This document shows positions 1 through 59,706 of a stretch of 59,706 bases of DNA, one piece after another. The DNA is from Pseudomonadota bacterium (GTDB taxonomy: Bacteria; Chloroflexota; UBA5177), in the NCBI GenBank assembly GCA_021324655.1, contig JAJPIP010000070.1, positions 1 through 59,706 on the forward strand. Direction: 5' to 3'. A program made the translations under genes and the position numbers. The notes below the pieces were generated by a model. The model did no database searches. It saw only the letters and a list, made by a program, of their open reading frames with translations, and was not told where the DNA came from. Each line of letters opens with the position of its first letter. Position 1 is the stretch's first letter.

Positions 1-196
1 ATGGGGCGGGGATGCAGGCACATCAGAGCCTCCAGGATGGGGAGATACTCCGAGCATGCGCCTTCCTCCCGACATTCGCCAGCAGTATCACTCGGGCCGG
101 CCACTACGACCCGGCGATGCCGATAATGCACGAGCCCTTTACCGCTCGACCAGGATCCGCTCTTGCCACGCCGAGATTTCACAGTTACTCTCGATC

Positions 197-241
197 TTGT
201 CATAACGACGACCATCCTGTCATACTATTGATGACAAGGAG
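197..241 (+). promoter_or_regulatory. Candidate promoter/operator and RBS of the zinc-ribbon membrane gene
   Basis: TTGTCA at 197-202 and CATACT at 221-226 are 18 bp apart and resemble -35 and -10 boxes. TGTCAT occurs at 198-203 and again at 218-223, exactly 20 bp apart, and its inverse ATGACA lies at 231-236, so a dimeric repressor site is possible. AAGGAG at 236-241 is a good ribosome binding site six bases before the ATG. The boxes are seen; the operator role is inferred. Confidence 0.5.
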
Positions 242-247
242 TACATT

Positions 248-670
248 ATGAGACGCATGCCGTCCGGTTCGTCGGTCGCCGTCAACCGGATGTTTCGAGA
301 CCACCCTCTGGCAACGCCCCTCGGGCTCGCGCTCGTCGGGATTGCTCTGGTCGGCCTCTACTTTTTCGTCATGGACGCCGCATCCACTCACGCCGGCATC
401 CATGTCGGTGTGCTCAGCAGCAGCCTGATGCTGGGCCTGGGCATGGTCATGCTGCTCGTGGGGGCATTGACCCTCCCCATTGGGCTGGTAACGGTCGCCC
501 GGCGCCGCGCCAATCCGGTGCGGCTACATTGTCCCGCATGCGGGTATCAGTCGGGCGCGTCATCGAGCCGGTTTCGTGTGCAGCGTCTCGGTGGATTGGA
601 GTATTCGTCCGTAACCTGCCCGCAATGCACGTGGCAGTTCACGGTCGACAAGTACGCGCATCTGCACTAA
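248..670 (+). CDS. Small membrane protein with C-terminal zinc ribbon
   Basis: A 140-residue protein with two hydrophobic segments (about residues 23-45 and 52-82) followed by a cytoplasmic tail. The tail carries two CxxC knuckles, Cys95/Cys98 and Cys124/Cys127, a classic rubredoxin-like zinc ribbon. The start is fixed by AAGGAG six bases upstream. It runs convergently into the next gene, and the stop codons overlap (667-670). I do not recognise a named family. The combination suggests a membrane-tethered metal or nucleic-acid binding module, but no reaction can be assigned. The upstream repeats suggest it is regulated. Confidence 0.7.
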   Translation: MRRMPSGSSVAVNRMFRDHPLATPLGLALVGIALVGLYFFVMDAASTHAGIHVGVLSSSLMLGLGMVMLLVGALTLPIGLVTVARRRANPVRLHCPACGYQSGASSSRFRVQRLGGLEYSSVTCPQCTWQFTVDKYAHLH

Positions 671-1329
671 GGCTCGGGGGCTCCTCCCGCGGCCGTTTCC
701 TGCCCCAGGTTGATGGCGAGAATCAGTATCCAGAGCAGGGCGGATGCCAGGAACAGGCGCTCGGTGAGCCCGCTGATCCGATGCATGACGCTGCCCAGGA
801 CGAGAACGGCGAAGCCGGCGACCGTCAGGTACGCGAAAGGCATGACTCGCTGTCCGAGATCGGCCCAGCGAGCATCCATGGCCAGCGATCGTGAGAGCAG
901 CACCGCTCCGATCGGCATGCTGACGAATGCCAGAGCGGCGACCGCCAGATGGATTCCCCCATGGACCGTCTGCAGCCGTCCTACATCGGCCGGGAAGAGG
1001 GCAAGCAACAGAGCGCCGGCCGTCCATGTGCCCAGGAACGCGAGGCCGAGCAATGTTCGCCAGGAGGGTAGGAGGACACCTTTCAGCGCGACGAGAATCG
1101 CTCCGGACAGGATGGCGCGAACGACAAAATTGATCGTCATGATCCAGCCGTAGGGCCCCACGGCCAGATCGCTCTCCGGTTGCCGGATTGGACTGTCGTG
1201 TGGAGGGAGCGCCTGCACGATAATGTCGAGCGCGACATAGGTCACGACGCCGCCGATGGCGATCCAGGACAGCAGCGGAGCGGACCTCGTGCGGCCGGGC
1301 ACATGACTCCGGCGCGTATCCGCCGTCAT
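667..1329 (-). CDS. DUF998-like multi-pass membrane protein
   Basis: A 220-residue protein with six hydrophobic segments. It has the DUF998 pattern: an FP(A/P)D stretch (FPADVG) followed closely by an HGGIH motif at the start of the next helix. I placed the start at the ATG at 1329, because it overlaps the stop of the preceding small gene as ATGA (1326-1329), indicating translational coupling. The open frame continues upstream, but that stretch is arginine-rich and is the shadow of the small upstream gene. Function of DUF998 proteins is unknown. Confidence 0.7.
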   Translation of the reverse strand: MTADTRRSHVPGRTRSAPLLSWIAIGGVVTYVALDIIVQALPPHDSPIRQPESDLAVGPYGWIMTINFVVRAILSGAILVALKGVLLPSWRTLLGLAFLGTWTAGALLLALFPADVGRLQTVHGGIHLAVAALAFVSMPIGAVLLSRSLAMDARWADLGQRVMPFAYLTVAGFAVLVLGSVMHRISGLTERLFLASALLWILILAINLGQETAAGGAPEP

Positions 1330-1571
1330 CCGGCGGGCAAGATTTGCTGAATCGCCTCGTCGACGGCGGCACCGTCCGGTTCGCCGCCGGTCATGCGCCG
1401 CGTGGTGGGAGCGTCCGGGTGCAGGTGTCCCCACACGACGACGAGCGCAACGCAGACGGCTGTGATGCCGGTCGCCGTGCCGACGACAACCAATCCAGCG
1501 CCGCCCTGGTCGGGCCGCACGATGATGGAGGCGAGAACATTGCTGAGGAAATAGGCAGTCGTCGTGGTCAT
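1326..1571 (-). CDS. Small single-pass membrane protein, coupled to the DUF998-like gene
   Basis: An 81-residue protein with hydrophobic stretches from about residue 5 to 48 (one long or two short helices) and an acidic, charged tail. Its TGA overlaps the ATG of the DUF998-like gene, so the two are probably translated together and may form one membrane complex. Codon pattern and hydrophobic profile look genuine, and the gene replaces a nonsensical arginine-rich reading in the adjacent frame. No strong Shine-Dalgarno is visible. I do not recognise a family. Confidence 0.55.
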   Translation of the reverse strand: MTTTTAYFLSNVLASIIVRPDQGGAGLVVVGTATGITAVCVALVVVWGHLHPDAPTTRRMTGGEPDGAAVDEAIQQILPAG

Positions 1572-1918
1572 TCCAGAATGACGCAGGGAAACCCGATCCG
1601 ATGGGATCGGGCTGGTGCATGTCTCCTCAGGATGGTGGTGGTCACGCGGGGCCGCGCGGTTAGGCGTTGGCCTCTGACTCCTTCGGTCCGGTAGTTACCC
1701 TACTGCATTTCCGCCGGACCGTCAAGACGTGACCGCGCCGGCCGTGCAGGGCTCGTGCATTCTCGGCATCGCCGGGTGGTCGTGGCCGGCCCGAGTGCCG
1801 GCCAGCCTGACGCCGGCGTAGACCACACCGGGCTGGTCGCCACGCGGGGCGACCACCACGGGATAAGGCACGAGCCCTGACACTGGCCGTGGCTACGCGC
1901 GGTGAGGCAGCCCGGCGT
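1572..1918. other. Intergenic stretch without a gene
   Basis: No convincing coding sequence on either strand. Its only feature I can support is a candidate minus-strand promoter at 1697-1725. The short frames here are arginine-rich shadows. Confidence 0.6.
1697..1725 (-). promoter_or_regulatory. Candidate promoter of the two-gene membrane operon
   Basis: On the minus strand TTGACG (1725-1720) and TAGGGT (1702-1697) are spaced by 17 bp. The -35 matches the consensus in five positions; the -10 is of the GC-tolerant type. It would give a leader of about 115 nt before the ATG at 1571. Confidence 0.45.
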
Positions 1919-2701
1919 CTACAGCAGGTGAAAGATGAACCAGATGGCAAGCACGAGCAAGACGAGCAGCGCGATCCCTCCGGCCGCGGCGACGAACGCG
2001 ACGGTGAGCTCTGACAGATCCCGCCGGACCGACGACTCGCCGGTCTGATTGATCACGGGTGTCTTGCGCTCCCCGAAGTTGAGACTCCGTTCGAGATTGG
2101 CTTCCACAAAGGCCTCGATGCGCTCACTCAGCCTGTCTTCAAACGCTCGCTCGTCGCGGATCGGGCTCTGCACCAGGGGAGCGGGCTGGTACGGCGTTTC
2201 GACGCGCAGGACCGGGACTGGCTCGTCCATCCCTTTGAGGCGGCGGCTGCCATGGTCGTGCAGCGTGATGCCGTCAACGATGCCGGCCAGATGGCGGACC
2301 GCGGGCGTCACCAGAATCTCACCAGGCCCGGCCTCGGCACAGAGCCGGGCGGCCATATTCAAGGCTGCTCCGCGGTATCCATCGCCGACCGGCACGGCCT
2401 CGCCGACGTCGATGCCGATTCCGACCGGCAACGGGTGGTCACTCTCACCTTCCACAAAGCGCCGCTGCAGGTCCAACGCCGACCGGAGCGCACTGCGCGT
2501 CGAGGCGAAGACGGCCAATGCCTCATCGCCCCGCATCTCGGCAAGATGTCCGCCGTGGGCCTGCACGCTCTCGGTGACCACGTCCGCGAAGTGAGTGGCG
2601 AGTTGAGCAGCCGCTTCGTCTCCATATTGTTGGGTGAACCGTGTGTAGCCCCGTATGTCGGCGATGAGAAAGGTGCGGACCGACGCGCCGTCCGAGATCA
2701 T
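1919..2701 (-). CDS. Class III adenylate/guanylate cyclase with C-terminal membrane anchor
   Basis: A 260-residue protein. The N-terminal 190 residues are a class III nucleotidyl cyclase domain. Asp15 in FLIADIRGYTRF and Asp59 in EMRGDEALAVF sit where the two catalytic metal ligands belong, and LNMAARL carries the Asn and Arg expected for transition-state binding. One hydrophobic helix (about 234-258) ends the protein, so the catalytic head faces the cytoplasm from a C-terminal anchor, opposite to most membrane cyclases. It would make cAMP or cGMP; the substrate cannot be told from the motif. No RBS is present. A TACCAT box five bases before the ATG suggests a leaderless transcript. A possible effector is the MFS-cNMP fusion at 34245. 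Confidence 0.85.
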   Translation of the reverse strand: MISDGASVRTFLIADIRGYTRFTQQYGDEAAAQLATHFADVVTESVQAHGGHLAEMRGDEALAVFASTRSALRSALDLQRRFVEGESDHPLPVGIGIDVGEAVPVGDGYRGAALNMAARLCAEAGPGEILVTPAVRHLAGIVDGITLHDHGSRRLKGMDEPVPVLRVETPYQPAPLVQSPIRDERAFEDRLSERIEAFVEANLERSLNFGERKTPVINQTGESSVRRDLSELTVAFVAAAGGIALLVLLVLAIWFIFHLL

Positions 2702-2706
2702 GGCGC

Positions 2707-2712
2707 ATGGTA
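2707..2712 (-). promoter_or_regulatory. -10 box of a leaderless cyclase transcript
   Basis: Minus-strand TACCAT is followed by five bases and the ATG at 2701, so transcription would start at or next to the start codon. It lies in the 19-bp gap after the CBS-protein stop codon. No clear -35 box is visible. Confidence 0.45.
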
Positions 2713-2720
2713 CCCCATCC

Positions 2721-4013
2721 TCACTCCTGAGCCGGTTCGTCTTCCTGCGGGGCGATTTCGGGCGTCCGTGTGATGCGCACCTTCTTGATGCGCTTGCCTT
2801 CTACGTCGGTCACTTCGAGCCGGAGGTGGTCCCAGGAGACGATGTCGCCGATCTCGGCGACATCGCCCAACTGCTCAAAGACGAATCCTCCCAACGTCTC
2901 GATGCCGTTACTGGCCGGCAGATCGATCCCCATCTCTTCGTTGACGTCTTCGACGCGCAGCATGGCGTCGAAGATCATCTCGTCGGGATTGATGATCTCG
3001 ACCGGCTCTTCCTCCGTGTCGTACTCATCCTGAATCTCACCCACGATCTCCTCAAGGAGATCCTCGATCGTCACCAGGCCGGCGGTGCCGCCGTACTCGT
3101 CAACGACGATCGCCATGTGTACCTTTTTGCGCTGGAACTCGCGCAGCAGGTCGTCGGCGCGTTTCGACTCGGGGACGAAGATGGCTTCGCGCGCTATATC
3201 GCGCAGCGACACGTTGATCTCGTTCTCGCGGATGTAGCGCAGCAGATCCTTGTCGTACAGAATGCCGACGATGCGGTCGATCGTCTCGTCATACACGGGG
3301 ATGCGGGAGTGCCCCTCGCGAATCACGACATCCATGGCATCCAGGAGCGGCATGTCGACCGGCACCGCCGCAATGTCCACCCGCGGCTTCATCACCTCTC
3401 CGGCCACGATCTTGTCGAGGTTGATGATGCCCTCGATGCGTTCCGTTTCCTCCTCGGTCATGCTGCCGCTCTGCTCAGCGAGAGTTAGCGTGGCGACGAG
3501 TTCATCCTCAGTGACGTGGGGCGCCGGCGTGCTCCCACCCCCCTGACCGAGAAGCCGCATCATCGTGCCGACGATGCCGCCAATGACGGCAATGACCGGA
3601 GCCAGGACGACGGAGAGCCAACGCACCGGCCGCGCCAGGAAAATGGCGACCCGGGACGGCTGACGCACGGCGATGTTCTTGGGAGTAAGCTCGGCGAAGA
3701 TGAGAACGATGATCGAGATGCCGATGGTGGCAGCCAGTTCGCCCCACGGGGGACGCCACAGCGACGTGAAGAGGAGGGTCGCCACGCTGGAAGCGACGAT
3801 CAGCGAGGTGGAATTGACGATCAGAATCGTCGACAGGAAACGGTTTGGATCGCGCCGCAGATAGGCGATGGCGCGTCCCACACCGCCCCGTTCCTCCAGC
3901 TGGTGAACGGCAGCCGGTCCCAACGCTGTCAGCGCCGTCTCGGCTGCTGCCGCCATGGCCGCCAGCAAGATGCTCAGGATGAGGATAAGGGTCTCAACCC
4001 AGTGCGCGGACAC
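2721..4013 (-). CDS. CNNM/CorC-type transporter-associated protein (DUF21, two CBS domains, CorC_HlyC domain)
   Basis: A 430-residue membrane protein of the TlyC/YfjD family. Residues 1-190 form the DUF21 (CNNM) membrane domain with about four helices and the AETALTAL segment typical of the first helix. Residues 205-330 form a pair of CBS domains, including [11 protein letters not shown] and [20 protein letters not shown]. The C-terminus is the CorC_HlyC (transporter-associated) domain with [10 protein letters not shown]. Family members act in magnesium or cobalt efflux and often bind ATP-Mg through the CBS pair. The start is GTG at 4013, immediately after the TAG of prs, with AGGAG inside the end of prs, so it belongs to the glmU-prs transcript. 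'Hemolysin' names used for the family are historical. Confidence 0.88.
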
Positions 4014-4985
4014 CTAGATAAGCTGCTCCTGACGATAGCGCATCGCCTCGAACAGCGCGCTCACCGAGCTCCCCTCGTGAATGCGGCGGATTGCCTGGGC
4101 GATGAGCGCCGAGATGTCGAGGACCTGCACCTTCCCGTCACGAAACTCCGGCGGCACCTCGATGGTGTTGGTGACTACCACGCGATCGAGCATGCTGTGG
4201 TGGATGCGCTCCATGGCATCGCCGGCAAAGACAGGATGCACGGCGTAGGCCATGACCTGGCGGGCGCCGCGCTCGATGAGCATGTACGCTGCTTCGGCGA
4301 GGGTGCCGCCGGTGGAGATCATATCGTCCACGATCACGGCTGTCTTGCCCTCCACATCGCCGACCATCTCCAGGACTTCGTTGGTATCTGGCTCCGGGCG
4401 ATGCTTGGCGATGAGGGCGAAACCGGCGCCCACGCGATTGCGAAAATCATAGGCGCGCGCCACACCGCCCGCATCCGGCGAAACGACCACGATATGGTCC
4501 TGCCCCTCGGTTTCCATGAGCTCATCGGCGAGGATCGGAATGGCGGTAAGATTGTCGACCGGGATGTCGAAGAACCCCTGGATGGCCGGCGCGTGCAGAT
4601 CAAGAGCGACCACACGGTCCGCCCCGGCGGTCGTGATGAGATTCGCCACCAGCTTGGCGGAGATCGGTTCGCGGCCCGCTGTCTTCTTCTCTTGTTTGGC
4701 GTAGCCATAGTACGGAATGACCGCTGTGATGCGCGCGGCCGAGGCACGGCGCAGCGCATCGATCATGATCAGCAGTTCCATGATGTGGTGATCCGACGGG
4801 TTCGAGGTGGGCTGGATCACGAAGACGTCCATATTGCGGACGTTCTGCTCGATCTTGATGCGGGTCTCCCCGTTCTTGAAGCGCCCGACCAGCGCCTCGC
4901 CCAGCGGGATTTTGAGCCACTGGCAGATGCCCTGCGCGAGAGGGCGATTCGCGGAGCCGCTGAACACAATCAAGTCCGACATCAT
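4014..4985 (-). CDS. prs: Ribose-phosphate pyrophosphokinase
   Basis: A 323-residue enzyme of usual length. It makes PRPP from ribose 5-phosphate and ATP for purine, pyrimidine, histidine and NAD synthesis in the cytoplasm. Visible signatures are FSGSANRPLAQGIC at the N-terminus, the ATP/Mg stretch VVALDLHAPAIQGFFDIP, and the PRPP-binding loop VIVDDMISTGGTL. Its ATG overlaps the TGA of glmU as ATGA (4982-4985). A second ATG follows directly and may be the better start, because GAGGGG lies eight bases before it. Coupling with glmU supports coordinated supply of nucleotide and cell-wall precursors. Confidence 0.95.
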   Translation of the reverse strand: MMSDLIVFSGSANRPLAQGICQWLKIPLGEALVGRFKNGETRIKIEQNVRNMDVFVIQPTSNPSDHHIMELLIMIDALRRASAARITAVIPYYGYAKQEKKTAGREPISAKLVANLITTAGADRVVALDLHAPAIQGFFDIPVDNLTAIPILADELMETEGQDHIVVVSPDAGGVARAYDFRNRVGAGFALIAKHRPEPDTNEVLEMVGDVEGKTAVIVDDMISTGGTLAEAAYMLIERGARQVMAYAVHPVFAGDAMERIHHSMLDRVVVTNTIEVPPEFRDGKVQVLDISALIAQAIRRIHEGSSVSALFEAMRYRQEQLI

Positions 4986-6352
4986 CCTTCCCCTCGTTCT
5001 CCACTTTCCGGCGACGTGAGCGGCCGCGCCGGGACGCCGGCCACCGTGGTGTTCGCCGGAACGTCGTGTGTGACGACCGACCCCGCGCCGGTGGCAGCAT
5101 TGTCGCCAATGGTGATAGGCGCGCGCAGCATGGTATCGCTCCCTAGAAAGGCACCATTGCCCACGATCGTGCGATGCTTGGTCCGGCCGTCAAAGTTGCA
5201 GGTCACCACGCCGGCTCCGATGTTCACGTTCGCTCCAATCTCGGCGTCACCGACGTAGCCGAAGTGGTGCATCTTGGTCCCGGGACCGAGCCGTGACCCC
5301 TTGATCTCGGCGTGCGTCAGGATCTCGCAATGCGGCCCGATCACGGCGCCATCCCGCACGTGAGCATAGGGGCCGACGCGCACGTCATCGGCGAGAGAGG
5401 AATCGCGCACTGTGGATGACAGGACTTGGCAGCGGTCGCCCAGGCGCGACGACACGATATGGGCCGACGGACCGATGACACAGTCCTCCCCGATAACGGT
5501 GTTGCCCTCAATGATCGTGAACGGGGAGAGGATCGTGCCGGATCCGATACGGACATCGTCACCGACGAAGGTGCTGGCGGTGTCAAGAATGGTGACTCCC
5601 GCCGCCATGAGACGGCGCGCCGTGGCCCGATAGATGGCGCGCGTCGCGTGCTCCAGATGCGAGAGATCGTTGATTCCCATAATCTCTTCACCACCCGGCA
5701 CCGTGATGGCCTCCACCGTCTCGCCTGCCGCGACTGCCTCGTGGATTACGTCGGTGAGATAGTACTCCCCTTTGGGCGGGTGGGGCCGTAGCCGCTCCAG
5801 TGCGCCGCGCAGGAATCCGGTGCAGATGACGTAGGCCCCGAGGTTGACCTCGGTGACGGTGCGTTGCTCCGCTGTCAGGTCTCCCTCCTGAACGAGGGCC
5901 TCAATGCGCCCGTCCCGGCCCCGAATCACGCGTCCGAAGCCGCGCAGGTCGCGGGCGTGGGTGGTGAGCAAGACGATCGGCGCTCCCGTTTCGTCCTGGC
6001 GCGCCAACATCTCCTGGTATGTCGCGGCCTCAATCAAGGGCTCGTCACCGTGCACGATGAGAACACGAGAGGTGGCAGGGGGAAGCGCAGCCAGGGCGGC
6101 CGCAGCTGCTCCACCCGTACCACGGCGCTCGCCCTGGTCCACGTAGTGAACCCGGTCCCCGATGACGTGCCGGACTCGGCTCTCTCCGGCGTCCACGACG
6201 ACCAATGGACAGGCAAAGCCGGCCCGCGCCAGGGTGTCGAGAATGCGGACGAGCATGGGCTTCCCGGCCAGCTCGTGCAGAACCTTGGGAAGAGAGGATC
6301 GCATACGGGTTCCCTTCCCTGCCGCGAGGACGATGGCCTGTATGTCGCTCAT
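4982..6352 (-). CDS. glmU: Bifunctional UDP-GlcNAc pyrophosphorylase / glucosamine-1-phosphate acetyltransferase
   Basis: A 456-residue cytoplasmic enzyme, normal for GlmU. The N-terminal half has the nucleotidyltransferase motif LAAGKGTRMRSSLPKVLH and uridyl-binding residues. The C-terminal half (from about 250) is a left-handed beta-helix with hexapeptide repeats such as VNIGAGVVTCNFDG and IGDNAATGAGSVVTHDVP, which acetylates glucosamine 1-phosphate. It feeds peptidoglycan and envelope sugar synthesis. It is the first gene of glmU-prs-corC on the minus strand. No clear Shine-Dalgarno is present before the ATG at 6352. Confidence 0.95.
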   Translation of the reverse strand: MSDIQAIVLAAGKGTRMRSSLPKVLHELAGKPMLVRILDTLARAGFACPLVVVDAGESRVRHVIGDRVHYVDQGERRGTGGAAAAALAALPPATSRVLIVHGDEPLIEAATYQEMLARQDETGAPIVLLTTHARDLRGFGRVIRGRDGRIEALVQEGDLTAEQRTVTEVNLGAYVICTGFLRGALERLRPHPPKGEYYLTDVIHEAVAAGETVEAITVPGGEEIMGINDLSHLEHATRAIYRATARRLMAAGVTILDTASTFVGDDVRIGSGTILSPFTIIEGNTVIGEDCVIGPSAHIVSSRLGDRCQVLSSTVRDSSLADDVRVGPYAHVRDGAVIGPHCEILTHAEIKGSRLGPGTKMHHFGYVGDAEIGANVNIGAGVVTCNFDGRTKHRTIVGNGAFLGSDTMLRAPITIGDNAATGAGSVVTHDVPANTTVAGVPARPLTSPESGERGEG

Positions 6353-6436
6353 GGCCGGGAAGGGCGACCTAGATGGACGGGATCGTCCGTCTCATCTCTT
6401 GTCCCGCCGCGTCGGCGGGTTCCATGATCTTCAAAC

Positions 6437-6467
6437 AAAAAAGTGAAGCTCCTCCTTGTCGCTTCAC
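6437..6467 (-). terminator. Intrinsic terminator of tRNA-Gln
   Basis: Perfect 7-bp stem GTGAAGC (6443-6449) with GCTTCAC (6461-6467), followed on the minus strand by six T residues (6442-6437). It lies 44 bp past the tRNA 3' end and upstream of glmU. Confidence 0.85.
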
Positions 6468-6511
6468 CGGATCGCAGCCGCTACGTTATTCTCCCGTGCG
6501 AGTCAAAGCAC

Positions 6512-6585
6512 TGGCTGGGGCGGCAGGATTCGAACCTACGATCGCGGATCCAAAGTCCGCTGCCTTACCGCTTGGCCACGCCCCA
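6512..6585 (-). tRNA. tRNA-Gln(TTG)
   Basis: A 74-nt cloverleaf on the minus strand. The acceptor stem starts TGGGGCG and pairs with CGCCCCA. The discriminator is G73 and the CCA end is encoded. The anticodon arm is GCGGA-CTTTGGA-TCCGC, giving anticodon TTG, and the T arm is GTAGG-TTCGAAT-CCTGC. U1-A72 and G73 are typical glutamine identity elements. It has its own promoter and terminator. Confidence 0.97.
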
Positions 6586-6597
6586 CCGCTACATAGG

Positions 6598-6627
6598 ATT
6601 GTAGGGCGTCCTCACAGAGAGGTTCAA
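6598..6627 (-). promoter_or_regulatory. Promoter of tRNA-Gln
   Basis: Minus-strand TTGAAC (6627-6622) and TACAAT (6603-6598) are 18 bp apart, ending 12 bp before the tRNA 5' end. The -10 matches consensus in five of six positions. Confidence 0.75.
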
Positions 6628-6648
6628 AGCCATGACTAATGGACCGGG

Positions 6649-6654
6649 GATAAT
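6649..6654 (+). promoter_or_regulatory. Candidate -10 box of the sugar-ABC operon
   Basis: GATAAT on the plus strand, divergent from the tRNA-Gln promoter. A -35 box is not obvious. Transcription would begin near 6661, which is exactly where the repeat array starts. Confidence 0.4.
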
Positions 6655-6660
6655 ACTGCT

Positions 6661-6754
6661 GTAGGCGCAGGGCTCGTCCCTGCCTGTTTCGGGCCTCCCG
6701 TAGGCGCAGGGCTTGTCCCTGCGTGTTTCGGGCAGGGACAAGCCCTGCGCCTAC
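6661..6754. repeat. Three-copy 23-bp REP-like repeat forming a long hairpin
   Basis: A 23-bp unit starting GTAGGCGCAGGG and ending TCCCTGC lies at 6661-6683 and, with one change, at 6700-6722 (39-bp period). A perfect inverse of the second copy follows at 6732-6754, leaving a 9-nt loop. The second and third copies make a 23-bp hairpin that ends seven bases before the start codon of the next gene. It looks like a REP/BIME-type element. An RNA hairpin here could limit initiation of the lipoprotein gene. Confidence 0.85.
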
Positions 6755-6760
6755 ACACCT

Positions 6761-8071
6761 ATGAGACTATTTTCCCTCCTTTGCCTTCTCCTCCCTGTCC
6801 TGCTGCTGGCCGGTTGCGGGACCAATGCCGGCGCGTCGAATGAGCTCCGTATCTGGTACGCCACCGACGATCCGGCCGAGCGTGTCTGGGCCCAGACGCT
6901 GGCGCAGCGCTTCGAGGCCACGCATCCTCAGGTGCATGTGGCGCTGACTGCCTACAGCTTCGAGGATTTGAATACCAAGCTCCAGCTCAGCCTGGACGCC
7001 GGCAATCCGCCCGATCTCGCCTACGTCACGCCGCGCGGGCCCGGCATCCCGCTTTACGTCCAGCAGCATCGGCTGCGCGACCTCACCGACGTGGCGCGGC
7101 GGTACGGCTGGGCCTCCCGTCTGCGGCCCGGTGTCCTGGCACAGTACAACGCCCCATTCGACAAGTTGGGTCTCTCGCCGCATCACGTGGTCGCCGTACC
7201 GGACGCCCTGGCGGCGGTCGGCGTTCTCTATAATCGCCGGCTCCTCCAGCGGCTGCACCGCGGGGTTCCCCGGACACTGACGGCGTTTGAGCGCGATGTA
7301 GCGGCCGCCAGGCGGATGAGTGTCACGCCGATCGGCATCGGCAACGCCGACGGCTGGGTGGGCGACGATTGGTATCTGACGCTGGTCAATGCTCTCATTC
7401 CCCCGGCCGCGCTTCAGGCCGAGCAGCGGCTCGATCCCCGGTTCACGTTCCGGCATCCGCCTTTTGTTGAGGCGGCCCGCCTGCTCCGGACGTGGTCGCG
7501 AGCCGGTGACCTCACGCCGAACTTCGGCAGCCTCGACGCGCAGGAGGGAATCGACGTCTTCTTTCGTGGCCACACGCTCTTCCAGTTGATCTCCAGCTCG
7601 GAGAACCCGCAGATTCTGCAGGACGAGCGTGCCACCGGCCTTCCCATCGGTGTCTTCGCGTTCCCGCGCGCGCATGGCGGGAGCGTCATGCCGGTGAGTG
7701 GGTATCTCGGCTGGGTGATGCCCCGGGCAGCTGCTCATCCTCGGGAGGCGATGGCGTTCCTGAACAGCCTGCTCTCTCCTCCCACCGCCCGTTTCCTCGC
7801 GCGGCACGGCGATGTGCCGGCCATCCAGACGTCCAGTAACGGCGTGACGGCGACCTGGGAACGGCAGTACCTGGATGCGCTGCAGCGGTCGGTGCCCGGT
7901 GTCTATCTCGATGCCGCTCCCATCTCCAATATCAATGCCACGATGGAGGCCAACGTCGAGCTGTTGCTGGAGGGGTATGAGCGGCCGTCTTTCCTCCCGT
8001 TCAGCCTCGAGAAGGTCTACACCTCGCGCGGCAAGTCCGGCAGCGCCGCCCGCATCGACGGCGAGTTCTAG
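6761..8071 (+). CDS. Extracellular sugar-binding lipoprotein of an ABC transporter (family 1 SBP)
   Basis: A 436-residue protein. Residues 1-18 form a lipoprotein signal with lipobox LLLAGC (Cys19). The rest resembles MalE/UgpB-type binding proteins, with ATDDPAERVWAQTLAQRFE near the start and late segments like YLGWVMPRAA and RFLARHGDVPA. It would capture a mono- or oligosaccharide outside the membrane and deliver it to the fused permease downstream. The start is the ATG directly before MRLFSLLCLLL; the open frame extends upstream only through the repeat hairpin. No Shine-Dalgarno is seen, perhaps because the repeat was inserted there. The adjacent GH5 enzyme suggests plant or microbial polysaccharide breakdown products as substrate. 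Confidence 0.88.
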   Translation: MRLFSLLCLLLPVLLLAGCGTNAGASNELRIWYATDDPAERVWAQTLAQRFEATHPQVHVALTAYSFEDLNTKLQLSLDAGNPPDLAYVTPRGPGIPLYVQQHRLRDLTDVARRYGWASRLRPGVLAQYNAPFDKLGLSPHHVVAVPDALAAVGVLYNRRLLQRLHRGVPRTLTAFERDVAAARRMSVTPIGIGNADGWVGDDWYLTLVNALIPPAALQAEQRLDPRFTFRHPPFVEAARLLRTWSRAGDLTPNFGSLDAQEGIDVFFRGHTLFQLISSSENPQILQDERATGLPIGVFAFPRAHGGSVMPVSGYLGWVMPRAAAHPREAMAFLNSLLSPPTARFLARHGDVPAIQTSSNGVTATWERQYLDALQRSVPGVYLDAAPISNINATMEANVELLLEGYERPSFLPFSLEKVYTSRGKSGSAARIDGEF

Positions 8072-8095
8072 GAGAGGTTTCTGCTCGTCCTGCTG

Positions 8096-9706
8096 TTGCT
8101 CCCTGCCGGATGCCTGTACTGCCTGTTCGTCCTCTTTCCGCTGGCGCAGGTCGTCTGGCTCTCTCTTCACAGGGGAAATGCCTTCTCCCTGGACGCGTAT
8201 CGGGCGCTCTGGGCGGACCCCACATTTCACATCAGCCTGGCCAACACGGTGGGGTGGGAAATCGCCGCTGTTCTCGTCCCCACGGCCCTCGCCCTTCCCA
8301 TTGCGCTCGCCGTGGCGCGTGGCCGCCCGGGCCCGCTGATCCCCGCCGTTCTGATTCTCCCCCTCCTCCTCCCGCCGATCGTGGTGGCTGCCCTCTGGAC
8401 GCTCCTCTATTCGCCGGCGGCGGGACCGCTCGCCGTGACCTCTCTCCCGTCACCGGACTTCCTTGGCGATCCGCGGCTCGCCCTGCCCTCCCTCTTCGTG
8501 GCCTGGCTATGGTCGGTGTTGGGAATCGGCGCGCTGCTCCTCTACGCGGGTCTGACGCGGATCGGCCGGGAGTGGGGTGAAGGAGCAGAGGTGGAAGGAG
8601 CTGGGCCGCTGTGGCGGCTCATCCACATCACCCTGCCGGCGCTTCGCCCCGTGATTGCTGTCACGGCGGCGGTCAACGCGGCGCTGGCTCTGCAAGTCTT
8701 CGATCTCATCTTCGCGGTCACGGGGGGTGGTCCGGGGAACGCCACCATGCTCCTCCCGCTGGAGGTGTACGGCCGTGTCTTCGGCGGCCGCCCGGCGCAG
8801 GGCGACGCGGCGGCCGCGCTGGAAGCGGCGCTGGGTGTGGCACTGGCCCTCGCTGCCGCCGGCGCCTGGGGGCGGTCGGAGAGCTTTGGTGGGGAGCCGC
8901 CCGAGCGCCGGAGCGCTCTCGGCGCCATCCTCGCCGCCGTGGCTGCCGTCATTGCCATGCTGCCGATCCTCTGGCTGGTTCCGATCTCCCTGGCGCCGGG
9001 ACGCAGTGCCCTGCTCGGCGGGATCGATGTGAGCCGGCCGACGCTGTCCAATCTCTCCGGCGTTCTCACGCTGGGACTGGGCGGCGCCCTGGCCGAGAGC
9101 GCGGTGCTGGCGCTGATTGCCGTGGCCGGAGTCCTCGTTCTGTCCTACCCGGCTGCCTTTGCCCTGGCCGAGCGTACTTTCCCGCGTCAGCTGAGGCTCG
9201 CTGCCCTGGCGCTCCTGGTCATCGGGTTGTTTCAGGGCACCAGCGCCATCCTGCCGCCGCTCTTCTCGCTCCTGATCTCCCTCGGACTGCTCGATTCGGT
9301 CTGGGGTATCGTTCTCCCTGAGATCGCGCAGGCGTTACCTCTGGCCGTGCTGGTGATCTGGGGGATGCTCCGTCAGATGCCGCGGGAGATTGGAGAGAGC
9401 GCGGAGGTCGACGGCGCCGGACCGTGGCGCCGGCTGGTAGCGATCTCCCTACCGCAGGCACGCCCCGCTCTGATTGTCGCCGGCGTTTGGGCGTTTGCCA
9501 CCTCGTGGAATGCCTATCTCCTGCCGTTAATCGTGTCACAGGGGGTCACAATTACCACGGTTCCGACGTTCCTGGCGGGTCTGATCGGCCGCTCGGACAC
9601 GCAGTACGGGCTGCTTGCCGCCGGTTCGCTCATCGCCGTCCTGCCGGTGGTCGCGGCCGCCCTCCTGCTCCGTTCGGCGCGGGCCGTCGCGGGGGTGCTG
9701 CGATGA
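8096..9706 (+). CDS. Sugar ABC transporter permease, both subunits fused in one chain
   Basis: About 536 residues, twice the length of a MalF- or MalG-type permease. There are two sets of about six helices, each with its own EAA loop that docks the ATPase: EWGEGAEVEGAGP (about 159-185) and EIGESAEVDGAGP (about 431-457). The two loops match the MalF- and MalG-type consensus respectively, so this is a subunit fusion, not a duplication of one gene. The start is uncertain: TTG at 8096 is the first conventional codon, but GGAGAGG at 8071-8077 lies nearer to in-frame CTG codons at 8081 and 8090. The gene follows the binding-protein gene by 24 bp. No ATPase gene is in the window, so a shared MsmK/UgpC-type ATPase elsewhere is needed. 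Confidence 0.88.
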   Translation: MLPAGCLYCLFVLFPLAQVVWLSLHRGNAFSLDAYRALWADPTFHISLANTVGWEIAAVLVPTALALPIALAVARGRPGPLIPAVLILPLLLPPIVVAALWTLLYSPAAGPLAVTSLPSPDFLGDPRLALPSLFVAWLWSVLGIGALLLYAGLTRIGREWGEGAEVEGAGPLWRLIHITLPALRPVIAVTAAVNAALALQVFDLIFAVTGGGPGNATMLLPLEVYGRVFGGRPAQGDAAAALEAALGVALALAAAGAWGRSESFGGEPPERRSALGAILAAVAAVIAMLPILWLVPISLAPGRSALLGGIDVSRPTLSNLSGVLTLGLGGALAESAVLALIAVAGVLVLSYPAAFALAERTFPRQLRLAALALLVIGLFQGTSAILPPLFSLLISLGLLDSVWGIVLPEIAQALPLAVLVIWGMLRQMPREIGESAEVDGAGPWRRLVAISLPQARPALIVAGVWAFATSWNAYLLPLIVSQGVTITTVPTFLAGLIGRSDTQYGLLAAGSLIAVLPVVAAALLLRSARAVAGVLR

Positions 9707-10488
9707 GATGGCCGGCCGTCCTGCTCGCTCTCCTCCTGATGCCGTCGTTCGCGGCCGCTGCATCCCCGCACTATGCGCCGCGGATCAGCGGTTCGGTTGC
9801 CGATTTTCGTCTAGCCGGTATCGAACCGGACGGTGACCCGCTCGATCAGGTCTTGCTGCAGACCACGCTGGCCCCCTCGGCCGGCATGCCGCGCCTCCAC
9901 CTGATCGTGGATACCTACCTGGAAAATTTCCAGCCGGATACCACGCCGGTTCTGCCTGATCTACTGCATCCGAACCAGACAGCGCAGAATCTCGGCGGGT
10001 TTCTGCAGGGCAAAGCGTTGGTGGCGGACGACGCCGGCAAGGTGCTCTATCTGGGGACCTTCATCGCCGAAGCCTTCCTCAACAACAGCAATCATATGGT
10101 CTTGTCCGCTCCGGGCCAGGGGATGGCGCGCGGTGGAGAGATCGCGATCAAGGGGACGTTCACGCTCCGGAAAAACGCCTCGTTGCGCGGCGCGCTGACC
10201 GGGCGCGTGGTCCTGCCGGCCGGCGCGCGGCGTGCCATCGCCCGAGATCAGGGCGCAAAGTTCCCGCCGGTTCGCACGCTCCTCAGCGGCGTGACAGTTC
10301 ATCCTCACGCCATGATGGGCCGGAACACGCAGAGCCACCAGGTTCCTCTACACACCGGCTATGGACCCAGGTCCCACCGTTCGATCTCGCCGGTGACGAT
10401 CGTGACAGCGGCCGGTGCCGTCGTGTGCTTTCTGCTGGCTGTGGTCCTATGGCGGCGTCAGCGGGATCCGGTACCGAAGAGCGAGTAA
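9703..10488 (+). CDS. Exported, membrane-anchored protein coupled to the sugar permease
   Basis: A 261-residue protein with a signal peptide (1-21, cut near AAAS), an all-beta looking extracellular part of about 200 residues and one C-terminal helix (about 227-247) followed by basic residues. The ATG overlaps the permease stop as ATGA (9703-9706), so it is probably made in step with the permease. I recognise no domain. Its position between an ABC importer and a secreted GH5 enzyme suggests a surface accessory for carbohydrate capture, but that is inference. The long upstream extension of the frame is a shadow of the permease. Confidence 0.75.
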   Translation: MRWPAVLLALLLMPSFAAAASPHYAPRISGSVADFRLAGIEPDGDPLDQVLLQTTLAPSAGMPRLHLIVDTYLENFQPDTTPVLPDLLHPNQTAQNLGGFLQGKALVADDAGKVLYLGTFIAEAFLNNSNHMVLSAPGQGMARGGEIAIKGTFTLRKNASLRGALTGRVVLPAGARRAIARDQGAKFPPVRTLLSGVTVHPHAMMGRNTQSHQVPLHTGYGPRSHRSISPVTIVTAAGAVVCFLLAVVLWRRQRDPVPKSE

Positions 10489-10504
10489 ATCGCCACGGGG
10501 ACGG

Positions 10505-10510
10505 TATCAT
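10505..10510 (+). promoter_or_regulatory. Candidate -10 box directly before the GH5 gene
   Basis: TATCAT lies five bases before the ATG at 10516, allowing a leaderless transcript in addition to read-through from the ABC operon. No -35 box is recognised and no Shine-Dalgarno is present. Confidence 0.4.
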
Positions 10511-10515
10511 GGCGA

Positions 10516-12687
10516 ATGATGTTTCGTGTATTGATCCGCTTGTTGTCGGGTCTCGCCATCGCCCTGGTCTTCCTGGGGCTCCCGAGGCGCTCGCACGCAC
10601 AGTCCGCCCCGCCCATCCATCCTCGACAGCTCGCCCTACCGGTCCGTACGTTTCCGGCACGGCCACAGGGCCATACGCTGCCGGCCGGCGCCCAATCCCC
10701 TTTACGATTACAGCCCGGCTCCTCGGCCGGACAGCAGGCGGTCTACGAGCAAATAGTTCGCTGGCGTAGCCACTCGATCCCGCTGACGCTGCGCTACCGA
10801 GCGACGCTCTTTGCGTCCGCCGTGGCGGCAGACGCCGCCGCCGCTGATGCGACGGCCTCGCTCTGGGAGTTGGGGCACCCAGCGCCGAGCGGAGGATTGG
10901 CGATCTTCCGGCTGGAGGAAGGTCGGACGCAGGCGGAGATAGCGGTCGTCATCCGAGCGGGAGCGGCCGAGGCGGAGATCCGGTTGCACGGCCCGAGCAG
11001 AGATCTCTCACATGGCGTTCCCGTCCTCCACCGTGTGGCGCGGACGGCGCGATCTGTCCTGACGTCCCTGCCGCCGGCACCTCCCGCCGCGCCGCCTCCA
11101 CTGCCTCTCTACGTTGCCCCACCCGGAACGGGTCCCATGGTCGAGAGTCCCTCGTTGCTCTCTCTCACCGGCCCAGCGGACTCCGGCGCTTTTCGCAGTG
11201 GATCTCCGGCCCTGGCCGCGCTCGCCCATCCGTCCGGCATGCTTCGTCCAGCGGGCAGTCTCTCTTCGTTTGTCCGGATCATCCCCGGTGATCTCGGCTG
11301 GTACGGCAATACGTCGCTCTACGCCGGCAGCAATGCGGCGGTCACCGCGTTCCAGACGCTGGTGCAGACAAACGACCGGCAATGGCACCGTGTCGCCGTG
11401 CCGGCCATATCGTCCCTTGCCGATGCCGTGGCCGGCTGGAAACGGCCGGACGAGACGGCCATCGCCGTACGCTCCGGCAACCTCATTCTGGTTTTGGCGT
11501 CGGGGACCGGACAGATCGCGGCCGAGTCGAGTGCGGCGGCCTCTATCATGGCGCAGATGCCCACCCGTTTACACGCGCAGGGAACCTCGATCGTCGACGC
11601 CACGGGCCGGCCGGCGCGGCTGACCGGTATCAATTGGTATGGGGCGGAGAGTCCGGATTTCGTCGTCGGCGGCCTGGACGCCCGGCCCTACGGCGACATC
11701 CTGCGCACCCTCCAGGGATTGGGATACAACACCCTCCGGCTCCCCTTCTCGAACCAACTGGTTGAGCAGAACCCCATCGTCACCCAGCACCTCGCCGCCA
11801 ATCCCGATCTGGCCGGGCTGCATGCTCTCGACATCCTGGATCGGATCATTGCTTATGCGGGGGCGTTGGGCATGCGGGTGATTCTCGACAACCACCGCTC
11901 CGATGCCGGCTGGAGCTCGGAGCCCCTGTGGTACACCGACCAATACCCGGAGTCCGCCTTTATCCACGACTGGCAGGTGATGGCGGCGCGCTATGCCGCC
12001 TCGGATGCCGTGGTCGGGATGGATCTGCGCAACGAGCCGCACGGACCGGCGACCTGGGGTGGTGATCCGTCCACCGACTGGCACGGAGCGGCGGAGCGCG
12101 CCGGCAACGCCATTCTGGCCGTCAACCCGACCGTGCTGATCCTGGTCGAGGGCGTGCAGTTTTCGCCGGGCGATCCCAGTGGCTGGTGGGGCGGCAATCT
12201 GACAGGCGTCGCGGCCAACCCGATCGTCCTGACCTATCCGGACGGCTCCTCGGCGCGTGACAAGCTGGTGTACTCGCCGCACGAGTACGGTCCCCTGATG
12301 TGCGGTGGCGGCTGTCCCTGGTTCAATGCGACCACCACGCCTCAGTCGCTGACGGCGGTCTGGGATCACTACTGGGGCTACATCGCCGCTGATCCGGCTC
12401 AACCCTACGCCGCCCCGCTCTGGATCGGCGAGTTCGGGACGTGCAACAACGCCCCGACCTGTGTCGCCGACAGCACGCCCGGCTCGCAGGGACAGTGGTT
12501 CTCATCGCTGCTGACCTACATGCAGCAGCGCGGCATCGACGGCGCCTATTGGGCCGCCAACGGAACGCAGTCCAGCGGTGACACGCGGCAGTACGGCGCG
12601 CCGGAGGGATATGGGCTGCTGAATCCGGACTGGGCGACGCCGCACGCCGTGGTACAAGCGGCGATGACGCCGTTGCTGACGCAGTGA
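10516..12687 (+). CDS. Secreted glycoside hydrolase family 5 (endoglucanase-like) with large N-terminal region
   Basis: A 723-residue exported protein. Residues 1-29 form a signal peptide ending SHAQ. Residues 30-350 hold an unrecognised region with a proline-rich linker around 195-215. Residues about 355-715 form a GH5 TIM barrel starting GTSIVDATGRPARLTGINWYG. The acid/base Glu507 is in DLRNEPHG and the nucleophile Glu639 is in WIGEFGTC; HEYGPL and DNHRSD are also typical GH5 positions. It should cut beta-1,4-linked glucans or mannans outside the cell, feeding the importer encoded just upstream. The N-terminal third may bind the cell surface or substrate; its role is unknown. Confidence 0.88.
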   Translation: MMFRVLIRLLSGLAIALVFLGLPRRSHAQSAPPIHPRQLALPVRTFPARPQGHTLPAGAQSPLRLQPGSSAGQQAVYEQIVRWRSHSIPLTLRYRATLFASAVAADAAAADATASLWELGHPAPSGGLAIFRLEEGRTQAEIAVVIRAGAAEAEIRLHGPSRDLSHGVPVLHRVARTARSVLTSLPPAPPAAPPPLPLYVAPPGTGPMVESPSLLSLTGPADSGAFRSGSPALAALAHPSGMLRPAGSLSSFVRIIPGDLGWYGNTSLYAGSNAAVTAFQTLVQTNDRQWHRVAVPAISSLADAVAGWKRPDETAIAVRSGNLILVLASGTGQIAAESSAAASIMAQMPTRLHAQGTSIVDATGRPARLTGINWYGAESPDFVVGGLDARPYGDILRTLQGLGYNTLRLPFSNQLVEQNPIVTQHLAANPDLAGLHALDILDRIIAYAGALGMRVILDNHRSDAGWSSEPLWYTDQYPESAFIHDWQVMAARYAASDAVVGMDLRNEPHGPATWGGDPSTDWHGAAERAGNAILAVNPTVLILVEGVQFSPGDPSGWWGGNLTGVAANPIVLTYPDGSSARDKLVYSPHEYGPLMCGGGCPWFNATTTPQSLTAVWDHYWGYIAADPAQPYAAPLWIGEFGTCNNAPTCVADSTPGSQGQWFSSLLTYMQQRGIDGAYWAANGTQSSGDTRQYGAPEGYGLLNPDWATPHAVVQAAMTPLLTQ

Positions 12688-12700
12688 GGCGAATCCGTCC

Positions 12701-13825
12701 CTATATCCACCGCCTCCAGTGAAACAGGGAGAGCGCGACAACGGGAACCAGCACCACCGCGATCAGCATCAGGAGGAATCCCTCCGGCGTGTGAATCACC
12801 GGCACGCCCTGGAAGGCGGTGGCGAAGAAGCCGACTATCAGGCTCATCGGCAGGACGATTGCCGAGACGATTGTCAACACCTTGATGATCTTGTTGGTGC
12901 GATGGCTGACGTGGGAGACGTAGATCCCGAAGGCGTTGTTGACCGCCGCGCTGTCGGCGGTGAGGGCTTCGAGTAAATCACGCAGGCGCCCGTCGAGATC
13001 GCGGAAGTAGATTTCCACGCCAGCCGACTCGATCCACGAGAAGTCGGGACGGAGAAAGGCCCGCAAGATGGGGCGGTGCTGTCCGATGAGGGCCGACAAT
13101 GCATAGAGATAACGCTTGAAGCGGAGAAGATCGTTGAGAAACGCCTCGGACAGGGTCCCCAGGGCCCGCTCCTCCATCCGCTCCACTTCAGCACTGATCT
13201 CATGCTGCAGATCCTCGTCATAGACCAGTAGCTCATCGAGGATGAGGTACAGCATAAAGGCGGAGTCGTACTGGATAAGGGCGGGATTGTGAGCGGCGCG
13301 CGCCATAATGCGCTCGGCGAACGGCAGGGGCGACTTGTGGGCGGTGACAAGGTAGTTGCGCCCGACAAAGAGGTCGAGCTGAGTCGCCTGGACCCGGAGT
13401 TCCTGAGGTAGAAGCTGGGGGACGGTGACACTCACGAAGAAGTGATCGGCGTACCGGTGGAGCTGAGGACGCTGCCACTCGGCGGCGGCACTCGTGACCG
13501 CCGCGTCGCCGAGTTGCAGGAGATCGTTGATGGTGGCCAGGTCCTCGCGCCGGAGGTCATCGAGATCGATCCAGACAAAGTTCTCGTCGTGGCGGATGAG
13601 AGAGGCAATCTGAGCGAGAGGAACCGGCTCGGCGGCGAGATCGGCGCGAAACAGCCAGGCGCGAATCCGGTGAGACGTCGTGCCGGCGGCGTTGCCCGCT
13701 TCTTCCTCGATCTCGACGACATCGTGGGCCGGATCGAGAAGATCGGCACGTCCCCGTGCCATCTCGTGAAGATTCGGGGGATTCTCGGTGGCCGAGATCC
13801 CCTCGCGTGCCTCCTGTGAGGGCAT
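12701..13825 (-). CDS. CorA-like metal ion channel lacking the GMN motif
   Basis: A 374-residue protein with the CorA layout: an N-terminal cytoplasmic alpha/beta domain, a long helix, then two C-terminal transmembrane helices and a basic tail. The first helix segment LTIVSAIVLPMSLIVGFF is textbook CorA, but the universally conserved Gly-Met-Asn at its end is replaced by Ala-Thr-Ala (residues 335-337). I set the start at 13825 because the open frame upstream overlaps the zinc-ribbon gene; a GAGGG site lies just before this ATG, and 13762 is an alternative. It may carry a different ion, be regulatory, or be inactive. It ends 13 bp from the convergent GH5 gene. Confidence 0.85.
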   Translation of the reverse strand: MPSQEAREGISATENPPNLHEMARGRADLLDPAHDVVEIEEEAGNAAGTTSHRIRAWLFRADLAAEPVPLAQIASLIRHDENFVWIDLDDLRREDLATINDLLQLGDAAVTSAAAEWQRPQLHRYADHFFVSVTVPQLLPQELRVQATQLDLFVGRNYLVTAHKSPLPFAERIMARAAHNPALIQYDSAFMLYLILDELLVYDEDLQHEISAEVERMEERALGTLSEAFLNDLLRFKRYLYALSALIGQHRPILRAFLRPDFSWIESAGVEIYFRDLDGRLRDLLEALTADSAAVNNAFGIYVSHVSHRTNKIIKVLTIVSAIVLPMSLIVGFFATAFQGVPVIHTPEGFLLMLIAVVLVPVVALSLFHWRRWI

Positions 13826-13836
13826 GCCCTCAGAGC

Positions 13837-14067
13837 CTATCGTGCTGTCGGTTGCGAGACCCGGGCGTGCTGCCCGTGGGATCCCGATCCACTCAAGGCA
13901 CTCTCCCGCGTCGGCCGATCTGCAAATGTCCAACTATCCAGGGCCACGTGCCGGCAGCGAGAGCACATGGTCCAGTGCATCTCGACCTCACGCTCTCCCG
14001 CCGCCTGTCGGTCCGTCCGATAGTAGACGAGATGGTGACCGCAATTAGGGCACAGCATCTCGTTCAT
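13837..14067 (-). CDS. Small zinc-ribbon protein
   Basis: A 76-residue protein with two CxxC pairs, Cys6/Cys9 (LCPNCGHHLVYY) and Cys35/Cys38 (MCSRCRHV), making a treble-clef or zinc-ribbon fold. The ATG at 14067 is preceded by GGGAGGGA at good spacing, better than the ATG at 14082. It lies 11 bp upstream of the CorA-like gene on the same strand and is probably co-transcribed. The C-terminal tail is unstructured. Role unknown. Confidence 0.65.
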   Translation of the reverse strand: MNEMLCPNCGHHLVYYRTDRQAAGEREVEMHWTMCSRCRHVALDSWTFADRPTRESALSGSGSHGQHARVSQPTAR

Positions 14068-14171
14068 AAGTCCCTCCCGCACCCCCGGTGGGGGCCTCCT
14101 ATGGCGTCTTTGAGGCGCAAGAAGTGTGCCCAGCGGCGCGCTTTTCGGAACGAGACACTAGCGGTGACGCA

Positions 14172-15458
14172 TCAGGGATTGGGGGCGTTGAGGGGAGCAT
14201 CGGCTGTCTCGGCCGGCTCGTGCTCTTGCGCCACGACCCGCGCAACCTGACGTCGGGCACGAGATTCGTCGATCGTCAGCAGAAAGGCGATGTCCGCGAC
14301 CATCATGACGGCCAGAATGGGAAAGATGACTCGATAGCCGAAATGATTGCTGAGGAGGCCGGCGATGCCGACGCTGATGGGGGCGGCGACACTCGAGAAC
14401 GCGGCCTGCAGCCCTGTGAAGACCCCGATGCGCGCCTCCGGCACCAGCTGGGCAAGATAGGGATAGGTCAGGGCCGTCGTGGCGGAGAAGCCGCAACCGG
14501 CCAGGATCGCGACCGGGAAGAGAGTGAGGTACGTGGGAGCCACGGTGCCGAGCAAGGCGGCCAGGATGAGGAGCACGGTCCCCAGAGCGATCATGCCGCG
14601 CATGCCGTAGCGCCGCGCCAGCAGACCGAAAGGGTAGGCGAAAATGCCGGCGGCCAGGATCACCGCCAGGTAAACCAGGAGTGCCTTGGCGTGCGAGACA
14701 TGCATGACGGTGACGGTGAAGATGGTCAGGTATGGAATGATGGCGTTCAGGCCGGTCCAGAGGAAGAAGATGCTGACCAGCAGCTTGAAGGCCTCGGTGA
14801 AGGTGCGCATCTCGGCGAGGTAGGTGCGCAGAGGGATGCGCTCCTCCCGCTCCGCCAGGTCGTAGCCGCGTCGCGGCTCGTGGACGCCGAGGACGACGAC
14901 GGCGAAGGTGACGAGGATGATCCCGATCACCGCGTAGACGACCGGCGCCGGAATGTTGTTCTTCTTGAGGGACGCAAACGCGGCGTAGAGGAGAATGGCG
15001 ACCTGACCCAGCAGGGACACCACCGAGAGGATGGCGTTGAACACCGGCCGCTGGACGGGCGGCGTAATGTCGATCATCAGTGACTGGTACGGATCGTAGG
15101 CGGCGTTCCACATGATGGAGAAAAGGATGATGGCGCCGGCGATGAGGGGGAGGGCCGGCGAGCCGGTGCGAGCGAAGAGCGGAACGAGGGCCAGGAAGAA
15201 GAGCGAAATCGGGATACATGTGACCAGGAACGGGCGGCGCCGTCCCAGCGGGTTGGTCGTTCGGTCGCTCCAGCGTCCGATCAGAGGCTGGATGACGACT
15301 CCCTCGATCGTCCGCGTATTGGAGAGGTAGCCGATGATCAGAGCGTTGCTGGTGAACGCGTGGACATACAGAGGCAGGATGGCGTTGTTGAACCCGTTGT
15401 AGACGCCGACACCGATCTGGCCCGCGCTGTAGAGCATCTTCTGGCGCCGCGGGTTCAT
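14172..15458 (-). CDS. MFS transporter of the sugar-cation symporter (GPH/SLC45-like) type
   Basis: A 428-residue protein with twelve predicted helices. The loop IGRWSDRTTNPLGRRRPFL between helices 2 and 3 is the GPH/SLC45 version of the MFS signature (D-R-T-x-N-x-x-G-R-R-R-P). A sugar or glycoside coupled to protons is therefore likely. The start is supported by AGAGGAGGAG about ten bases upstream. A second open frame over the same DNA is arginine/histidine-rich and is a shadow. It is divergent from the ATP-PPase gene with only 25 bp between start codons. Confidence 0.85.
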   Translation of the reverse strand: MNPRRQKMLYSAGQIGVGVYNGFNNAILPLYVHAFTSNALIIGYLSNTRTIEGVVIQPLIGRWSDRTTNPLGRRRPFLVTCIPISLFFLALVPLFARTGSPALPLIAGAIILFSIMWNAAYDPYQSLMIDITPPVQRPVFNAILSVVSLLGQVAILLYAAFASLKKNNIPAPVVYAVIGIILVTFAVVVLGVHEPRRGYDLAEREERIPLRTYLAEMRTFTEAFKLLVSIFFLWTGLNAIIPYLTIFTVTVMHVSHAKALLVYLAVILAAGIFAYPFGLLARRYGMRGMIALGTVLLILAALLGTVAPTYLTLFPVAILAGCGFSATTALTYPYLAQLVPEARIGVFTGLQAAFSSVAAPISVGIAGLLSNHFGYRVIFPILAVMMVADIAFLLTIDESRARRQVARVVAQEHEPAETADAPLNAPNP

Positions 15459-15483
15459 GGCCCCTCACTCCTCCTCTGTCAGA

Positions 15484-16161
15484 ATGGCGAAGATGACGCG
15501 CTACGCTCTGAGTTTCAGCGGTGGTAAGGACTCAACTTTAGCCCTCCACCGCGCCGTTCGCCAGGGATTGGATGTGGCCTGTCTCTTCACGATCTACGAA
15601 GGGTCGTCGGAGCGGGTCCGCTTTCACGGCGTTCGTCCCTCCCTCATCCAGGCGCAAGCCGACGCGGTGGGGATCCCGCTCGTCCTGGACCATACCCATC
15701 CGGATGACTACGACGTGACGCTCGCCCGCGTGCTTGATCGGTTGCAGGCAGAGGGGATCGGCGGCATCGTGTTCGGCAATATCCACCTGGCCGATATCCG
15801 AGGATGGTACGAGGAGCGGACGCTGGCGCGCGGTCTGAAACATGTCGAGCCGCTCTGGGGCGAGGATCCTCTCACGCTGGCACGGGAGGTTGTCGCCGCC
15901 GGATATACTCCGCTCGTCGCCAGTATCGACCTGGCTCGTTTGCCCCGGGAGTGGGTTGGCCGGCAGCTGGACGATGCATTGCTGGACGAGATCGTGCTGC
16001 GCCCCGGGGTCGATCCGGCCGGAGAGCGGGGCGAGTATCACACCTTTGTGACTTCCGGTCCCCTGTTCCGCCGTCCTGTCTCCGCGCGAACCGGCGAGCG
16101 GGTGGAGATGGAAGGACACGCGCTGGTCGATCTCATCCTGGGAGAGGATGATGCGAATTGA
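15484..16161 (+). CDS. ATP-PPase of the diphthine-ammonia ligase-like family
   Basis: A 225-residue protein with the PP-loop SFSGGKDSTLALHRA at the N-terminus. FGNIHLADIRGWYEE and the late GEYHTFVTSGPLF are typical of the adenine nucleotide alpha-hydrolase-like (DUF71) family. The eukaryotic relative amidates diphthine on EF-2; bacterial members have no EF-2 diphthamide, so the substrate is unknown, possibly a cofactor carboxylate. Starts at 15484 or 15493 are possible; neither has a strong Shine-Dalgarno. The last 14 bp overlap the GNAT gene. Confidence 0.8.
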   Translation: MAKMTRYALSFSGGKDSTLALHRAVRQGLDVACLFTIYEGSSERVRFHGVRPSLIQAQADAVGIPLVLDHTHPDDYDVTLARVLDRLQAEGIGGIVFGNIHLADIRGWYEERTLARGLKHVEPLWGEDPLTLAREVVAAGYTPLVASIDLARLPREWVGRQLDDALLDEIVLRPGVDPAGERGEYHTFVTSGPLFRRPVSARTGERVEMEGHALVDLILGEDDAN

Positions 16162-16564
16162 GCGGGGCGACCGGTTCGATCCGGAGGCACAGGCGTTCGA
16201 CGATGCCGCATGGGCCGAGTGGGACGCCGCGCAAGGTCATGTCTGGGAAGAGCAGCCAATCACGTTGACCGTCCGCCGCGAGGGCCGGGTGATGGGAACG
16301 GCGCGCGGCTGGATCGGGATGCGAATGGCGTATCTCTACAGCATCATCGTGCGCCCGGAGGATCGCAGCGCCGGAATCGGGGCTCAACTGCTGGCGGCAT
16401 TTGAGCAGGCAGCGGAGGAAGCGGGTGTACGGCGTCTGGCGCTACGCACCAAGCAAGGGAACCCGGCGCAGCGCTTCTACGAGCGACACGGATGGCACGT
16501 CGAGGCCGAGTTTCCCGACTGGTATCACGGGGAGACGTACGTCCAGATGAGGAAGGATCTCTAG
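16148..16564 (+). CDS. GNAT family N-acetyltransferase
   Basis: A 138-residue cytoplasmic GNAT protein. Motif A for acetyl-CoA is VRPEDRSAGIGAQLLAAFE, and motif B is NPAQRFYERHGW. It overlaps the ATP-PPase gene by 14 bp and uses GGGAGAGG as RBS, so the two form an operon. Substrate unknown. Confidence 0.85.
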   Translation: MMRIERGDRFDPEAQAFDDAAWAEWDAAQGHVWEEQPITLTVRREGRVMGTARGWIGMRMAYLYSIIVRPEDRSAGIGAQLLAAFEQAAEEAGVRRLALRTKQGNPAQRFYERHGWHVEAEFPDWYHGETYVQMRKDL

Positions 16565-17286
16565 CAGGCCAGGACTCGCCGGACCAGCCTGTCCACCGGT
16601 CGCGAGGGGCCGCGAGGTACTGCGTGGGTATCACTTTGAGGTCGCATCGCGCGCTAGGACGGCATCGCTCCTCCTCGCAGGGAAAGCTTGAGTCGCAATG
16701 ACTCTTCGCCTGGTCCTCCCCTGCACAAAGAGCATCGAATGTCCCCGGCCGCGGGGGGCGCATGTATTGACAACCCCATATCCATCGTAGGGGCCGGCTC
16801 CTGCCGCGCCCGCCCTGGCCACTCGTACCACAACATCTGCATCGGCAGACAGCCGGCAAACGGGTGGCAGGGTCATTCCCAACGCTTGGGTACGAGGGAG
16901 AAGGCGGGCGCGGCAGGAGCCGGCCCCTACGGTGGCTCTCTGGGAGCCACTCGCGCGCTACAACAGGGGTATGCTCCTATCTCTCCAGGGCTTGAGACCC
17001 CGCAGTAGCGGGTGGGACGCATCGTTACGGCGTCATCCCGCATGAGCAGTCCAGGACTGCGCACATCCATGGCAGGGGTGACCTGCGTTCACCCGCCGGA
17101 GCAGCACGGAAGTGCCGCGTCGTGTCGTATGGCGACCCTTTGTATGCAGTAGGACGCTCCAGCGCCGCGGATGACAGATGACCGTGACCTCGCGGACCAC
17201 AAGAGAACGCCCCGCGTCCCTTCGCTGGAAAGGGAGGCGGGGCCGGCTGATGAGAACGGCGCGACGGCGCCGGGCGGACGTTGCGG
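16565..17286. other. Long intergenic region with a repeat element and no gene
   Basis: No reading frame here has a believable protein composition. It contains the 144-bp inverted-repeat element at 16787-16930 and a 15-bp perfect palindrome GCAGTCC-A-GGACTGC at 17046-17060. The rest is unassigned. Confidence 0.7.
16787..16930. mobile_element. 144-bp MITE/REP-doublet element with 28-bp perfect terminal inverted repeats
   Basis: The left end (16787-16814, starting GTAGGGGCCGGCTCCTGCCG) is perfectly complementary to the right end (16903-16930). A second inner pair, CTCGTACC and GGTACGAG, follows at matching distance. The same element, also exactly 144 bp, occurs in the opposite orientation at 41418-41561 and shares inner words such as GGCAGACAG and GAGGGAGAAGG. 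No coding capacity. A REP-associated transposase acting in trans is the likely mobiliser. Confidence 0.85.
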
Positions 17287-18789
17287 TTACTCGACGTGCG
17301 CTCGACTGCGCTCGGCGGGCTGCTGCTGCAGCGTCTGCTGGATCCGTTGCAGTGCCTGCTCGATCTCCTCGTCGCTCTCTTTCGACATCGCGGATCCCTT
17401 GTAGAGCAGGTACGCGGAGCCGATAACGACGACGGCATTGCCGAGGATGTCCGACTGCCAGTTCTCGAGAGTGAGGGTTGCCCACTGCCAGATGTAGCCG
17501 GAGGCGCCGAAGACCGCAGCCGCCGCGCCGTGCTCCTGCTGCGTGGAGACGAAGTTCATCCAGCCCATCCAGGTCATCAGCGCCCAGGCAATGACGCCCG
17601 CGATGATCAAGGAGTAGGCAAGGCCGCGGTGGTGCCAGGCGTCACCGAGCACATGTCGGGAGGTCGATCCCTGCGCCGCACGGGCGCGCTCGTCGCCCCG
17701 GACCTGCCGTTCGACATCGTACGCAAGCTTCTCGATCCGTTCGTCGCCGTCCTTGGATTCGGCACTGCCCTGGAAGATGAGGTAGGCGCCCACGAGGACA
17801 AGCAGACCATCCCAGAGCAGATCGGATTGCCAGTTCGAGAACGTGTCCTCGCCCCAGAGCCAGATGTAGCCGGACGGTCCGAACAGGTCCGCCGCCGCGT
17901 GGTGCGCCGCCTGGTCACTGACGAAGTACATCCAGCCTCCCCAGGTCTGCAAGATCCAGCTCACCAGGAACAGCCCCAGGGAGAAGAGCGCAAGGCCGTA
18001 TCTCTTGAAGAACCCAGCCGTTTGCTGAGCAGATGGCGCCGGCCGCGTCTCGACGTACACCGGCGTCCCATCCGGCAGCTGCTGCTCGGAGGGGCGTAGA
18101 GCTTGTCGCGTGCGCTGCACGGATGCCTTGATCTGATCCATGCTGCCGCGCGACTCTGACGATCCCTTGTAGAGCAGGTAGGCCGATCCGATGACGAGCA
18201 CGGCGTGTCCGAGCGCGTCGGCCTGCCAGTTCATGAACGTTTGTCGGATCCAGTACCAGATATAGCCGGAGGATCCGAAAACCTGAGCGGACTGGCCGTG
18301 CTCCTGTTCGGTGGCCGCGAAGTGCATCCAGCCCATCCAGGTCATGAGCGCCCACGCCAGAACGAAGCCGCCGAGCAGGAAGTAGCCCAGCCCGTAGTTG
18401 CGTAGAGGACCGCCGCGCTCGACCGTCGCTTGCGTCCGCTGCTCCGCCTGTCGGGCGGCCTGGGGTCCACGGACCTCCCGCTCGATGTCCTGCACGATCT
18501 GCTGGACTTCCTCGGATGTGTCCCTGGATTGCTCGCTCCCTTTAAAGATCAGGTAGGCGCCCATGATCACGGCGATTCCCTGCCCCAGGAAGTCCGCCTG
18601 CCAGTTGGAGAAGGTATCAAGCCCCCATCGCCAGATGTAGCCGGAGGAGCCGAAGACATCGGCCGATTGATGGTGCAATATCTGCTGCGACCAGAAGTGG
18701 ACCCAGTCGGCCCAGGACATGAGCACCCACGCCACCAGGAAGAGGATGACGAGAGTGATCCCGAGAGAATACTTCTTCCAGAACGTCAT
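17287..18789 (-). CDS. Membrane protein of four tandem DUF6766-like domains
   Basis: A 500-residue protein built from four copies of a domain of about 125 residues: 3-128, 129-259, 260-384 and 385-500. Each copy has a hydrophobic helix, a TW.GWM/SWADW element, FG.SGYIW, NWQ.D and a second helix ending GAYLIFKGS or GSAYLLYKGS, then a charged linker. Copies 1 and 3 match best (TFSNWQ; ERE/QVRG linker), as do 2 and 4 (MTWMGWM; EQEHG; YLLYKGS), so a two-domain unit was duplicated as a block. The start is fixed by GAGGAGG six bases before the ATG at 18789. The single-domain family is of unknown function. Confidence 0.85.
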   Translation of the reverse strand: MTFWKKYSLGITLVILFLVAWVLMSWADWVHFWSQQILHHQSADVFGSSGYIWRWGLDTFSNWQADFLGQGIAVIMGAYLIFKGSEQSRDTSEEVQQIVQDIEREVRGPQAARQAEQRTQATVERGGPLRNYGLGYFLLGGFVLAWALMTWMGWMHFAATEQEHGQSAQVFGSSGYIWYWIRQTFMNWQADALGHAVLVIGSAYLLYKGSSESRGSMDQIKASVQRTRQALRPSEQQLPDGTPVYVETRPAPSAQQTAGFFKRYGLALFSLGLFLVSWILQTWGGWMYFVSDQAAHHAAADLFGPSGYIWLWGEDTFSNWQSDLLWDGLLVLVGAYLIFQGSAESKDGDERIEKLAYDVERQVRGDERARAAQGSTSRHVLGDAWHHRGLAYSLIIAGVIAWALMTWMGWMNFVSTQQEHGAAAAVFGASGYIWQWATLTLENWQSDILGNAVVVIGSAYLLYKGSAMSKESDEEIEQALQRIQQTLQQQPAERSRAHVE

Positions 18790-18993
18790 GGCTGCCTCCT
18801 CACGTGATCCTTCCCTTACGAGCCCCGTACCGGAGCGACCCCAAGCCCTGCGGCCTCGCCCCGTCATGAGCGGACACACATGACCGGAATCGAGGTACGT
18901 ACAGCAACAGACGTGCCAGAGAAGTATGCAATAATTTGTATTTATCGCGGCGGCCACGTAGAGTTCAAGGGGGAGTTGCGTCCGAGCGTGACC

Positions 18994-19022
18994 GTGACGG
19001 CCGCCACCGGCGGGGATAGAAT
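18994..19022 (+). promoter_or_regulatory. Promoter of the VOC gene, likely leaderless
   Basis: TAGAAT (19017-19022) lies five bases before the ATG at 19028, and GTGACG (18994-18999) is 17 bp further up. No Shine-Dalgarno is present, so the transcript probably begins at the start codon. Confidence 0.55.
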
Positions 19023-19027
19023 TTGCC

Positions 19028-19396
19028 ATGATCACCGGCATTCGTTCCGCGACGGTCCCCGTTCGTGACCAGCAGCAAGCGCTGGACTTCTACACCTCGA
19101 TCCTCGGTTTCGAGAAACGAGCGGACGCTCCCATGGACGGAGCCCGCTGGATCGAAGTCGCGCCGCCCGGCGCGGCGAGCGTCCTCATCCTCTTCACGCC
19201 GCCCGACTGGGAATCACGTATCGGGACCGGCACCGGGATCGTCTTGACCGCCGATGACATCGATGCAACCTATGAGGAACTGCAGAGCAAAGGGGTGACC
19301 TTTACCCAGCCGCCGGAGGAGCAGCCGTGGGGAGGCAAGCTGGCGCAATTCGAGGATATGGACGGGAACGGTTTCGTGCTGGTGCAAAACCGGTAG
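19028..19396 (+). CDS. VOC superfamily (glyoxalase/bleomycin-resistance fold) protein
   Basis: A 122-residue single-domain protein with two beta-alpha-beta-beta-beta modules: VPVRDQQQALDFYTSILGFE near the N-terminus and FEDMDGNGFVLVQ at the C-terminus. Members are metal-dependent lyases, dioxygenases, or drug-binding proteins; as a homodimer it could be any of these. The substrate cannot be inferred. It converges on the aldo/keto reductase gene 15 bp away. Confidence 0.85.
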   Translation: MITGIRSATVPVRDQQQALDFYTSILGFEKRADAPMDGARWIEVAPPGAASVLILFTPPDWESRIGTGTGIVLTADDIDATYEELQSKGVTFTQPPEEQPWGGKLAQFEDMDGNGFVLVQNR

Positions 19397-19411
19397 CGCG
19401 CTTGCCGCTGT

Positions 19412-20332
19412 CTACCCCGCTTCCAGGCGGCGCACCTCATCCGGCGTCAGGCTGACGTCGAGCGTCTCGAGACTGGAGTGCAGCTCGCCGACGGTGTGCG
19501 GTCCTATCACCGCGAATGTCGGAAAAGGCTGGGCCAGCACCCAGGCGAGGGCCACGCTGTTCGCGGAGACTCCCTTCGCCTGTGCCAGCTCAGTCGCGCG
19601 GCGGTAGCGCTCCCAGTTCTGGGGCGAGTACCAGAGCCGGACAGCACGCTCGTTGGAGAGATCGTCCGGCCGGTAGCGGCCGGTGAAGAATCCCTCGGCT
19701 TGCGACGACCAGGAGACGAGCGGCATCTGGCGGTCCTGATACCAGGCGCGGTCGGCGGGAGTCACGGAGAGGCAGCCTGTCCAGATCTCGTCCTGGGGAA
19801 AGGCCAGACTGAGATTGGGGCTGCTGGCGGCAAACGGGACCAGGCCGTGCGCCTGCGCGTACTCATTGGCGGCGTCAAGCCGCTCGGTCGTCCAGTTGGA
19901 GCCGCCGAAGGCGCGAATGCGCCCGGCGGCGTGATGCTCGTTGAGCCACTCGACGATCTCGCCGATGGGGATCTCCGGGTTGTCGCGGTGCAGGAAGAAG
20001 ATGTCGATATAGTCGGTTCCCAGGCGCCGGAGACTCTCGGTGAGGTCTGCGGCAATATCCTCGCGCGTGATACGCGGACTGCCGTGCGGGTGGGCGCCCT
20101 TCCCGGCGATGACGATCTCCTCCCGATTCTGTCGGGCCAGCCAGGTGCCGATCACGTCCTCGGCGTCGCCGTAGTGGCGTGCCGTGTCGATCGCGGTGCC
20201 GCCCGCCGCCCGGAAGGCGTCGAGTAAGCCGTGCGCGGTGTCGGGATCACTGCTGCCGAAGAACACGGTTCCCAGGACCAGCCGGGAGATCGGCTTGCCG
20301 ACTCCCGCCACCTCGCCGTAGTGCATGCTCAT
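19412..20332 (-). CDS. Aldo/keto reductase
   Basis: A 306-residue TIM-barrel oxidoreductase, normal length. The catalytic tetrad is visible: Asp in GGTAIDTARHYGDAEDVIG, its Tyr in RHYGD, Lys in VIAGKGAH, and His in FFLHRDNP. The C-terminal SLETLDVSLTPDE is typical. It would reduce carbonyls, perhaps sugars or drugs, with NADPH. The start overlaps the epimerase stop as ATGA, so both are made from one transcript; a second ATG two codons on is also possible. Confidence 0.9.
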   Translation of the reverse strand: MSMHYGEVAGVGKPISRLVLGTVFFGSSDPDTAHGLLDAFRAAGGTAIDTARHYGDAEDVIGTWLARQNREEIVIAGKGAHPHGSPRITREDIAADLTESLRRLGTDYIDIFFLHRDNPEIPIGEIVEWLNEHHAAGRIRAFGGSNWTTERLDAANEYAQAHGLVPFAASSPNLSLAFPQDEIWTGCLSVTPADRAWYQDRQMPLVSWSSQAEGFFTGRYRPDDLSNERAVRLWYSPQNWERYRRATELAQAKGVSANSVALAWVLAQPFPTFAVIGPHTVGELHSSLETLDVSLTPDEVRRLEAG

Positions 20333-21336
20333 GCCGATATCTCCTGATGTTCCGCCAACGCCAGCTCATTCCCCCGCCCGGCGTTGCACGGCGGCGTGGA
20401 CGGTAGATTGCTGAGGAAGGCGGCAATGATGCGGCCCAGATACTCGTCGAGCGGCTCGTGCCGGAAGCCAAGCTGGTCGGCGGCCCGCCTGGGGTCGAGC
20501 AGGGAGGCCCAGCGGCCGGTGAATGGAAATGCCTTCTCCGGCTCGACTCCCGCCTCCCGGAACGACGCGGCGGGAAGCGATCGGATCTCCGGAGTGGCGC
20601 CCATCAGCCGTGCCGCCCGTCTCACCAGCTCCGTCAGCGTGGGCACCTCCTCCTGCGCCAGGTTATAGGCCTGGCCGAAGGTCTCCTGCCGTCCCAGGAT
20701 GTCGACGAGCGTGCGCGCGACGGCGCCGCTGTACACGTGACGGACGCGCCGTTCATCGCCGTCCGGAAGGAGGATGGGACCGCCGTCCAGGATGCGCCAC
20801 AGGTAACTCTCCAGCCGGCCGGACCGATCCCGTTCGCCGTTGACGATGGGAATGCGAATGCGGGTCGCGGGAAAGCGCTCGCGCTCCCACGCCGTGCTCA
20901 GCACATCCTCAGCGGCACGCTTTCCCATGCCGTATTCCCAGTCCTCCGTATCCTCGGGGCGCGGCGGAGCGGGCAGCAGGGGGCCGGGATAGTCCGTCTC
21001 GCGGGCCGGGGCGGGCGGCTGCTGTTTGACCAGATATACCTGCCCGCTGCTGATCATGACGTAGTGCCCGAGTCGATTGCGCAGCGTGTCGACGACTCCC
21101 TGCGCGTCGGCGCCGGTGTACGCGGCAAAATCGATGGCGGCGTCGAACGCGCGGCCCGCCAGCACCTCCCCGAATCGCGGCGTCGTCCGATCCGCCACCA
21201 ACCGCTCGACGCGCCCCCCGAACGGATCGGGCGTCGCGCCCCGGTTCAGCAGCGTGACCTCGTGCCCGGCCAGCAGCGCCCGCCACGTCGTCCAGTACCC
21301 CATGAACCGCGTGCCGCCGATGATGAGGACTCTCAC
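20329..21336 (-). CDS. NAD(P)-dependent epimerase/dehydratase (extended SDR)
   Basis: A 335-residue Rossmann protein. The dinucleotide-binding start is MRVLIIGGTRFMG, with the extended-SDR active-site pattern ISSGQVYL followed by YGMGKRAAE (Tyr and Lys). GTRFMG and the late FTGRWASLLDPRRAA resemble the bacterial and chloroplast CSP41-type subgroup acting on nucleotide sugars. The start is GTG at 21336 with GGAGGGG 11 bases upstream. It is the first gene of a two-gene operon with the aldo/keto reductase. Confidence 0.87.
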   Translation of the reverse strand: MRVLIIGGTRFMGYWTTWRALLAGHEVTLLNRGATPDPFGGRVERLVADRTTPRFGEVLAGRAFDAAIDFAAYTGADAQGVVDTLRNRLGHYVMISSGQVYLVKQQPPAPARETDYPGPLLPAPPRPEDTEDWEYGMGKRAAEDVLSTAWERERFPATRIRIPIVNGERDRSGRLESYLWRILDGGPILLPDGDERRVRHVYSGAVARTLVDILGRQETFGQAYNLAQEEVPTLTELVRRAARLMGATPEIRSLPAASFREAGVEPEKAFPFTGRWASLLDPRRAADQLGFRHEPLDEYLGRIIAAFLSNLPSTPPCNAGRGNELALAEHQEISA

Positions 21337-21402
21337 GCGGACCGCGCCCCTCCAATCACATAGTGGAGGCGGCCTCGAATCCGCCCCATGACGGAGGCTA
21401 CC

Positions 21403-21876
21403 ATGCCGCGCAACCTGATCACGCGTCTAACCCATCTCGCATCGAGCCGGCCTGGAGGCCTGGTTCGCTGCATCGCGGTGGTAGCTGCGGTAGCCGCTGT
21501 AGTCGTCGTAACTGCCATCGTGCTTGGACGCCAAACTCCTGTGTCGGTTGACCGACTGTTGGCTCTTTGCCACACGCATCCGAAGTCCACTCTCCACGCC
21601 ACGGTGACGGGGACCATCCTGTACGGAGACACCAAGCACTACTATGGATCTCCAGCGCAGGCTCCGCTGTGCGACGACGCCTTCCGTCAATGTGTGTCTA
21701 TGGTGTTGCCGTTGCGGGGTGCTCGTCTCCACGCCATTCTCCGTTCACTTCCTCCCCCGGAGGGAGATTCAAAGGTTTCCATGGCTGGCTGGACGGACTG
21801 CGCAGCACCTCTGACAGGGGGCGACCACGGACCGCTGCGCGCCTTCAACGTGATTTCCGGTCACGCAGCGTCGTGA
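21403..21876 (+). CDS. Hypothetical protein with N-terminal membrane anchor
   Basis: A 157-residue protein with a basic N-terminus, one helix (about residues 23-43: cysteine, then an alanine/valine run) and an extracytoplasmic remainder with four cysteines that could form disulfides. GGAGG seven bases before this ATG fixes the start; an ATG five codons upstream has no RBS. No family is recognised. It is divergent from the epimerase. The next gene lies beyond a terminator, so it is probably a single-gene unit. Confidence 0.6.
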   Translation: MPRNLITRLTHLASSRPGGLVRCIAVVAAVAAVVVVTAIVLGRQTPVSVDRLLALCHTHPKSTLHATVTGTILYGDTKHYYGSPAQAPLCDDAFRQCVSMVLPLRGARLHAILRSLPPPEGDSKVSMAGWTDCAAPLTGGDHGPLRAFNVISGHAAS

Positions 21877-21968
21877 CGTCCCGGGGCCGCGACTATGCAG
21901 TTCCGTGCGCGATGTCGTCCCGCTTGGGCCAGGGTAAAAGAGCGGTTCCCCGGTGGCGTGTCGCGCGG

Positions 21969-21998
21969 TTGCACCGCCGTCTGGCTGACTGCGATAGT
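21969..21998 (+). promoter_or_regulatory. Candidate promoter of the rhodanese leader
   Basis: TTGCAC (21969-21974) and GATAGT (21993-21998) are 18 bp apart. Transcription would start near 22005 and give a leader of about 150 nt that contains the structured element and terminator that follow. Confidence 0.4.
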
Positions 21999-22047
21999 AC
22001 ACATATGAACTGCCCCGCGATCGGACAGACCTGCGCGTGTTGTTGCT

Positions 22048-22137
22048 GCCGGCCCGCCGGTCCGGGGTGGTGCAGGTCTATGACCTGAACATACTGGGAC
22101 CACGAACCGGCCGGCTGCATCAGCCGGCCGGTTTTTT
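22048..22137 (+). promoter_or_regulatory. Structured leader with terminator ahead of the rhodanese gene (possible riboswitch or attenuator)
   Basis: Pairing read by eye: GGTCC (22059-22063) with GGACC (22097-22101) closes a helix that contains a perfect hairpin CAGGTC-TAT-GACCTG (22073-22087). A 13-bp terminator stem follows (22105-22117 with 22121-22133). GCCGGCC (22048-22054) can instead pair with GGCCGGC (22109-22115) inside the terminator, which is a ready-made antiterminator. The SD lies just eight bases past the T-run. No known riboswitch consensus is recognised. The terminator could also simply end the upstream transcript. Confidence 0.5.
22105..22137 (+). terminator. Strong intrinsic terminator 20 bp before the rhodanese start codon
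   Basis: A 13-bp perfect stem AACCGGCCGGCTG / CAGCCGGCCGGTT with loop CAT, followed by an uninterrupted T-run (22132-22137). It lies between the candidate promoter and the RBS of the rhodanese gene. Confidence 0.85.
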
Positions 22138-22156
22138 CATTGAGAAGGAGGACAAG

Positions 22157-23005
22157 ATGGCAATCGCGGAGACCGGCGAGAGGACAGCTCTCGTTTCGAC
22201 CGATTGGGTGGCGCAGCACCGGAACACACCCAATCTGCAGCTGGCGGAGGTGGACGTGGATACCTCCGCCTACGACACGGGACACATCCCCGGTGCCGTG
22301 GGCTGGAACTGGAAGACCGACCTGCAGCGGCATCCGGTGCGGGATATCCCGACGAAGGAGGAGTGGGAAGCGCTGCTGGCCCGCTCCGGCATCGGCAACG
22401 ACACGACCGTCATTCTGTACGGCGACAACAATAACTGGTTCGCCGCCTTCGCCTACTGGCTGTTCAAGCTGTACGGTCACGAGAACGTCCGGCTCCTCAA
22501 CGGCGGCCGGAAGAAGTGGCTGGATGAGGGGCGCGAGACGACGACCGAGCAGCCGTCCGTCCAGCCGGCGTCGTACACCGCCCAGGAACCGGCGCGTGAG
22601 CTGCGGGCGGTGCGGGACCAGGTCGCGCGGGCGCTGGACGACGCCCAGTCGTCGCTGGTGGATGTCCGCAGTCCCGGCGAGTTCAGCGGCCGGCTGCTGG
22701 CGCCGGAAAACCTGCCGCAGGAAGGGGCGCAGCGGGGCGGTCACATTCCCGGCGCCGTCAATGTCCCCTGGGCCACCGCGGTGGCGGAGGACGGGACTTT
22801 CAAGCCGCTCGAGGAACTACGCAACGTCTACAGCGGTGTGCGGCCCGAGGAGACGGTGTACACCTACTGCCGCATCGGCGAGCGCAGCGCGCATACCTGG
22901 TTCGTGCTGCGTGAGCTCCTCGGTTATCCCGATGTCCGCAACTACGACGGCTCCTGGACGGAGTGGGGCAGCCTGATCGGGGCACCCATCGAGACCGGCG
23001 CGTAG
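22157..23005 (+). CDS. Thiosulfate sulfurtransferase (two-domain rhodanese)
   Basis: A 282-residue protein with tandem rhodanese domains. The N-terminal inactive domain has [11 protein letters not shown]; the C-terminal domain has [22 protein letters not shown] and the catalytic loop [10 protein letters not shown] with persulfide-forming Cys238. CRxGxR plus this length fits thiosulfate:cyanide sulfurtransferase more than mercaptopyruvate sulfurtransferase (CGSGVTA). The start is fixed by AAGGAGG before the ATG at 22157. The upstream leader suggests expression is controlled by premature termination. Confidence 0.92.
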
Positions 23006-23013
23006 TACACGGC

Positions 23014-23046
23014 GATGGCCCCCTCTACCGGGCAGAGGGGGCCATC
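23014..23046. terminator. GC-rich hairpin between convergent genes
   Basis: A perfect 13-bp stem GATGGCCCCCTCT / AGAGGGGGCCATC with a 7-nt loop, nine bp after the rhodanese stop. There is no T-run, but position and strength suggest transcript-end protection or Rho-assisted termination. A second 11-bp hairpin, GCGAGCGCGGC / GCCGCGCTCGC, lies at 23102-23129. Confidence 0.5.
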
Positions 23047-23195
23047 CGTGATTTCCGGGATCGAATCTCGGGCGAGGACGCGAGTGCGATCCTCCACCTG
23101 GGCGAGCGCGGCGGGCTTGCCGCGCTCGCTTGCGGGTCCGGCCGGACCGCTGGTACCTGCGTCCGGCACGGCAAACCAGGCGCAGTAACGACGCA

Positions 23196-24986
23196 TCACG
23201 CGCCGACGAGCACATCCACACTGGTCCGCGACAGGCCATTCGGCGTGTAGATGAGGATCTGCAGGCGCCAGTGCCCGCCCATTCCCAGGTCGGTGAGGCC
23301 GGAGAATGAGCCGGGCGCGGTCTCTTTGAGCGACGCAACACCGGTTCCCATCACCATGTCGAGCATTGTCGTCAGGACGACGACGTGTGCCCGGGAGACG
23401 GGCGCGCCCTGGGCATTGCGGAGCGTGACGTAGAGAGTATTCGGTCCGGAGCGGTCCGGGGCGATGCGGAGGCTCGCCGTCATCCCGGCGGTGTGGGCGA
23501 CGTAGGCGGCAGGGCCGGGAGGCGCGAAACCGAGCGGGACGGGATAGTAGAACATCACCGACGTGGCGAGGAGGACGCCGACGCCCAGGACGGGATTCAC
23601 ACGCAGGAGTCGCAGCAGGCGAGATCCGTTCGCGGTACGCCAGCCCTCGAATCGCCCGCTCTGGATTGCGCGCTTGAGCCGCGGCCGCAGCACGAACACC
23701 GTCACGACGCTGATCAGCATCATGAGGCCGATGAGGAGCATCTTGATGATGAGTGCGCGCCCGTAGATGCTGTTGAAGTAGGCATACCAGGACGGAATCT
23801 GCACCTTGGCCGTGACGAATCCCGAGATCATGTAGGTCGCGACACTGGCGTATGCCAGCGGGGAGAAGCGGTCGAGGGCGCGCAGGAAGCGCGCGGGTCC
23901 GAGCGATGCACCGGGCAGGAAGAGCAGCGGGACAAGAGCCACGGCGATCGCTACCTGTCCCCCGAGCCAGAGGGCATCGGCAATGAGATGGGCCCAATCG
24001 TCGAGAATCCCGGCCGAGACCAGTCGGCTGTATGGGTCCGGTGCGGGACCGACATTGGCGGCGGCGAGGTGACCGCTGGCGGCCAGGAGGTACAGATAGG
24101 CCGCTGCGACCACGAGACTCGCCGCCGGGACGAGCGGGCGCGTCCGCTCGCTCCGTACGGTCCAGAGAAGCGCGAGCAGGAGTCCGACGAGCGCGACCAC
24201 CTGTCGCGCCGCCCACAGCCGGCCGTATTGTTCCTGGAAGAGAGAGGTCAGTGTGGACGGGGCAAGGATGCCGGCCCACCCCCCTCCAATCTGGAACGCC
24301 TGCGTCGCCAGCATGACGGTGCTGGCAATGATGAGTGCGGCGATCGTGCCGATGATGAGACGCCGCGCCCGCCGGCCGGCGCCGGCCGACGGTCCGTCGC
24401 CCGCCCCGGCAATCGGCGTCAGCACGAAGAGGAAGAGCGCGACGGCGCCGGCCCACGAGACGGCGGCCAGCAGCTCAATCCAGTGGGCGAGGAGGGCGAG
24501 CAGGGTCGTGGCATCGGGAAACGTCTGCCCGGTTCCGGTGCTGACGCCGGCGAGCGATGGTCCGGGGCCGCGGACCTTGACGCTGAAGACAAAGGAGCCG
24601 CGCAGCACGTGACCATCCACCGCGGAGACCGACGTCCAGAGGACAAGGTACGTCCCGGGATGGAGGTGTCGAACGGGGACGATGAGCTCACGGCTATCGT
24701 GGGGCGCGATCCTTCCCGTGCCCTCATTGAAGACATGGCGGTAGCGGTCCCAGACGATGGCTTTGGACGCTCCTGGACTCAGATCCTCGGTAAACCACAT
24801 CTCGATGCGCGACGGCGACCGGGACAGAAGGGCATCGGCGGGCGGATTGGAGCGGATGAGAAGGGCGTGAGCGAGGGCGACGGCCGGCATCCCGAGCAAC
24901 AGCGTGAGCGCGATCAGCAGGGCCGGTGCGAAACGACGGATCCGGAGCGTTCGCTCGGCTGGAGCAGGATGGCGATGTCGTCGCAT
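23196..24986 (-). CDS. Copper resistance fusion: CopC domain - CopD membrane domain - YtkA-like domain
   Basis: About 596 residues. A signal peptide ends ALAH, placing His40 at the mature N-terminus as in Cu(II)-binding CopC. The CopC domain (to about 140) carries SNPPADALL and the [13 protein letters not shown] Cu site. A CopD-type membrane domain of about eight helices follows (about 165-480). The C-terminal 100 residues resemble YtkA/FixH, a beta domain seen with copper delivery to oxidases. It would bind copper outside and pass it through the membrane. The start is uncertain: ATG at 24986, or TTG at 25022 overlapping the previous stop. It is the last gene of the copper unit. Confidence 0.87.
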
Positions 24987-25018
24987 GGCAGTGCGCCGCA
25001 GGCGCGAGATCCCGAGAA

Positions 25019-26011
25019 TCAATGCGGGAGGGTGGAGCGCTGGACCCAGTGCTTGCCGCCGTCGGTGCTGGCGAAGAAGTGGACGCCCCAGCTCCCCGTG
25101 TACATCACCCGGGGCGAGGAGGGAGCGACGCGTACGGTTCCCGCGTTGAAGTCCTGCTTGCCGATTCCTTTGTTCGCTCCGTGCCAGGTCTGCCCCCCGT
25201 CGTACGTTGCCATGAAACCGGTGGCCCCGACCTCAGCGATGACTTCCTTCGGATCGGAGGGAGCCACCCCGATGAACTGGATGTTCTGCGGCGCTTTGGA
25301 CAGGGTCCTCCAGGACCGGCCGTTATTGGCCGACATGATGAGTGAGAGCGGCGTGACGGCATAGGCCGTGGCGCCCGAGACCGCGACCTGAATGATCGGC
25401 TGCCCGGTCAGGCTGCTGACCCCCGTCCACGTCTTTCCATCGTTACGGCTGACAAACAGGCCGTTATCGGTTGCTGCGTACGCGATGTCCGGAGCGCCGA
25501 CGGCTACACTGGTGACCGATTGCCCCTTCAGGACGTGCGTCCAGGCTGAGCCCTGCCGCCGATAGATCCCCGCGCCGAAGGCGAGGATGACATCGGTTGC
25601 CGGATCGTAGGCGACGCCGACGGCGTTGCCCGCCGGGATGACGTGCGTCGGCGAGAACCAGTGCGCGCCGTTGTCGGTCGACTCCTGCAGCCCTTTCTGC
25701 AGAGACACACCGTAAATGGTGGAGGGCTGCGCGCTATCCAGCGCCATGGAGAGCATCATCTCGGTGTTCAGCGCGTGCCAGGTGACGCCTCCGTTGGTTG
25801 ACTTGTAGAGATGGTAATGCGTTCCCAGGTAGAGGGTGGCGGGGTTACCCGGCATGATGGCAATCGAGTGCACGTGATTCTGGCCGCCCGGGGCGAGAGC
25901 CGGATTGCGGGCCGACGTCGTCGGAGACGGATTGGCCGGACCGGTCGTTTGGGAGGAGCCGCAGCCGGCGAGGGCGAGGAGCAGAACGCTCAGAGGGAGG
26001 GCAAGCCGCAT
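25019..26011 (-). CDS. Lipoprotein beta-propeller with six Asp-box repeats
   Basis: A 330-residue lipoprotein (lipobox LALAGC, Cys17). Six Asp-box motifs mark the blades, among them YKSTNGGVTW, ESTDNGAHW, SRNDGKTW, SANNGRSW, YDGGQTW and STDGGKHW. Such sialidase-like propellers in copper clusters are usually annotated as glycosyl hydrolases, but no sialidase catalytic residues are evident; a binding or assembly role is more likely. It sits 12 bp downstream of the cupredoxin gene and overlaps the possible TTG start of the CopC-CopD fusion. Confidence 0.85.
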   Translation of the reverse strand: MRLALPLSVLLLALAGCGSSQTTGPANPSPTTSARNPALAPGGQNHVHSIAIMPGNPATLYLGTHYHLYKSTNGGVTWHALNTEMMLSMALDSAQPSTIYGVSLQKGLQESTDNGAHWFSPTHVIPAGNAVGVAYDPATDVILAFGAGIYRRQGSAWTHVLKGQSVTSVAVGAPDIAYAATDNGLFVSRNDGKTWTGVSSLTGQPIIQVAVSGATAYAVTPLSLIMSANNGRSWRTLSKAPQNIQFIGVAPSDPKEVIAEVGATGFMATYDGGQTWHGANKGIGKQDFNAGTVRVAPSSPRVMYTGSWGVHFFASTDGGKHWVQRSTLPH

Positions 26012-26023
26012 GGTGAAACCTCT

Positions 26024-26389
26024 CTATTTGGTGACGATGATGACGCCGTGCATGCCGGGATGCAAGGTGCAGAAGTAGGCGTAGGTGCCGGGGCGCGCGA
26101 AGACCCACCGCCAGGTCGATCCATAGGCGATGGGGCCGGAATCGAAGGAGCCGTCGTCGGCGGTCACGGTGTGGGCCTCGTGGTCCTTATTGACCCACGC
26201 CACCACCTGGCCGACGCGAACGCGGATCGGGTTCGGCTCATACAGCGCATCGGGATGGCCCCCGGGATGCTCGACGATCTGGGGGTGCGTCATGGCAAAG
26301 GCGGAGACGTGGGGGCCGGAATCGTGGGACGGTGTTCCGCAGGCGGTCACGGCCAGAGCAAGGCCGGTCAGAAAGAGAAGCCGCAGCAT
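26024..26389 (-). CDS. Cupredoxin (plastocyanin/azurin-like) lipoprotein
   Basis: A 121-residue lipoprotein, Cys17 in the lipobox VTAC. The blue-copper ligands are complete: His73 in HEAHTV, Cys107, His110 and Met113 in FCTLHPGM. It is anchored outside the membrane as an electron carrier or copper chaperone. Its gene follows copC by 16 bp and precedes the propeller lipoprotein by 12 bp. Complete type-1 ligands make metal binding very likely. Confidence 0.92.
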   Translation of the reverse strand: MLRLLFLTGLALAVTACGTPSHDSGPHVSAFAMTHPQIVEHPGGHPDALYEPNPIRVRVGQVVAWVNKDHEAHTVTADDGSFDSGPIAYGSTWRWVFARPGTYAYFCTLHPGMHGVIIVTK

Positions 26390-26405
26390 CGCGATGGGCG
26401 CCTGA

Positions 26406-26786
26406 CTACCTCACCCTGAAGTACACGATGCCTGCGGCGATATGATTGTCATCGGCGGACTTCGTGTACCAGATGAAGTAGTACTTGCCTCTGGCGAGTC
26501 TCGGCAGCGGCAGGACCATCTCTTTCGGATTCTGGAAGTTGACGTGGGAGTGCTTTACCGACACCATTCCGTGATCGGCAACGCCTTCGAAGACAGCCAT
26601 CCAACTGGATTTAGGAAGGAGATTCTCGGCAAAGAAGCCGTCGATCTGCCGGGGCGTGTGGCCGTACCGGAAGACCTGGTTGTTTTTGACGTTGGAACGT
26701 ACGAGGTTGGCGTGGGCGGATGCCAGGCCCGTGCTGCCGGCCAGGACGGCGAGCGAACAGGCGACGGCAAGTAGAGAACGTGTCAT
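26406..26786 (-). CDS. Stand-alone CopC-domain protein
   Basis: A 126-residue exported protein. The signal peptide ends LASAH, giving an N-terminal His at position 25 as in CopC copper binding, then LVRSNVKNN and SADDNHIAAGIVYFRVR. It is shorter and more diverged than the CopC domain of the fusion protein 1.4 kb away. The start at 26786 begins the signal sequence; the open frame upstream is not protein-like. A possible -10 box TATAAC lies at 26843-26838 with no clear -35. It is the first gene of the copper transcription unit. Confidence 0.82.
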   Translation of the reverse strand: MTRSLLAVACSLAVLAGSTGLASAHANLVRSNVKNNQVFRYGHTPRQIDGFFAENLLPKSSWMAVFEGVADHGMVSVKHSHVNFQNPKEMVLPLPRLARGKYYFIWYTKSADDNHIAAGIVYFRVR

Positions 26787-26964
26787 GGGTCCAGTCTCAG
26801 GGATCAGCAGTGCGGCTCGTCCAGTCGCACTCCGGTTGTTATAGGGATGGATCGAATCGGGCGGTCTATCAGCCCGGATTCCTGGTATCACACGGCGGTC
26901 GAGGCCGTGGCGGTGGTGCGCGCGGCGGGCGCATGCCTCATGCCGGGACGCGAGGCGCGCCTGT

Positions 26965-27702
26965 CTAGCGAGGAGGCGCGCGCGAACCGAGACGACCGGC
27001 GCATGTGGCCGGCTGCAACGCCGGACGATCGAAAGCGACGGGCCGCACGACCGTTTCGGCGCGAAGTCCGAATACGCGCACGAGCGCCGCCACGAACTCG
27101 CGGACCAGACGTGAGCTGGACAGCAGGGAAGCGAGAGTCCACAGAACGAGCGACCCACCCAGTGCGAACGCGGCATGAAGGGCGAGGACGAAAGCGTGGC
27201 CACCTAGAACGACGCTCAGACCGGTCGTCGTGCCGCCGACGGCGGCGATTTCCAGATTCTCCTGGACGACGTAGAGTGCAACCTGGACCAGGACGAGAGC
27301 CAGGGCGGTCGTCAAGAGGGCACGCCGGGAAAGAGCCGGCGCCGGCGCCGGAATCAGTCGCTGGACGCGCTCCGGCAGAAGCCTGCGCAGCCGTTGCTCC
27401 CGCCAGGCATCCATCCGCACCAGGACCGCGGTCAGGACGAGGAGGGCGACGATGCCGAAGAGCACGAAATCTCCGAGCGGCCCCATGTAGTACCGGTGCG
27501 GGGTAGACGCCATGACACTCCCGAACCGGGAGCCGTAGGCAATCAGATAGGCGATCTGGTGGGTGACCCACTCGCCGCCGGCCGCGACGAGGGTGAACGC
27601 GAGGACGTTGAGATACCAGGCGGCAAAGCCGGGACGCCGCACCAGTGCGGGAACACCGAAACGGCCTGCCGGGTAGGGGCCCTGAGTACGGGATCGAATC
27701 AT
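26965..27702 (-). CDS. Multi-pass membrane protein in the copper cluster
   Basis: A 245-residue protein with about four helices (around 28-50, 76-95, 127-146 and 162-192). Conserved-looking polar residues in EWVTHQIAYLIAYG and STPHRYYMGP could bind a metal or heme, but this is a guess. The last 45 residues are basic and may be poorly defined. It lies 30 bp after an Asp-box lipoprotein gene and 178 bp before copC. No family recognised. Confidence 0.7.
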   Translation of the reverse strand: MIRSRTQGPYPAGRFGVPALVRRPGFAAWYLNVLAFTLVAAGGEWVTHQIAYLIAYGSRFGSVMASTPHRYYMGPLGDFVLFGIVALLVLTAVLVRMDAWREQRLRRLLPERVQRLIPAPAPALSRRALLTTALALVLVQVALYVVQENLEIAAVGGTTTGLSVVLGGHAFVLALHAAFALGGSLVLWTLASLLSSSRLVREFVAALVRVFGLRAETVVRPVAFDRPALQPATCAGRLGSRAPPR

Positions 27703-27732
27703 CTCGACCGTAGTCTACCCGGGAACCGGGGT

Positions 27733-28737
27733 CTAGCGCGTGGTGACCGGCAGGCGTGCGGTGTATAGCCCGTGCGCGGTGCCGGCATAGACCGTGTGAG
27801 TATCAGGCGCCACTGCGACCGCCAGGACGATGCGCGCGTCGGCGGGCGATAGTCCGCCGTTCCACACGCTCCAGTGCCTCCCGCCGTCCCTGGTGATGTA
27901 CACCCCGTGGGTCAGGCTGCCGGCGAGCAGGAAAGCCGGCCGTCCGGGCACTGCCGCCAGGCCGGCGATGTGGTTGGTGCGCGGCGCCATGGCTGGAGAC
28001 GGGGCAAGCCAATGCCTGTGGACGAATCGCCACGCGCCGAATCCCATCGTGCCGGCTATCAGCGATCCGGGATCGGCATGCAGCGACATCACGCCATTGG
28101 GACTTGGGAGGGGCGGGGTCAGAGGTCGCCACGCGAAGCCGGCGTCGTGACTCACGAAGATGCCGACGCTGCCACCGGATCCCGTGGCCACGCTGCCTGC
28201 CCACACCGTTCGCCGGTTGCCGGGTGCCCAGGCGAAGGCATCGGCAGCGGCGCTGCCGATCCCGTGGACGCGCCGCCAGGTGCGGCCGAAGTTGGCGCTG
28301 CGGTAGATGCCGCCGCCGGCAGCCAGGAGCACGTTCGGATGTCCCGGCTGAATGGTCACGGCGTAGACGCCGGCCGCACTCACCAACTGTTGCCTCCAGG
28401 TCGCGCCGCCATCGCCGCTGACATGCACATAGCCCTGGTTGTCGCCGGCGACGATCATCCGATCATCGCGGGCCGCGGCCACCGACCAGACGGTCGGCGC
28501 CCTGAGCAGAAGGGTCCAGGACCCCGTCGCCGAGCGTCTGAAGACGCCGGGGCCGGCAGCAGCCAGTAAACTGCCGCCGCGCTCGGGAATGACGGCATGG
28601 ACGATTTGTCCGTCCAGGCCAAGGTGGTGCCAGCTGCCGGCCGGCTGTGTTCCCCGGGACGCAGCATCTGCCTGACACCCCGCGAGGACAACGCTCAGCA
28701 GCACCATGCCGAGCGTCTGCAGACGATGGCCTTCCAT
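27733..28737 (-). CDS. Second Asp-box propeller lipoprotein
   Basis: A 334-residue lipoprotein (VVLAGC, Cys21) with four clear Asp-boxes: SGDGGATW, SANFGRTW, SHDAGFAW and TRDGGRHW, and several weaker blades. It resembles the lipoprotein at 25019 in length and layout but is diverged. It follows the anchored exported protein by 46 bp and belongs to the SBP-CPBP unit. It probably acts as a surface binding scaffold; no catalytic residues are recognisable. Confidence 0.8.
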   Translation of the reverse strand: MEGHRLQTLGMVLLSVVLAGCQADAASRGTQPAGSWHHLGLDGQIVHAVIPERGGSLLAAAGPGVFRRSATGSWTLLLRAPTVWSVAAARDDRMIVAGDNQGYVHVSGDGGATWRQQLVSAAGVYAVTIQPGHPNVLLAAGGGIYRSANFGRTWRRVHGIGSAAADAFAWAPGNRRTVWAGSVATGSGGSVGIFVSHDAGFAWRPLTPPLPSPNGVMSLHADPGSLIAGTMGFGAWRFVHRHWLAPSPAMAPRTNHIAGLAAVPGRPAFLLAGSLTHGVYITRDGGRHWSVWNGGLSPADARIVLAVAVAPDTHTVYAGTAHGLYTARLPVTTR

Positions 28738-28783
28738 ACCCTTTAGTACGCGCCCCGTATCACCTTGACACCGCGCCCGTACC

Positions 28784-29491
28784 CTATGCCGCCACCGGCG
28801 GACGCCGCAGGGAGCGCAGGGCGAGGAGGGCGCCGATCACCAGAATTACCACGACAACACCGGCGATGATGAGGAGCTTGTTGGGGCCCTGGGGCGTCGC
28901 CGCACTCGGTAGCACGAGCGCGTAGTACCCGAGTTGCGTAATCGACGTCGTCAGATACCCGGCGTTCACAAAGGCGGCGGTTGGACGCTGGACCCAGTGC
29001 CCGGCGACGCCGTGCTCGATCACCGCTGTCGCTTCGGCGCCGGTCTTGCGGAGCAGGATGCGCGCCGTCGCGCCGGGGACCAGGTCGACGGGTTGCCCCG
29101 TGGGCGTCCGCGCGGCGAGCAGATAGACATTGCCATCCAGGAGGCCCGGTGACAGCGAGTAGGGCGGCCGGACGGGACGGATGGTGACGATGACGTTCTT
29201 TATGCCTTTGGGGACGTTCAAGGCGCCGGTGCCGAGCGCGAGAATAGCCTGCGCCGGTGACTCTGTCGTGGTGACGTACGCCTCCACCGTTTGCCCGTTG
29301 CTGACCGCGTCCGTAAACCGCCCGCTCGTCGGAGGCGGCGTGTTGGGAACACCCGGTGGCGGCTGCAGGTACCGATACGGTGGAACCTTTATATTGACAG
29401 TATCGAATAGAGGCGGAGTAAGGGGCGGCGCAACCAGCCAGACGAGGGCGAGGCCGGCTAATCCGGCAAACAGATACCTCACGGCACCCAC
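28784..29491 (-). CDS. Exported protein with N- and C-terminal membrane helices
   Basis: A 235-residue protein with an N-terminal signal-anchor (residues 5-22), a proline-rich stretch, an all-beta middle and a C-terminal helix (about 205-226) with a basic end. Start is GTG at 29491, overlapping the CPBP protease gene by 13 bp. The layout, beta domain plus C-terminal anchor, is like the protein encoded at 9703. I do not recognise a family; it may be a substrate or partner of the adjacent membrane protease. Confidence 0.65.
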   Translation of the reverse strand: MGAVRYLFAGLAGLALVWLVAPPLTPPLFDTVNIKVPPYRYLQPPPGVPNTPPPTSGRFTDAVSNGQTVEAYVTTTESPAQAILALGTGALNVPKGIKNVIVTIRPVRPPYSLSPGLLDGNVYLLAARTPTGQPVDLVPGATARILLRKTGAEATAVIEHGVAGHWVQRPTAAFVNAGYLTTSITQLGYYALVLPSAATPQGPNKLLIIAGVVVVILVIGALLALRSLRRPPVAA

Positions 29492-30027
29492 CAGGTCGCT
29501 ATATCAGCCATGACGTGAGCAATCGCCGGGGCGGTCACCGAGCCGGAGACGGCACGCAGCCCTCCGAGCCACACCCCGACCGCCAGATCGAGGGGGACGG
29601 CCCCCCAGCCGTAGAGGGGAACGTGCAGCAGGGCGAAAGCGACGCTGCTGACGGTGACCGCCGCCAGGGTGCCGGCGTGGGACTCGACGGCGGAAAAGAG
29701 AGCGCCGCGAAAAAACATCTCCTCGGCAAGGGAACCGGCCGTGATGAGAGTCATCCAGAGCGGAAAGGTGGACTCCGGGTGCACCAGCAGCGGGCCGCCG
29801 TGCAGGACCGGGAAGGCGATGAGAACGGCGGCACCCGCCAGTCCCATCCCGATGGGACGGAGGCGGAGGTCCGGCCGCCGCATGCCGGCGGTCGCCACCA
29901 GGGCCAGCAGGATCGCGATGAAAGGGAGGACGCCGGAGAGTTGCTGCGCTCCCAGTCCCACACGAATCAACGTAGCCCCGGCCAGTCCGGCCAGCAGCAA
30001 TGGAGGTCGGACAGCGGCTGCCGTCAT
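29479..30027 (-). CDS. CPBP family intramembrane metalloprotease
   Basis: A 182-residue membrane protein. The three CPBP (Abi) motifs are present: EExxxR as AEEMFFRG (Glu102, Glu103, Arg107), FxxxH as FALLH (His135), and HxxxD as HVMAD (His171, Asp175). The family, related to Rce1, cuts prenylated or signal-peptide-like substrates or bacteriocin precursors in the membrane. The ATG at 30027 overlaps the upstream stop as ATGA, which sets the start; the longer frame is a shadow of the SBP gene. Confidence 0.87.
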   Translation of the reverse strand: MTAAAVRPPLLLAGLAGATLIRVGLGAQQLSGVLPFIAILLALVATAGMRRPDLRLRPIGMGLAGAAVLIAFPVLHGGPLLVHPESTFPLWMTLITAGSLAEEMFFRGALFSAVESHAGTLAAVTVSSVAFALLHVPLYGWGAVPLDLAVGVWLGGLRAVSGSVTAPAIAHVMADIATWWVP

Positions 30028-31259
30028 CGCGCCAGGGGAACGAATCTGATGCGGCCGGTGGCATACACGGCCGGCCACACCACCACGCTGTGCCTGACGG
30101 CCTGCCACTGCCAGATGACCGACGTCGCCCGCGTGTTCTGCCCGAGATGGGCACGGTCGGCCGCGAAGCGGACGCCGGCCCCATTCGGGAGTGTGCCGGC
30201 GGCAAGGTTGAGGGAGCGTGCCGCTGCGGCAATAGCACGCGGCGTCAGGCCGCGAGCGCGCGGTAGCACATAGTGGAAGAGGACCCAGCCGGCGCTGAAG
30301 CCTGAGAGAGCCTCTTCGGACGGCATCCCGCCCCCGGCCCGGACCAGACGCTCGTACAGCGCCCGCCCGGATCCATGGAGGGTGAGGGGATTGAAGCCGC
30401 CCATCGGACTGGGCCGATCGGAGGCAAAGACGCCGATGGCTTCCGAGCCCAGCATCCTGCCAAAATCGGGTCCACATTCCGCCATCGTCGAGCCGATGAG
30501 AGCGCCGGTGTGGACATGCGCGCGCAACATGGCGCGGCGGAAGGCGACCCCATCCGCCACATGCGAGGCGAGGATGATGATGTCCGGATGTACCCGGCGC
30601 AGGCGCGCCATGATCGGCGTCCAGCGCGGCGCATACAAGCTGTAGACAGAATGCACAACGATGTGCATACCGGAGCGCCGGGCGACGGCGAGGGCGGCGT
30701 CAGCAACGGAGCGTGCGTAGTCGTCGTCGGCGTTGACGACGGCGACCCGCAGCGCCGACGCGGGTCGGTGCAGGCGTGAGGCAAGCTGCGTGGCGGCGAA
30801 GGTGGCCGAGTTGGCGCCGAGGTTGGCGCCGCTGGCGCCGACGCGGAAGACGGTGCGATAGCCCTGGCCGGTCAACCGATCGGCCTCGGCACCGGCTTCC
30901 CAGTAGACAAGTCCTTCCTGCCCCGCTGCCGCCCCGGCCGGGATCGAGAGGGCGGAGGAGAAAGCGCCGACGACGGCGGCGATTCCCTGGGCGCGGAACG
31001 CCTGCATGGCCGGCATCGCCTGCACCGGGGAGTCCATTTCACGCCTGACCAGCACGATGCGCCGGCCGTCTATCCCACCGGCCGCGTTCACCAGATTGGC
31101 CGCGATCTGCACCCCGCGATACTCTTCCTGCGCCGGCATGCCCATCGATTGCCAGGGGAAAACGGCGCCGATGCGGAGGGGGGCCGGCGAGGCGTGTGCC
31201 GGGGTCAGAAATGCGATGCCGGTGAGGAGGAGGCAGGGTAGGAGACGGCCGAGACGCAT
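30024..31259 (-). CDS. Periplasmic binding protein of the Leu/Ile/Val (LivJ) type
   Basis: A 411-residue exported protein with a signal peptide ending AHAS. It has the type I periplasmic fold: RIGAVFPWQSMG and the NAAGGIDGRRIVLV signature near the N-terminus, with VNADDDYARS and HPDIIILASH later. It would bind an amino acid or other small ligand. No Liv permease or ATPase is adjacent; instead it is coupled by ATGA to a membrane protease gene. A sensor role is possible. The start at 31259 has CGGAG upstream. Confidence 0.85.
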   Translation of the reverse strand: MRLGRLLPCLLLTGIAFLTPAHASPAPLRIGAVFPWQSMGMPAQEEYRGVQIAANLVNAAGGIDGRRIVLVRREMDSPVQAMPAMQAFRAQGIAAVVGAFSSALSIPAGAAAGQEGLVYWEAGAEADRLTGQGYRTVFRVGASGANLGANSATFAATQLASRLHRPASALRVAVVNADDDYARSVADAALAVARRSGMHIVVHSVYSLYAPRWTPIMARLRRVHPDIIILASHVADGVAFRRAMLRAHVHTGALIGSTMAECGPDFGRMLGSEAIGVFASDRPSPMGGFNPLTLHGSGRALYERLVRAGGGMPSEEALSGFSAGWVLFHYVLPRARGLTPRAIAAAARSLNLAAGTLPNGAGVRFAADRAHLGQNTRATSVIWQWQAVRHSVVVWPAVYATGRIRFVPLAR

Positions 31260-31289
31260 ACAAGACTCCGGAGGAGACGTTCCCTTCAC

Positions 31290-31318
31290 ACTAGACCCTG
31301 ACAAGGTGCCTATACCAA
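31290..31318 (-). promoter_or_regulatory. Candidate promoter of the binding protein-protease unit
   Basis: Minus-strand TTGGTA (31318-31313) and TCTAGT (31295-31290) are 17 bp apart, four of six matches each, giving a leader of about 25 nt before the ATG at 31259. Confidence 0.4.
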
Positions 31319-31484
31319 GCCGAATACTTCGGATTCTCCTCGGCGTCCACGCGCCGGCGGCGGGACAGTGCTCCGCTGCGCGGTCCCCGCGCGGCCGCTC
31401 CGGCGTCAGAGATCCGGCCGATGGACTCCGCCGGCACGGTATGAGTCTTGCCCATATAGAACAGTGCATACCGCAAAGGAGTTT

Positions 31485-31676
31485 ATGATGGAAGACAAGA
31501 CTCAGGGCACCGTCGACGAGGTGAAAGGCAAGGCCCGCGAGGCATACGGCGATGTGACCGACGATACGAGCGAACAGGTCAAGGGCATGGCCGAGCAGGG
31601 CAAGGGACAGGCCGAGCAGAAGGTTGGTGACGTCAAAAACACCATCAACGACCGGAACGACGACGATCGCTCGTAG
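31485..31676 (+). CDS. CsbD family stress protein
   Basis: A 63-residue, highly charged, alpha-helical protein with the CsbD pattern TQGTVDEVKGKAREAYGDVT and a second KGKGQAEQKVGDVK-like repeat. CsbD-type proteins are abundant, intrinsically flexible and induced by general stress or stationary phase. The start has AAAGGAG four bases upstream; a second ATG follows directly. It is divergent from the binding-protein gene and is a single-gene unit. Confidence 0.88.
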   Translation: MMEDKTQGTVDEVKGKAREAYGDVTDDTSEQVKGMAEQGKGQAEQKVGDVKNTINDRNDDDRS

Positions 31677-31692
31677 CAGGCGAGCTGAAGGC

Positions 31693-31740
31693 CGGGGCGC
31701 CGCAGGCTCACGTCCGCAGCGCCCCGACCCTCTATTTCTT
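31693..31740 (+). terminator. Terminator after csbD
   Basis: CGGGGCGC (31693-31700) pairs with GCGCCCCG (31719-31726), followed by a T-rich stretch TCTATTTCTT. It lies between convergent csbD and fumC and may serve both. Confidence 0.5.
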
Positions 31741-31742
31741 GC

Positions 31743-33164
<1,422 letters not shown>

Positions 33165-33281
33165 CGTCGTATCCTTGTCGTATCGTCAACCGATTGTATG
33201 GCGGGATTGGACGGCGTCTCCGGCGGAATTGGGCCGGACGCCGGAGGGGATCCACGCCGCGGATCCAACGAGAGGCATGCG

Positions 33282-34235
33282 ATGGATGAGATAGCTCTCG
33301 CGACGGGAAAGGGTCTGATTCGAGCCGCTCGCACTGAGCACGGTTGGGTGATCACCGAGCGCTCCTCGACCGATATCCCGCTGACCAGCATTCTCCGGCA
33401 TGACGGCGACCTGATTCTGGGTGCCCGTGAGGGCGTCTTCCGCTGTGCCGGCGGACAGAATTGGGACCGAGAAAGCGACGGCCTGTCGATCCCATACGTG
33501 CGCTGGCTGGGACACCAGAACGGACGGGTCTTCGCCGGAACCGAGCCGGCAGGCATCTTTCACTCAGACGCCGGCCGGTGGCAGAACGCTCCGGAGGTCG
33601 CGGACCTGCGGGACCGATTTCACTGGTTCCTGCCGTACTCACCGGAAGCGGGCTGCGTCCGTGGCTTCGCCTTTCACGGCCGGCGCGGCTACGCCGCGGT
33701 GGAAGTGGGTGGTGTCCTGCGCTCGGACGATCGAGGTGTGTCGTGGCGCCTGGCGGGCGGCAGCAGCGGAAAGCCGTCGTTCGACATCCCGCCGGAGGGG
33801 ATGGTCCATCCCGATGTGCACTCGATCGAGGTCCATCCTTCCTCGCCCGATCTCGTCTTTGCCGTCACCGCGGGCGGCCTCTTCCGCTCCGGCGACGGGG
33901 GAGACACCTGGCAGGTCTCCCACGCGGGCTCCTACTGTCGAGCCGCGTGGATCGACCCCGGGAATCCGGACCATATTGTTCTCGGTCCGGCCGACGACGT
34001 CAGTGTCAACGGACGGATCGAGGAGACGCACGACGGTGGACGCACCTGGCAACTCGCCTCCGATGGGCTCGATCTCCCCTGGCCCCGCCGCATGGTCGAG
34101 CGCTTCGCGACCGTGGGTGACGACCTCTTCGCCGTTACCAGCGACGGATGCCTCTTCGCTTCTCCCGCCGGGAAACTGTCGTGGCGGCGAGTTTTACCCG
34201 AGGTAGACGAGATCAGGGCTGTTGCCCAACTATGA
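33282..34235 (+). CDS. Cytoplasmic Asp-box/sialidase-like beta-propeller protein
   Basis: A 317-residue protein without a signal peptide, starting MDEIALATGKGLIRA, with GAGG upstream of the ATG. Asp-boxes RSDDRGVSW, RSGDGGDTW and THDGGRTW mark propeller blades, and HPSSPDLVFAVTAGG is typical of this family. The proteins are often called exo-alpha-sialidase-like or glycosyl hydrolases, without evidence for activity. It ends nine bp before the MFS-cNMP gene, so the two are likely co-expressed. Confidence 0.8.
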   Translation: MDEIALATGKGLIRAARTEHGWVITERSSTDIPLTSILRHDGDLILGAREGVFRCAGGQNWDRESDGLSIPYVRWLGHQNGRVFAGTEPAGIFHSDAGRWQNAPEVADLRDRFHWFLPYSPEAGCVRGFAFHGRRGYAAVEVGGVLRSDDRGVSWRLAGGSSGKPSFDIPPEGMVHPDVHSIEVHPSSPDLVFAVTAGGLFRSGDGGDTWQVSHAGSYCRAAWIDPGNPDHIVLGPADDVSVNGRIEETHDGGRTWQLASDGLDLPWPRRMVERFATVGDDLFAVTSDGCLFASPAGKLSWRRVLPEVDEIRAVAQL

Positions 34236-34244
34236 CGTCACCAT

Positions 34245-35990
34245 GTGTCTCCCACGGCGCCGTCGCCGGCCTTCGCGACACCCGCGCGTCGGGCTGACGC
34301 TACGTCGCTCCGCGACGCAGCTGACCTGAGAGCGAGATTCTCCGTGCTGAGACGTCTGCAGCCGTCTCTCCAGATCTGGCGGTCAGTCCTCCGGGAGCCC
34401 AATCTGCGGCGCGTCGAGCTCGCTTTCATCGGCTTCAACGTGGCCGAGTGGGGCGTCTGGATCGCGATGGCCGTGTTCGCCTACCGTGTGGGAGGCGTGC
34501 TGGCGACCGGCGTCGTTGCCGCCATCCAGCTGGTTCCCTCGGCCCTGTTTGCGCCCGTCGCCGCGACCCTGGGCGACCGGTACCGGCGTGATCGCGTCCT
34601 GATGGTGGGCTATGTGGCGCAGTTATTGACCAATGCCCTCGCCGGTGTCGTGCTGTTGAGTCACCCTCCGCTGCCCCTTGCCTACGCGGTAGCGGCGCTG
34701 GCCGCGGTCACCGTCACCCTGACACGTCCCGTGCAGGGAGCGCTCCTGCCGTCCCTTTCTCACACCGTCGAAGAGCTGACCGCGGCCAATGTGGTCTCGG
34801 GGTGGATCGAAGGCGTCAGCATCTTCGCCGGTCCCCTGCTCACCGGTGCCTTGCTTGCCGCCGTCCAGCCTGGTGCCGTCTTTCTCGTCATGGCTGGGGT
34901 GCTTCTCTTCTCCGTCGCGCTCACGGCCCGCGTCGACGTTCCCGGGAGCGCTCCACCCCGCGACGATGCGGTTCAAACGGGCGGAGCTCTCCTCGGGGGA
35001 CTGCGCGCCGTCACCGGAGAGCCGCGTCCACGCGCCGTCGTCTCGTTCCTGACCGCCCACTTTTTCCTGCAGGGATCAATCGATGTCCTGTTCGTGGTTC
35101 TTGCCTTCCAATTCCTCCACCTGGGAGGTCCCGGCGTCGGCCTGATGAATGCTGCCTACGGACTGGGAGGGTTGGCCGCCGTTGCGGGCATGACAGGGAT
35201 CGTCAGCCGGCGCTCCCTGCTGCCCTCGCTGGTCACCGGCACTGCCGGCTGGGGGATTGGGCTGGCAGGTGTCGCGGCGCCCATCCTTCCAGCGCTTGCT
35301 CCCTTTCTCGTGGGACTGGCCGGGGCCGGCCGGCCGTTGGTGGATGTGTCGGGGCGCACGCTCTTGCAGCGCGTCGTGCCGCGGCGGCTGCTGGCCCGTG
35401 CTCTCGGTGTTCTGGAGGGCCTTGCCATGGCGGCCATGGCTGCCGGTAGCCTCGTGGTGCCCGGGTTCTATGCCGTGCTCGGCGCACGCTGGACGTTTGT
35501 GGCCTTTGGAGCCATCCTGCCGGTGGCTCTCTTTCTCCTCTGGCGTCCGCTGCGGGGCTGCGATGCCATGGGGGCGGTGCCATCGCAAGCGCTGGATGTC
35601 ATTCGTGGTATTCCCTTCTTCGCCCCGCTCTCGGCGCTCCTCGCCGAACAGCTGGCGATGAACCTCATGCCGATCGCGGTGGCCGCCGGGACCACCGTCA
35701 TCAGGGAGGGCGAGCGCGGCGACCTCTTCTACATCATTGAGCGTGGGGACGTTCGAGTCGCGGTGGCGGGGGCGGAGCGTCGCACGCTTGGTCCTGGGGA
35801 CTTCTTTGGCGAAATCGCGCTACTGCGGGCCGTGCCCCGAACGGCGACCATCACCGCTCTCACCGATCTCGTCCTCTACACCCTGGCCCGCGAGGATTTC
35901 CTGGAGGCTTTGACCGGCCATCCGGGAAGCAGGCCAGAGGCGGAAGCGGTCGCCGCAGCTCGACTCGAAACGTCGGGGGAAAGCGCCTGA
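34245..35990 (+). CDS. MFS transporter fused to a cyclic-nucleotide-binding domain
   Basis: A 581-residue protein. Residues about 50-440 form a twelve-helix MFS transporter of the drug-efflux (MFS_3) type, with ATLGDRYRRDRVLM between helices 2 and 3. Residues about 455-560 are a CAP-type cyclic-nucleotide-binding domain whose phosphate-binding cassette is intact: FGEIALLRAVPRTATI with Glu523 and Arg532. The transporter would be gated by cAMP or cGMP in the cytoplasm; a cyclase is encoded at 1919 in this window. The start is GTG at 34245 with no clear RBS; translational coupling to the propeller gene is plausible. Confidence 0.87.
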   Translation: MSPTAPSPAFATPARRADATSLRDAADLRARFSVLRRLQPSLQIWRSVLREPNLRRVELAFIGFNVAEWGVWIAMAVFAYRVGGVLATGVVAAIQLVPSALFAPVAATLGDRYRRDRVLMVGYVAQLLTNALAGVVLLSHPPLPLAYAVAALAAVTVTLTRPVQGALLPSLSHTVEELTAANVVSGWIEGVSIFAGPLLTGALLAAVQPGAVFLVMAGVLLFSVALTARVDVPGSAPPRDDAVQTGGALLGGLRAVTGEPRPRAVVSFLTAHFFLQGSIDVLFVVLAFQFLHLGGPGVGLMNAAYGLGGLAAVAGMTGIVSRRSLLPSLVTGTAGWGIGLAGVAAPILPALAPFLVGLAGAGRPLVDVSGRTLLQRVVPRRLLARALGVLEGLAMAAMAAGSLVVPGFYAVLGARWTFVAFGAILPVALFLLWRPLRGCDAMGAVPSQALDVIRGIPFFAPLSALLAEQLAMNLMPIAVAAGTTVIREGERGDLFYIIERGDVRVAVAGAERRTLGPGDFFGEIALLRAVPRTATITALTDLVLYTLAREDFLEALTGHPGSRPEAEAVAAARLETSGESA

Positions 35991-35994
35991 GCAG

Positions 35995-37188
35995 TCAGGC
36001 GGGGATGGTCAGGCTCTCCAGATCCCGCGGGTAGTACGTGATCATCTCGATGCCGTCGTCGGTGATGGCGACGGTGTCGGAGTGGCGAAAGCCGCCCAGG
36101 TCGGGCGCATAGAGACCTGGTTCGACGGTGAAGACCATACCGGGTTGCAGCACCGTCTCGTCACCGATATCGAGGAATGGCCCTTCGTGGTAACGCAGCC
36201 CGATGGCATGCCCCGTGTGATGCTTCCAGTACGGCATGAGGTCATGCTGCTCGTAGTAGGCACGGACCGCCTGATCCACATCGCAGGCCCGGTTCCCGGG
36301 ACGAAGATGCTCGAAGGCCGTGTCCTGCAGGGCCACCATGTGGTCGAACATTCGCCGCTGCTCCGGCGTCGGCCGGCCGATGATCATGGTGCGCTCCAGT
36401 TCCGAGTTGTAGCCCCAGACCGGCGCGGAAGCGCCCGTTACCAACACGTCCCCTTCCTGAAACACGATGTTGTTGGCCAGCGCGTGCGGGATCGCTCCGT
36501 TGCGTCCGATCTGTCCCCGGTACCCGGCTCCGGCGCCGTCACTGAAGGCGCTCTGGGCACGATAGAGAGGACCGAGCGTGTCCAGCATGGCCAGCGTCGC
36601 TTCATTGGTCGCCCGCCGGCTGACCTCCGTCTCCGTCTCGCCGGGTGCCGTGTACCGCTGCAGCAGGCGGTGCGCGAGGTTGCCCCACCGCGCGCTCTCA
36701 CGAATCAGGGCCAGCTCACGATCGCTCTTGATTGCCATCGAATCTTCGATGGTGGCGGCGATACGCTGGACGGAGGAGCCGGTGACGGCCGAGAGATCCG
36801 GGCCGCGGTAGCCGAGGATCCAGGGATACCCGTCGGTGTCCACCCCAATATGCCCCGTGATGTCCATGTCGCGGAGCGTTCCAGCCAGCACCTCTAAGGG
36901 ATGGGGATGGGAGGGATACTCACGGTAGTGATCGACGCGCTCGAAACCCGTCTGGCTGCGGGCATGTTCGACCTCCAGCCGCGGCACAAAGAGCGCCTTG
37001 TCTCCGCCCGCACTCATGACAAACGCGACGGGACGTTCCGTCGGAATAAAGGCGAAGCCGGTCAGGTAGTGGACGTAATAGTTGTCGAAGAGAACGGCGC
37101 CGGATAGCGACCGCTCCTGCAGGTGCCGGCGCAGCCGCTCAGCGCGTGCCTCAAATTCCTCACGTGGGATGGCGATAGAGGCATTCAT
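35995..37188 (-). CDS. M24-fold (Xaa-Pro aminopeptidase/creatinase-like) hydrolase without the metal site
   Basis: A 397-residue protein with creatinase N-terminal domain and pita-bread C-terminal domain. In M24 peptidases five ligands hold two metals. Here the first Asp is lost (VTGASAPVWGY), the second is Glu (SELERT), His in GHAIGLRYHEGP and Glu in TVEPGLY remain, and the last Glu is Ser (GFRHSDTVAIT). Three of five changes fit metal-free members such as creatinase, so hydrolysis of a C-N bond in a small molecule is more likely than peptidase action. The start at 37188 has GGGAG upstream; 37200 is possible. Confidence 0.82.
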   Translation of the reverse strand: MNASIAIPREEFEARAERLRRHLQERSLSGAVLFDNYYVHYLTGFAFIPTERPVAFVMSAGGDKALFVPRLEVEHARSQTGFERVDHYREYPSHPHPLEVLAGTLRDMDITGHIGVDTDGYPWILGYRGPDLSAVTGSSVQRIAATIEDSMAIKSDRELALIRESARWGNLAHRLLQRYTAPGETETEVSRRATNEATLAMLDTLGPLYRAQSAFSDGAGAGYRGQIGRNGAIPHALANNIVFQEGDVLVTGASAPVWGYNSELERTMIIGRPTPEQRRMFDHMVALQDTAFEHLRPGNRACDVDQAVRAYYEQHDLMPYWKHHTGHAIGLRYHEGPFLDIGDETVLQPGMVFTVEPGLYAPDLGGFRHSDTVAITDDGIEMITYYPRDLESLTIPA

Positions 37189-37328
37189 CGCTCCCAGCAT
37201 ACGAGGCGGCCGCCGTCTCCGGGAAAACACTGAGGATTGGGTCGGGGTTTCCCCCGATGTGCCCTCTTCACGGCAGGAGTAGGCTGGTCACACAGGACGG
37301 CTCGGCTGCCTCCTGGGAGGAGCGCATC

Positions 37329-40097
37329 ATGGACCTGATCGTCGGACTCTGCAGCGCGGTTTCCGTTATCCTCGCCTTCAATGCCATCGGCAATGCCTCC
37401 CATCTGAAGAGTCGCGTCGAGACACTTGAAAAGGACGTGGCGCGGCTGCGCGGGCAGACTCCCGTTGAGTCGCGTGTGCCGTCCGCTGCCGGCGTCCCTC
37501 CGGCGGCCGGAGAGCCGGTCGCCAAGCCTGCTCCAGCTCCCGTTGCCGCGCCGGCACCCGTACCGGCGCCGTCCCTGACCGCGGTGGCAGCCGCCGTCGT
37601 CGCAGCCGCCGGGCCGGCCGATCCGATCGGTCTCCTCGCGCCGGCCCCGACTCTGCCGCCGGCGGAGCCGGCCAAGCCGGTGTTACGGCCCGTGATGGAG
37701 CGGATTACCGGCACCGACGAATGGGAGGCACTGATTGGCGGGCGCTGGCTGAACCGCATCGGCGCGGTCGCCCTGATTCTAGGCATGGCGTTTTTCCTCA
37801 AGTACGCCATCGATAACAACTGGATCTCGGAGCCGATTCGCGTCGGCATCGGACTCGCTGTCGGTCTGTCGCTGCTGGAGGGGGCGCGCCGCACCTACCG
37901 CAAGGCGCTTCCCATCTTCGCTCAGGGTTTGGTCGGCGCCGGCCTGGCCACGCTGTATCTCTCGCTCTACGCGGCTTCGACCCTGTATCACCTGATCCCG
38001 ACGCCGGTGGCCCTCGTTGCCATGGGTGCGGTGACCGCGCTTGCCTTCGCTCAGGCACTGTATTACAACTCGCTGGCCGTGGCGGTTCTCGCCTGGATGG
38101 GCGGTTTCGCGACGGTGCCCTTGCTGGGCCTCTCGACCAGCGATGAGGCGGGCGTGATCGGGTATGTCTGCCTGCTGGTGGCCGGCATGCTGGGGATCGT
38201 GGCGCGGCGCGATGATTGGTTCGTCCTCGAGCCGCTCGCCATGGCCGCGACCTACGTCATCTACTTCGGTTGGTATGTACAGCAGGGTGAGTCCGTCCCG
38301 ACGCTCACCGCGGCCATCGCTCTCAGTCTCTTCTGGATCCTGTTCTTTGCCTCCGACGTGTGGCGCATCGTGACGCGTCGGACCACGTGTGCCGGTCTCC
38401 GGCACGTCCTCGGCAGCGCCAACGCGGCCGTGTATCTCGGGGGCATGGCGCCTCTCATCGCCAACGGATCGCGGATGGGCCTCTTCTGCCTGGCACTGGG
38501 GACCGTCCACCTGGCCGCGATTCTCTTCGGCAAGCGCCGCCTTACGGCGGACCGGCTGGATGCGCGCTATGTGCTGACCGCCATCATCCTCGCCGTGGTG
38601 GCGACTCCGCTCCTCACCTCCGGCTTTCTGGTGCCGATGCTCTGGTCAGTGGAAGCGCTTGTCCTGCTGGCGGCCGGCGTCCGCTGGAAGCTGTGGTACG
38701 CCTGGTGGCCGGCCGTCTGGCTCTACGGCATCGCGATCGTGACCCTCCTCGGCACGCCGGGTGCTCTGGCCCAGCCTGCCGGCAATTTCTTGCCCCTCCT
38801 CAACGAACGCGCCCTGGCCTTCCTGGTGCTTGCCGGCTCGCTCATCGCCGGCTCCCAATTGCTGCACCGCTTGCCTCACCGGAAGGCGGGCGCGTTCGTG
38901 ACGGGCTTCCAGTACGCGTGGTGTGCCTTACTCTTCGTGCTGCTGACGGTGGAGACCAACGACGTCTTCCGCCGCCAGATGCTGGGAACCGGACCGCTCA
39001 CCCGTTTCGGGCTGGAGCAGATACGCTCCCTGTTTGTCGCCACCGTCTGGATGGTTTTCGGGCTCCCCTTCGTCGTCGCCGGCCTGCGCAGGCGTGTCTT
39101 CTCCTTCCTGTCGGTCGGTCTGGCCGCCGCCGCGCTGGCTGCGGGACTCGGCGCCGGCGCCGGCTTCCTCTACCAACCGATCGAGCGTTTCACGCCGATC
39201 GTGAACCATCGGGTGCTGTTCGTCGTCCTGCTGCTCGGCGGCCTCATCCTCGTGCGGAGGCTCCTGACGAGCGCGCGCGACGCCTATCCCTGGATCGATA
39301 CCGCCATCACCGCGTACCAGGCCGTCATCCTGCTGTTTGGCTTCGAGCTGGTCTCGGCCGAGATTCACGACTACTTCCGGCATGCCACCGGCATGTACGC
39401 GGAGTCCGGCGGCACATCGGGCTACTTCGTCGAGCTGATGACGCTGTCGGCGGTGTGGCTGCTCTACTCTTTCCCGCTGGTGCGCCACGGGATTCGCAGC
39501 CGCGCCCTGTCCGTCCTGCTCATTGGCCTCGGGTCACTGGGCGCGGCGACGGCGGGCGGAGCGGTCGCCGCTCTCTTCTTCGTGCCCACCGACTGGCTGG
39601 GGTTGGCGCTCAGCCTGCGGCCGCTCGTGGTCCTCGCTTTGATGGTCGGGCTGTACACACAGTCACGTATGCTGCGAGGGGCGCTGCACGCGTACCCGTG
39701 GGTCGACGCCGTCATCCTCGCCCTGCAGGCCTCGACGGTCCTCCTCGGGCTGGAACTGGTCAGCTGTCAGACGCGTGACATCTTCAACCATCAGGTCAGC
39801 ACGGCATCCGGTGCTAGCCTCCAGACCCTGCAGAATCTTGAGCAGCTCACCTACTCGGTCGTCTGGTTGCTGTACGCCATCGGCCTCCTCATTGCCGGCT
39901 TCTGGCGCCGCGTGCGCTGGATGCGCCTGGGTGCCATCGCGCTCCTCGGCGCCATCATGCTCAAGATCGTGGGCTACGACCTGTCCTTCCTGAGCCCGGC
40001 CTACCGCAGCGTCTCTTTCGTCGGCCTCGGCGTTATCCTCCTGGCCAGCTCGTACCTCTACCAGAGGTACCATGGACGTCTGCTGGAAGGGATCTAG
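37329..40097 (+). CDS. Very large DUF2339 multi-pass membrane protein
   Basis: A 922-residue protein. It has an N-terminal helix, a short coiled-coil (SRVETLEKDVARLRG), an Ala/Pro-rich linker (about 50-120), and the DUF2339 core starting GGRWLNRIGAVALILGMAFFLKYA, followed by about 25 further helices to the end. Several related helical blocks in the second half (YPWIDTAITAYQAVILLFG and YPWVDAVILALQASTVLLG) show internal repetition. Family function is unknown, although an envelope role is often suspected. The start is supported by GGGAGGAGCG. It overlaps the GH130 gene by 26 bp. Confidence 0.88.
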   Translation: MDLIVGLCSAVSVILAFNAIGNASHLKSRVETLEKDVARLRGQTPVESRVPSAAGVPPAAGEPVAKPAPAPVAAPAPVPAPSLTAVAAAVVAAAGPADPIGLLAPAPTLPPAEPAKPVLRPVMERITGTDEWEALIGGRWLNRIGAVALILGMAFFLKYAIDNNWISEPIRVGIGLAVGLSLLEGARRTYRKALPIFAQGLVGAGLATLYLSLYAASTLYHLIPTPVALVAMGAVTALAFAQALYYNSLAVAVLAWMGGFATVPLLGLSTSDEAGVIGYVCLLVAGMLGIVARRDDWFVLEPLAMAATYVIYFGWYVQQGESVPTLTAAIALSLFWILFFASDVWRIVTRRTTCAGLRHVLGSANAAVYLGGMAPLIANGSRMGLFCLALGTVHLAAILFGKRRLTADRLDARYVLTAIILAVVATPLLTSGFLVPMLWSVEALVLLAAGVRWKLWYAWWPAVWLYGIAIVTLLGTPGALAQPAGNFLPLLNERALAFLVLAGSLIAGSQLLHRLPHRKAGAFVTGFQYAWCALLFVLLTVETNDVFRRQMLGTGPLTRFGLEQIRSLFVATVWMVFGLPFVVAGLRRRVFSFLSVGLAAAALAAGLGAGAGFLYQPIERFTPIVNHRVLFVVLLLGGLILVRRLLTSARDAYPWIDTAITAYQAVILLFGFELVSAEIHDYFRHATGMYAESGGTSGYFVELMTLSAVWLLYSFPLVRHGIRSRALSVLLIGLGSLGAATAGGAVAALFFVPTDWLGLALSLRPLVVLALMVGLYTQSRMLRGALHAYPWVDAVILALQASTVLLGLELVSCQTRDIFNHQVSTASGASLQTLQNLEQLTYSVVWLLYAIGLLIAGFWRRVRWMRLGAIALLGAIMLKIVGYDLSFLSPAYRSVSFVGLGVILLASSYLYQRYHGRLLEGI

Positions 40098-41097
40098 TGA
40101 CGGGGCCCGTTGGCGCGAACCCACCGTACAATCGAAAGTGCTGTTCCGGCGCTCCTCTGACAACCCGATCCTGACCCCGAACGATCGGTGGTGGGAGTCG
40201 CGTGCCGTCCTCAATCCGGGCACGGCGCTCTATGACGGTCGGGTGGCGATGGTCTATCGGGCGGTCGGCACCGACGGCATCTCGCGTTTTGGACTGGCCT
40301 GGAGTGGGGACGGCGTCCATTTCGAGCGGCCTGACCCGTACCCGTTCTACGAGGCGCCCATCGACGATCCGACGGCACGCCTCGGTGTGGAGGATCCTCG
40401 GCTCACGCCGCTCGGCAGCGACTACTACGTGACCTACACCAAGGCCTGTACCGCTCCGGCGACGACACCCAAGCTCGCCTGGGAAACCGCCCCTTTCCGC
40501 GTGCGTTCCGTCCTCGGCGTCACGCGCGACTTCCAGGGAATGGATGTGATCGCCACGATCCTCCCCGACACCGACTCCAAAGACTCGGTGTTGTTTCCCG
40601 AAAAGTTCGCCGGACGCTATGCCCTGCTCATCCGTGAATTTCCCAGCATCCAGTATCTGACCTCGGAAGACCTGCACACGTGGTCGGAGCCGAAAGAGGT
40701 CATGGCGCCGGTTCCCGGCACCTGGGAAGCGGAGAGGATTGGGGCGGGTCCGCCCCCGCTACGCATCCCCTGGGGCTGGCTTTTGCTGTACCACGCCAAC
40801 GAGTACCTGCGGCTGCCGAACAACGAGCGCATGTACCGCATGGGACTGGCCGTCCTTGATGCCGGTGAGCCGTGGAAGGTCCTCTACCGTCATCCCGAGC
40901 CGATCTTCGTCCCCGAAGCCCCCTATGAAATGCATGGCCCGGTCGGAAACGTGGTGTTCGGCGAGGGATTGGTGGAGATCGGCGAGAGCTATTACCTCTA
41001 TTACGGCGCCGGCGATGGTGTCATCGGCCTGGCAACGGCGGCGCGGGCTGACGTGTTTGCGCTGCTGACGGAGGCACTCGGGGGGCCGGCCCGGTGA
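40072..41097 (+). CDS. GH130 family glycosidase/phosphorylase
   Basis: A 341-residue cytoplasmic five-bladed propeller enzyme of the GH130 family (beta-mannoside phosphorylases and beta-1,2-mannosidases). The catalytic Asp108 sits in GVEDPRLT, and PGTWEAERIGAGPPPL and GPVGNVVFGEGL are typical. Phosphorylase versus hydrolase depends on phosphate-binding residues I cannot settle by eye. ATG at 40072 has AGAGG upstream and overlaps the DUF2339 gene; GTG at 40138 is an alternative start that fits family length better. It could process manno-oligosaccharides taken up by the ABC system at 6761. Confidence 0.85.
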   Translation: MDVCWKGSSDGARWREPTVQSKVLFRRSSDNPILTPNDRWWESRAVLNPGTALYDGRVAMVYRAVGTDGISRFGLAWSGDGVHFERPDPYPFYEAPIDDPTARLGVEDPRLTPLGSDYYVTYTKACTAPATTPKLAWETAPFRVRSVLGVTRDFQGMDVIATILPDTDSKDSVLFPEKFAGRYALLIREFPSIQYLTSEDLHTWSEPKEVMAPVPGTWEAERIGAGPPPLRIPWGWLLLYHANEYLRLPNNERMYRMGLAVLDAGEPWKVLYRHPEPIFVPEAPYEMHGPVGNVVFGEGLVEIGESYYLYYGAGDGVIGLATAARADVFALLTEALGGPAR

Positions 41098-41169
41098 ACA
41101 GCGGCGGGTAGACACAAGAGCGAGCCGCCCGGCAAGCAGGGCGCGTGAATGATTCGCAATGCAACGGCG

Positions 41170-41441
41170 GTAGGGGCCGCCTCCTGCCGTGCCGGGTCGG
41201 ATAGGCCACCATGCCTGGTCGGGACCGACTCCTGCCGCATGGGCGTGCAGACGCGCCATCATCCACCTATCGGGACTGCCTCCTGCGGTAGTGGCATCAG
41301 AGGGGTCACCATCCGATGGTCGGAATCGGCTCCTGCCGTCTTGGCATCAGAGGGTTCACCATCCTCTGGTCATGGCCGCCTCGTGGCGTCTTGCCATCAG
41401 AGGGACCACCCTGCCTGGTAGGGGCCGGCTCCTGCCGTGCC
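41170..41441 (+). repeat. Six direct REP-like units at about 50-bp spacing
   Basis: Units start at 41170, 41218, 41269, 41319, 41369 and 41418 (spacing 48, 51, 50, 50 and 49). Each has a version of GTAGGGGCCGGCTCCTGCCG followed by a linker resembling GGCATCAGAGGGTCACCATC. The first and last units are closest to the element at 16787; the inner ones are degenerate. Confidence 0.85.
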
Positions 41442-41561
41442 CGCCTTCTCCCTCGTGCCACTCCCTCTCGAGGATTCCCGCCGTCTGTCTTCCGCCTGTC
41501 TGCCAATCCCACCATGAGGGCACGACCGGCCAGGGCGGGCACGGCAGGAGCCGGCCCCTAC
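41418..41561. mobile_element. Second 144-bp inverted-repeat element, opposite orientation
   Basis: Bounded by a left end GTAGGGGCCGGCTCCTGCCG (from 41418) and its inverse ending CCGGCCCCTAC at 41561. It has the same length as the element at 16787-16930 and, read on the other strand, shares its inner words GCCCTGGCC, GGCAGACAG and GAGGGAGAAGGCGGGC. It forms the junction between the direct and inverted blocks of the array. Confidence 0.85.
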
Positions 41562-41808
41562 GACGTGTTGTCGTGATGTCAATGGTTGTGGCGCCGTGAG
41601 ACGATCGTTGGGACAGGCGAGGCAGGAGGTGGCCCCGACGGCCTGTCGTTGGGAAGGCAATGATGGTGTCGGGATGAGACGATCGTCGGGGAGGACACGG
41701 CAGGAGCCGGCCCGGCATATCGTCATGATGCCAATAACCGTGTGCGCCGTGAGGGGATCGTCGGGGCGGGCGCGGCGGGAGCCGGCCCCTACCGCACCCC
41801 AGGGAACC
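41538..41808 (-). repeat. Four inverted REP-like units at about 77-bp spacing
   Basis: Inverse units carry CAGGAG (or CGGGAG) cores at 41545, 41623, 41701 and 41776 (spacing 78, 78 and 75). Linkers share GTGAGACGATCGT and ATGATG/ATGTCAATG words. The last unit ends CCGGCCCCTACCG near 41793. The linker differs from that of the direct block. Confidence 0.82.
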
Positions 41809-41961
41809 CGACGGGGTGGAGGGGCCACGCGATGGCGCGACCGGCGTCGAGGGCCGATTAGTCATGAGCCCATGCCAGCTCGCCCTTCTACCTGGCCGGG
41901 CAGGTAAGGTCCACCTCAACTCCTAAACCATTGACCTGTAGGATGGCCTGGGAGGGGAAAC

Positions 41962-42783
41962 ATGAAATTCGGTCTGGACATCGCGCAGCAGCAGCTGACC
42001 TGGGAGGAGATCGTCCGACGCACCCGCTTCGCCGAGGACAACGGCTACAACGGTGTGTGGGGATTCGATCACTTTCACGTCTTCTTCGGCGACCCCAAGG
42101 GCCCGGCCTACGAGGCGTACTCGATCCTGGCGGCGCTGGCCGCAGTCACCAGCCGCATCCGGCTCGGAATCCTCGTCACCGGTATCACCTACCGCCATCC
42201 CGCCGTCCTGGCGTCGCAGGCGGTCACTATCGATCACATCTCCCACGGGCGTCTGGAGCTGGCGCTCGGCGCCGCCTGGGATGTGGAGGAGCATGAGGCG
42301 CTCGGGATCCCATTTCCACCGACCGGTGAGCGGATCCAGCGCCTCGGCGAGGCGATCCGCGTCATGCGCGCCCTCATGACGCAGGACGAGGCCAACTTCG
42401 AGGGCACGTACTACCGGCTGGCCAATGCCACCTACCGTCCGCGTCCGGTGCAGCAGCCCACGCCACCGATCTGGGTGGGTGCCAGCGGGCCGAAGATGAT
42501 CAAACTGGCGGGGGAACTGGCCGATGTGTGGCACGACGGCGGCCCGGTGGATGAGTTGATCAAGAAATCGGAGCAACTGGACGAGGCGGCACGGGCGGCG
42601 GGACGGGATCCGGCGTCGATCATGCGTGCCAGCAGCATCGGCATCTCTGAGCCCTGGGACGAGGTGCGGGAGCGGGTCCTTGGTCTCAAGGAAGCCGGCT
42701 TCTCCTATGTCGTGGTCGGATGGCCCGGCGAGGGCTGGCCACGCGTGCACGAGTTCACCACGGACGTCATGCCCGGCCTTTGA
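41962..42783 (+). CDS. LLM-class flavin (probably F420)-dependent oxidoreductase
   Basis: A 273-residue luciferase-like TIM barrel. TRFAEDNGYNGVWGFDHF, RIRLGILVTGITYRHPAVLA and HGRLELALGAAWDVEEHEALG are signatures of the F420-dependent LLM subgroup common in Actinobacteria and Chloroflexota. It would transfer hydride from F420H2 or FMNH2 to an unknown substrate. GGGAGGGG precedes the ATG. It follows the REP array and is likely a single-gene unit. Confidence 0.87.
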   Translation: MKFGLDIAQQQLTWEEIVRRTRFAEDNGYNGVWGFDHFHVFFGDPKGPAYEAYSILAALAAVTSRIRLGILVTGITYRHPAVLASQAVTIDHISHGRLELALGAAWDVEEHEALGIPFPPTGERIQRLGEAIRVMRALMTQDEANFEGTYYRLANATYRPRPVQQPTPPIWVGASGPKMIKLAGELADVWHDGGPVDELIKKSEQLDEAARAAGRDPASIMRASSIGISEPWDEVRERVLGLKEAGFSYVVVGWPGEGWPRVHEFTTDVMPGL

Positions 42784-42896
42784 CGATTCCGGCAAAGAGG
42801 CGGTATCCTTGGACAGCACGCCGGCCCGCACGTAATGTGGGGCCGGCTCTTCACGCGACGAGACGTATCGTTTTGACGGATCAAGGAGATCATTGA

Positions 42897-43496
42897 ATGG
42901 CTATCCATGGCCCCAAGTGGAAGGTCATGCGGCGCTACGGCGTCAACCTTTTCGGGACCCGCTCCGCGGGACTCAACAAGCGCCTCGAGGTCCCGCCGGG
43001 ACAGCACGGACGCCGCCGGGCGCGCAAGCCCTCCGAGTATTCCCTGCAGCTCCGTGAGAAGCAGAAGGCGCGTCTGACCTACGGTGCCAATGAGCGGCAG
43101 TTCCGCCGCGCCTACGAGCGAGCCCTGCGCCTGCCAGGCCGAACCGGTGAGGCCATGATGGGCCTGCTGGAGCGCCGCCTCGACAACGCCGTCTATCGCC
43201 TGGGCTTCGCCCCCACGCGTCCCATGGCGCGCCAGATGGTCAACCATGGCCACGTCCTGGTGAACGGCCGCAAGGTCAGCATCCCGTCGTATGAGGTCAA
43301 GCCGGGTGACACCATCACCCTGGGTCCCAAGGCGCAGCAGATACCCGACGTCCAGGAAGCGATCGCCGGCAATCCGCCGCCTCCCAGCTGGCTGACCCGT
43401 GCCGGGACGGAAGGCCGGGTGACGGGCACCCCGCAGCCGCAGGATGTCGAGCCGTACATCCAGCCGCAGCGCATCGTCGAGTACTACAGCCGCTAA
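42897..43496 (+). CDS. rpsD: 30S ribosomal protein S4
   Basis: A 199-residue S4 protein. It binds 16S rRNA early in 30S assembly. The S4 RNA-binding domain is clear (LERRLDNAVYRLGFAPTRPMARQMVNHGHVLVNG), with RRYGVNLFGT near the N-terminus. The N-terminal zinc-binding cysteines found in some S4 proteins are absent (C-minus type). AAGGAG lies before the ATG. It stands alone, away from rpsM-rpsK-rpoA, and is followed by a terminator. Confidence 0.97.
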   Translation: MAIHGPKWKVMRRYGVNLFGTRSAGLNKRLEVPPGQHGRRRARKPSEYSLQLREKQKARLTYGANERQFRRAYERALRLPGRTGEAMMGLLERRLDNAVYRLGFAPTRPMARQMVNHGHVLVNGRKVSIPSYEVKPGDTITLGPKAQQIPDVQEAIAGNPPPPSWLTRAGTEGRVTGTPQPQDVEPYIQPQRIVEYYSR

Positions 43497-43512
43497 ACCG
43501 AAGCGCCAGTGA

Positions 43513-43540
43513 CGGGGCCGGTCCGCTGGGGCCGGCCCCG
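43513..43540. terminator. Hairpin terminator between rpsD and the S9 peptidase gene
   Basis: CGGGGCCGG (43513-43521) pairs with CCGGCCCCG (43532-43540), 10-nt loop, followed by CTGCTATTTC. It sits between convergent genes and may act in both directions. Confidence 0.6.
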
Positions 43541-43543
43541 CTG

Positions 43544-45562
<2,019 letters not shown>

Positions 45563-45568
45563 GCGGCT

Positions 45569-46801
45569 TTACCCCTGGGGCACAGCGCGGATGTGCTGCT
45601 TGCGTCCGCGGCTGAGCATGATGGCGCCGTTGTCGAGATCGGACAGGGAAACCCGGCAGTGAATGTCGCTTACCGGGCGCCCATTGACGGAGAGACCGCC
45701 CTGATTAATGAGAGCGCGCGCCTCATTGCCGGACGAGACGAGGCCGGCCTGTTTGAAGAGGTCGGTGACCGACATGCCCGCCTCCAGCCGTTCACGGTCG
45801 ATCTCGGCGGTCGGCACGGTCTCGGCGCTGCCGGCACCGGCAAACAGGGCGTGGGCCGCCTCCTGGGCCTGGCGTGCTGCCGCCTCGCCGTGCATGATCC
45901 TGGCCGCCTCGAAGGCGAGGATTTCCTTGGCCCGGTTGATCTCAGCCCCGGGCAGCGATCCCAGCTGCCGCACCTCGTCCATCGGGAGAAACGTAAAGAG
46001 CGCCAGGAACCGCGCCACGTCGGCGTCGGCAATATTGCGGAACCACTGGTAGTACTCGAAAGGCGGCGTTTTCTCGGCGTTCAGCCAGATCGTGCCGGCC
46101 GCCGACTTGCCCATCTTGGCACCGGTGCTCGTCTCGATGAGTGGCGTCACCAGCACGAACGCGTCGCCGCCTGTGACCCGCCGGATGAGATCGGCTCCCA
46201 TGATGCTGTTTCCCCACTGGTCGCTGCCCCCGACCTGAAGGATGGCGTCGTACGCCTCGTTGAGGTGGAGAAAGTCGTACGACTGAATCAGGACGTAGCT
46301 GAGCTCGAGGAAGGTCATGCCGCCCGCCTCCAGGCGGGTGCGGTACGCCTCGAGATCCAGGACCCGGTTGAGGCTGAAGCGCGACCCGATGTCGCGCATG
46401 AAGTCGATGAAGTGCAGCGGCTTGAGCCACTCGAGGTTGTTGAGGGCAAGGGCGCGCCCGTCCGAGAAGTCGAGAAACCGCTCGAGCTGCGGACGGATGC
46501 CGCGCAGGTTGGCCTCGATCTCGGCCTCGCTCAGCATGGGGCGTGAGGAGATGCGGCCGGACGGATCGCCGATCAGAGTGGTGCCGCCGCCGGCCAGCGC
46601 GATCGGGCGGTGGCCGCAACGCTGAAACCAGGCCAGCATCATCAGGTTCATGACGCTGCCGGCGTGCAGGCTATCGGCGGTTGCGTCGTAGCCCCAGTAC
46701 AGGGTGATGGGCTGCTGCGCCACAATGTCGGCGAGTTGTGGCTCGTCGGAGACATCCTGAATGAAGCCCCGCTCGCGCAGGATCTCTAAGACGTTATCCA
46801 T
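45569..46801 (-). CDS. tyrS: Tyrosyl-tRNA synthetase
   Basis: A 410-residue class I synthetase. The HIGH-type motif appears as LHAGS, KMSKS as KMGKSAAGT, and the tyrosine-binding region as YDATADSL and QSYDFLHLNEAYDAILQVGGSDQW. The C-terminal S4-like domain (GLVSSGNEARALINQGGLSV) binds the tRNA arm. No T-box leader or RBS is present; TACAAT five bases before the ATG suggests a leaderless transcript. It is the first gene of the operon with the S9 peptidase. Confidence 0.95.
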   Translation of the reverse strand: MDNVLEILRERGFIQDVSDEPQLADIVAQQPITLYWGYDATADSLHAGSVMNLMMLAWFQRCGHRPIALAGGGTTLIGDPSGRISSRPMLSEAEIEANLRGIRPQLERFLDFSDGRALALNNLEWLKPLHFIDFMRDIGSRFSLNRVLDLEAYRTRLEAGGMTFLELSYVLIQSYDFLHLNEAYDAILQVGGSDQWGNSIMGADLIRRVTGGDAFVLVTPLIETSTGAKMGKSAAGTIWLNAEKTPPFEYYQWFRNIADADVARFLALFTFLPMDEVRQLGSLPGAEINRAKEILAFEAARIMHGEAAARQAQEAAHALFAGAGSAETVPTAEIDRERLEAGMSVTDLFKQAGLVSSGNEARALINQGGLSVNGRPVSDIHCRVSLSDLDNGAIMLSRGRKQHIRAVPQG

Positions 46802-46806
46802 GCGTC

Positions 46807-46812
46807 ATTGTA
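46807..46812 (-). promoter_or_regulatory. -10 box of a leaderless tyrS transcript
   Basis: Minus-strand TACAAT, five of six matches to consensus, followed by GACGC and the ATG at 46801. No obvious -35 box. Confidence 0.55.
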
Positions 46813-46863
46813 GGGGCGCAGGGATGGCCGACCGTGACGTGCCGGCGTTGACCGTCGGGAGTG

Positions 46864-47454
46864 CTACCAGCGCTCTCGATGCAGGACGTTCTCCAGAGGG
46901 CGGCGGCCGCGCTTGAGTGATGGGGAGCGAACGTCCTCGGCGCCGTGGCCGATCATGGCGACCCCGATCGGCCAGAAGTCGTCCGGGATGCCGAGGAGGC
47001 GTTGCAGGGCGGGCGGGTCATGGGTACCGACGAAGGCGGACGCGAGTCCCTCATTGGTCGCGCCAAGCAGCAGTACCATCAGCGCGGCCCCGGCATCGGT
47101 GTGCCAGTAGGGAACCGGCCACTCGATCTCCCGGCCCTCCGCATCCAGCTTGTCCGGCTCACGGTAGCGGTCACGATAGACCTTCTCGCTGGTGCAGATC
47201 ACGACCTGCACGGGGGCTTCCGAGATGAAGGGGTGGAAACCGCCGGCGACGTATCCTTCTTCCCCGGCGATCTCGGCAACGCGCTTGCGGATAGTGGGAT
47301 CGGTGATCACGACAAAGGCAACGCCCTGGCTGAAACCGGCACTGGGGCCATGCTGTGTCAGCGCAATCAGGCGGTCAATCGTTTCCGCCGGGACCGGTTG
47401 CGGCGTGAAGTGGCGCACCATGCGACGCTGGCGAACGACATCGGTGAAGTCCAT
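46864..47454 (-). CDS. Nitroreductase family flavoprotein
   Basis: A 196-residue FMN enzyme. The FMN phosphate-binding start RRMVRHFTPQPVP, the LTQHGPSAGFSQGVAFVVI segment and the late WPIGVAMIGHG are typical. It would reduce nitro groups, quinones or F420-like substrates with NAD(P)H. The ATG at 47454 has AAAGGG at good spacing; an ATG two codons upstream is possible. No partner gene is adjacent. Confidence 0.87.
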   Translation of the reverse strand: MDFTDVVRQRRMVRHFTPQPVPAETIDRLIALTQHGPSAGFSQGVAFVVITDPTIRKRVAEIAGEEGYVAGGFHPFISEAPVQVVICTSEKVYRDRYREPDKLDAEGREIEWPVPYWHTDAGAALMVLLLGATNEGLASAFVGTHDPPALQRLLGIPDDFWPIGVAMIGHGAEDVRSPSLKRGRRPLENVLHRERW

Positions 47455-47640
47455 GAGCATGCCCTTTCTGTCTGCATCATGCCACGACGGGATGACAGGG
47501 CTGTGGCGATGTGAGAACCGCTGGAGAACGCGCTCCCGCGTCACACCGAGAGGATCATCCTCCGTGACTTCGTAGCGGGACCATGGATGCGGACAGGGGC
47601 CACGTCCCTGCGGAAATGGTGCGGTGATAGCGCTTTTGCT

Positions 47641-48747
47641 TTACCGGGTAACCACTGTTCGCACTCGATTCCAGTGCGTCCCGTCCGTCGTCCGGTATAG
47701 CTCGTTGCGGGCGGTGCGCCCTGGACCCACGCCCAGTGCGAAGCCCGTGTCGAGAGACACGAAATCCAGCTCAGGCGTGGTCTGGAAGCGCAGAGAAGCG
47801 GCGCGGCGCCAGCTTGCTCCGCCGTCGGTGGTCAGGTAGAGGTGATTACCGACGTAGGCCCAGGTGATTAGGGGCGAGAGGGCGAAGGCATCCGGCGACA
47901 CGAAGGGTTCGGGGGCGTGGAGCGGCGTGGTCGGCACCCAGGAGAGGCCACCATTGGAGCTGCGATACAGGACGAATGCGTTGGGTGGGCCGACTGATAC
48001 CGGCAACACCCCCTGCGTCCCGAAGAAGGCGGGTGGTGCGATGTTCCAGTAACCGGCGTGCTCCCCCCGCGGGACTGGAAGGGATTCTTGTATCCAGCGG
48101 CGGCCGCCGTCGGCCGAGCGGTACAACATGAGGATCCTGGGACCGGCACCGCAACCGCCGGCAGCGAGGAGGACGGATGGCGCGGCGAAGGAGATGCCGG
48201 CGAAGCCATCACAGGAGGTGAGGGCGCCCGGGGAGCGTTGCGCCATCCGGTTGTATTCGACCAGATTCCAGTGGTGTCCGCCGTCCGCAGTTGCATAGAC
48301 GTCGTTGGGGACGCTGCCCGCCGCGCCGCCCTCGCCCGTCAAGATGTAGCCGATGCGGTCATTCGGCCAGGACATGCTGATGGGCATCCCACGCAGCGAC
48401 GAGGACGTCGCCCAGTGCCGTCCCGCATCAGTGCTGAGCAGCACCGCTGAGCGCGGCAGGCCGTGATCGGTGACGAGAGGGGCGGCGACCCAGAGGTGAT
48501 CGGATCCGCGAACCGCCAGGTCAGCGCCCTCGAGAGTCACGCCGTTCGTCGGGACGGTGACCACCGACCACTGCTGACCGCCGTCGCTGGTGTGCAGCAG
48601 ATTGTGCGGTGAGAGCGCCCACCCGGAACGCTCCGTCACCATGTGGATCGTCATAAGCGTGACGGGACGGGCGCTCGCCGCCCCCTGGGCAGAGACGGCG
48701 AGCGCGGGAGTGAGGATGAGCGCCAGAGCAAGAATCCGAATCGTCAT
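47641..48747 (-). CDS. Exported protein with seven Asp-box (YCF48-like) repeats
   Basis: A 368-residue exported propeller protein with signal peptide ending VSAQG. Asp-boxes include TSDGGQQW, STDAGRHW, TADGGHHW, SADGGRRW, SSNGGLSW and TTDGGASW plus a shortened TTDGTHW. It is the fourth Asp-box protein in the window but has no lipobox. The start at 48747 has TAAGGA seven bases upstream; two ATGs upstream are less well placed. Its role is unknown; YCF48 relatives help assemble membrane complexes. Confidence 0.8.
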   Translation of the reverse strand: MTIRILALALILTPALAVSAQGAASARPVTLMTIHMVTERSGWALSPHNLLHTSDGGQQWSVVTVPTNGVTLEGADLAVRGSDHLWVAAPLVTDHGLPRSAVLLSTDAGRHWATSSSLRGMPISMSWPNDRIGYILTGEGGAAGSVPNDVYATADGGHHWNLVEYNRMAQRSPGALTSCDGFAGISFAAPSVLLAAGGCGAGPRILMLYRSADGGRRWIQESLPVPRGEHAGYWNIAPPAFFGTQGVLPVSVGPPNAFVLYRSSNGGLSWVPTTPLHAPEPFVSPDAFALSPLITWAYVGNHLYLTTDGGASWRRAASLRFQTTPELDFVSLDTGFALGVGPGRTARNELYRTTDGTHWNRVRTVVTR

Positions 48748-48901
48748 GTGCATGTCCTTACAACGCATGACGCCCCCTCTCAGTTACACAGGTGTCCCGG
48801 CCTGCGACGCGAGGCGCTGGCCAATTCCCTGCGGACGGGTCACGATCGCGGGGAGGCATCGCCGCCTGCATAAGCATCTGTTTGGGGGCGCAGGCCTCAA
48901 G

Positions 48902-48907
48902 TAGAAT
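48902..48907 (+). promoter_or_regulatory. Candidate -10 box of metH
   Basis: TAGAAT, five of six matches, 33 bp before the ATG at 48941. No good -35 box at the right distance. No cobalamin or SAM/SAH riboswitch consensus is recognisable in 48769-48940, so control by these is not supported. Confidence 0.4.
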
Positions 48908-48940
48908 TAGCTCTAGTTGACGTCGTTATCCGCCTGGAGA

Positions 48941-51900
48941 ATGCCTGTGTCCGACCGTCCCTCCTACCTCGCCACCCTCCGCGACCGTGTCCTGCTCTTC
49001 GATGGCGCCATGGGCACGTCCATTCAACGACATAACCTGACGGCGGAGGATTTCGGAGGGAAGGAAGGATGCAATGACTATCTGGTCCTGACGCGCCCCG
49101 ACGTCATCGAGGGTATCCACGCCTCCTTTCTGGAGGCCGGCGCCGACGTTATCGAGACCGATACCTTCAATGCCTCGCGTCTTCGCCTCGCCGAGTACGG
49201 CCTGGCAGATCGCACGTACGATGTCAATCACACGGCGGCTCAACTGGCTCGCCGCGTCGCCGACCGTTTCGCGACGCCCGACAAGCCGCGTTTTGTGGCC
49301 GGCTCCATGGGACCGACCGGGAAGCTGCTCTCCTCGGAGGACCCCGCACTCAGCGACCTGAACTTCGACGAGTTGTCGGAGATCTTTTATGAGCAAGCGC
49401 GGGCGCTGGTCGAGGGCGGTGTCGATCTCCTCATCGTCGAGACCATGTTCGACATCCTGGAGTTGAAAGCGGCCGTGTTCGGCATCCGCCGCTATCTCGC
49501 GGAAGCCGGGCGGTCCGTCCCCATCCAGACCCAGGTCACGCTCGACACCTCGGGTCGCATGCTCTTCGGCAATGACATCGCTGCCGTCTGCACGACCTTG
49601 CGGGCGCTGCGCGTGGACGTCATTGGCCTCAATTGCGGGACCGGTCCCGATTACATGCGCGAGCCGGTGCGCTATCTGGCCGAGCACTGCCCCGCGCCGA
49701 TCTCGGTCATCCCCAATGCCGGCCTTCCCATCAACACGCCGGAGGGCGCCGTCTATCCGGCGACTCCGGACGGCGTGGCCGATCTCCTAGGCTCTTTCGT
49801 AGAGGATCTGGGCGTCAGTGTGGTCGGCGGCTGCTGCGGCACCACGCCGGAGCACATCCGTGCGATTGCCGAGCGAATCGGTACGCGAGCTCCCCGTCCC
49901 CGTGACGTCACTCTCAGCCCCTCGGTGGCGAGCGGCGTCCGCTCCGTCACCCTCCATCAGGAACCGGCGCCCCTCCTCGTCGGCGAGCGCGTCAACTCGC
50001 AGGGGAGCCGCCGCGTCAAGCGCCTTCTCCTGGCCGATCAGTACGATGCGATCGCCGAAGTCGCGCGCGAGCAAGTGGACAACGGCGCCCACGTGCTGGA
50101 TGTCTGCGTTGCGCTCACCGAGCGGACGGACGAGGCGGAGCAGATGTGCGCGCTCGTCAAGAAGCTCAGCCTCAATGTCGAGGCGCCGGTGGTGATCGAC
50201 TCGACCGACGCCGACGTCATCGCCGAAGCCCTGAAGCGCACGCCGGGACGCGCCGTCATCAACTCGATCAATATGGAGAACGGCCGCGAGCGTATCGATG
50301 CCGTCCTGCCGCATGTCCGCGACCATGGTGCCGTCGTCGTCGCGCTCACGATTGACGAGGAAGGCATGGCGCGCGAGGTGGACCACAAGGTCCGCGTGGC
50401 GAAGCGCATCTATGAGATTTCCCTGAACGAGTACGGCCTGGCGCCGGAGGATCTCATCTTCGATCCGCTGACCCTGCCTCTCACCACGGGCGATCCCGCC
50501 GAGGCGAATACCGCGAAGGCGACCCTGGAAGGGATCAAGCGCATCGAGGAGGAGTGCCCGGGTGTTCTGACCCTGCTCGGGATCAGCAACGTCTCCTTCG
50601 GCATCGCCCCGCATGCCCGTGCTGTGTTGAACTCCGTTTTCCTGTATCACGCTGTGCAAGCCGGGCTCGATCTCGCCATCGTCCATCCCAAGGACATCAT
50701 TCCCTACGCCGAGATCCCGTCCGAGCAGCGCCGACTGGCTGAAGACCTCATCTACAACCGCCGCGAGGACGCGCTCGCTCGCTTTATCGCCTACTTCGAG
50801 CAGCATGGTCCCTCTCCGGCCGAGGACGAGACGGCCAATCCCATGGAGGGCATGACCGTGGAGCAACGCATCCACTACCGGATCCTCCATCGCAAGCGGG
50901 AAGGCATCGAAGCGGAGATCGACGAGGCTCTCACCCGGCAGGACGCCGTCGGCGTCCTCAATAACGTTCTCTTGCCCGCCATGAAGGAAGTGGGAGACAA
51001 GTTCGGGGCCGGCGAGTTGATCCTGCCGTTCGTGCTGCAGAGCGCCGAGGTGATGAAGCGCGCCGTCGCGCACCTGGAGCAATACCTCGAAAAGGTCGAG
51101 GGTGTCTCCAAGGGGACGGTTGTGCTGGCCACCGTCTTTGGCGATGTCCACGACATCGGCAAGAACCTGGTGAATACCATCCTCACCAACAACGGCTACA
51201 CCGTCCACGATCTGGGCAAGCAGGTGCCGATCAACACCATTCTCGACAGGGCGGTCGAGGTCAAGGCCGATGCCATCGGGCTCTCCGCTCTGCTGGTCTC
51301 GACGTCCAAGCAGATGCCGTTGGTGGTCAAGGAGCTCGACGCTCGTGGCCTCGACACGCCGGTGCTGGTGGGTGGCGCGGCCATCAATCGCGCTTTCGGC
51401 CGGCGCATCCTCTACGTGGACGACGACCGGCGCTACGATCCCGGCGTCTTCTACTGCAAGGATGCCTTTGAAGGGCTGGAGGTCATGGACACGCTGACCG
51501 GCCCGCGGCGGGACGACCTGGTGGTGCGCATCCACCGCGAGGCCGAGGAAGAGAAGAATGGCGTGCAGCCCGAGTTCCGAACGCCCACCCTTGTCGTGCC
51601 CAACCAGTGGCGATCCGTCGCGATCCCGCAGCCGCCCTTCTGGGGGGCGCGCACCATCCGTGACGTATCGCGCGATGAGGTCTTTAAATACCTGGCGCAG
51701 CGTTCACTTTTCCGCCTCTCCTGGGGTGGCAAGGGCGTGCACGGCGAGGATTGGACGCGCCTGCTGCGCGAGGACTTCCTGCCGCGTCTGCGCCGCATGC
51801 AGCGGGAGGCGGAGTACCTCGTGCCGCGTGCCGTCTACGGCTACTTCCCCGGCAATGCCGACGGCAACGACGTGGTCATCTTCGATCCGGACGACCCAAA

Positions 51901-52396
51901 CCGCGAGATCGAGCGCTTCCGCTTCACGCGACAGCCTACCGACGAGCATCTGTCGATCGCCGATTACTTCGCTCCCATCGACAGCGGCAGTCGAGACGTC
52001 GTCTTCCTTCAGTTGGTGACGGTTGGCGGGGAGGCCACGGAGCGCGTCGAGCGGCTGCAGGCCGCCGGTGACTATTCCGAGGCGTATTACACGCACGGCC
52101 TCTCGGTGGAGACGGCGGAAGCGATGGCCGAATACGTGCACGCGCGGATCCGGCGTGAGCTGGGGCTGGAGAAGAACCAGGGGAAGCGCTACAGCTGGGG
52201 CTATCCGGCCTGCCCGGATCTCACCGACCACGCCAAGGTGCTGCGTCTTCTGGGGGCGCGAGAGGCGATCGGGGTCGACGTCACGGCCGCGTACCAGCTC
52301 CTCCCGGAGCAGTCCACCGCCGCCATCGGCACCCATCATCCCGACGCCAAGTACTTCTCGGTCATCAGCCGTCTGCAGGAACTCACGACCGCGTAG
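48941..52396 (+). CDS. metH: Cobalamin-dependent methionine synthase
   Basis: An 1151-residue full-length MetH from the ATG at 48941 (GGAG just upstream; TTG at 48917 is another start). Domains in order: homocysteine-binding barrel (zinc ligands Cys232 and Cys298/Cys299 in [10 protein letters not shown]), methyltetrahydrofolate barrel (about 340-610), B12 cap and Rossmann domain with the cobalt ligand His737 in DVHDIGKN, and the C-terminal AdoMet-dependent reactivation domain (about 870-1151, [11 protein letters not shown]). It methylates homocysteine to methionine using methyl-THF, with self-contained reactivation. It stands alone. Confidence 0.96.
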
Positions 52397-52727
52397 GAGA
52401 CAGAGCGCCGCGCCCGCGGGGACGAGGGGCAGGGCGGCGGGACAGTGCTCCGCGAGGCCGTGCGGCCCGGGAACATGCATGTCCCGTCACCCCAAAAAGA
52501 ATGGGGCCGCAACTCGTGCGGCCCCGCGCTATGGATAGCGCCTGTTTAGCTCTCTTCGAGCCAGCTCCTTGTCAATGGCTGGAGCATTCTTTCAGACTGC
52601 CCGCCCCGGCACATCGTGTCGGGGCATTAGCAACCGGCTCGAGTCTGTCCCATCACAGCCATCGTAAGCCTCCCTACGTTCAACTGGCTGTTACCTGGTT
52701 CCATTGTTGCGCGCAAGTCCTCGCAAG
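52397..52727. other. 331-bp gap with hairpins, no gene
   Basis: No coding sequence is supported. It contains the palindrome ACATGCATGT (52473-52482) inside a longer imperfect GGG/CCC hairpin, the terminator at 52494-52525 and another hairpin GCCCCGGCAC-ATC-GTGTCGGGGC (52603-52625). The right part (52536-52727) is noticeably lower in GC than its surroundings. Confidence 0.6.
52494..52525 (-). terminator. Intrinsic terminator, minus strand
   Basis: GGGGCCGC (52503-52510) pairs with GCGGCCCC (52518-52525). On the minus strand the stem is followed by ATTCTTTTT. It would end the MFS-exporter transcript about 200 bp after its stop. Confidence 0.55.
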
Positions 52728-54083
52728 TCAAATTGGATTTCCCGCCGGTTCGGATGTCTCTGTTTTTGGCATCTGCACGCCACGGAGCGCGAGGGAGGCA
52801 TAGAGCGCACCGGCCAGAAAGAGGATGCCGCCTGCTGTGAAGATGGTATCGACGGGTCCGAAAGTCAGACCGAGCAGGTGGGCGTGGAAACCGTGCAGCA
52901 GCGTACTGTCAATGATCCCGGCCAGTCCGATCGACAGGATGGTAGCGAGGCTGATGGCGGGATTGAGGACGGCCTGGACCCGCCCCATCATCTGATTTGG
53001 CGTGACGCGCAAGACGATCGGCTGCACGGCAACGCTGAGGACGGCAATCGGCAACGCAGCAACGAAGCCCAGGACCAGGCCCCAGACAAAGCTATCGGCG
53101 CGGGCGTAGACGATGACGACACAGCCGGCCGCGAGGGCCGCTCCCCAGAAGGAGCGCAACAGGCCGACCCGCTCGATAACGAGCGGCGCCAGGATCGCGC
53201 CCAGGAGAAGGCCGGCACCGAAGCCGGCGCCGAGGAGACCGTACAACGAGAGCGAGGCGTGGAGGTTCTGCCGCACGAAGAAGACATCCAGGGCGTTTAT
53301 GGCGCCGCCGCCGAGCATGGCGATCACCGCCGTCACGGTTACCACGACCAGGATTCTGTTCCCCGACAGGAAGGAAAGCCCCTCCCGTAACTCGGCCGCG
53401 TACCCTCTGCGCTCGGTGCGGACGTCGCCCGCACCGTTGATGCCGGCAAGCCAGACGGCGACGAAGGAGACGAGAAACGAGGCGGCATCGGCCGCGAGGG
53501 CCCAACCTGGTCCCAGGGCAAAGAACAGCGGCGCGGCGATCGGCGGGCCGATCAGCGTGGCGAGCGGCATCGCGACCTGGCTGTAGGAAGAGGCTTTCGG
53601 CAAGTCGGCGGCCGGAACAATGCGCTGGATGATCGCGCTCCGGGCCGGCAGAAAGAACTGCCCGCAGGCAGTCGAGAGTGCAACCGTGACATAGATCAGG
53701 GCGAGTTGAATGATGGGCGCGAGGTGGAACCGCTCTCCGGGCAGCAGGCCGCTCCCAACGATCAAGATCGTGATGAGAGTGGCGCGTGCGGCGTCGCAGG
53801 TCAGCATGATCGTTCGGCGGTTCCAGCGGTCGACGAAAACCCCGGCGAAGAGGCCGACCGCGATCGTCGGAATGGCGGTCGCCAGCAGAACGCCGCTCAC
53901 TGCCGCCGGTGCCCATGCCTGGTGGCGGGCGAACCCGGCCGCTATCCAGAGGATGAGCGTGGTGTCGAAAAGGAAGTCGCCGAGCACCGACACGCTTTGC
54001 CCGGCCAGCAGGAACGTGTAGGTGCGAGTAATCAGCCAGGGAAACGACCGCGCCGGGACCGGTTGTGCCGCGCTAGAATCCAT
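52728..54083 (-). CDS. MFS efflux transporter (MFS_3 type)
   Basis: A 451-residue protein with twelve helices. The loop FAGVFVDRWNRRTIMLTCD between helices 2 and 3 is the drug-exporter type signature seen in macrolide and tetracycline exporters of the TetV/MefA group. The start is supported by AAAGGA seven bases upstream. The HTH regulator gene lies 58 bp upstream on the same strand, so the exporter is probably controlled by it. Substrate unknown. Confidence 0.88.
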   Translation of the reverse strand: MDSSAAQPVPARSFPWLITRTYTFLLAGQSVSVLGDFLFDTTLILWIAAGFARHQAWAPAAVSGVLLATAIPTIAVGLFAGVFVDRWNRRTIMLTCDAARATLITILIVGSGLLPGERFHLAPIIQLALIYVTVALSTACGQFFLPARSAIIQRIVPAADLPKASSYSQVAMPLATLIGPPIAAPLFFALGPGWALAADAASFLVSFVAVWLAGINGAGDVRTERRGYAAELREGLSFLSGNRILVVVTVTAVIAMLGGGAINALDVFFVRQNLHASLSLYGLLGAGFGAGLLLGAILAPLVIERVGLLRSFWGAALAAGCVVIVYARADSFVWGLVLGFVAALPIAVLSVAVQPIVLRVTPNQMMGRVQAVLNPAISLATILSIGLAGIIDSTLLHGFHAHLLGLTFGPVDTIFTAGGILFLAGALYASLALRGVQMPKTETSEPAGNPI

Positions 54084-54141
54084 TCCGCGTTCCTTTCTGT
54101 GATCGCTCCAGGGTGAGAGCAGGGACGCCGCCGCCTGATGG

Positions 54142-54726
54142 CTACTCCGTGTCGGCGGGGCCGGACGGCCCCGCCGGAAATCGCAGAAAAACGCAGTTAC
54201 TCTCTATCTCACCGGGAATGCCGCGGCGCGCCGCGTACTTCTCCACCAAACTCTCGACGGCCGCCAGCAGAGCCTTCCATTCTTCGTCCGTTGTCCAGAT
54301 CTGGGTTCGTGCCAGGGTGAAGCGGCCGGTGCCTTCGGCCGCCGCGGCCGCGTGCTGCACGGAGGCCAGGGCCTCCGTGGTGATGCCGTGCAGCAAGTCC
54401 CCGACAAGGGCGATCTGATTGTCAGGTGGAGAGGAACGCAGTAGGTGGGGGGGCACGACGATCGTCCGCGCGACGGATCGGTAGTACTTCTCCAGGATCC
54501 CGCCCTTCGCCCGCGTCGCGACGAGCCGGACCAGCCCCACGCGCTCCAACTCTCGCACGTGATAGTGCACCCGTGCCGGGGCGATGCCCAGAATGTCGCC
54601 GACCTGAGTGACCGTCATGGCCCGTTCAACCAACGGCTGCCAGATACGTTGCCGCGTTCCCTCGGCGATCGCCCGTAGCTGATCGGGCGACTCGATCTCG
54701 TACACCTCGGGGATTTCGTCAGTCAT
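54142..54726 (-). CDS. ArsR-like winged-helix transcriptional regulator
   Basis: A 194-residue protein. The N-terminal 85 residues are a winged helix (QLRAIAEGTRQRIWQPLVERAMTV, then VTQVGDILGIAPARVHYHVRELERVGLV) of the HTH_20/ArsR group, followed by an all-alpha ligand or dimer domain. It has none of the ArsR metal cysteines in the recognition helix. It sits just upstream of the MFS exporter gene and is preceded by a strong promoter overlapped by palindromes, which fits autorepression with derepression by the exported compound. Confidence 0.87.
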   Translation of the reverse strand: MTDEIPEVYEIESPDQLRAIAEGTRQRIWQPLVERAMTVTQVGDILGIAPARVHYHVRELERVGLVRLVATRAKGGILEKYYRSVARTIVVPPHLLRSSPPDNQIALVGDLLHGITTEALASVQHAAAAAEGTGRFTLARTQIWTTDEEWKALLAAVESLVEKYAARRGIPGEIESNCVFLRFPAGPSGPADTE

Positions 54727-54730
54727 TCTC

Positions 54731-54763
54731 TATCGATCAGGATTTCTTTATCGATAAAATCCT
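54731..54763 (-). promoter_or_regulatory. Operator of the HTH regulator-exporter operon
   Basis: The 12-bp palindrome TTTATCGATAAA (54747-54758) lies inside an outer inverted repeat AGGATTT (54739-54745) / AAATCCT (54757-54763). A further ATCGAT is at 54732-54737, 18 bp away. The site covers the expected transcription start and part of the -10 box, the right place for a repressor. Binding by the HTH protein is inferred. Confidence 0.65.
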
Positions 54764-54787
54764 ACTGCGCTCAGAAATCCATGTCAA
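54759..54787 (-). promoter_or_regulatory. Promoter of the HTH regulator-exporter operon
   Basis: Minus-strand TTGACA (54787-54782), a perfect -35, and TAGGAT (54764-54759), spaced by exactly 17 bp. Transcription would start near 54752, inside the palindrome. Confidence 0.8.
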
Positions 54788-54830
54788 TATGCATGTCTGT
54801 GGTGATGCCGGGATCCCGTACCCGGGACGG

Positions 54831-55850
54831 CTACCCGACGACCGGCGACGAGGGCGTGCGCAGCACATCGAGCAGCGCCGACGGCTGGTGCCGGAACCGG
54901 GATCGCTGCTCCGGATGAGTCACGAGATCAAGCACCAGGTCGGTCAGGGCGGCGTTGACGGGGGCACGCTCTCGCCCCAGCACCTGCACGACGGCCCCGT
55001 TGAGATAGCAGATCTCGCTCCGGCCGCGTTTCAGATCGGCCTGCATGGTTGGAGCGCGTCCGCCGCGGGAGCGCGCGACACGCGGACCGACGAGCCGGCG
55101 AGCGACGGCGGCAGGGAGCGTCATTGCCCAGCGCGCCAGCGGAGTCGGATAGCCGGGGAGGGCGACGACGGGGATGTCCATCTCGTCCATGGCACGGACC
55201 GTCTCCCGGAAGGCGCGCTGCTCGAGAGCGAACAGTCTCGGATCCTGCATGACGGCAGCCGGCGGCACATCAAGGATGGCGGAGAGGGGCGCGCCCAGCA
55301 TGTTCAGCAGGAGCTTGGACCAGCGCAGGGCGCGGTAGTCGGCGATGGGGAGCACCGGCAAGCCTGTGCTCATTGCCAGCCGCATGACCGACGCCGGGAC
55401 GTTTTCCCCGGTCAGGGAAGCCAGCGCGAGGCCGCCCGACCGGCTGTAGCGGGTCACCGTTCCCGGCTCTTCCATGCCGACGCTCACCGTGAGTGTCCCG
55501 GCAATGACCCGTTCGCGCCCGATCGCCTCGGCCAGCATCTCCTCGGTGCCCACGCCGTTCTGCAGAGCGATGACGGTTCCTCCCGGCGCGAGAATGCGCG
55601 AGAGGTCGGGGATGGCGGCCGCCACATCGTCGCAGCGCACACAGAGGAGGACGGTATCGGCCGCTGCCGGTGGCTCAGTCACCGTCCGCGGCGTCGTCCG
55701 ATGCTCGACACCGTCCTCACGGCGGATCAGTCCTTGCCGGTTGATGGAGTCGACGACCGGAGGGCGGCCCAGCAGCGTCACATCATGGAGACGTGAGCCG
55801 AGGTAGCAGCCGACAGCGCCGGCGCCGTACACGAGAACGCGCTCAGACAC
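54831..55850 (-). CDS. 2-dehydropantoate 2-reductase
   Basis: A 339-residue ketopantoate reductase-family enzyme (PanE/ApbA). The Rossmann start is MSERVLVYGAGAVGCYLGSRL, ALQNGVG follows the NADPH-binding part, and RWSKLLLNMLGAPLSA holds the catalytic Lys and Asn. It reduces ketopantoate to pantoate for coenzyme A. The family also has unrelated members, so the substrate is probable, not proven. The start overlaps plsY by eight bp, placing it at the end of the phospholipid operon. Confidence 0.85.
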   Translation of the reverse strand: MSERVLVYGAGAVGCYLGSRLHDVTLLGRPPVVDSINRQGLIRREDGVEHRTTPRTVTEPPAAADTVLLCVRCDDVAAAIPDLSRILAPGGTVIALQNGVGTEEMLAEAIGRERVIAGTLTVSVGMEEPGTVTRYSRSGGLALASLTGENVPASVMRLAMSTGLPVLPIADYRALRWSKLLLNMLGAPLSAILDVPPAAVMQDPRLFALEQRAFRETVRAMDEMDIPVVALPGYPTPLARWAMTLPAAVARRLVGPRVARSRGGRAPTMQADLKRGRSEICYLNGAVVQVLGRERAPVNAALTDLVLDLVTHPEQRSRFRHQPSALLDVLRTPSSPVVG

Positions 55851-56424
55851 GAGTCCGCGGCTCGGTGCCGGCGATCAAACGCCCGATGTTCCCGGCATGT
55901 TTCGCCGTGCCCAGCACGAAGAGGCAGAAAGCGGCGGTCACGACGGCCGGCGGGGCGCCGGCGAGACCGAGCATCGCCGGGAGGACCGCCAGGGCGAGGA
56001 GAGACGCCAGCGAGGCGTATCCCCCGATGAATAGCGCGGTGACCCAGACCAGAACAGTCCCGGCCGCCGCCGGCGGCGAGAGACCGATCGCCGCTCCCAG
56101 CGTGGTCGCCACCCCCTTACCGCCGCGGAAGCCCAGATAGAGCGAGAAGTCGTGGCCGGCTACCGCGGCGACGGCGAGCAGCGCCAGGGTCACTGCATCC
56201 ACCCCAAGAATGCGTCCCACCACGACCGGCACCAGTCCTTTGAGGGCATCGGCCACCGCCACGGCAATCCCGAGTCCCGTTCCGCCGGCTCGCGCCGCAT
56301 TCGCCGCGCCGATATTGCCGCTCCCGATCTCACGCACGTCGGGCGCCCCGACGAACCGTGCCAGCACAACTCCCGATGGGAATGATCCCAGCAGGTACGC
56401 ACCGACGATGAGGAGCAGGGTCAT
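55843..56424 (-). CDS. plsY: Acyl-phosphate:glycerol-3-phosphate acyltransferase
   Basis: A 193-residue membrane enzyme that makes 1-acyl-glycerol 3-phosphate from acyl-phosphate. Three PlsY motifs are present: GSFPSG, REIGSGNIGAANAARAGG (usual Thr replaced by Ala in GATNAAR) and FRGGKGVATTLG, plus GTAKHAGNIGRL at the end. Five helices. Its ATG overlaps the pgsA stop as ATGA, so both phospholipid enzymes are translationally coupled. Confidence 0.95.
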   Translation of the reverse strand: MTLLLIVGAYLLGSFPSGVVLARFVGAPDVREIGSGNIGAANAARAGGTGLGIAVAVADALKGLVPVVVGRILGVDAVTLALLAVAAVAGHDFSLYLGFRGGKGVATTLGAAIGLSPPAAAGTVLVWVTALFIGGYASLASLLALAVLPAMLGLAGAPPAVVTAAFCLFVLGTAKHAGNIGRLIAGTEPRTRV

Positions 56425-57038
56425 CCCCGTCCCGCCACGGCCGCAGGGCTCTCGTCTTCGGTGTCCGGGGCCAGCAGTGAACGAGCATCCGCGAGATACG
56501 CCAGGCCGGAGAGGACGGTCAGCGCGACCGCGACGCCCAGGAGCCAGGATGCTCCGACCCCCAGGGCGTGGCTGACGCTGGACGACCAGAGATGCGATAG
56601 GGCACCGCGGTGCAGCCCATCGTCGGCGGCCAGGACCAGTGGGATCGCCGCCATGGTGAGGGCGGCCTTTCCCTTCCCCAGGAATCGGGCCGAGATGATC
56701 TGTCGACGCGATGCCGCATAGCTGCGCAAGCCGGAGATGATGAATTCGCGGGCGATCACGACCAATGGGATCCAGGCGGCGGTCAGCCCGGCGATGGCCA
56801 TGGCGGCCAGCACGAGGGAGACCATCACTTTGTCGGAGGTGGTGTCGAGGAAGATGCCGAGGGGAGAGACGCGCTGAGCATAGCGGGCCAGTTTGCCGTC
56901 CAGCAGATCGGTGAAGGACGCACAGACGAAGAGGATGGCGGCCAGCAGATACTCGTCACCGGGTGGACCCAGGACGAGAGCGGCCACGATCGGACCGGCA
57001 ACCATGCGGGAGAGCGAAAGGATATGCGGCCAGCTCAC
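56421..57038 (-). CDS. pgsA: CDP-diacylglycerol-glycerol-3-phosphate 3-phosphatidyltransferase
   Basis: A 205-residue membrane enzyme making phosphatidylglycerol phosphate. The CDP-alcohol phosphotransferase motif D-x2-DG-x2-AR-x8-G-x3-D-x3-D is complete: DLLDGKLARYAQRVSPLG then FLDTTSD. I chose the GTG at 57038 as start because it overlaps the GNAT stop as GTGA, with AGGA upstream; ATG at 57074 is possible but would overlap the GNAT gene by 40 bp. Confidence 0.93.
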   Translation of the reverse strand: MSWPHILSLSRMVAGPIVAALVLGPPGDEYLLAAILFVCASFTDLLDGKLARYAQRVSPLGIFLDTTSDKVMVSLVLAAMAIAGLTAAWIPLVVIAREFIISGLRSYAASRRQIISARFLGKGKAALTMAAIPLVLAADDGLHRGALSHLWSSSVSHALGVGASWLLGVAVALTVLSGLAYLADARSLLAPDTEDESPAAVAGRG

Positions 57039-57559
57039 GGGGACATTCCTGCGACAGTTGTCATATCGTCCCATCCGTAGCCGAGCTCCAGAAGCGGCTT
57101 TCCCATGGTGATGGTCTGTTCGGCCACGGGCCGGCCGCCGAGATGCGCATAGAAATGTCGCGTCGGGTTGTCGGCCAGGACCCAGATGAGGAGCGACCGG
57201 TGGCCGCCGGCTACGAGACGGCGGACTGCCTCTTCCATCATCCGCCGGCCGATGCCCTGCCCGTGCCATGCAGCGAGGAGATAGATCGCATAGATCTCGG
57301 CGTCATACGGCGCCGCTCCCTCGCGTGCCGGTCCTGCACTGATCCAGCCAATGATCGTCCCACCGGCGTCAGCCACCATCTCAAACCTGCCGTCCGATCG
57401 TTGCTCGAGGGCACGTCGGCGCTGCGCAGCACGTTCTTCGTAGGAAAGAGAGTCGAGAACTCGGTCCGGCACGATACCACGGTACGTCGAGCGCCAGCTG
57501 TCAACGTGCACGCGCGCGATCCCCTCCGCGTCCTCGGGCTGTGCGTCGCGGATAACCAT
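57035..57559 (-). CDS. GNAT family N-acetyltransferase
   Basis: A 174-residue protein starting MVIRDAQPEDAEGIARVHVDSWRSTYRG, typical of the amino-acid/aminoglycoside-like GNAT subgroup. Acetyl-CoA motif A is LAAWHGQGIGRRMMEEAV and motif B is NPTRHFYAHLGGRPV. GGGAGAGG lies before the ATG at 57559; a GTG three codons upstream is less likely. It is the first gene of the pgsA-plsY-panE operon, but has no evident link to lipid synthesis. Confidence 0.87.
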   Translation of the reverse strand: MVIRDAQPEDAEGIARVHVDSWRSTYRGIVPDRVLDSLSYEERAAQRRRALEQRSDGRFEMVADAGGTIIGWISAGPAREGAAPYDAEIYAIYLLAAWHGQGIGRRMMEEAVRRLVAGGHRSLLIWVLADNPTRHFYAHLGGRPVAEQTITMGKPLLELGYGWDDMTTVAGMSP

Positions 57560-57616
57560 CGGTCGCACCTCTCCCTCGTGTTCTATGGTATGGCACCTTC
57601 CGGCACACCGGTGCCG

Positions 57617-57622
57617 TACAAT
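57617..57622 (+). promoter_or_regulatory. Candidate -10 box of the histidine kinase gene
   Basis: TACAAT, five of six matches, 18 bp before the ATG at 57641, with GGGGGA as ribosome site between. No good -35 box is visible. Confidence 0.4.
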
Positions 57623-57640
57623 CGCGCAAATGGGGGATGG

Positions 57641-59659
57641 ATGAGTAGCGACGCGCGCGCCATGTCGCAGACGCGGGAGTATGCCCTGCTGGACCTGGCC
57701 TACGACGCTGTGTTCGAGTGGGACTTCGACACTGACCGCATCATCTTCTGGAACACCGGCGCCGAGCGCTTGTATGGGTGGTCACGAGAAGAAGCGGTCG
57801 GTCAGCCCTCCCACGAGCTTCTACACACCATCTTCCCGGATGCTCTCGCCGTTATCAAAGAGGACGTGGCCCGCCGGGGCGAGTGGGAAGGAGAGCTGAT
57901 CCACACGGCGCGTGACGGCCGGATCATTCGCGTCCTGAGCCGGTGGGCGGCATATGCCGAGCCCGGCTCGCCGCTCAGCATCCTCGAAATCAATGACGAC
58001 ATCACGTCCGACTATGAGGCGGAGAGCTACCGCGCCCGTCTGGCGGCGATCGTCGAGTCCTCGCAGGACGCCATTATCGGCAAGGATCTCAACGGCATCA
58101 TTACCAACTGGAATCCGGCGGCCGAGAAGCTCTACGGCTACCGGGTCGAGGAAGTGCTGGGAAAGTCGATCGCGATCCTGGCGCCGCCGGAACGTCTGGC
58201 CGAGATCGACGACATCATGGCGCGCGTCCGGCGGGGCGAAGCGGTCAAGCCGTACGACACGGAGCGAGTACGCAAGGATGGGACGCGGGTGCACGTCTCG
58301 ATCAGCGTCTCTCCCATTGTCAATGGGGCCAGGAAAGTGATCGGCGCCGCGACGATCGCGCGTGACATCTCGGCACGCGTCCTCGCTGACGTTGAGTGGG
58401 CGCAGTTGCTGGCGCGCGAGCAGCAGGCCCGGACGGCGGCCGAGGCGGCCGAGCGTCGTCTGGCCTTTCTCGCCGATGCCAGCAACATCCTGGGAGCGAC
58501 CCTCGACTACGAGACAATCCTGACGAGTCTGGCACAGCTGGTCGTGCCGCACACCGCGGATTGGTGCGGGGTACAGATCGTGGAGCGTGGCGAGGTACAG
58601 CGTCTGGTCACGCGGCACCGCGATCCGGAGAAGGTCGCCTTGGTGCGGGCCCTGGAGGAGCGGTATCCGCCGAGTGAGGCGGCGGCCGGGGGCGCATACG
58701 GAGTCTTGCGCAGCGGCCGGTCGGTCTTGATCTCGGACGTCACGGAGGACATGCTGGTTCGCGCGGCGCGTGACGAGGAGCATCTCACGCTGCTGCGCAC
58801 TCTCGATCTTCGCTCCTTTATGGCAGTCCCGCTGCATGTCGGAGGAGAGGTATTTGGACTGATCAGCTTTGCCCAGGCGGAATCGGATCGCCGGTTCAGC
58901 CCAGCTGACCTGTCGCTGATGGATGAATTAGCGCGGCGCGCCGGCATGGCGATCGAGAACGCCCGCCTCTACGACGAGGTTCAGCAGGCGATTCAGGCGC
59001 GTGATGAATTCCTCTCCATCTCCTCCCATGAACTGAAGACGCCCCTGACGGCGTTACAGTTGCAAACCCAGCTGTTGCGGCGGCTTCATCCGGACGCACC
59101 CGCGGAAGAGGAGCGCATCCTCCAGAGCATGTCCCGCCAGATCAAGCGGCTCGCCCGCCTGACCAGTGACCTCCTCGATGTGTCGCGCATCTCGTCCGGT
59201 CAGTTTTCGCTGGAGCGCCGTCCGGTCGACCTCGCCGATCTGCTGGCGGACGTGGTGGATCGTTTCGAGGAGGAAGCGGCTGCGGCCGGCTCGTCCCTTT
59301 CTTTGACGGCTCCTGCCGGCATCATCGGCCGCTGGGATCGCCATCGGCTCGATCAGGTGTTCTCCAATGTTCTGGCGAACGCGATCAAGTACGGAGGCGG
59401 CGGACCGATCGGGCTCGGAGCGGAAGCAGACGAGGAGAGTGCCACGGTGATAGTCAAGGATGCCGGCGTCGGCATCAAGCCGGAGGATATACCCCATATC
59501 TTCGACCGGTTCGCCCGCATGGAAACCACCGAGAAGACCGGCGGTCTCGGCCTGGGTCTCTACATCGTGCGCCAGATCATGGACGCCCACGGCGGCACGA
59601 TCGAGGTGGAGAGCGAGCCCGGCAAGGGGACCAGCTTCCGGCTCACCCTGCCGCGCTGA
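57641..59659 (+). CDS. Soluble PAS-PAS-GAF sensor histidine kinase
   Basis: A 672-residue protein without transmembrane helices. Domains: PAS 1 (about 12-130), PAS 2 (about 132-248, FNxD-like IVESSQDAIIGKDLNGIITNWN), GAF (about 285-445, DWCGVQIVE to SFAQAES), HisKA with phosphoacceptor His463 in SSHELKTPLTAL, and HATPase with N-box NVLANAIKYG (about 576-585), G1 DAGVG (607-611) and G2 GGLGLGL (634-640). It would sense a cytoplasmic signal, possibly redox, heme, flavin or small molecule, and phosphorylate a response regulator, none of which is encoded before the window ends. It is divergent from the GNAT-pgsA operon. Confidence 0.94.
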   Translation: MSSDARAMSQTREYALLDLAYDAVFEWDFDTDRIIFWNTGAERLYGWSREEAVGQPSHELLHTIFPDALAVIKEDVARRGEWEGELIHTARDGRIIRVLSRWAAYAEPGSPLSILEINDDITSDYEAESYRARLAAIVESSQDAIIGKDLNGIITNWNPAAEKLYGYRVEEVLGKSIAILAPPERLAEIDDIMARVRRGEAVKPYDTERVRKDGTRVHVSISVSPIVNGARKVIGAATIARDISARVLADVEWAQLLAREQQARTAAEAAERRLAFLADASNILGATLDYETILTSLAQLVVPHTADWCGVQIVERGEVQRLVTRHRDPEKVALVRALEERYPPSEAAAGGAYGVLRSGRSVLISDVTEDMLVRAARDEEHLTLLRTLDLRSFMAVPLHVGGEVFGLISFAQAESDRRFSPADLSLMDELARRAGMAIENARLYDEVQQAIQARDEFLSISSHELKTPLTALQLQTQLLRRLHPDAPAEEERILQSMSRQIKRLARLTSDLLDVSRISSGQFSLERRPVDLADLLADVVDRFEEEAAAAGSSLSLTAPAGIIGRWDRHRLDQVFSNVLANAIKYGGGGPIGLGAEADEESATVIVKDAGVGIKPEDIPHIFDRFARMETTEKTGGLGLGLYIVRQIMDAHGGTIEVESEPGKGTSFRLTLPR

Positions 59660-59673
59660 GATCCTGCGGCAGC

Positions 59674-59706
59674 ATGGTATCTTCGGCCATGGACCCCACC
59701 TTCATG
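59674..59706 (+). CDS. Possible start of the next gene, cut by the window edge
   Basis: ATGs at 59674 and 59689 are in frame and the frame stays open to the window end (MVSSAMDPTFM). Eleven codons are too few for identification. A response regulator partner for the kinase would fit the position but is not shown. Confidence 0.2.
   Translation, partial: MVSSAMDPTFM

Follow-up and report, generated by a model that had tools for sequence, protein, structure and literature searches.

The rhodanese gene of this stretch is preceded by a leader that, judged from its sequence and predicted folding, is very likely a ribosome-mediated cysteine transcription attenuator, through which the enzyme would very probably be made only when cysteine runs short. 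A short upstream open reading frame (uORF) with a run of cysteine codons, an intrinsic terminator and a strand exactly complementary to part of the terminator stand in front of the gene, and the unit recurs before other sulfur genes. Positions (Table 1) are those of the window, the whole 59,706-nt stretch of DNA analyzed.

Table 1. Elements of the rhodanese leader and the gene behind it, in window positions
Feature	Position	Strand	Description	Basis
Candidate promoter	21969–21998	+	TTGCAC and GATAGT, 18 nt apart; the uORF ATG follows after 6 nt	Read from sequence
Leader-peptide uORF	22005–22088	+	MNCPAIGQTCACCCCRPAGPGWCRSMT; ATG at 22005, stop codon at 22086–22088; 27 codons, 7 of them Cys; Cys10 at 22032–22034, run Cys12–15 at 22038–22049	Translation; comparable units at two other loci of the same genome
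Predicted antiterminator strand	22048–22054	+	GCCGGCC; starts inside the codon for Cys15	Exact complement of 22109–22115
Predicted antiterminator, inner part	22059–22101	+	GGTCC (22059–22063) and GGACC (22097–22101) around the hairpin at 22073–22087: CAGGTC (22073–22078), TAT, GACCTG (22082–22087)	Sequence; cut-transcript fold
Intrinsic terminator	22105–22137	+	13-bp stem (14 bp counting a G-U) and U tract; arms AACCGGCCGGCTG (22105–22117) and CAGCCGGCCGGTT (22121–22133), loop CAT; six-T run 22132–22137; hairpin −27.5 kcal/mol	Terminator scan
Rhodanese RBS	22145–22151	+	AAGGAGG; outside the terminator stem	Sequence
Two-domain rhodanese / thiosulfate sulfurtransferase	22157–23005	+	ATG at 22157; 282 aa	Pfam PF00581, 1e-39; PDB search, 7e-102

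Organization of the rhodanese leader

The first-pass annotation of this DNA had described a structured leader here and overlooked its key part: the first half of that leader is a short Cys-rich ORF (22005–22088). The RNA elements that it had named are present. The 13-bp stem with six T residues ahead of the RBS was recovered by the terminator scan at 22105–22137, the nested helix GGTCC/GGACC around CAGGTC-TAT-GACCTG is found in the sequence, and GCCGGCC, said to pair with the terminator 5′ arm, is the exact reverse complement of GGCCGGC within that arm, forming a duplex with an energy below that of most shuffles (P = 0.028–0.029). The uORF stop codon and the rhodanese start codon are 68 nt apart, with the terminator in between.

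An automatic promoter scorer placed a promoter with the same GATAGT end 6 nt 5′ of the uORF ATG, this time with a spacer of 17 nt (P = 0.022 relative to shuffles); a stricter sigma-70 scan called no promoter at this leader. With 6 nt between the −10-like GATAGT and the ATG, the messenger probably starts at the uORF, and the transcript would probably be leaderless or nearly so if the candidate promoter is used.

The nearest solved structure to the rhodanese is 3aax, which we take to be mycobacterial CysA3, and its closest solved relatives are annotated as thiosulfate sulfurtransferases. Convergent with the gene, an ORF on the minus strand (23196–25022) appears from its sequence to encode a CopC/CopD-like fusion protein.

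A model for cysteine-dependent readthrough

In the proposed mechanism, transcription would begin at the ATG (22005) or right beside it, with a ribosome trailing RNA polymerase through the Cys-rich leader peptide. With ample charged Cys-tRNA, the ribosome would get to the stop codon at 22088 and mask the antiterminator strand, so that the terminator would stop transcription. When cysteine is scarce, the ribosome would instead stall at Cys10 or Cys12; the strand at 22048–22054, together with 22059–22063, could then capture the terminator 5′ arm before the 3′ arm is made, and RNA polymerase would read into the rhodanese gene. The arrangement is that of a ribosome-mediated attenuator: the uORF lies between promoter and terminator and is rich in one amino acid that is tied to the controlled gene, and an intrinsic terminator precedes that gene.

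An exclusive antiterminator, open when the ribosome stalls and blocked when it reaches the stop codon, was found in the cut transcript but not in the full-length transcript at equilibrium. When the transcript was cut before the 3′ arm and folded, the 5′ arm was paired upstream at 0.64 with the ribosome stalled at Cys10 versus 0.09 with the ribosome at the stop codon, and the inner part of the antiterminator formed in the stalled state. In the full-length transcript, the terminator won in every ribosome state (0.96–0.98), which counts against the model and means that the switch would have to be kinetic, set by the first hairpin to form. We infer both this kinetic decision between the folds and the direction of regulation. 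Two further points count against the model: the antiterminator also formed in the cut transcript without a ribosome (0.64), and a ribosome held at the final Cys of the run would mask the antiterminator strand. Most of the other leaders described below showed the same trend with ribosome position in cut-transcript folds, many of them with a smaller contrast.

Comparable leaders in the same genome

We searched the 3.8-Mb genome, which is assigned to Chloroflexota, for CysCysCys codons followed, after 60–90 nt, by TTTTT. This pattern gave three sites, and the reversed pattern, used as a control on the same genome, matched once. The three sites are the leader described here and those of a rhodanese paralogue and a metX-metY pair; all have a Cys-run uORF and a GC-rich hairpin or terminator, each before a sulfur gene. 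The paralogue (G000:C14), which is 56% identical, is preceded by the uORF MTTMSGPAACCCTAGRCGPLQCP and the hairpin GAGCCGGCCGTCAAACGGCCGG with a T tract. At the third site (G000:C68), the uORF MTWALMCCCLGLDGIVVAEAARSH (L156:1483–1557) and a hairpin precede metX, which starts at L156:1619 (NF001209, 474 bits) and is followed by a metY-like ORF named from its sequence. This leader (L156:1483–1619) carries a Cys run and is not Met-rich, and would thus tie homocysteine synthesis to cysteine supply. Looser or longer-gap searches of the genome yielded no further convincing site, within a survey by pattern that overlooks leaders with only two Cys codons, with an interrupted run or with a different spacing.

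These sites bear on the extremely improbable alternative that the terminator is an ordinary one, belonging to the upstream transcript, and that the Cys-rich frame arose by chance. A 162-codon ORF on the same strand does end upstream at 21876, and none of the close rhodanese relatives examined from the same class or phylum has a Cys-run uORF or comparable leader, which also counts against the attenuator. However, only three sites in the genome match the pattern and all three precede sulfur genes, the complement of the terminator arm adjoins the Cys run, and the gap between the promoter-like boxes and the ATG is 6 nt.

We also considered that a metabolite-binding riboswitch (responding to SAM, sulfide, thiosulfate or cyanide) drives the terminator and that the Cys ORF is incidental. 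The terminator ahead of the gene would suit such a device, as would the stability of the leader fold: the 152-nt leader folds at −70.8 kcal/mol versus −56.1 (sd 4.3) for shuffles (z = −3.4), with 3 of 200 shuffles as good. Comparison with Rfam, which the first-pass annotation had proposed, brought no family to threshold: none of the riboswitch or leader families reached its gathering score, and relaxing the threshold returned only far-below-gathering matches, on the GC hairpin. In addition, the would-be aptamer strand is Cys-rich coding sequence, the nested helix is accounted for as part of the antiterminator, the uORFs of the paralogue and of metX lie in different RNA sequence with alike coding logic, and leaders of like logic elsewhere have the kind of uORF in common and not a fold. 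We therefore regard a riboswitch as highly improbable. Of the earlier suggestion of a ‘riboswitch or attenuator’, the attenuator with mutually exclusive folds is supported and a riboswitch with a metabolite-binding aptamer is not; the guess of a sulfur compound as the signal was a good one. A T-box was rejected. Although TGGGACCACG near 22094 looks to the eye like a T-box core, a leader of this length is too short for one, and no T-box came up in Rfam.

Two other regions of the window drew attention. A Val-Cys-Cys-Cys-Thr stretch on the minus strand (18880–18930) lies upstream of a gene starting near 18789; its frame runs open into that gene and no separate uORF was recognized. A methionine synthase (MetH)-like ORF occupies 48917–52396, with no terminator-like site just upstream and no Cys leader seen.

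Cysteine leaders precede sulfur genes in other genomes

Rhodanese relatives with a Cys-rich uORF and an intrinsic terminator were found at three Acidobacteriota loci (L017, L020 and L035) and one Chloroflexota locus (L045), phylum labels here and below being those of the metagenome-assembled genomes. At the three Acidobacteriota loci, the Cys run is directly followed by CTCTGGCG, which pairs with CGCCAGAG of the terminator arm. We ran the pattern search on the genomes of seven loci and selected by eye 13 stretches in which a hairpin adjoins a T run. In ten of them a terminator accompanies a short Cys-run uORF, and each of these ten stands before a sulfur gene: NirA-type or related nitrite/sulfite reductases (L302, L303, L304 and L306, the last judged from sequence), an assimilatory sulfite reductase (L314), a sulfate-binding protein (L311 and L313), CysD (L312), TauE and then CysD (L310), and a PF03601 protein, presumably YeiH-like (L305). 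The sulfite reductase leader (L314:133–440, Chloroflexi CFX5) consists of two units in tandem, the successive uORFs MKPTKSMHPEFCLACCCSICLT and MTAHYFTINCCCTSHPRYWCSPCV each having a terminator. Two stretches picked for their hairpin (L307 and L309) lack a Cys uORF, and no recognized sulfur gene lies downstream of them; the Cys uORF of L308 resembles coding chance, also with no recognized sulfur gene downstream. It was set aside with the chance-like uORF matches at L026, L029, L068, L151 and L259. A script run on the fetched loci recovered the same units, with extra matches that were only weak or of coding type.

The identity of these genes is informative as to the signal. Direct sensing by the nascent peptide has been proposed for copper-responsive Cys-rich uORFs, and the Cys-rich peptide could sense metal, copper or persulfide in place of charged Cys-tRNA. 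A run of four or five cysteines might bind metal, rhodanese handles reactive sulfur, and the neighbor on the other strand (23196–25022) looks like CopC/CopD from its sequence. Yet like units stand before genes for sulfate uptake, CysD, sulfite reductase and metX, which suits cysteine supply and not metal resistance, and the peptides have little in common beyond their Cys runs. Direct sensing thus seems very unlikely, and we favor charged Cys-tRNA as the signal.

Of 219 regions upstream of rhodanese genes, 6 carried a Cys-triple uORF followed by a terminator, compared with 4 of 2272 windows taken elsewhere from the same loci (Fisher P = 7e-5). The six are not independent cases: they include the two leaders that prompted the test and three related loci of Acidobacteriota, and the P value has to be read in that light. 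For each of 18 leaders, we set the duplex formed between the post-Cys region and the terminator arm against dinucleotide shuffles. The alternative pairing beat the shuffles at P below 0.04 in eight (combined P = 3e-8), a figure that overstates certainty, since the leaders, picked for uORF and hairpin and not for pairing, were chosen partly by eye (several of them) and some share ancestry. A sigma-70-like promoter ending 5–10 nt before the start codon (P < 0.05 against shuffles) was found in 12 of the 18.

Relation to known attenuators

In the trp and his attenuators of enteric bacteria, the leader peptide is rich in the regulated amino acid and an antiterminator competes with the terminator. 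The rhodanese leader shares the first property and is predicted to share the second, and differs in that the amino acid is cysteine, that initiation looks leaderless and that a pause or protector hairpin is not evident in all leaders. To our knowledge, mycobacteria are the only bacteria in which cysteine attenuation has been put to the test, and there it operates at the level of translation. Poly-Cys leaderless ORFs attenuate downstream expression in M. smegmatis according to the passages of PMC9031893 and PMC13236596 that relay Canestrari 2020, and a Cys-cluster small ORF precedes mycobacterial cysA2, Rv0815 (Shell 2015, PMC4633059). As in these cases, a short, apparently leaderless Cys-run ORF stands here before a sulfurtransferase gene, with cysteine as the proposed signal, and the promoters ending 5–10 nt before the start in 12 of the 18 leaders parallel the leaderless mycobacterial ORFs. 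Whereas attenuation in mycobacteria acts, in those passages, on downstream translation, the rhodanese leader has an intrinsic terminator and a predicted antiterminator, and the gene has its own RBS.

In Actinobacteria, Cys-run leader peptides precede cys operons and cbs, and no conserved terminator hairpins were found ahead of the mycobacterial cys operons (Seliverstov 2005, PMC1262725). Those leaders differ from the one described here: their Cys runs lie close to the stop codon, no terminators were detected, and the mechanism was left open. More similar in layout is uORFC-8-2 before cysS in Rhodobacterales, a predicted ribosome-mediated Cys attenuator with a terminator (PMC8632094), which shares the AUG-started uORF, tandem Cys codons and a following intrinsic terminator. 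It has two Cys codons, at positions 14–15, and occurs only before cysS and only in Rhodobacterales (PMC8632094), whereas the present leaders have longer Cys runs, precede sulfur-assimilation genes (here a rhodanese gene and not cysS) and come from two other phyla. No report of such leaders for Chloroflexota or Acidobacteriota was found in the part of the literature that we searched.

Cysteine attenuators are thus already known, and what appears to be new, as is well supported by comparison, is a terminator-based version over many sulfur genes in these phyla. We tentatively suggest that terminator-based cysteine attenuation may recur across phyla (Acidobacteriota and some Chloroflexota, with the translational version in Actinobacteria beside them) over whole sulfur-assimilation regulons, leaderless poly-Cys peptides and even tandem attenuators replacing a CysB/CymR-type regulator. 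If so, this form would extend over the uptake and activation of sulfate, the reduction of sulfite, sulfur transfer and metX in phyla that have been little studied, and would provide a readable cysteine regulon for mostly uncultured groups, each Cys-run leader flagging a sulfur gene. The tandem pair ahead of the sulfite reductase gene would lend itself to the study of graded control, and the cysteine signal would be directly testable by reporter in a laboratory host.

Rhodanese leaders among Chloroflexota

A strict CCCxCC pattern, run over 400 Chloroflexota genomes, matched mostly coding repeats and gave no convincing new unit, and a pattern search in the six other genomes of the same class gave no further attenuator-like site among the matches listed. 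The strict search indicates that the Cys leader is sporadic among Chloroflexota rhodaneses. At four rhodanese loci (L241, L249, L256 and L259), we observed a different common element in several large Chloroflexota genomes, an inverted repeat of the GTTGATC...GTCAAC type. It is situated some 20 to 60 bases upstream of the rhodanese RBS, just 3′ of a sigma-70-like promoter, and is perhaps an operator or a short hairpin.
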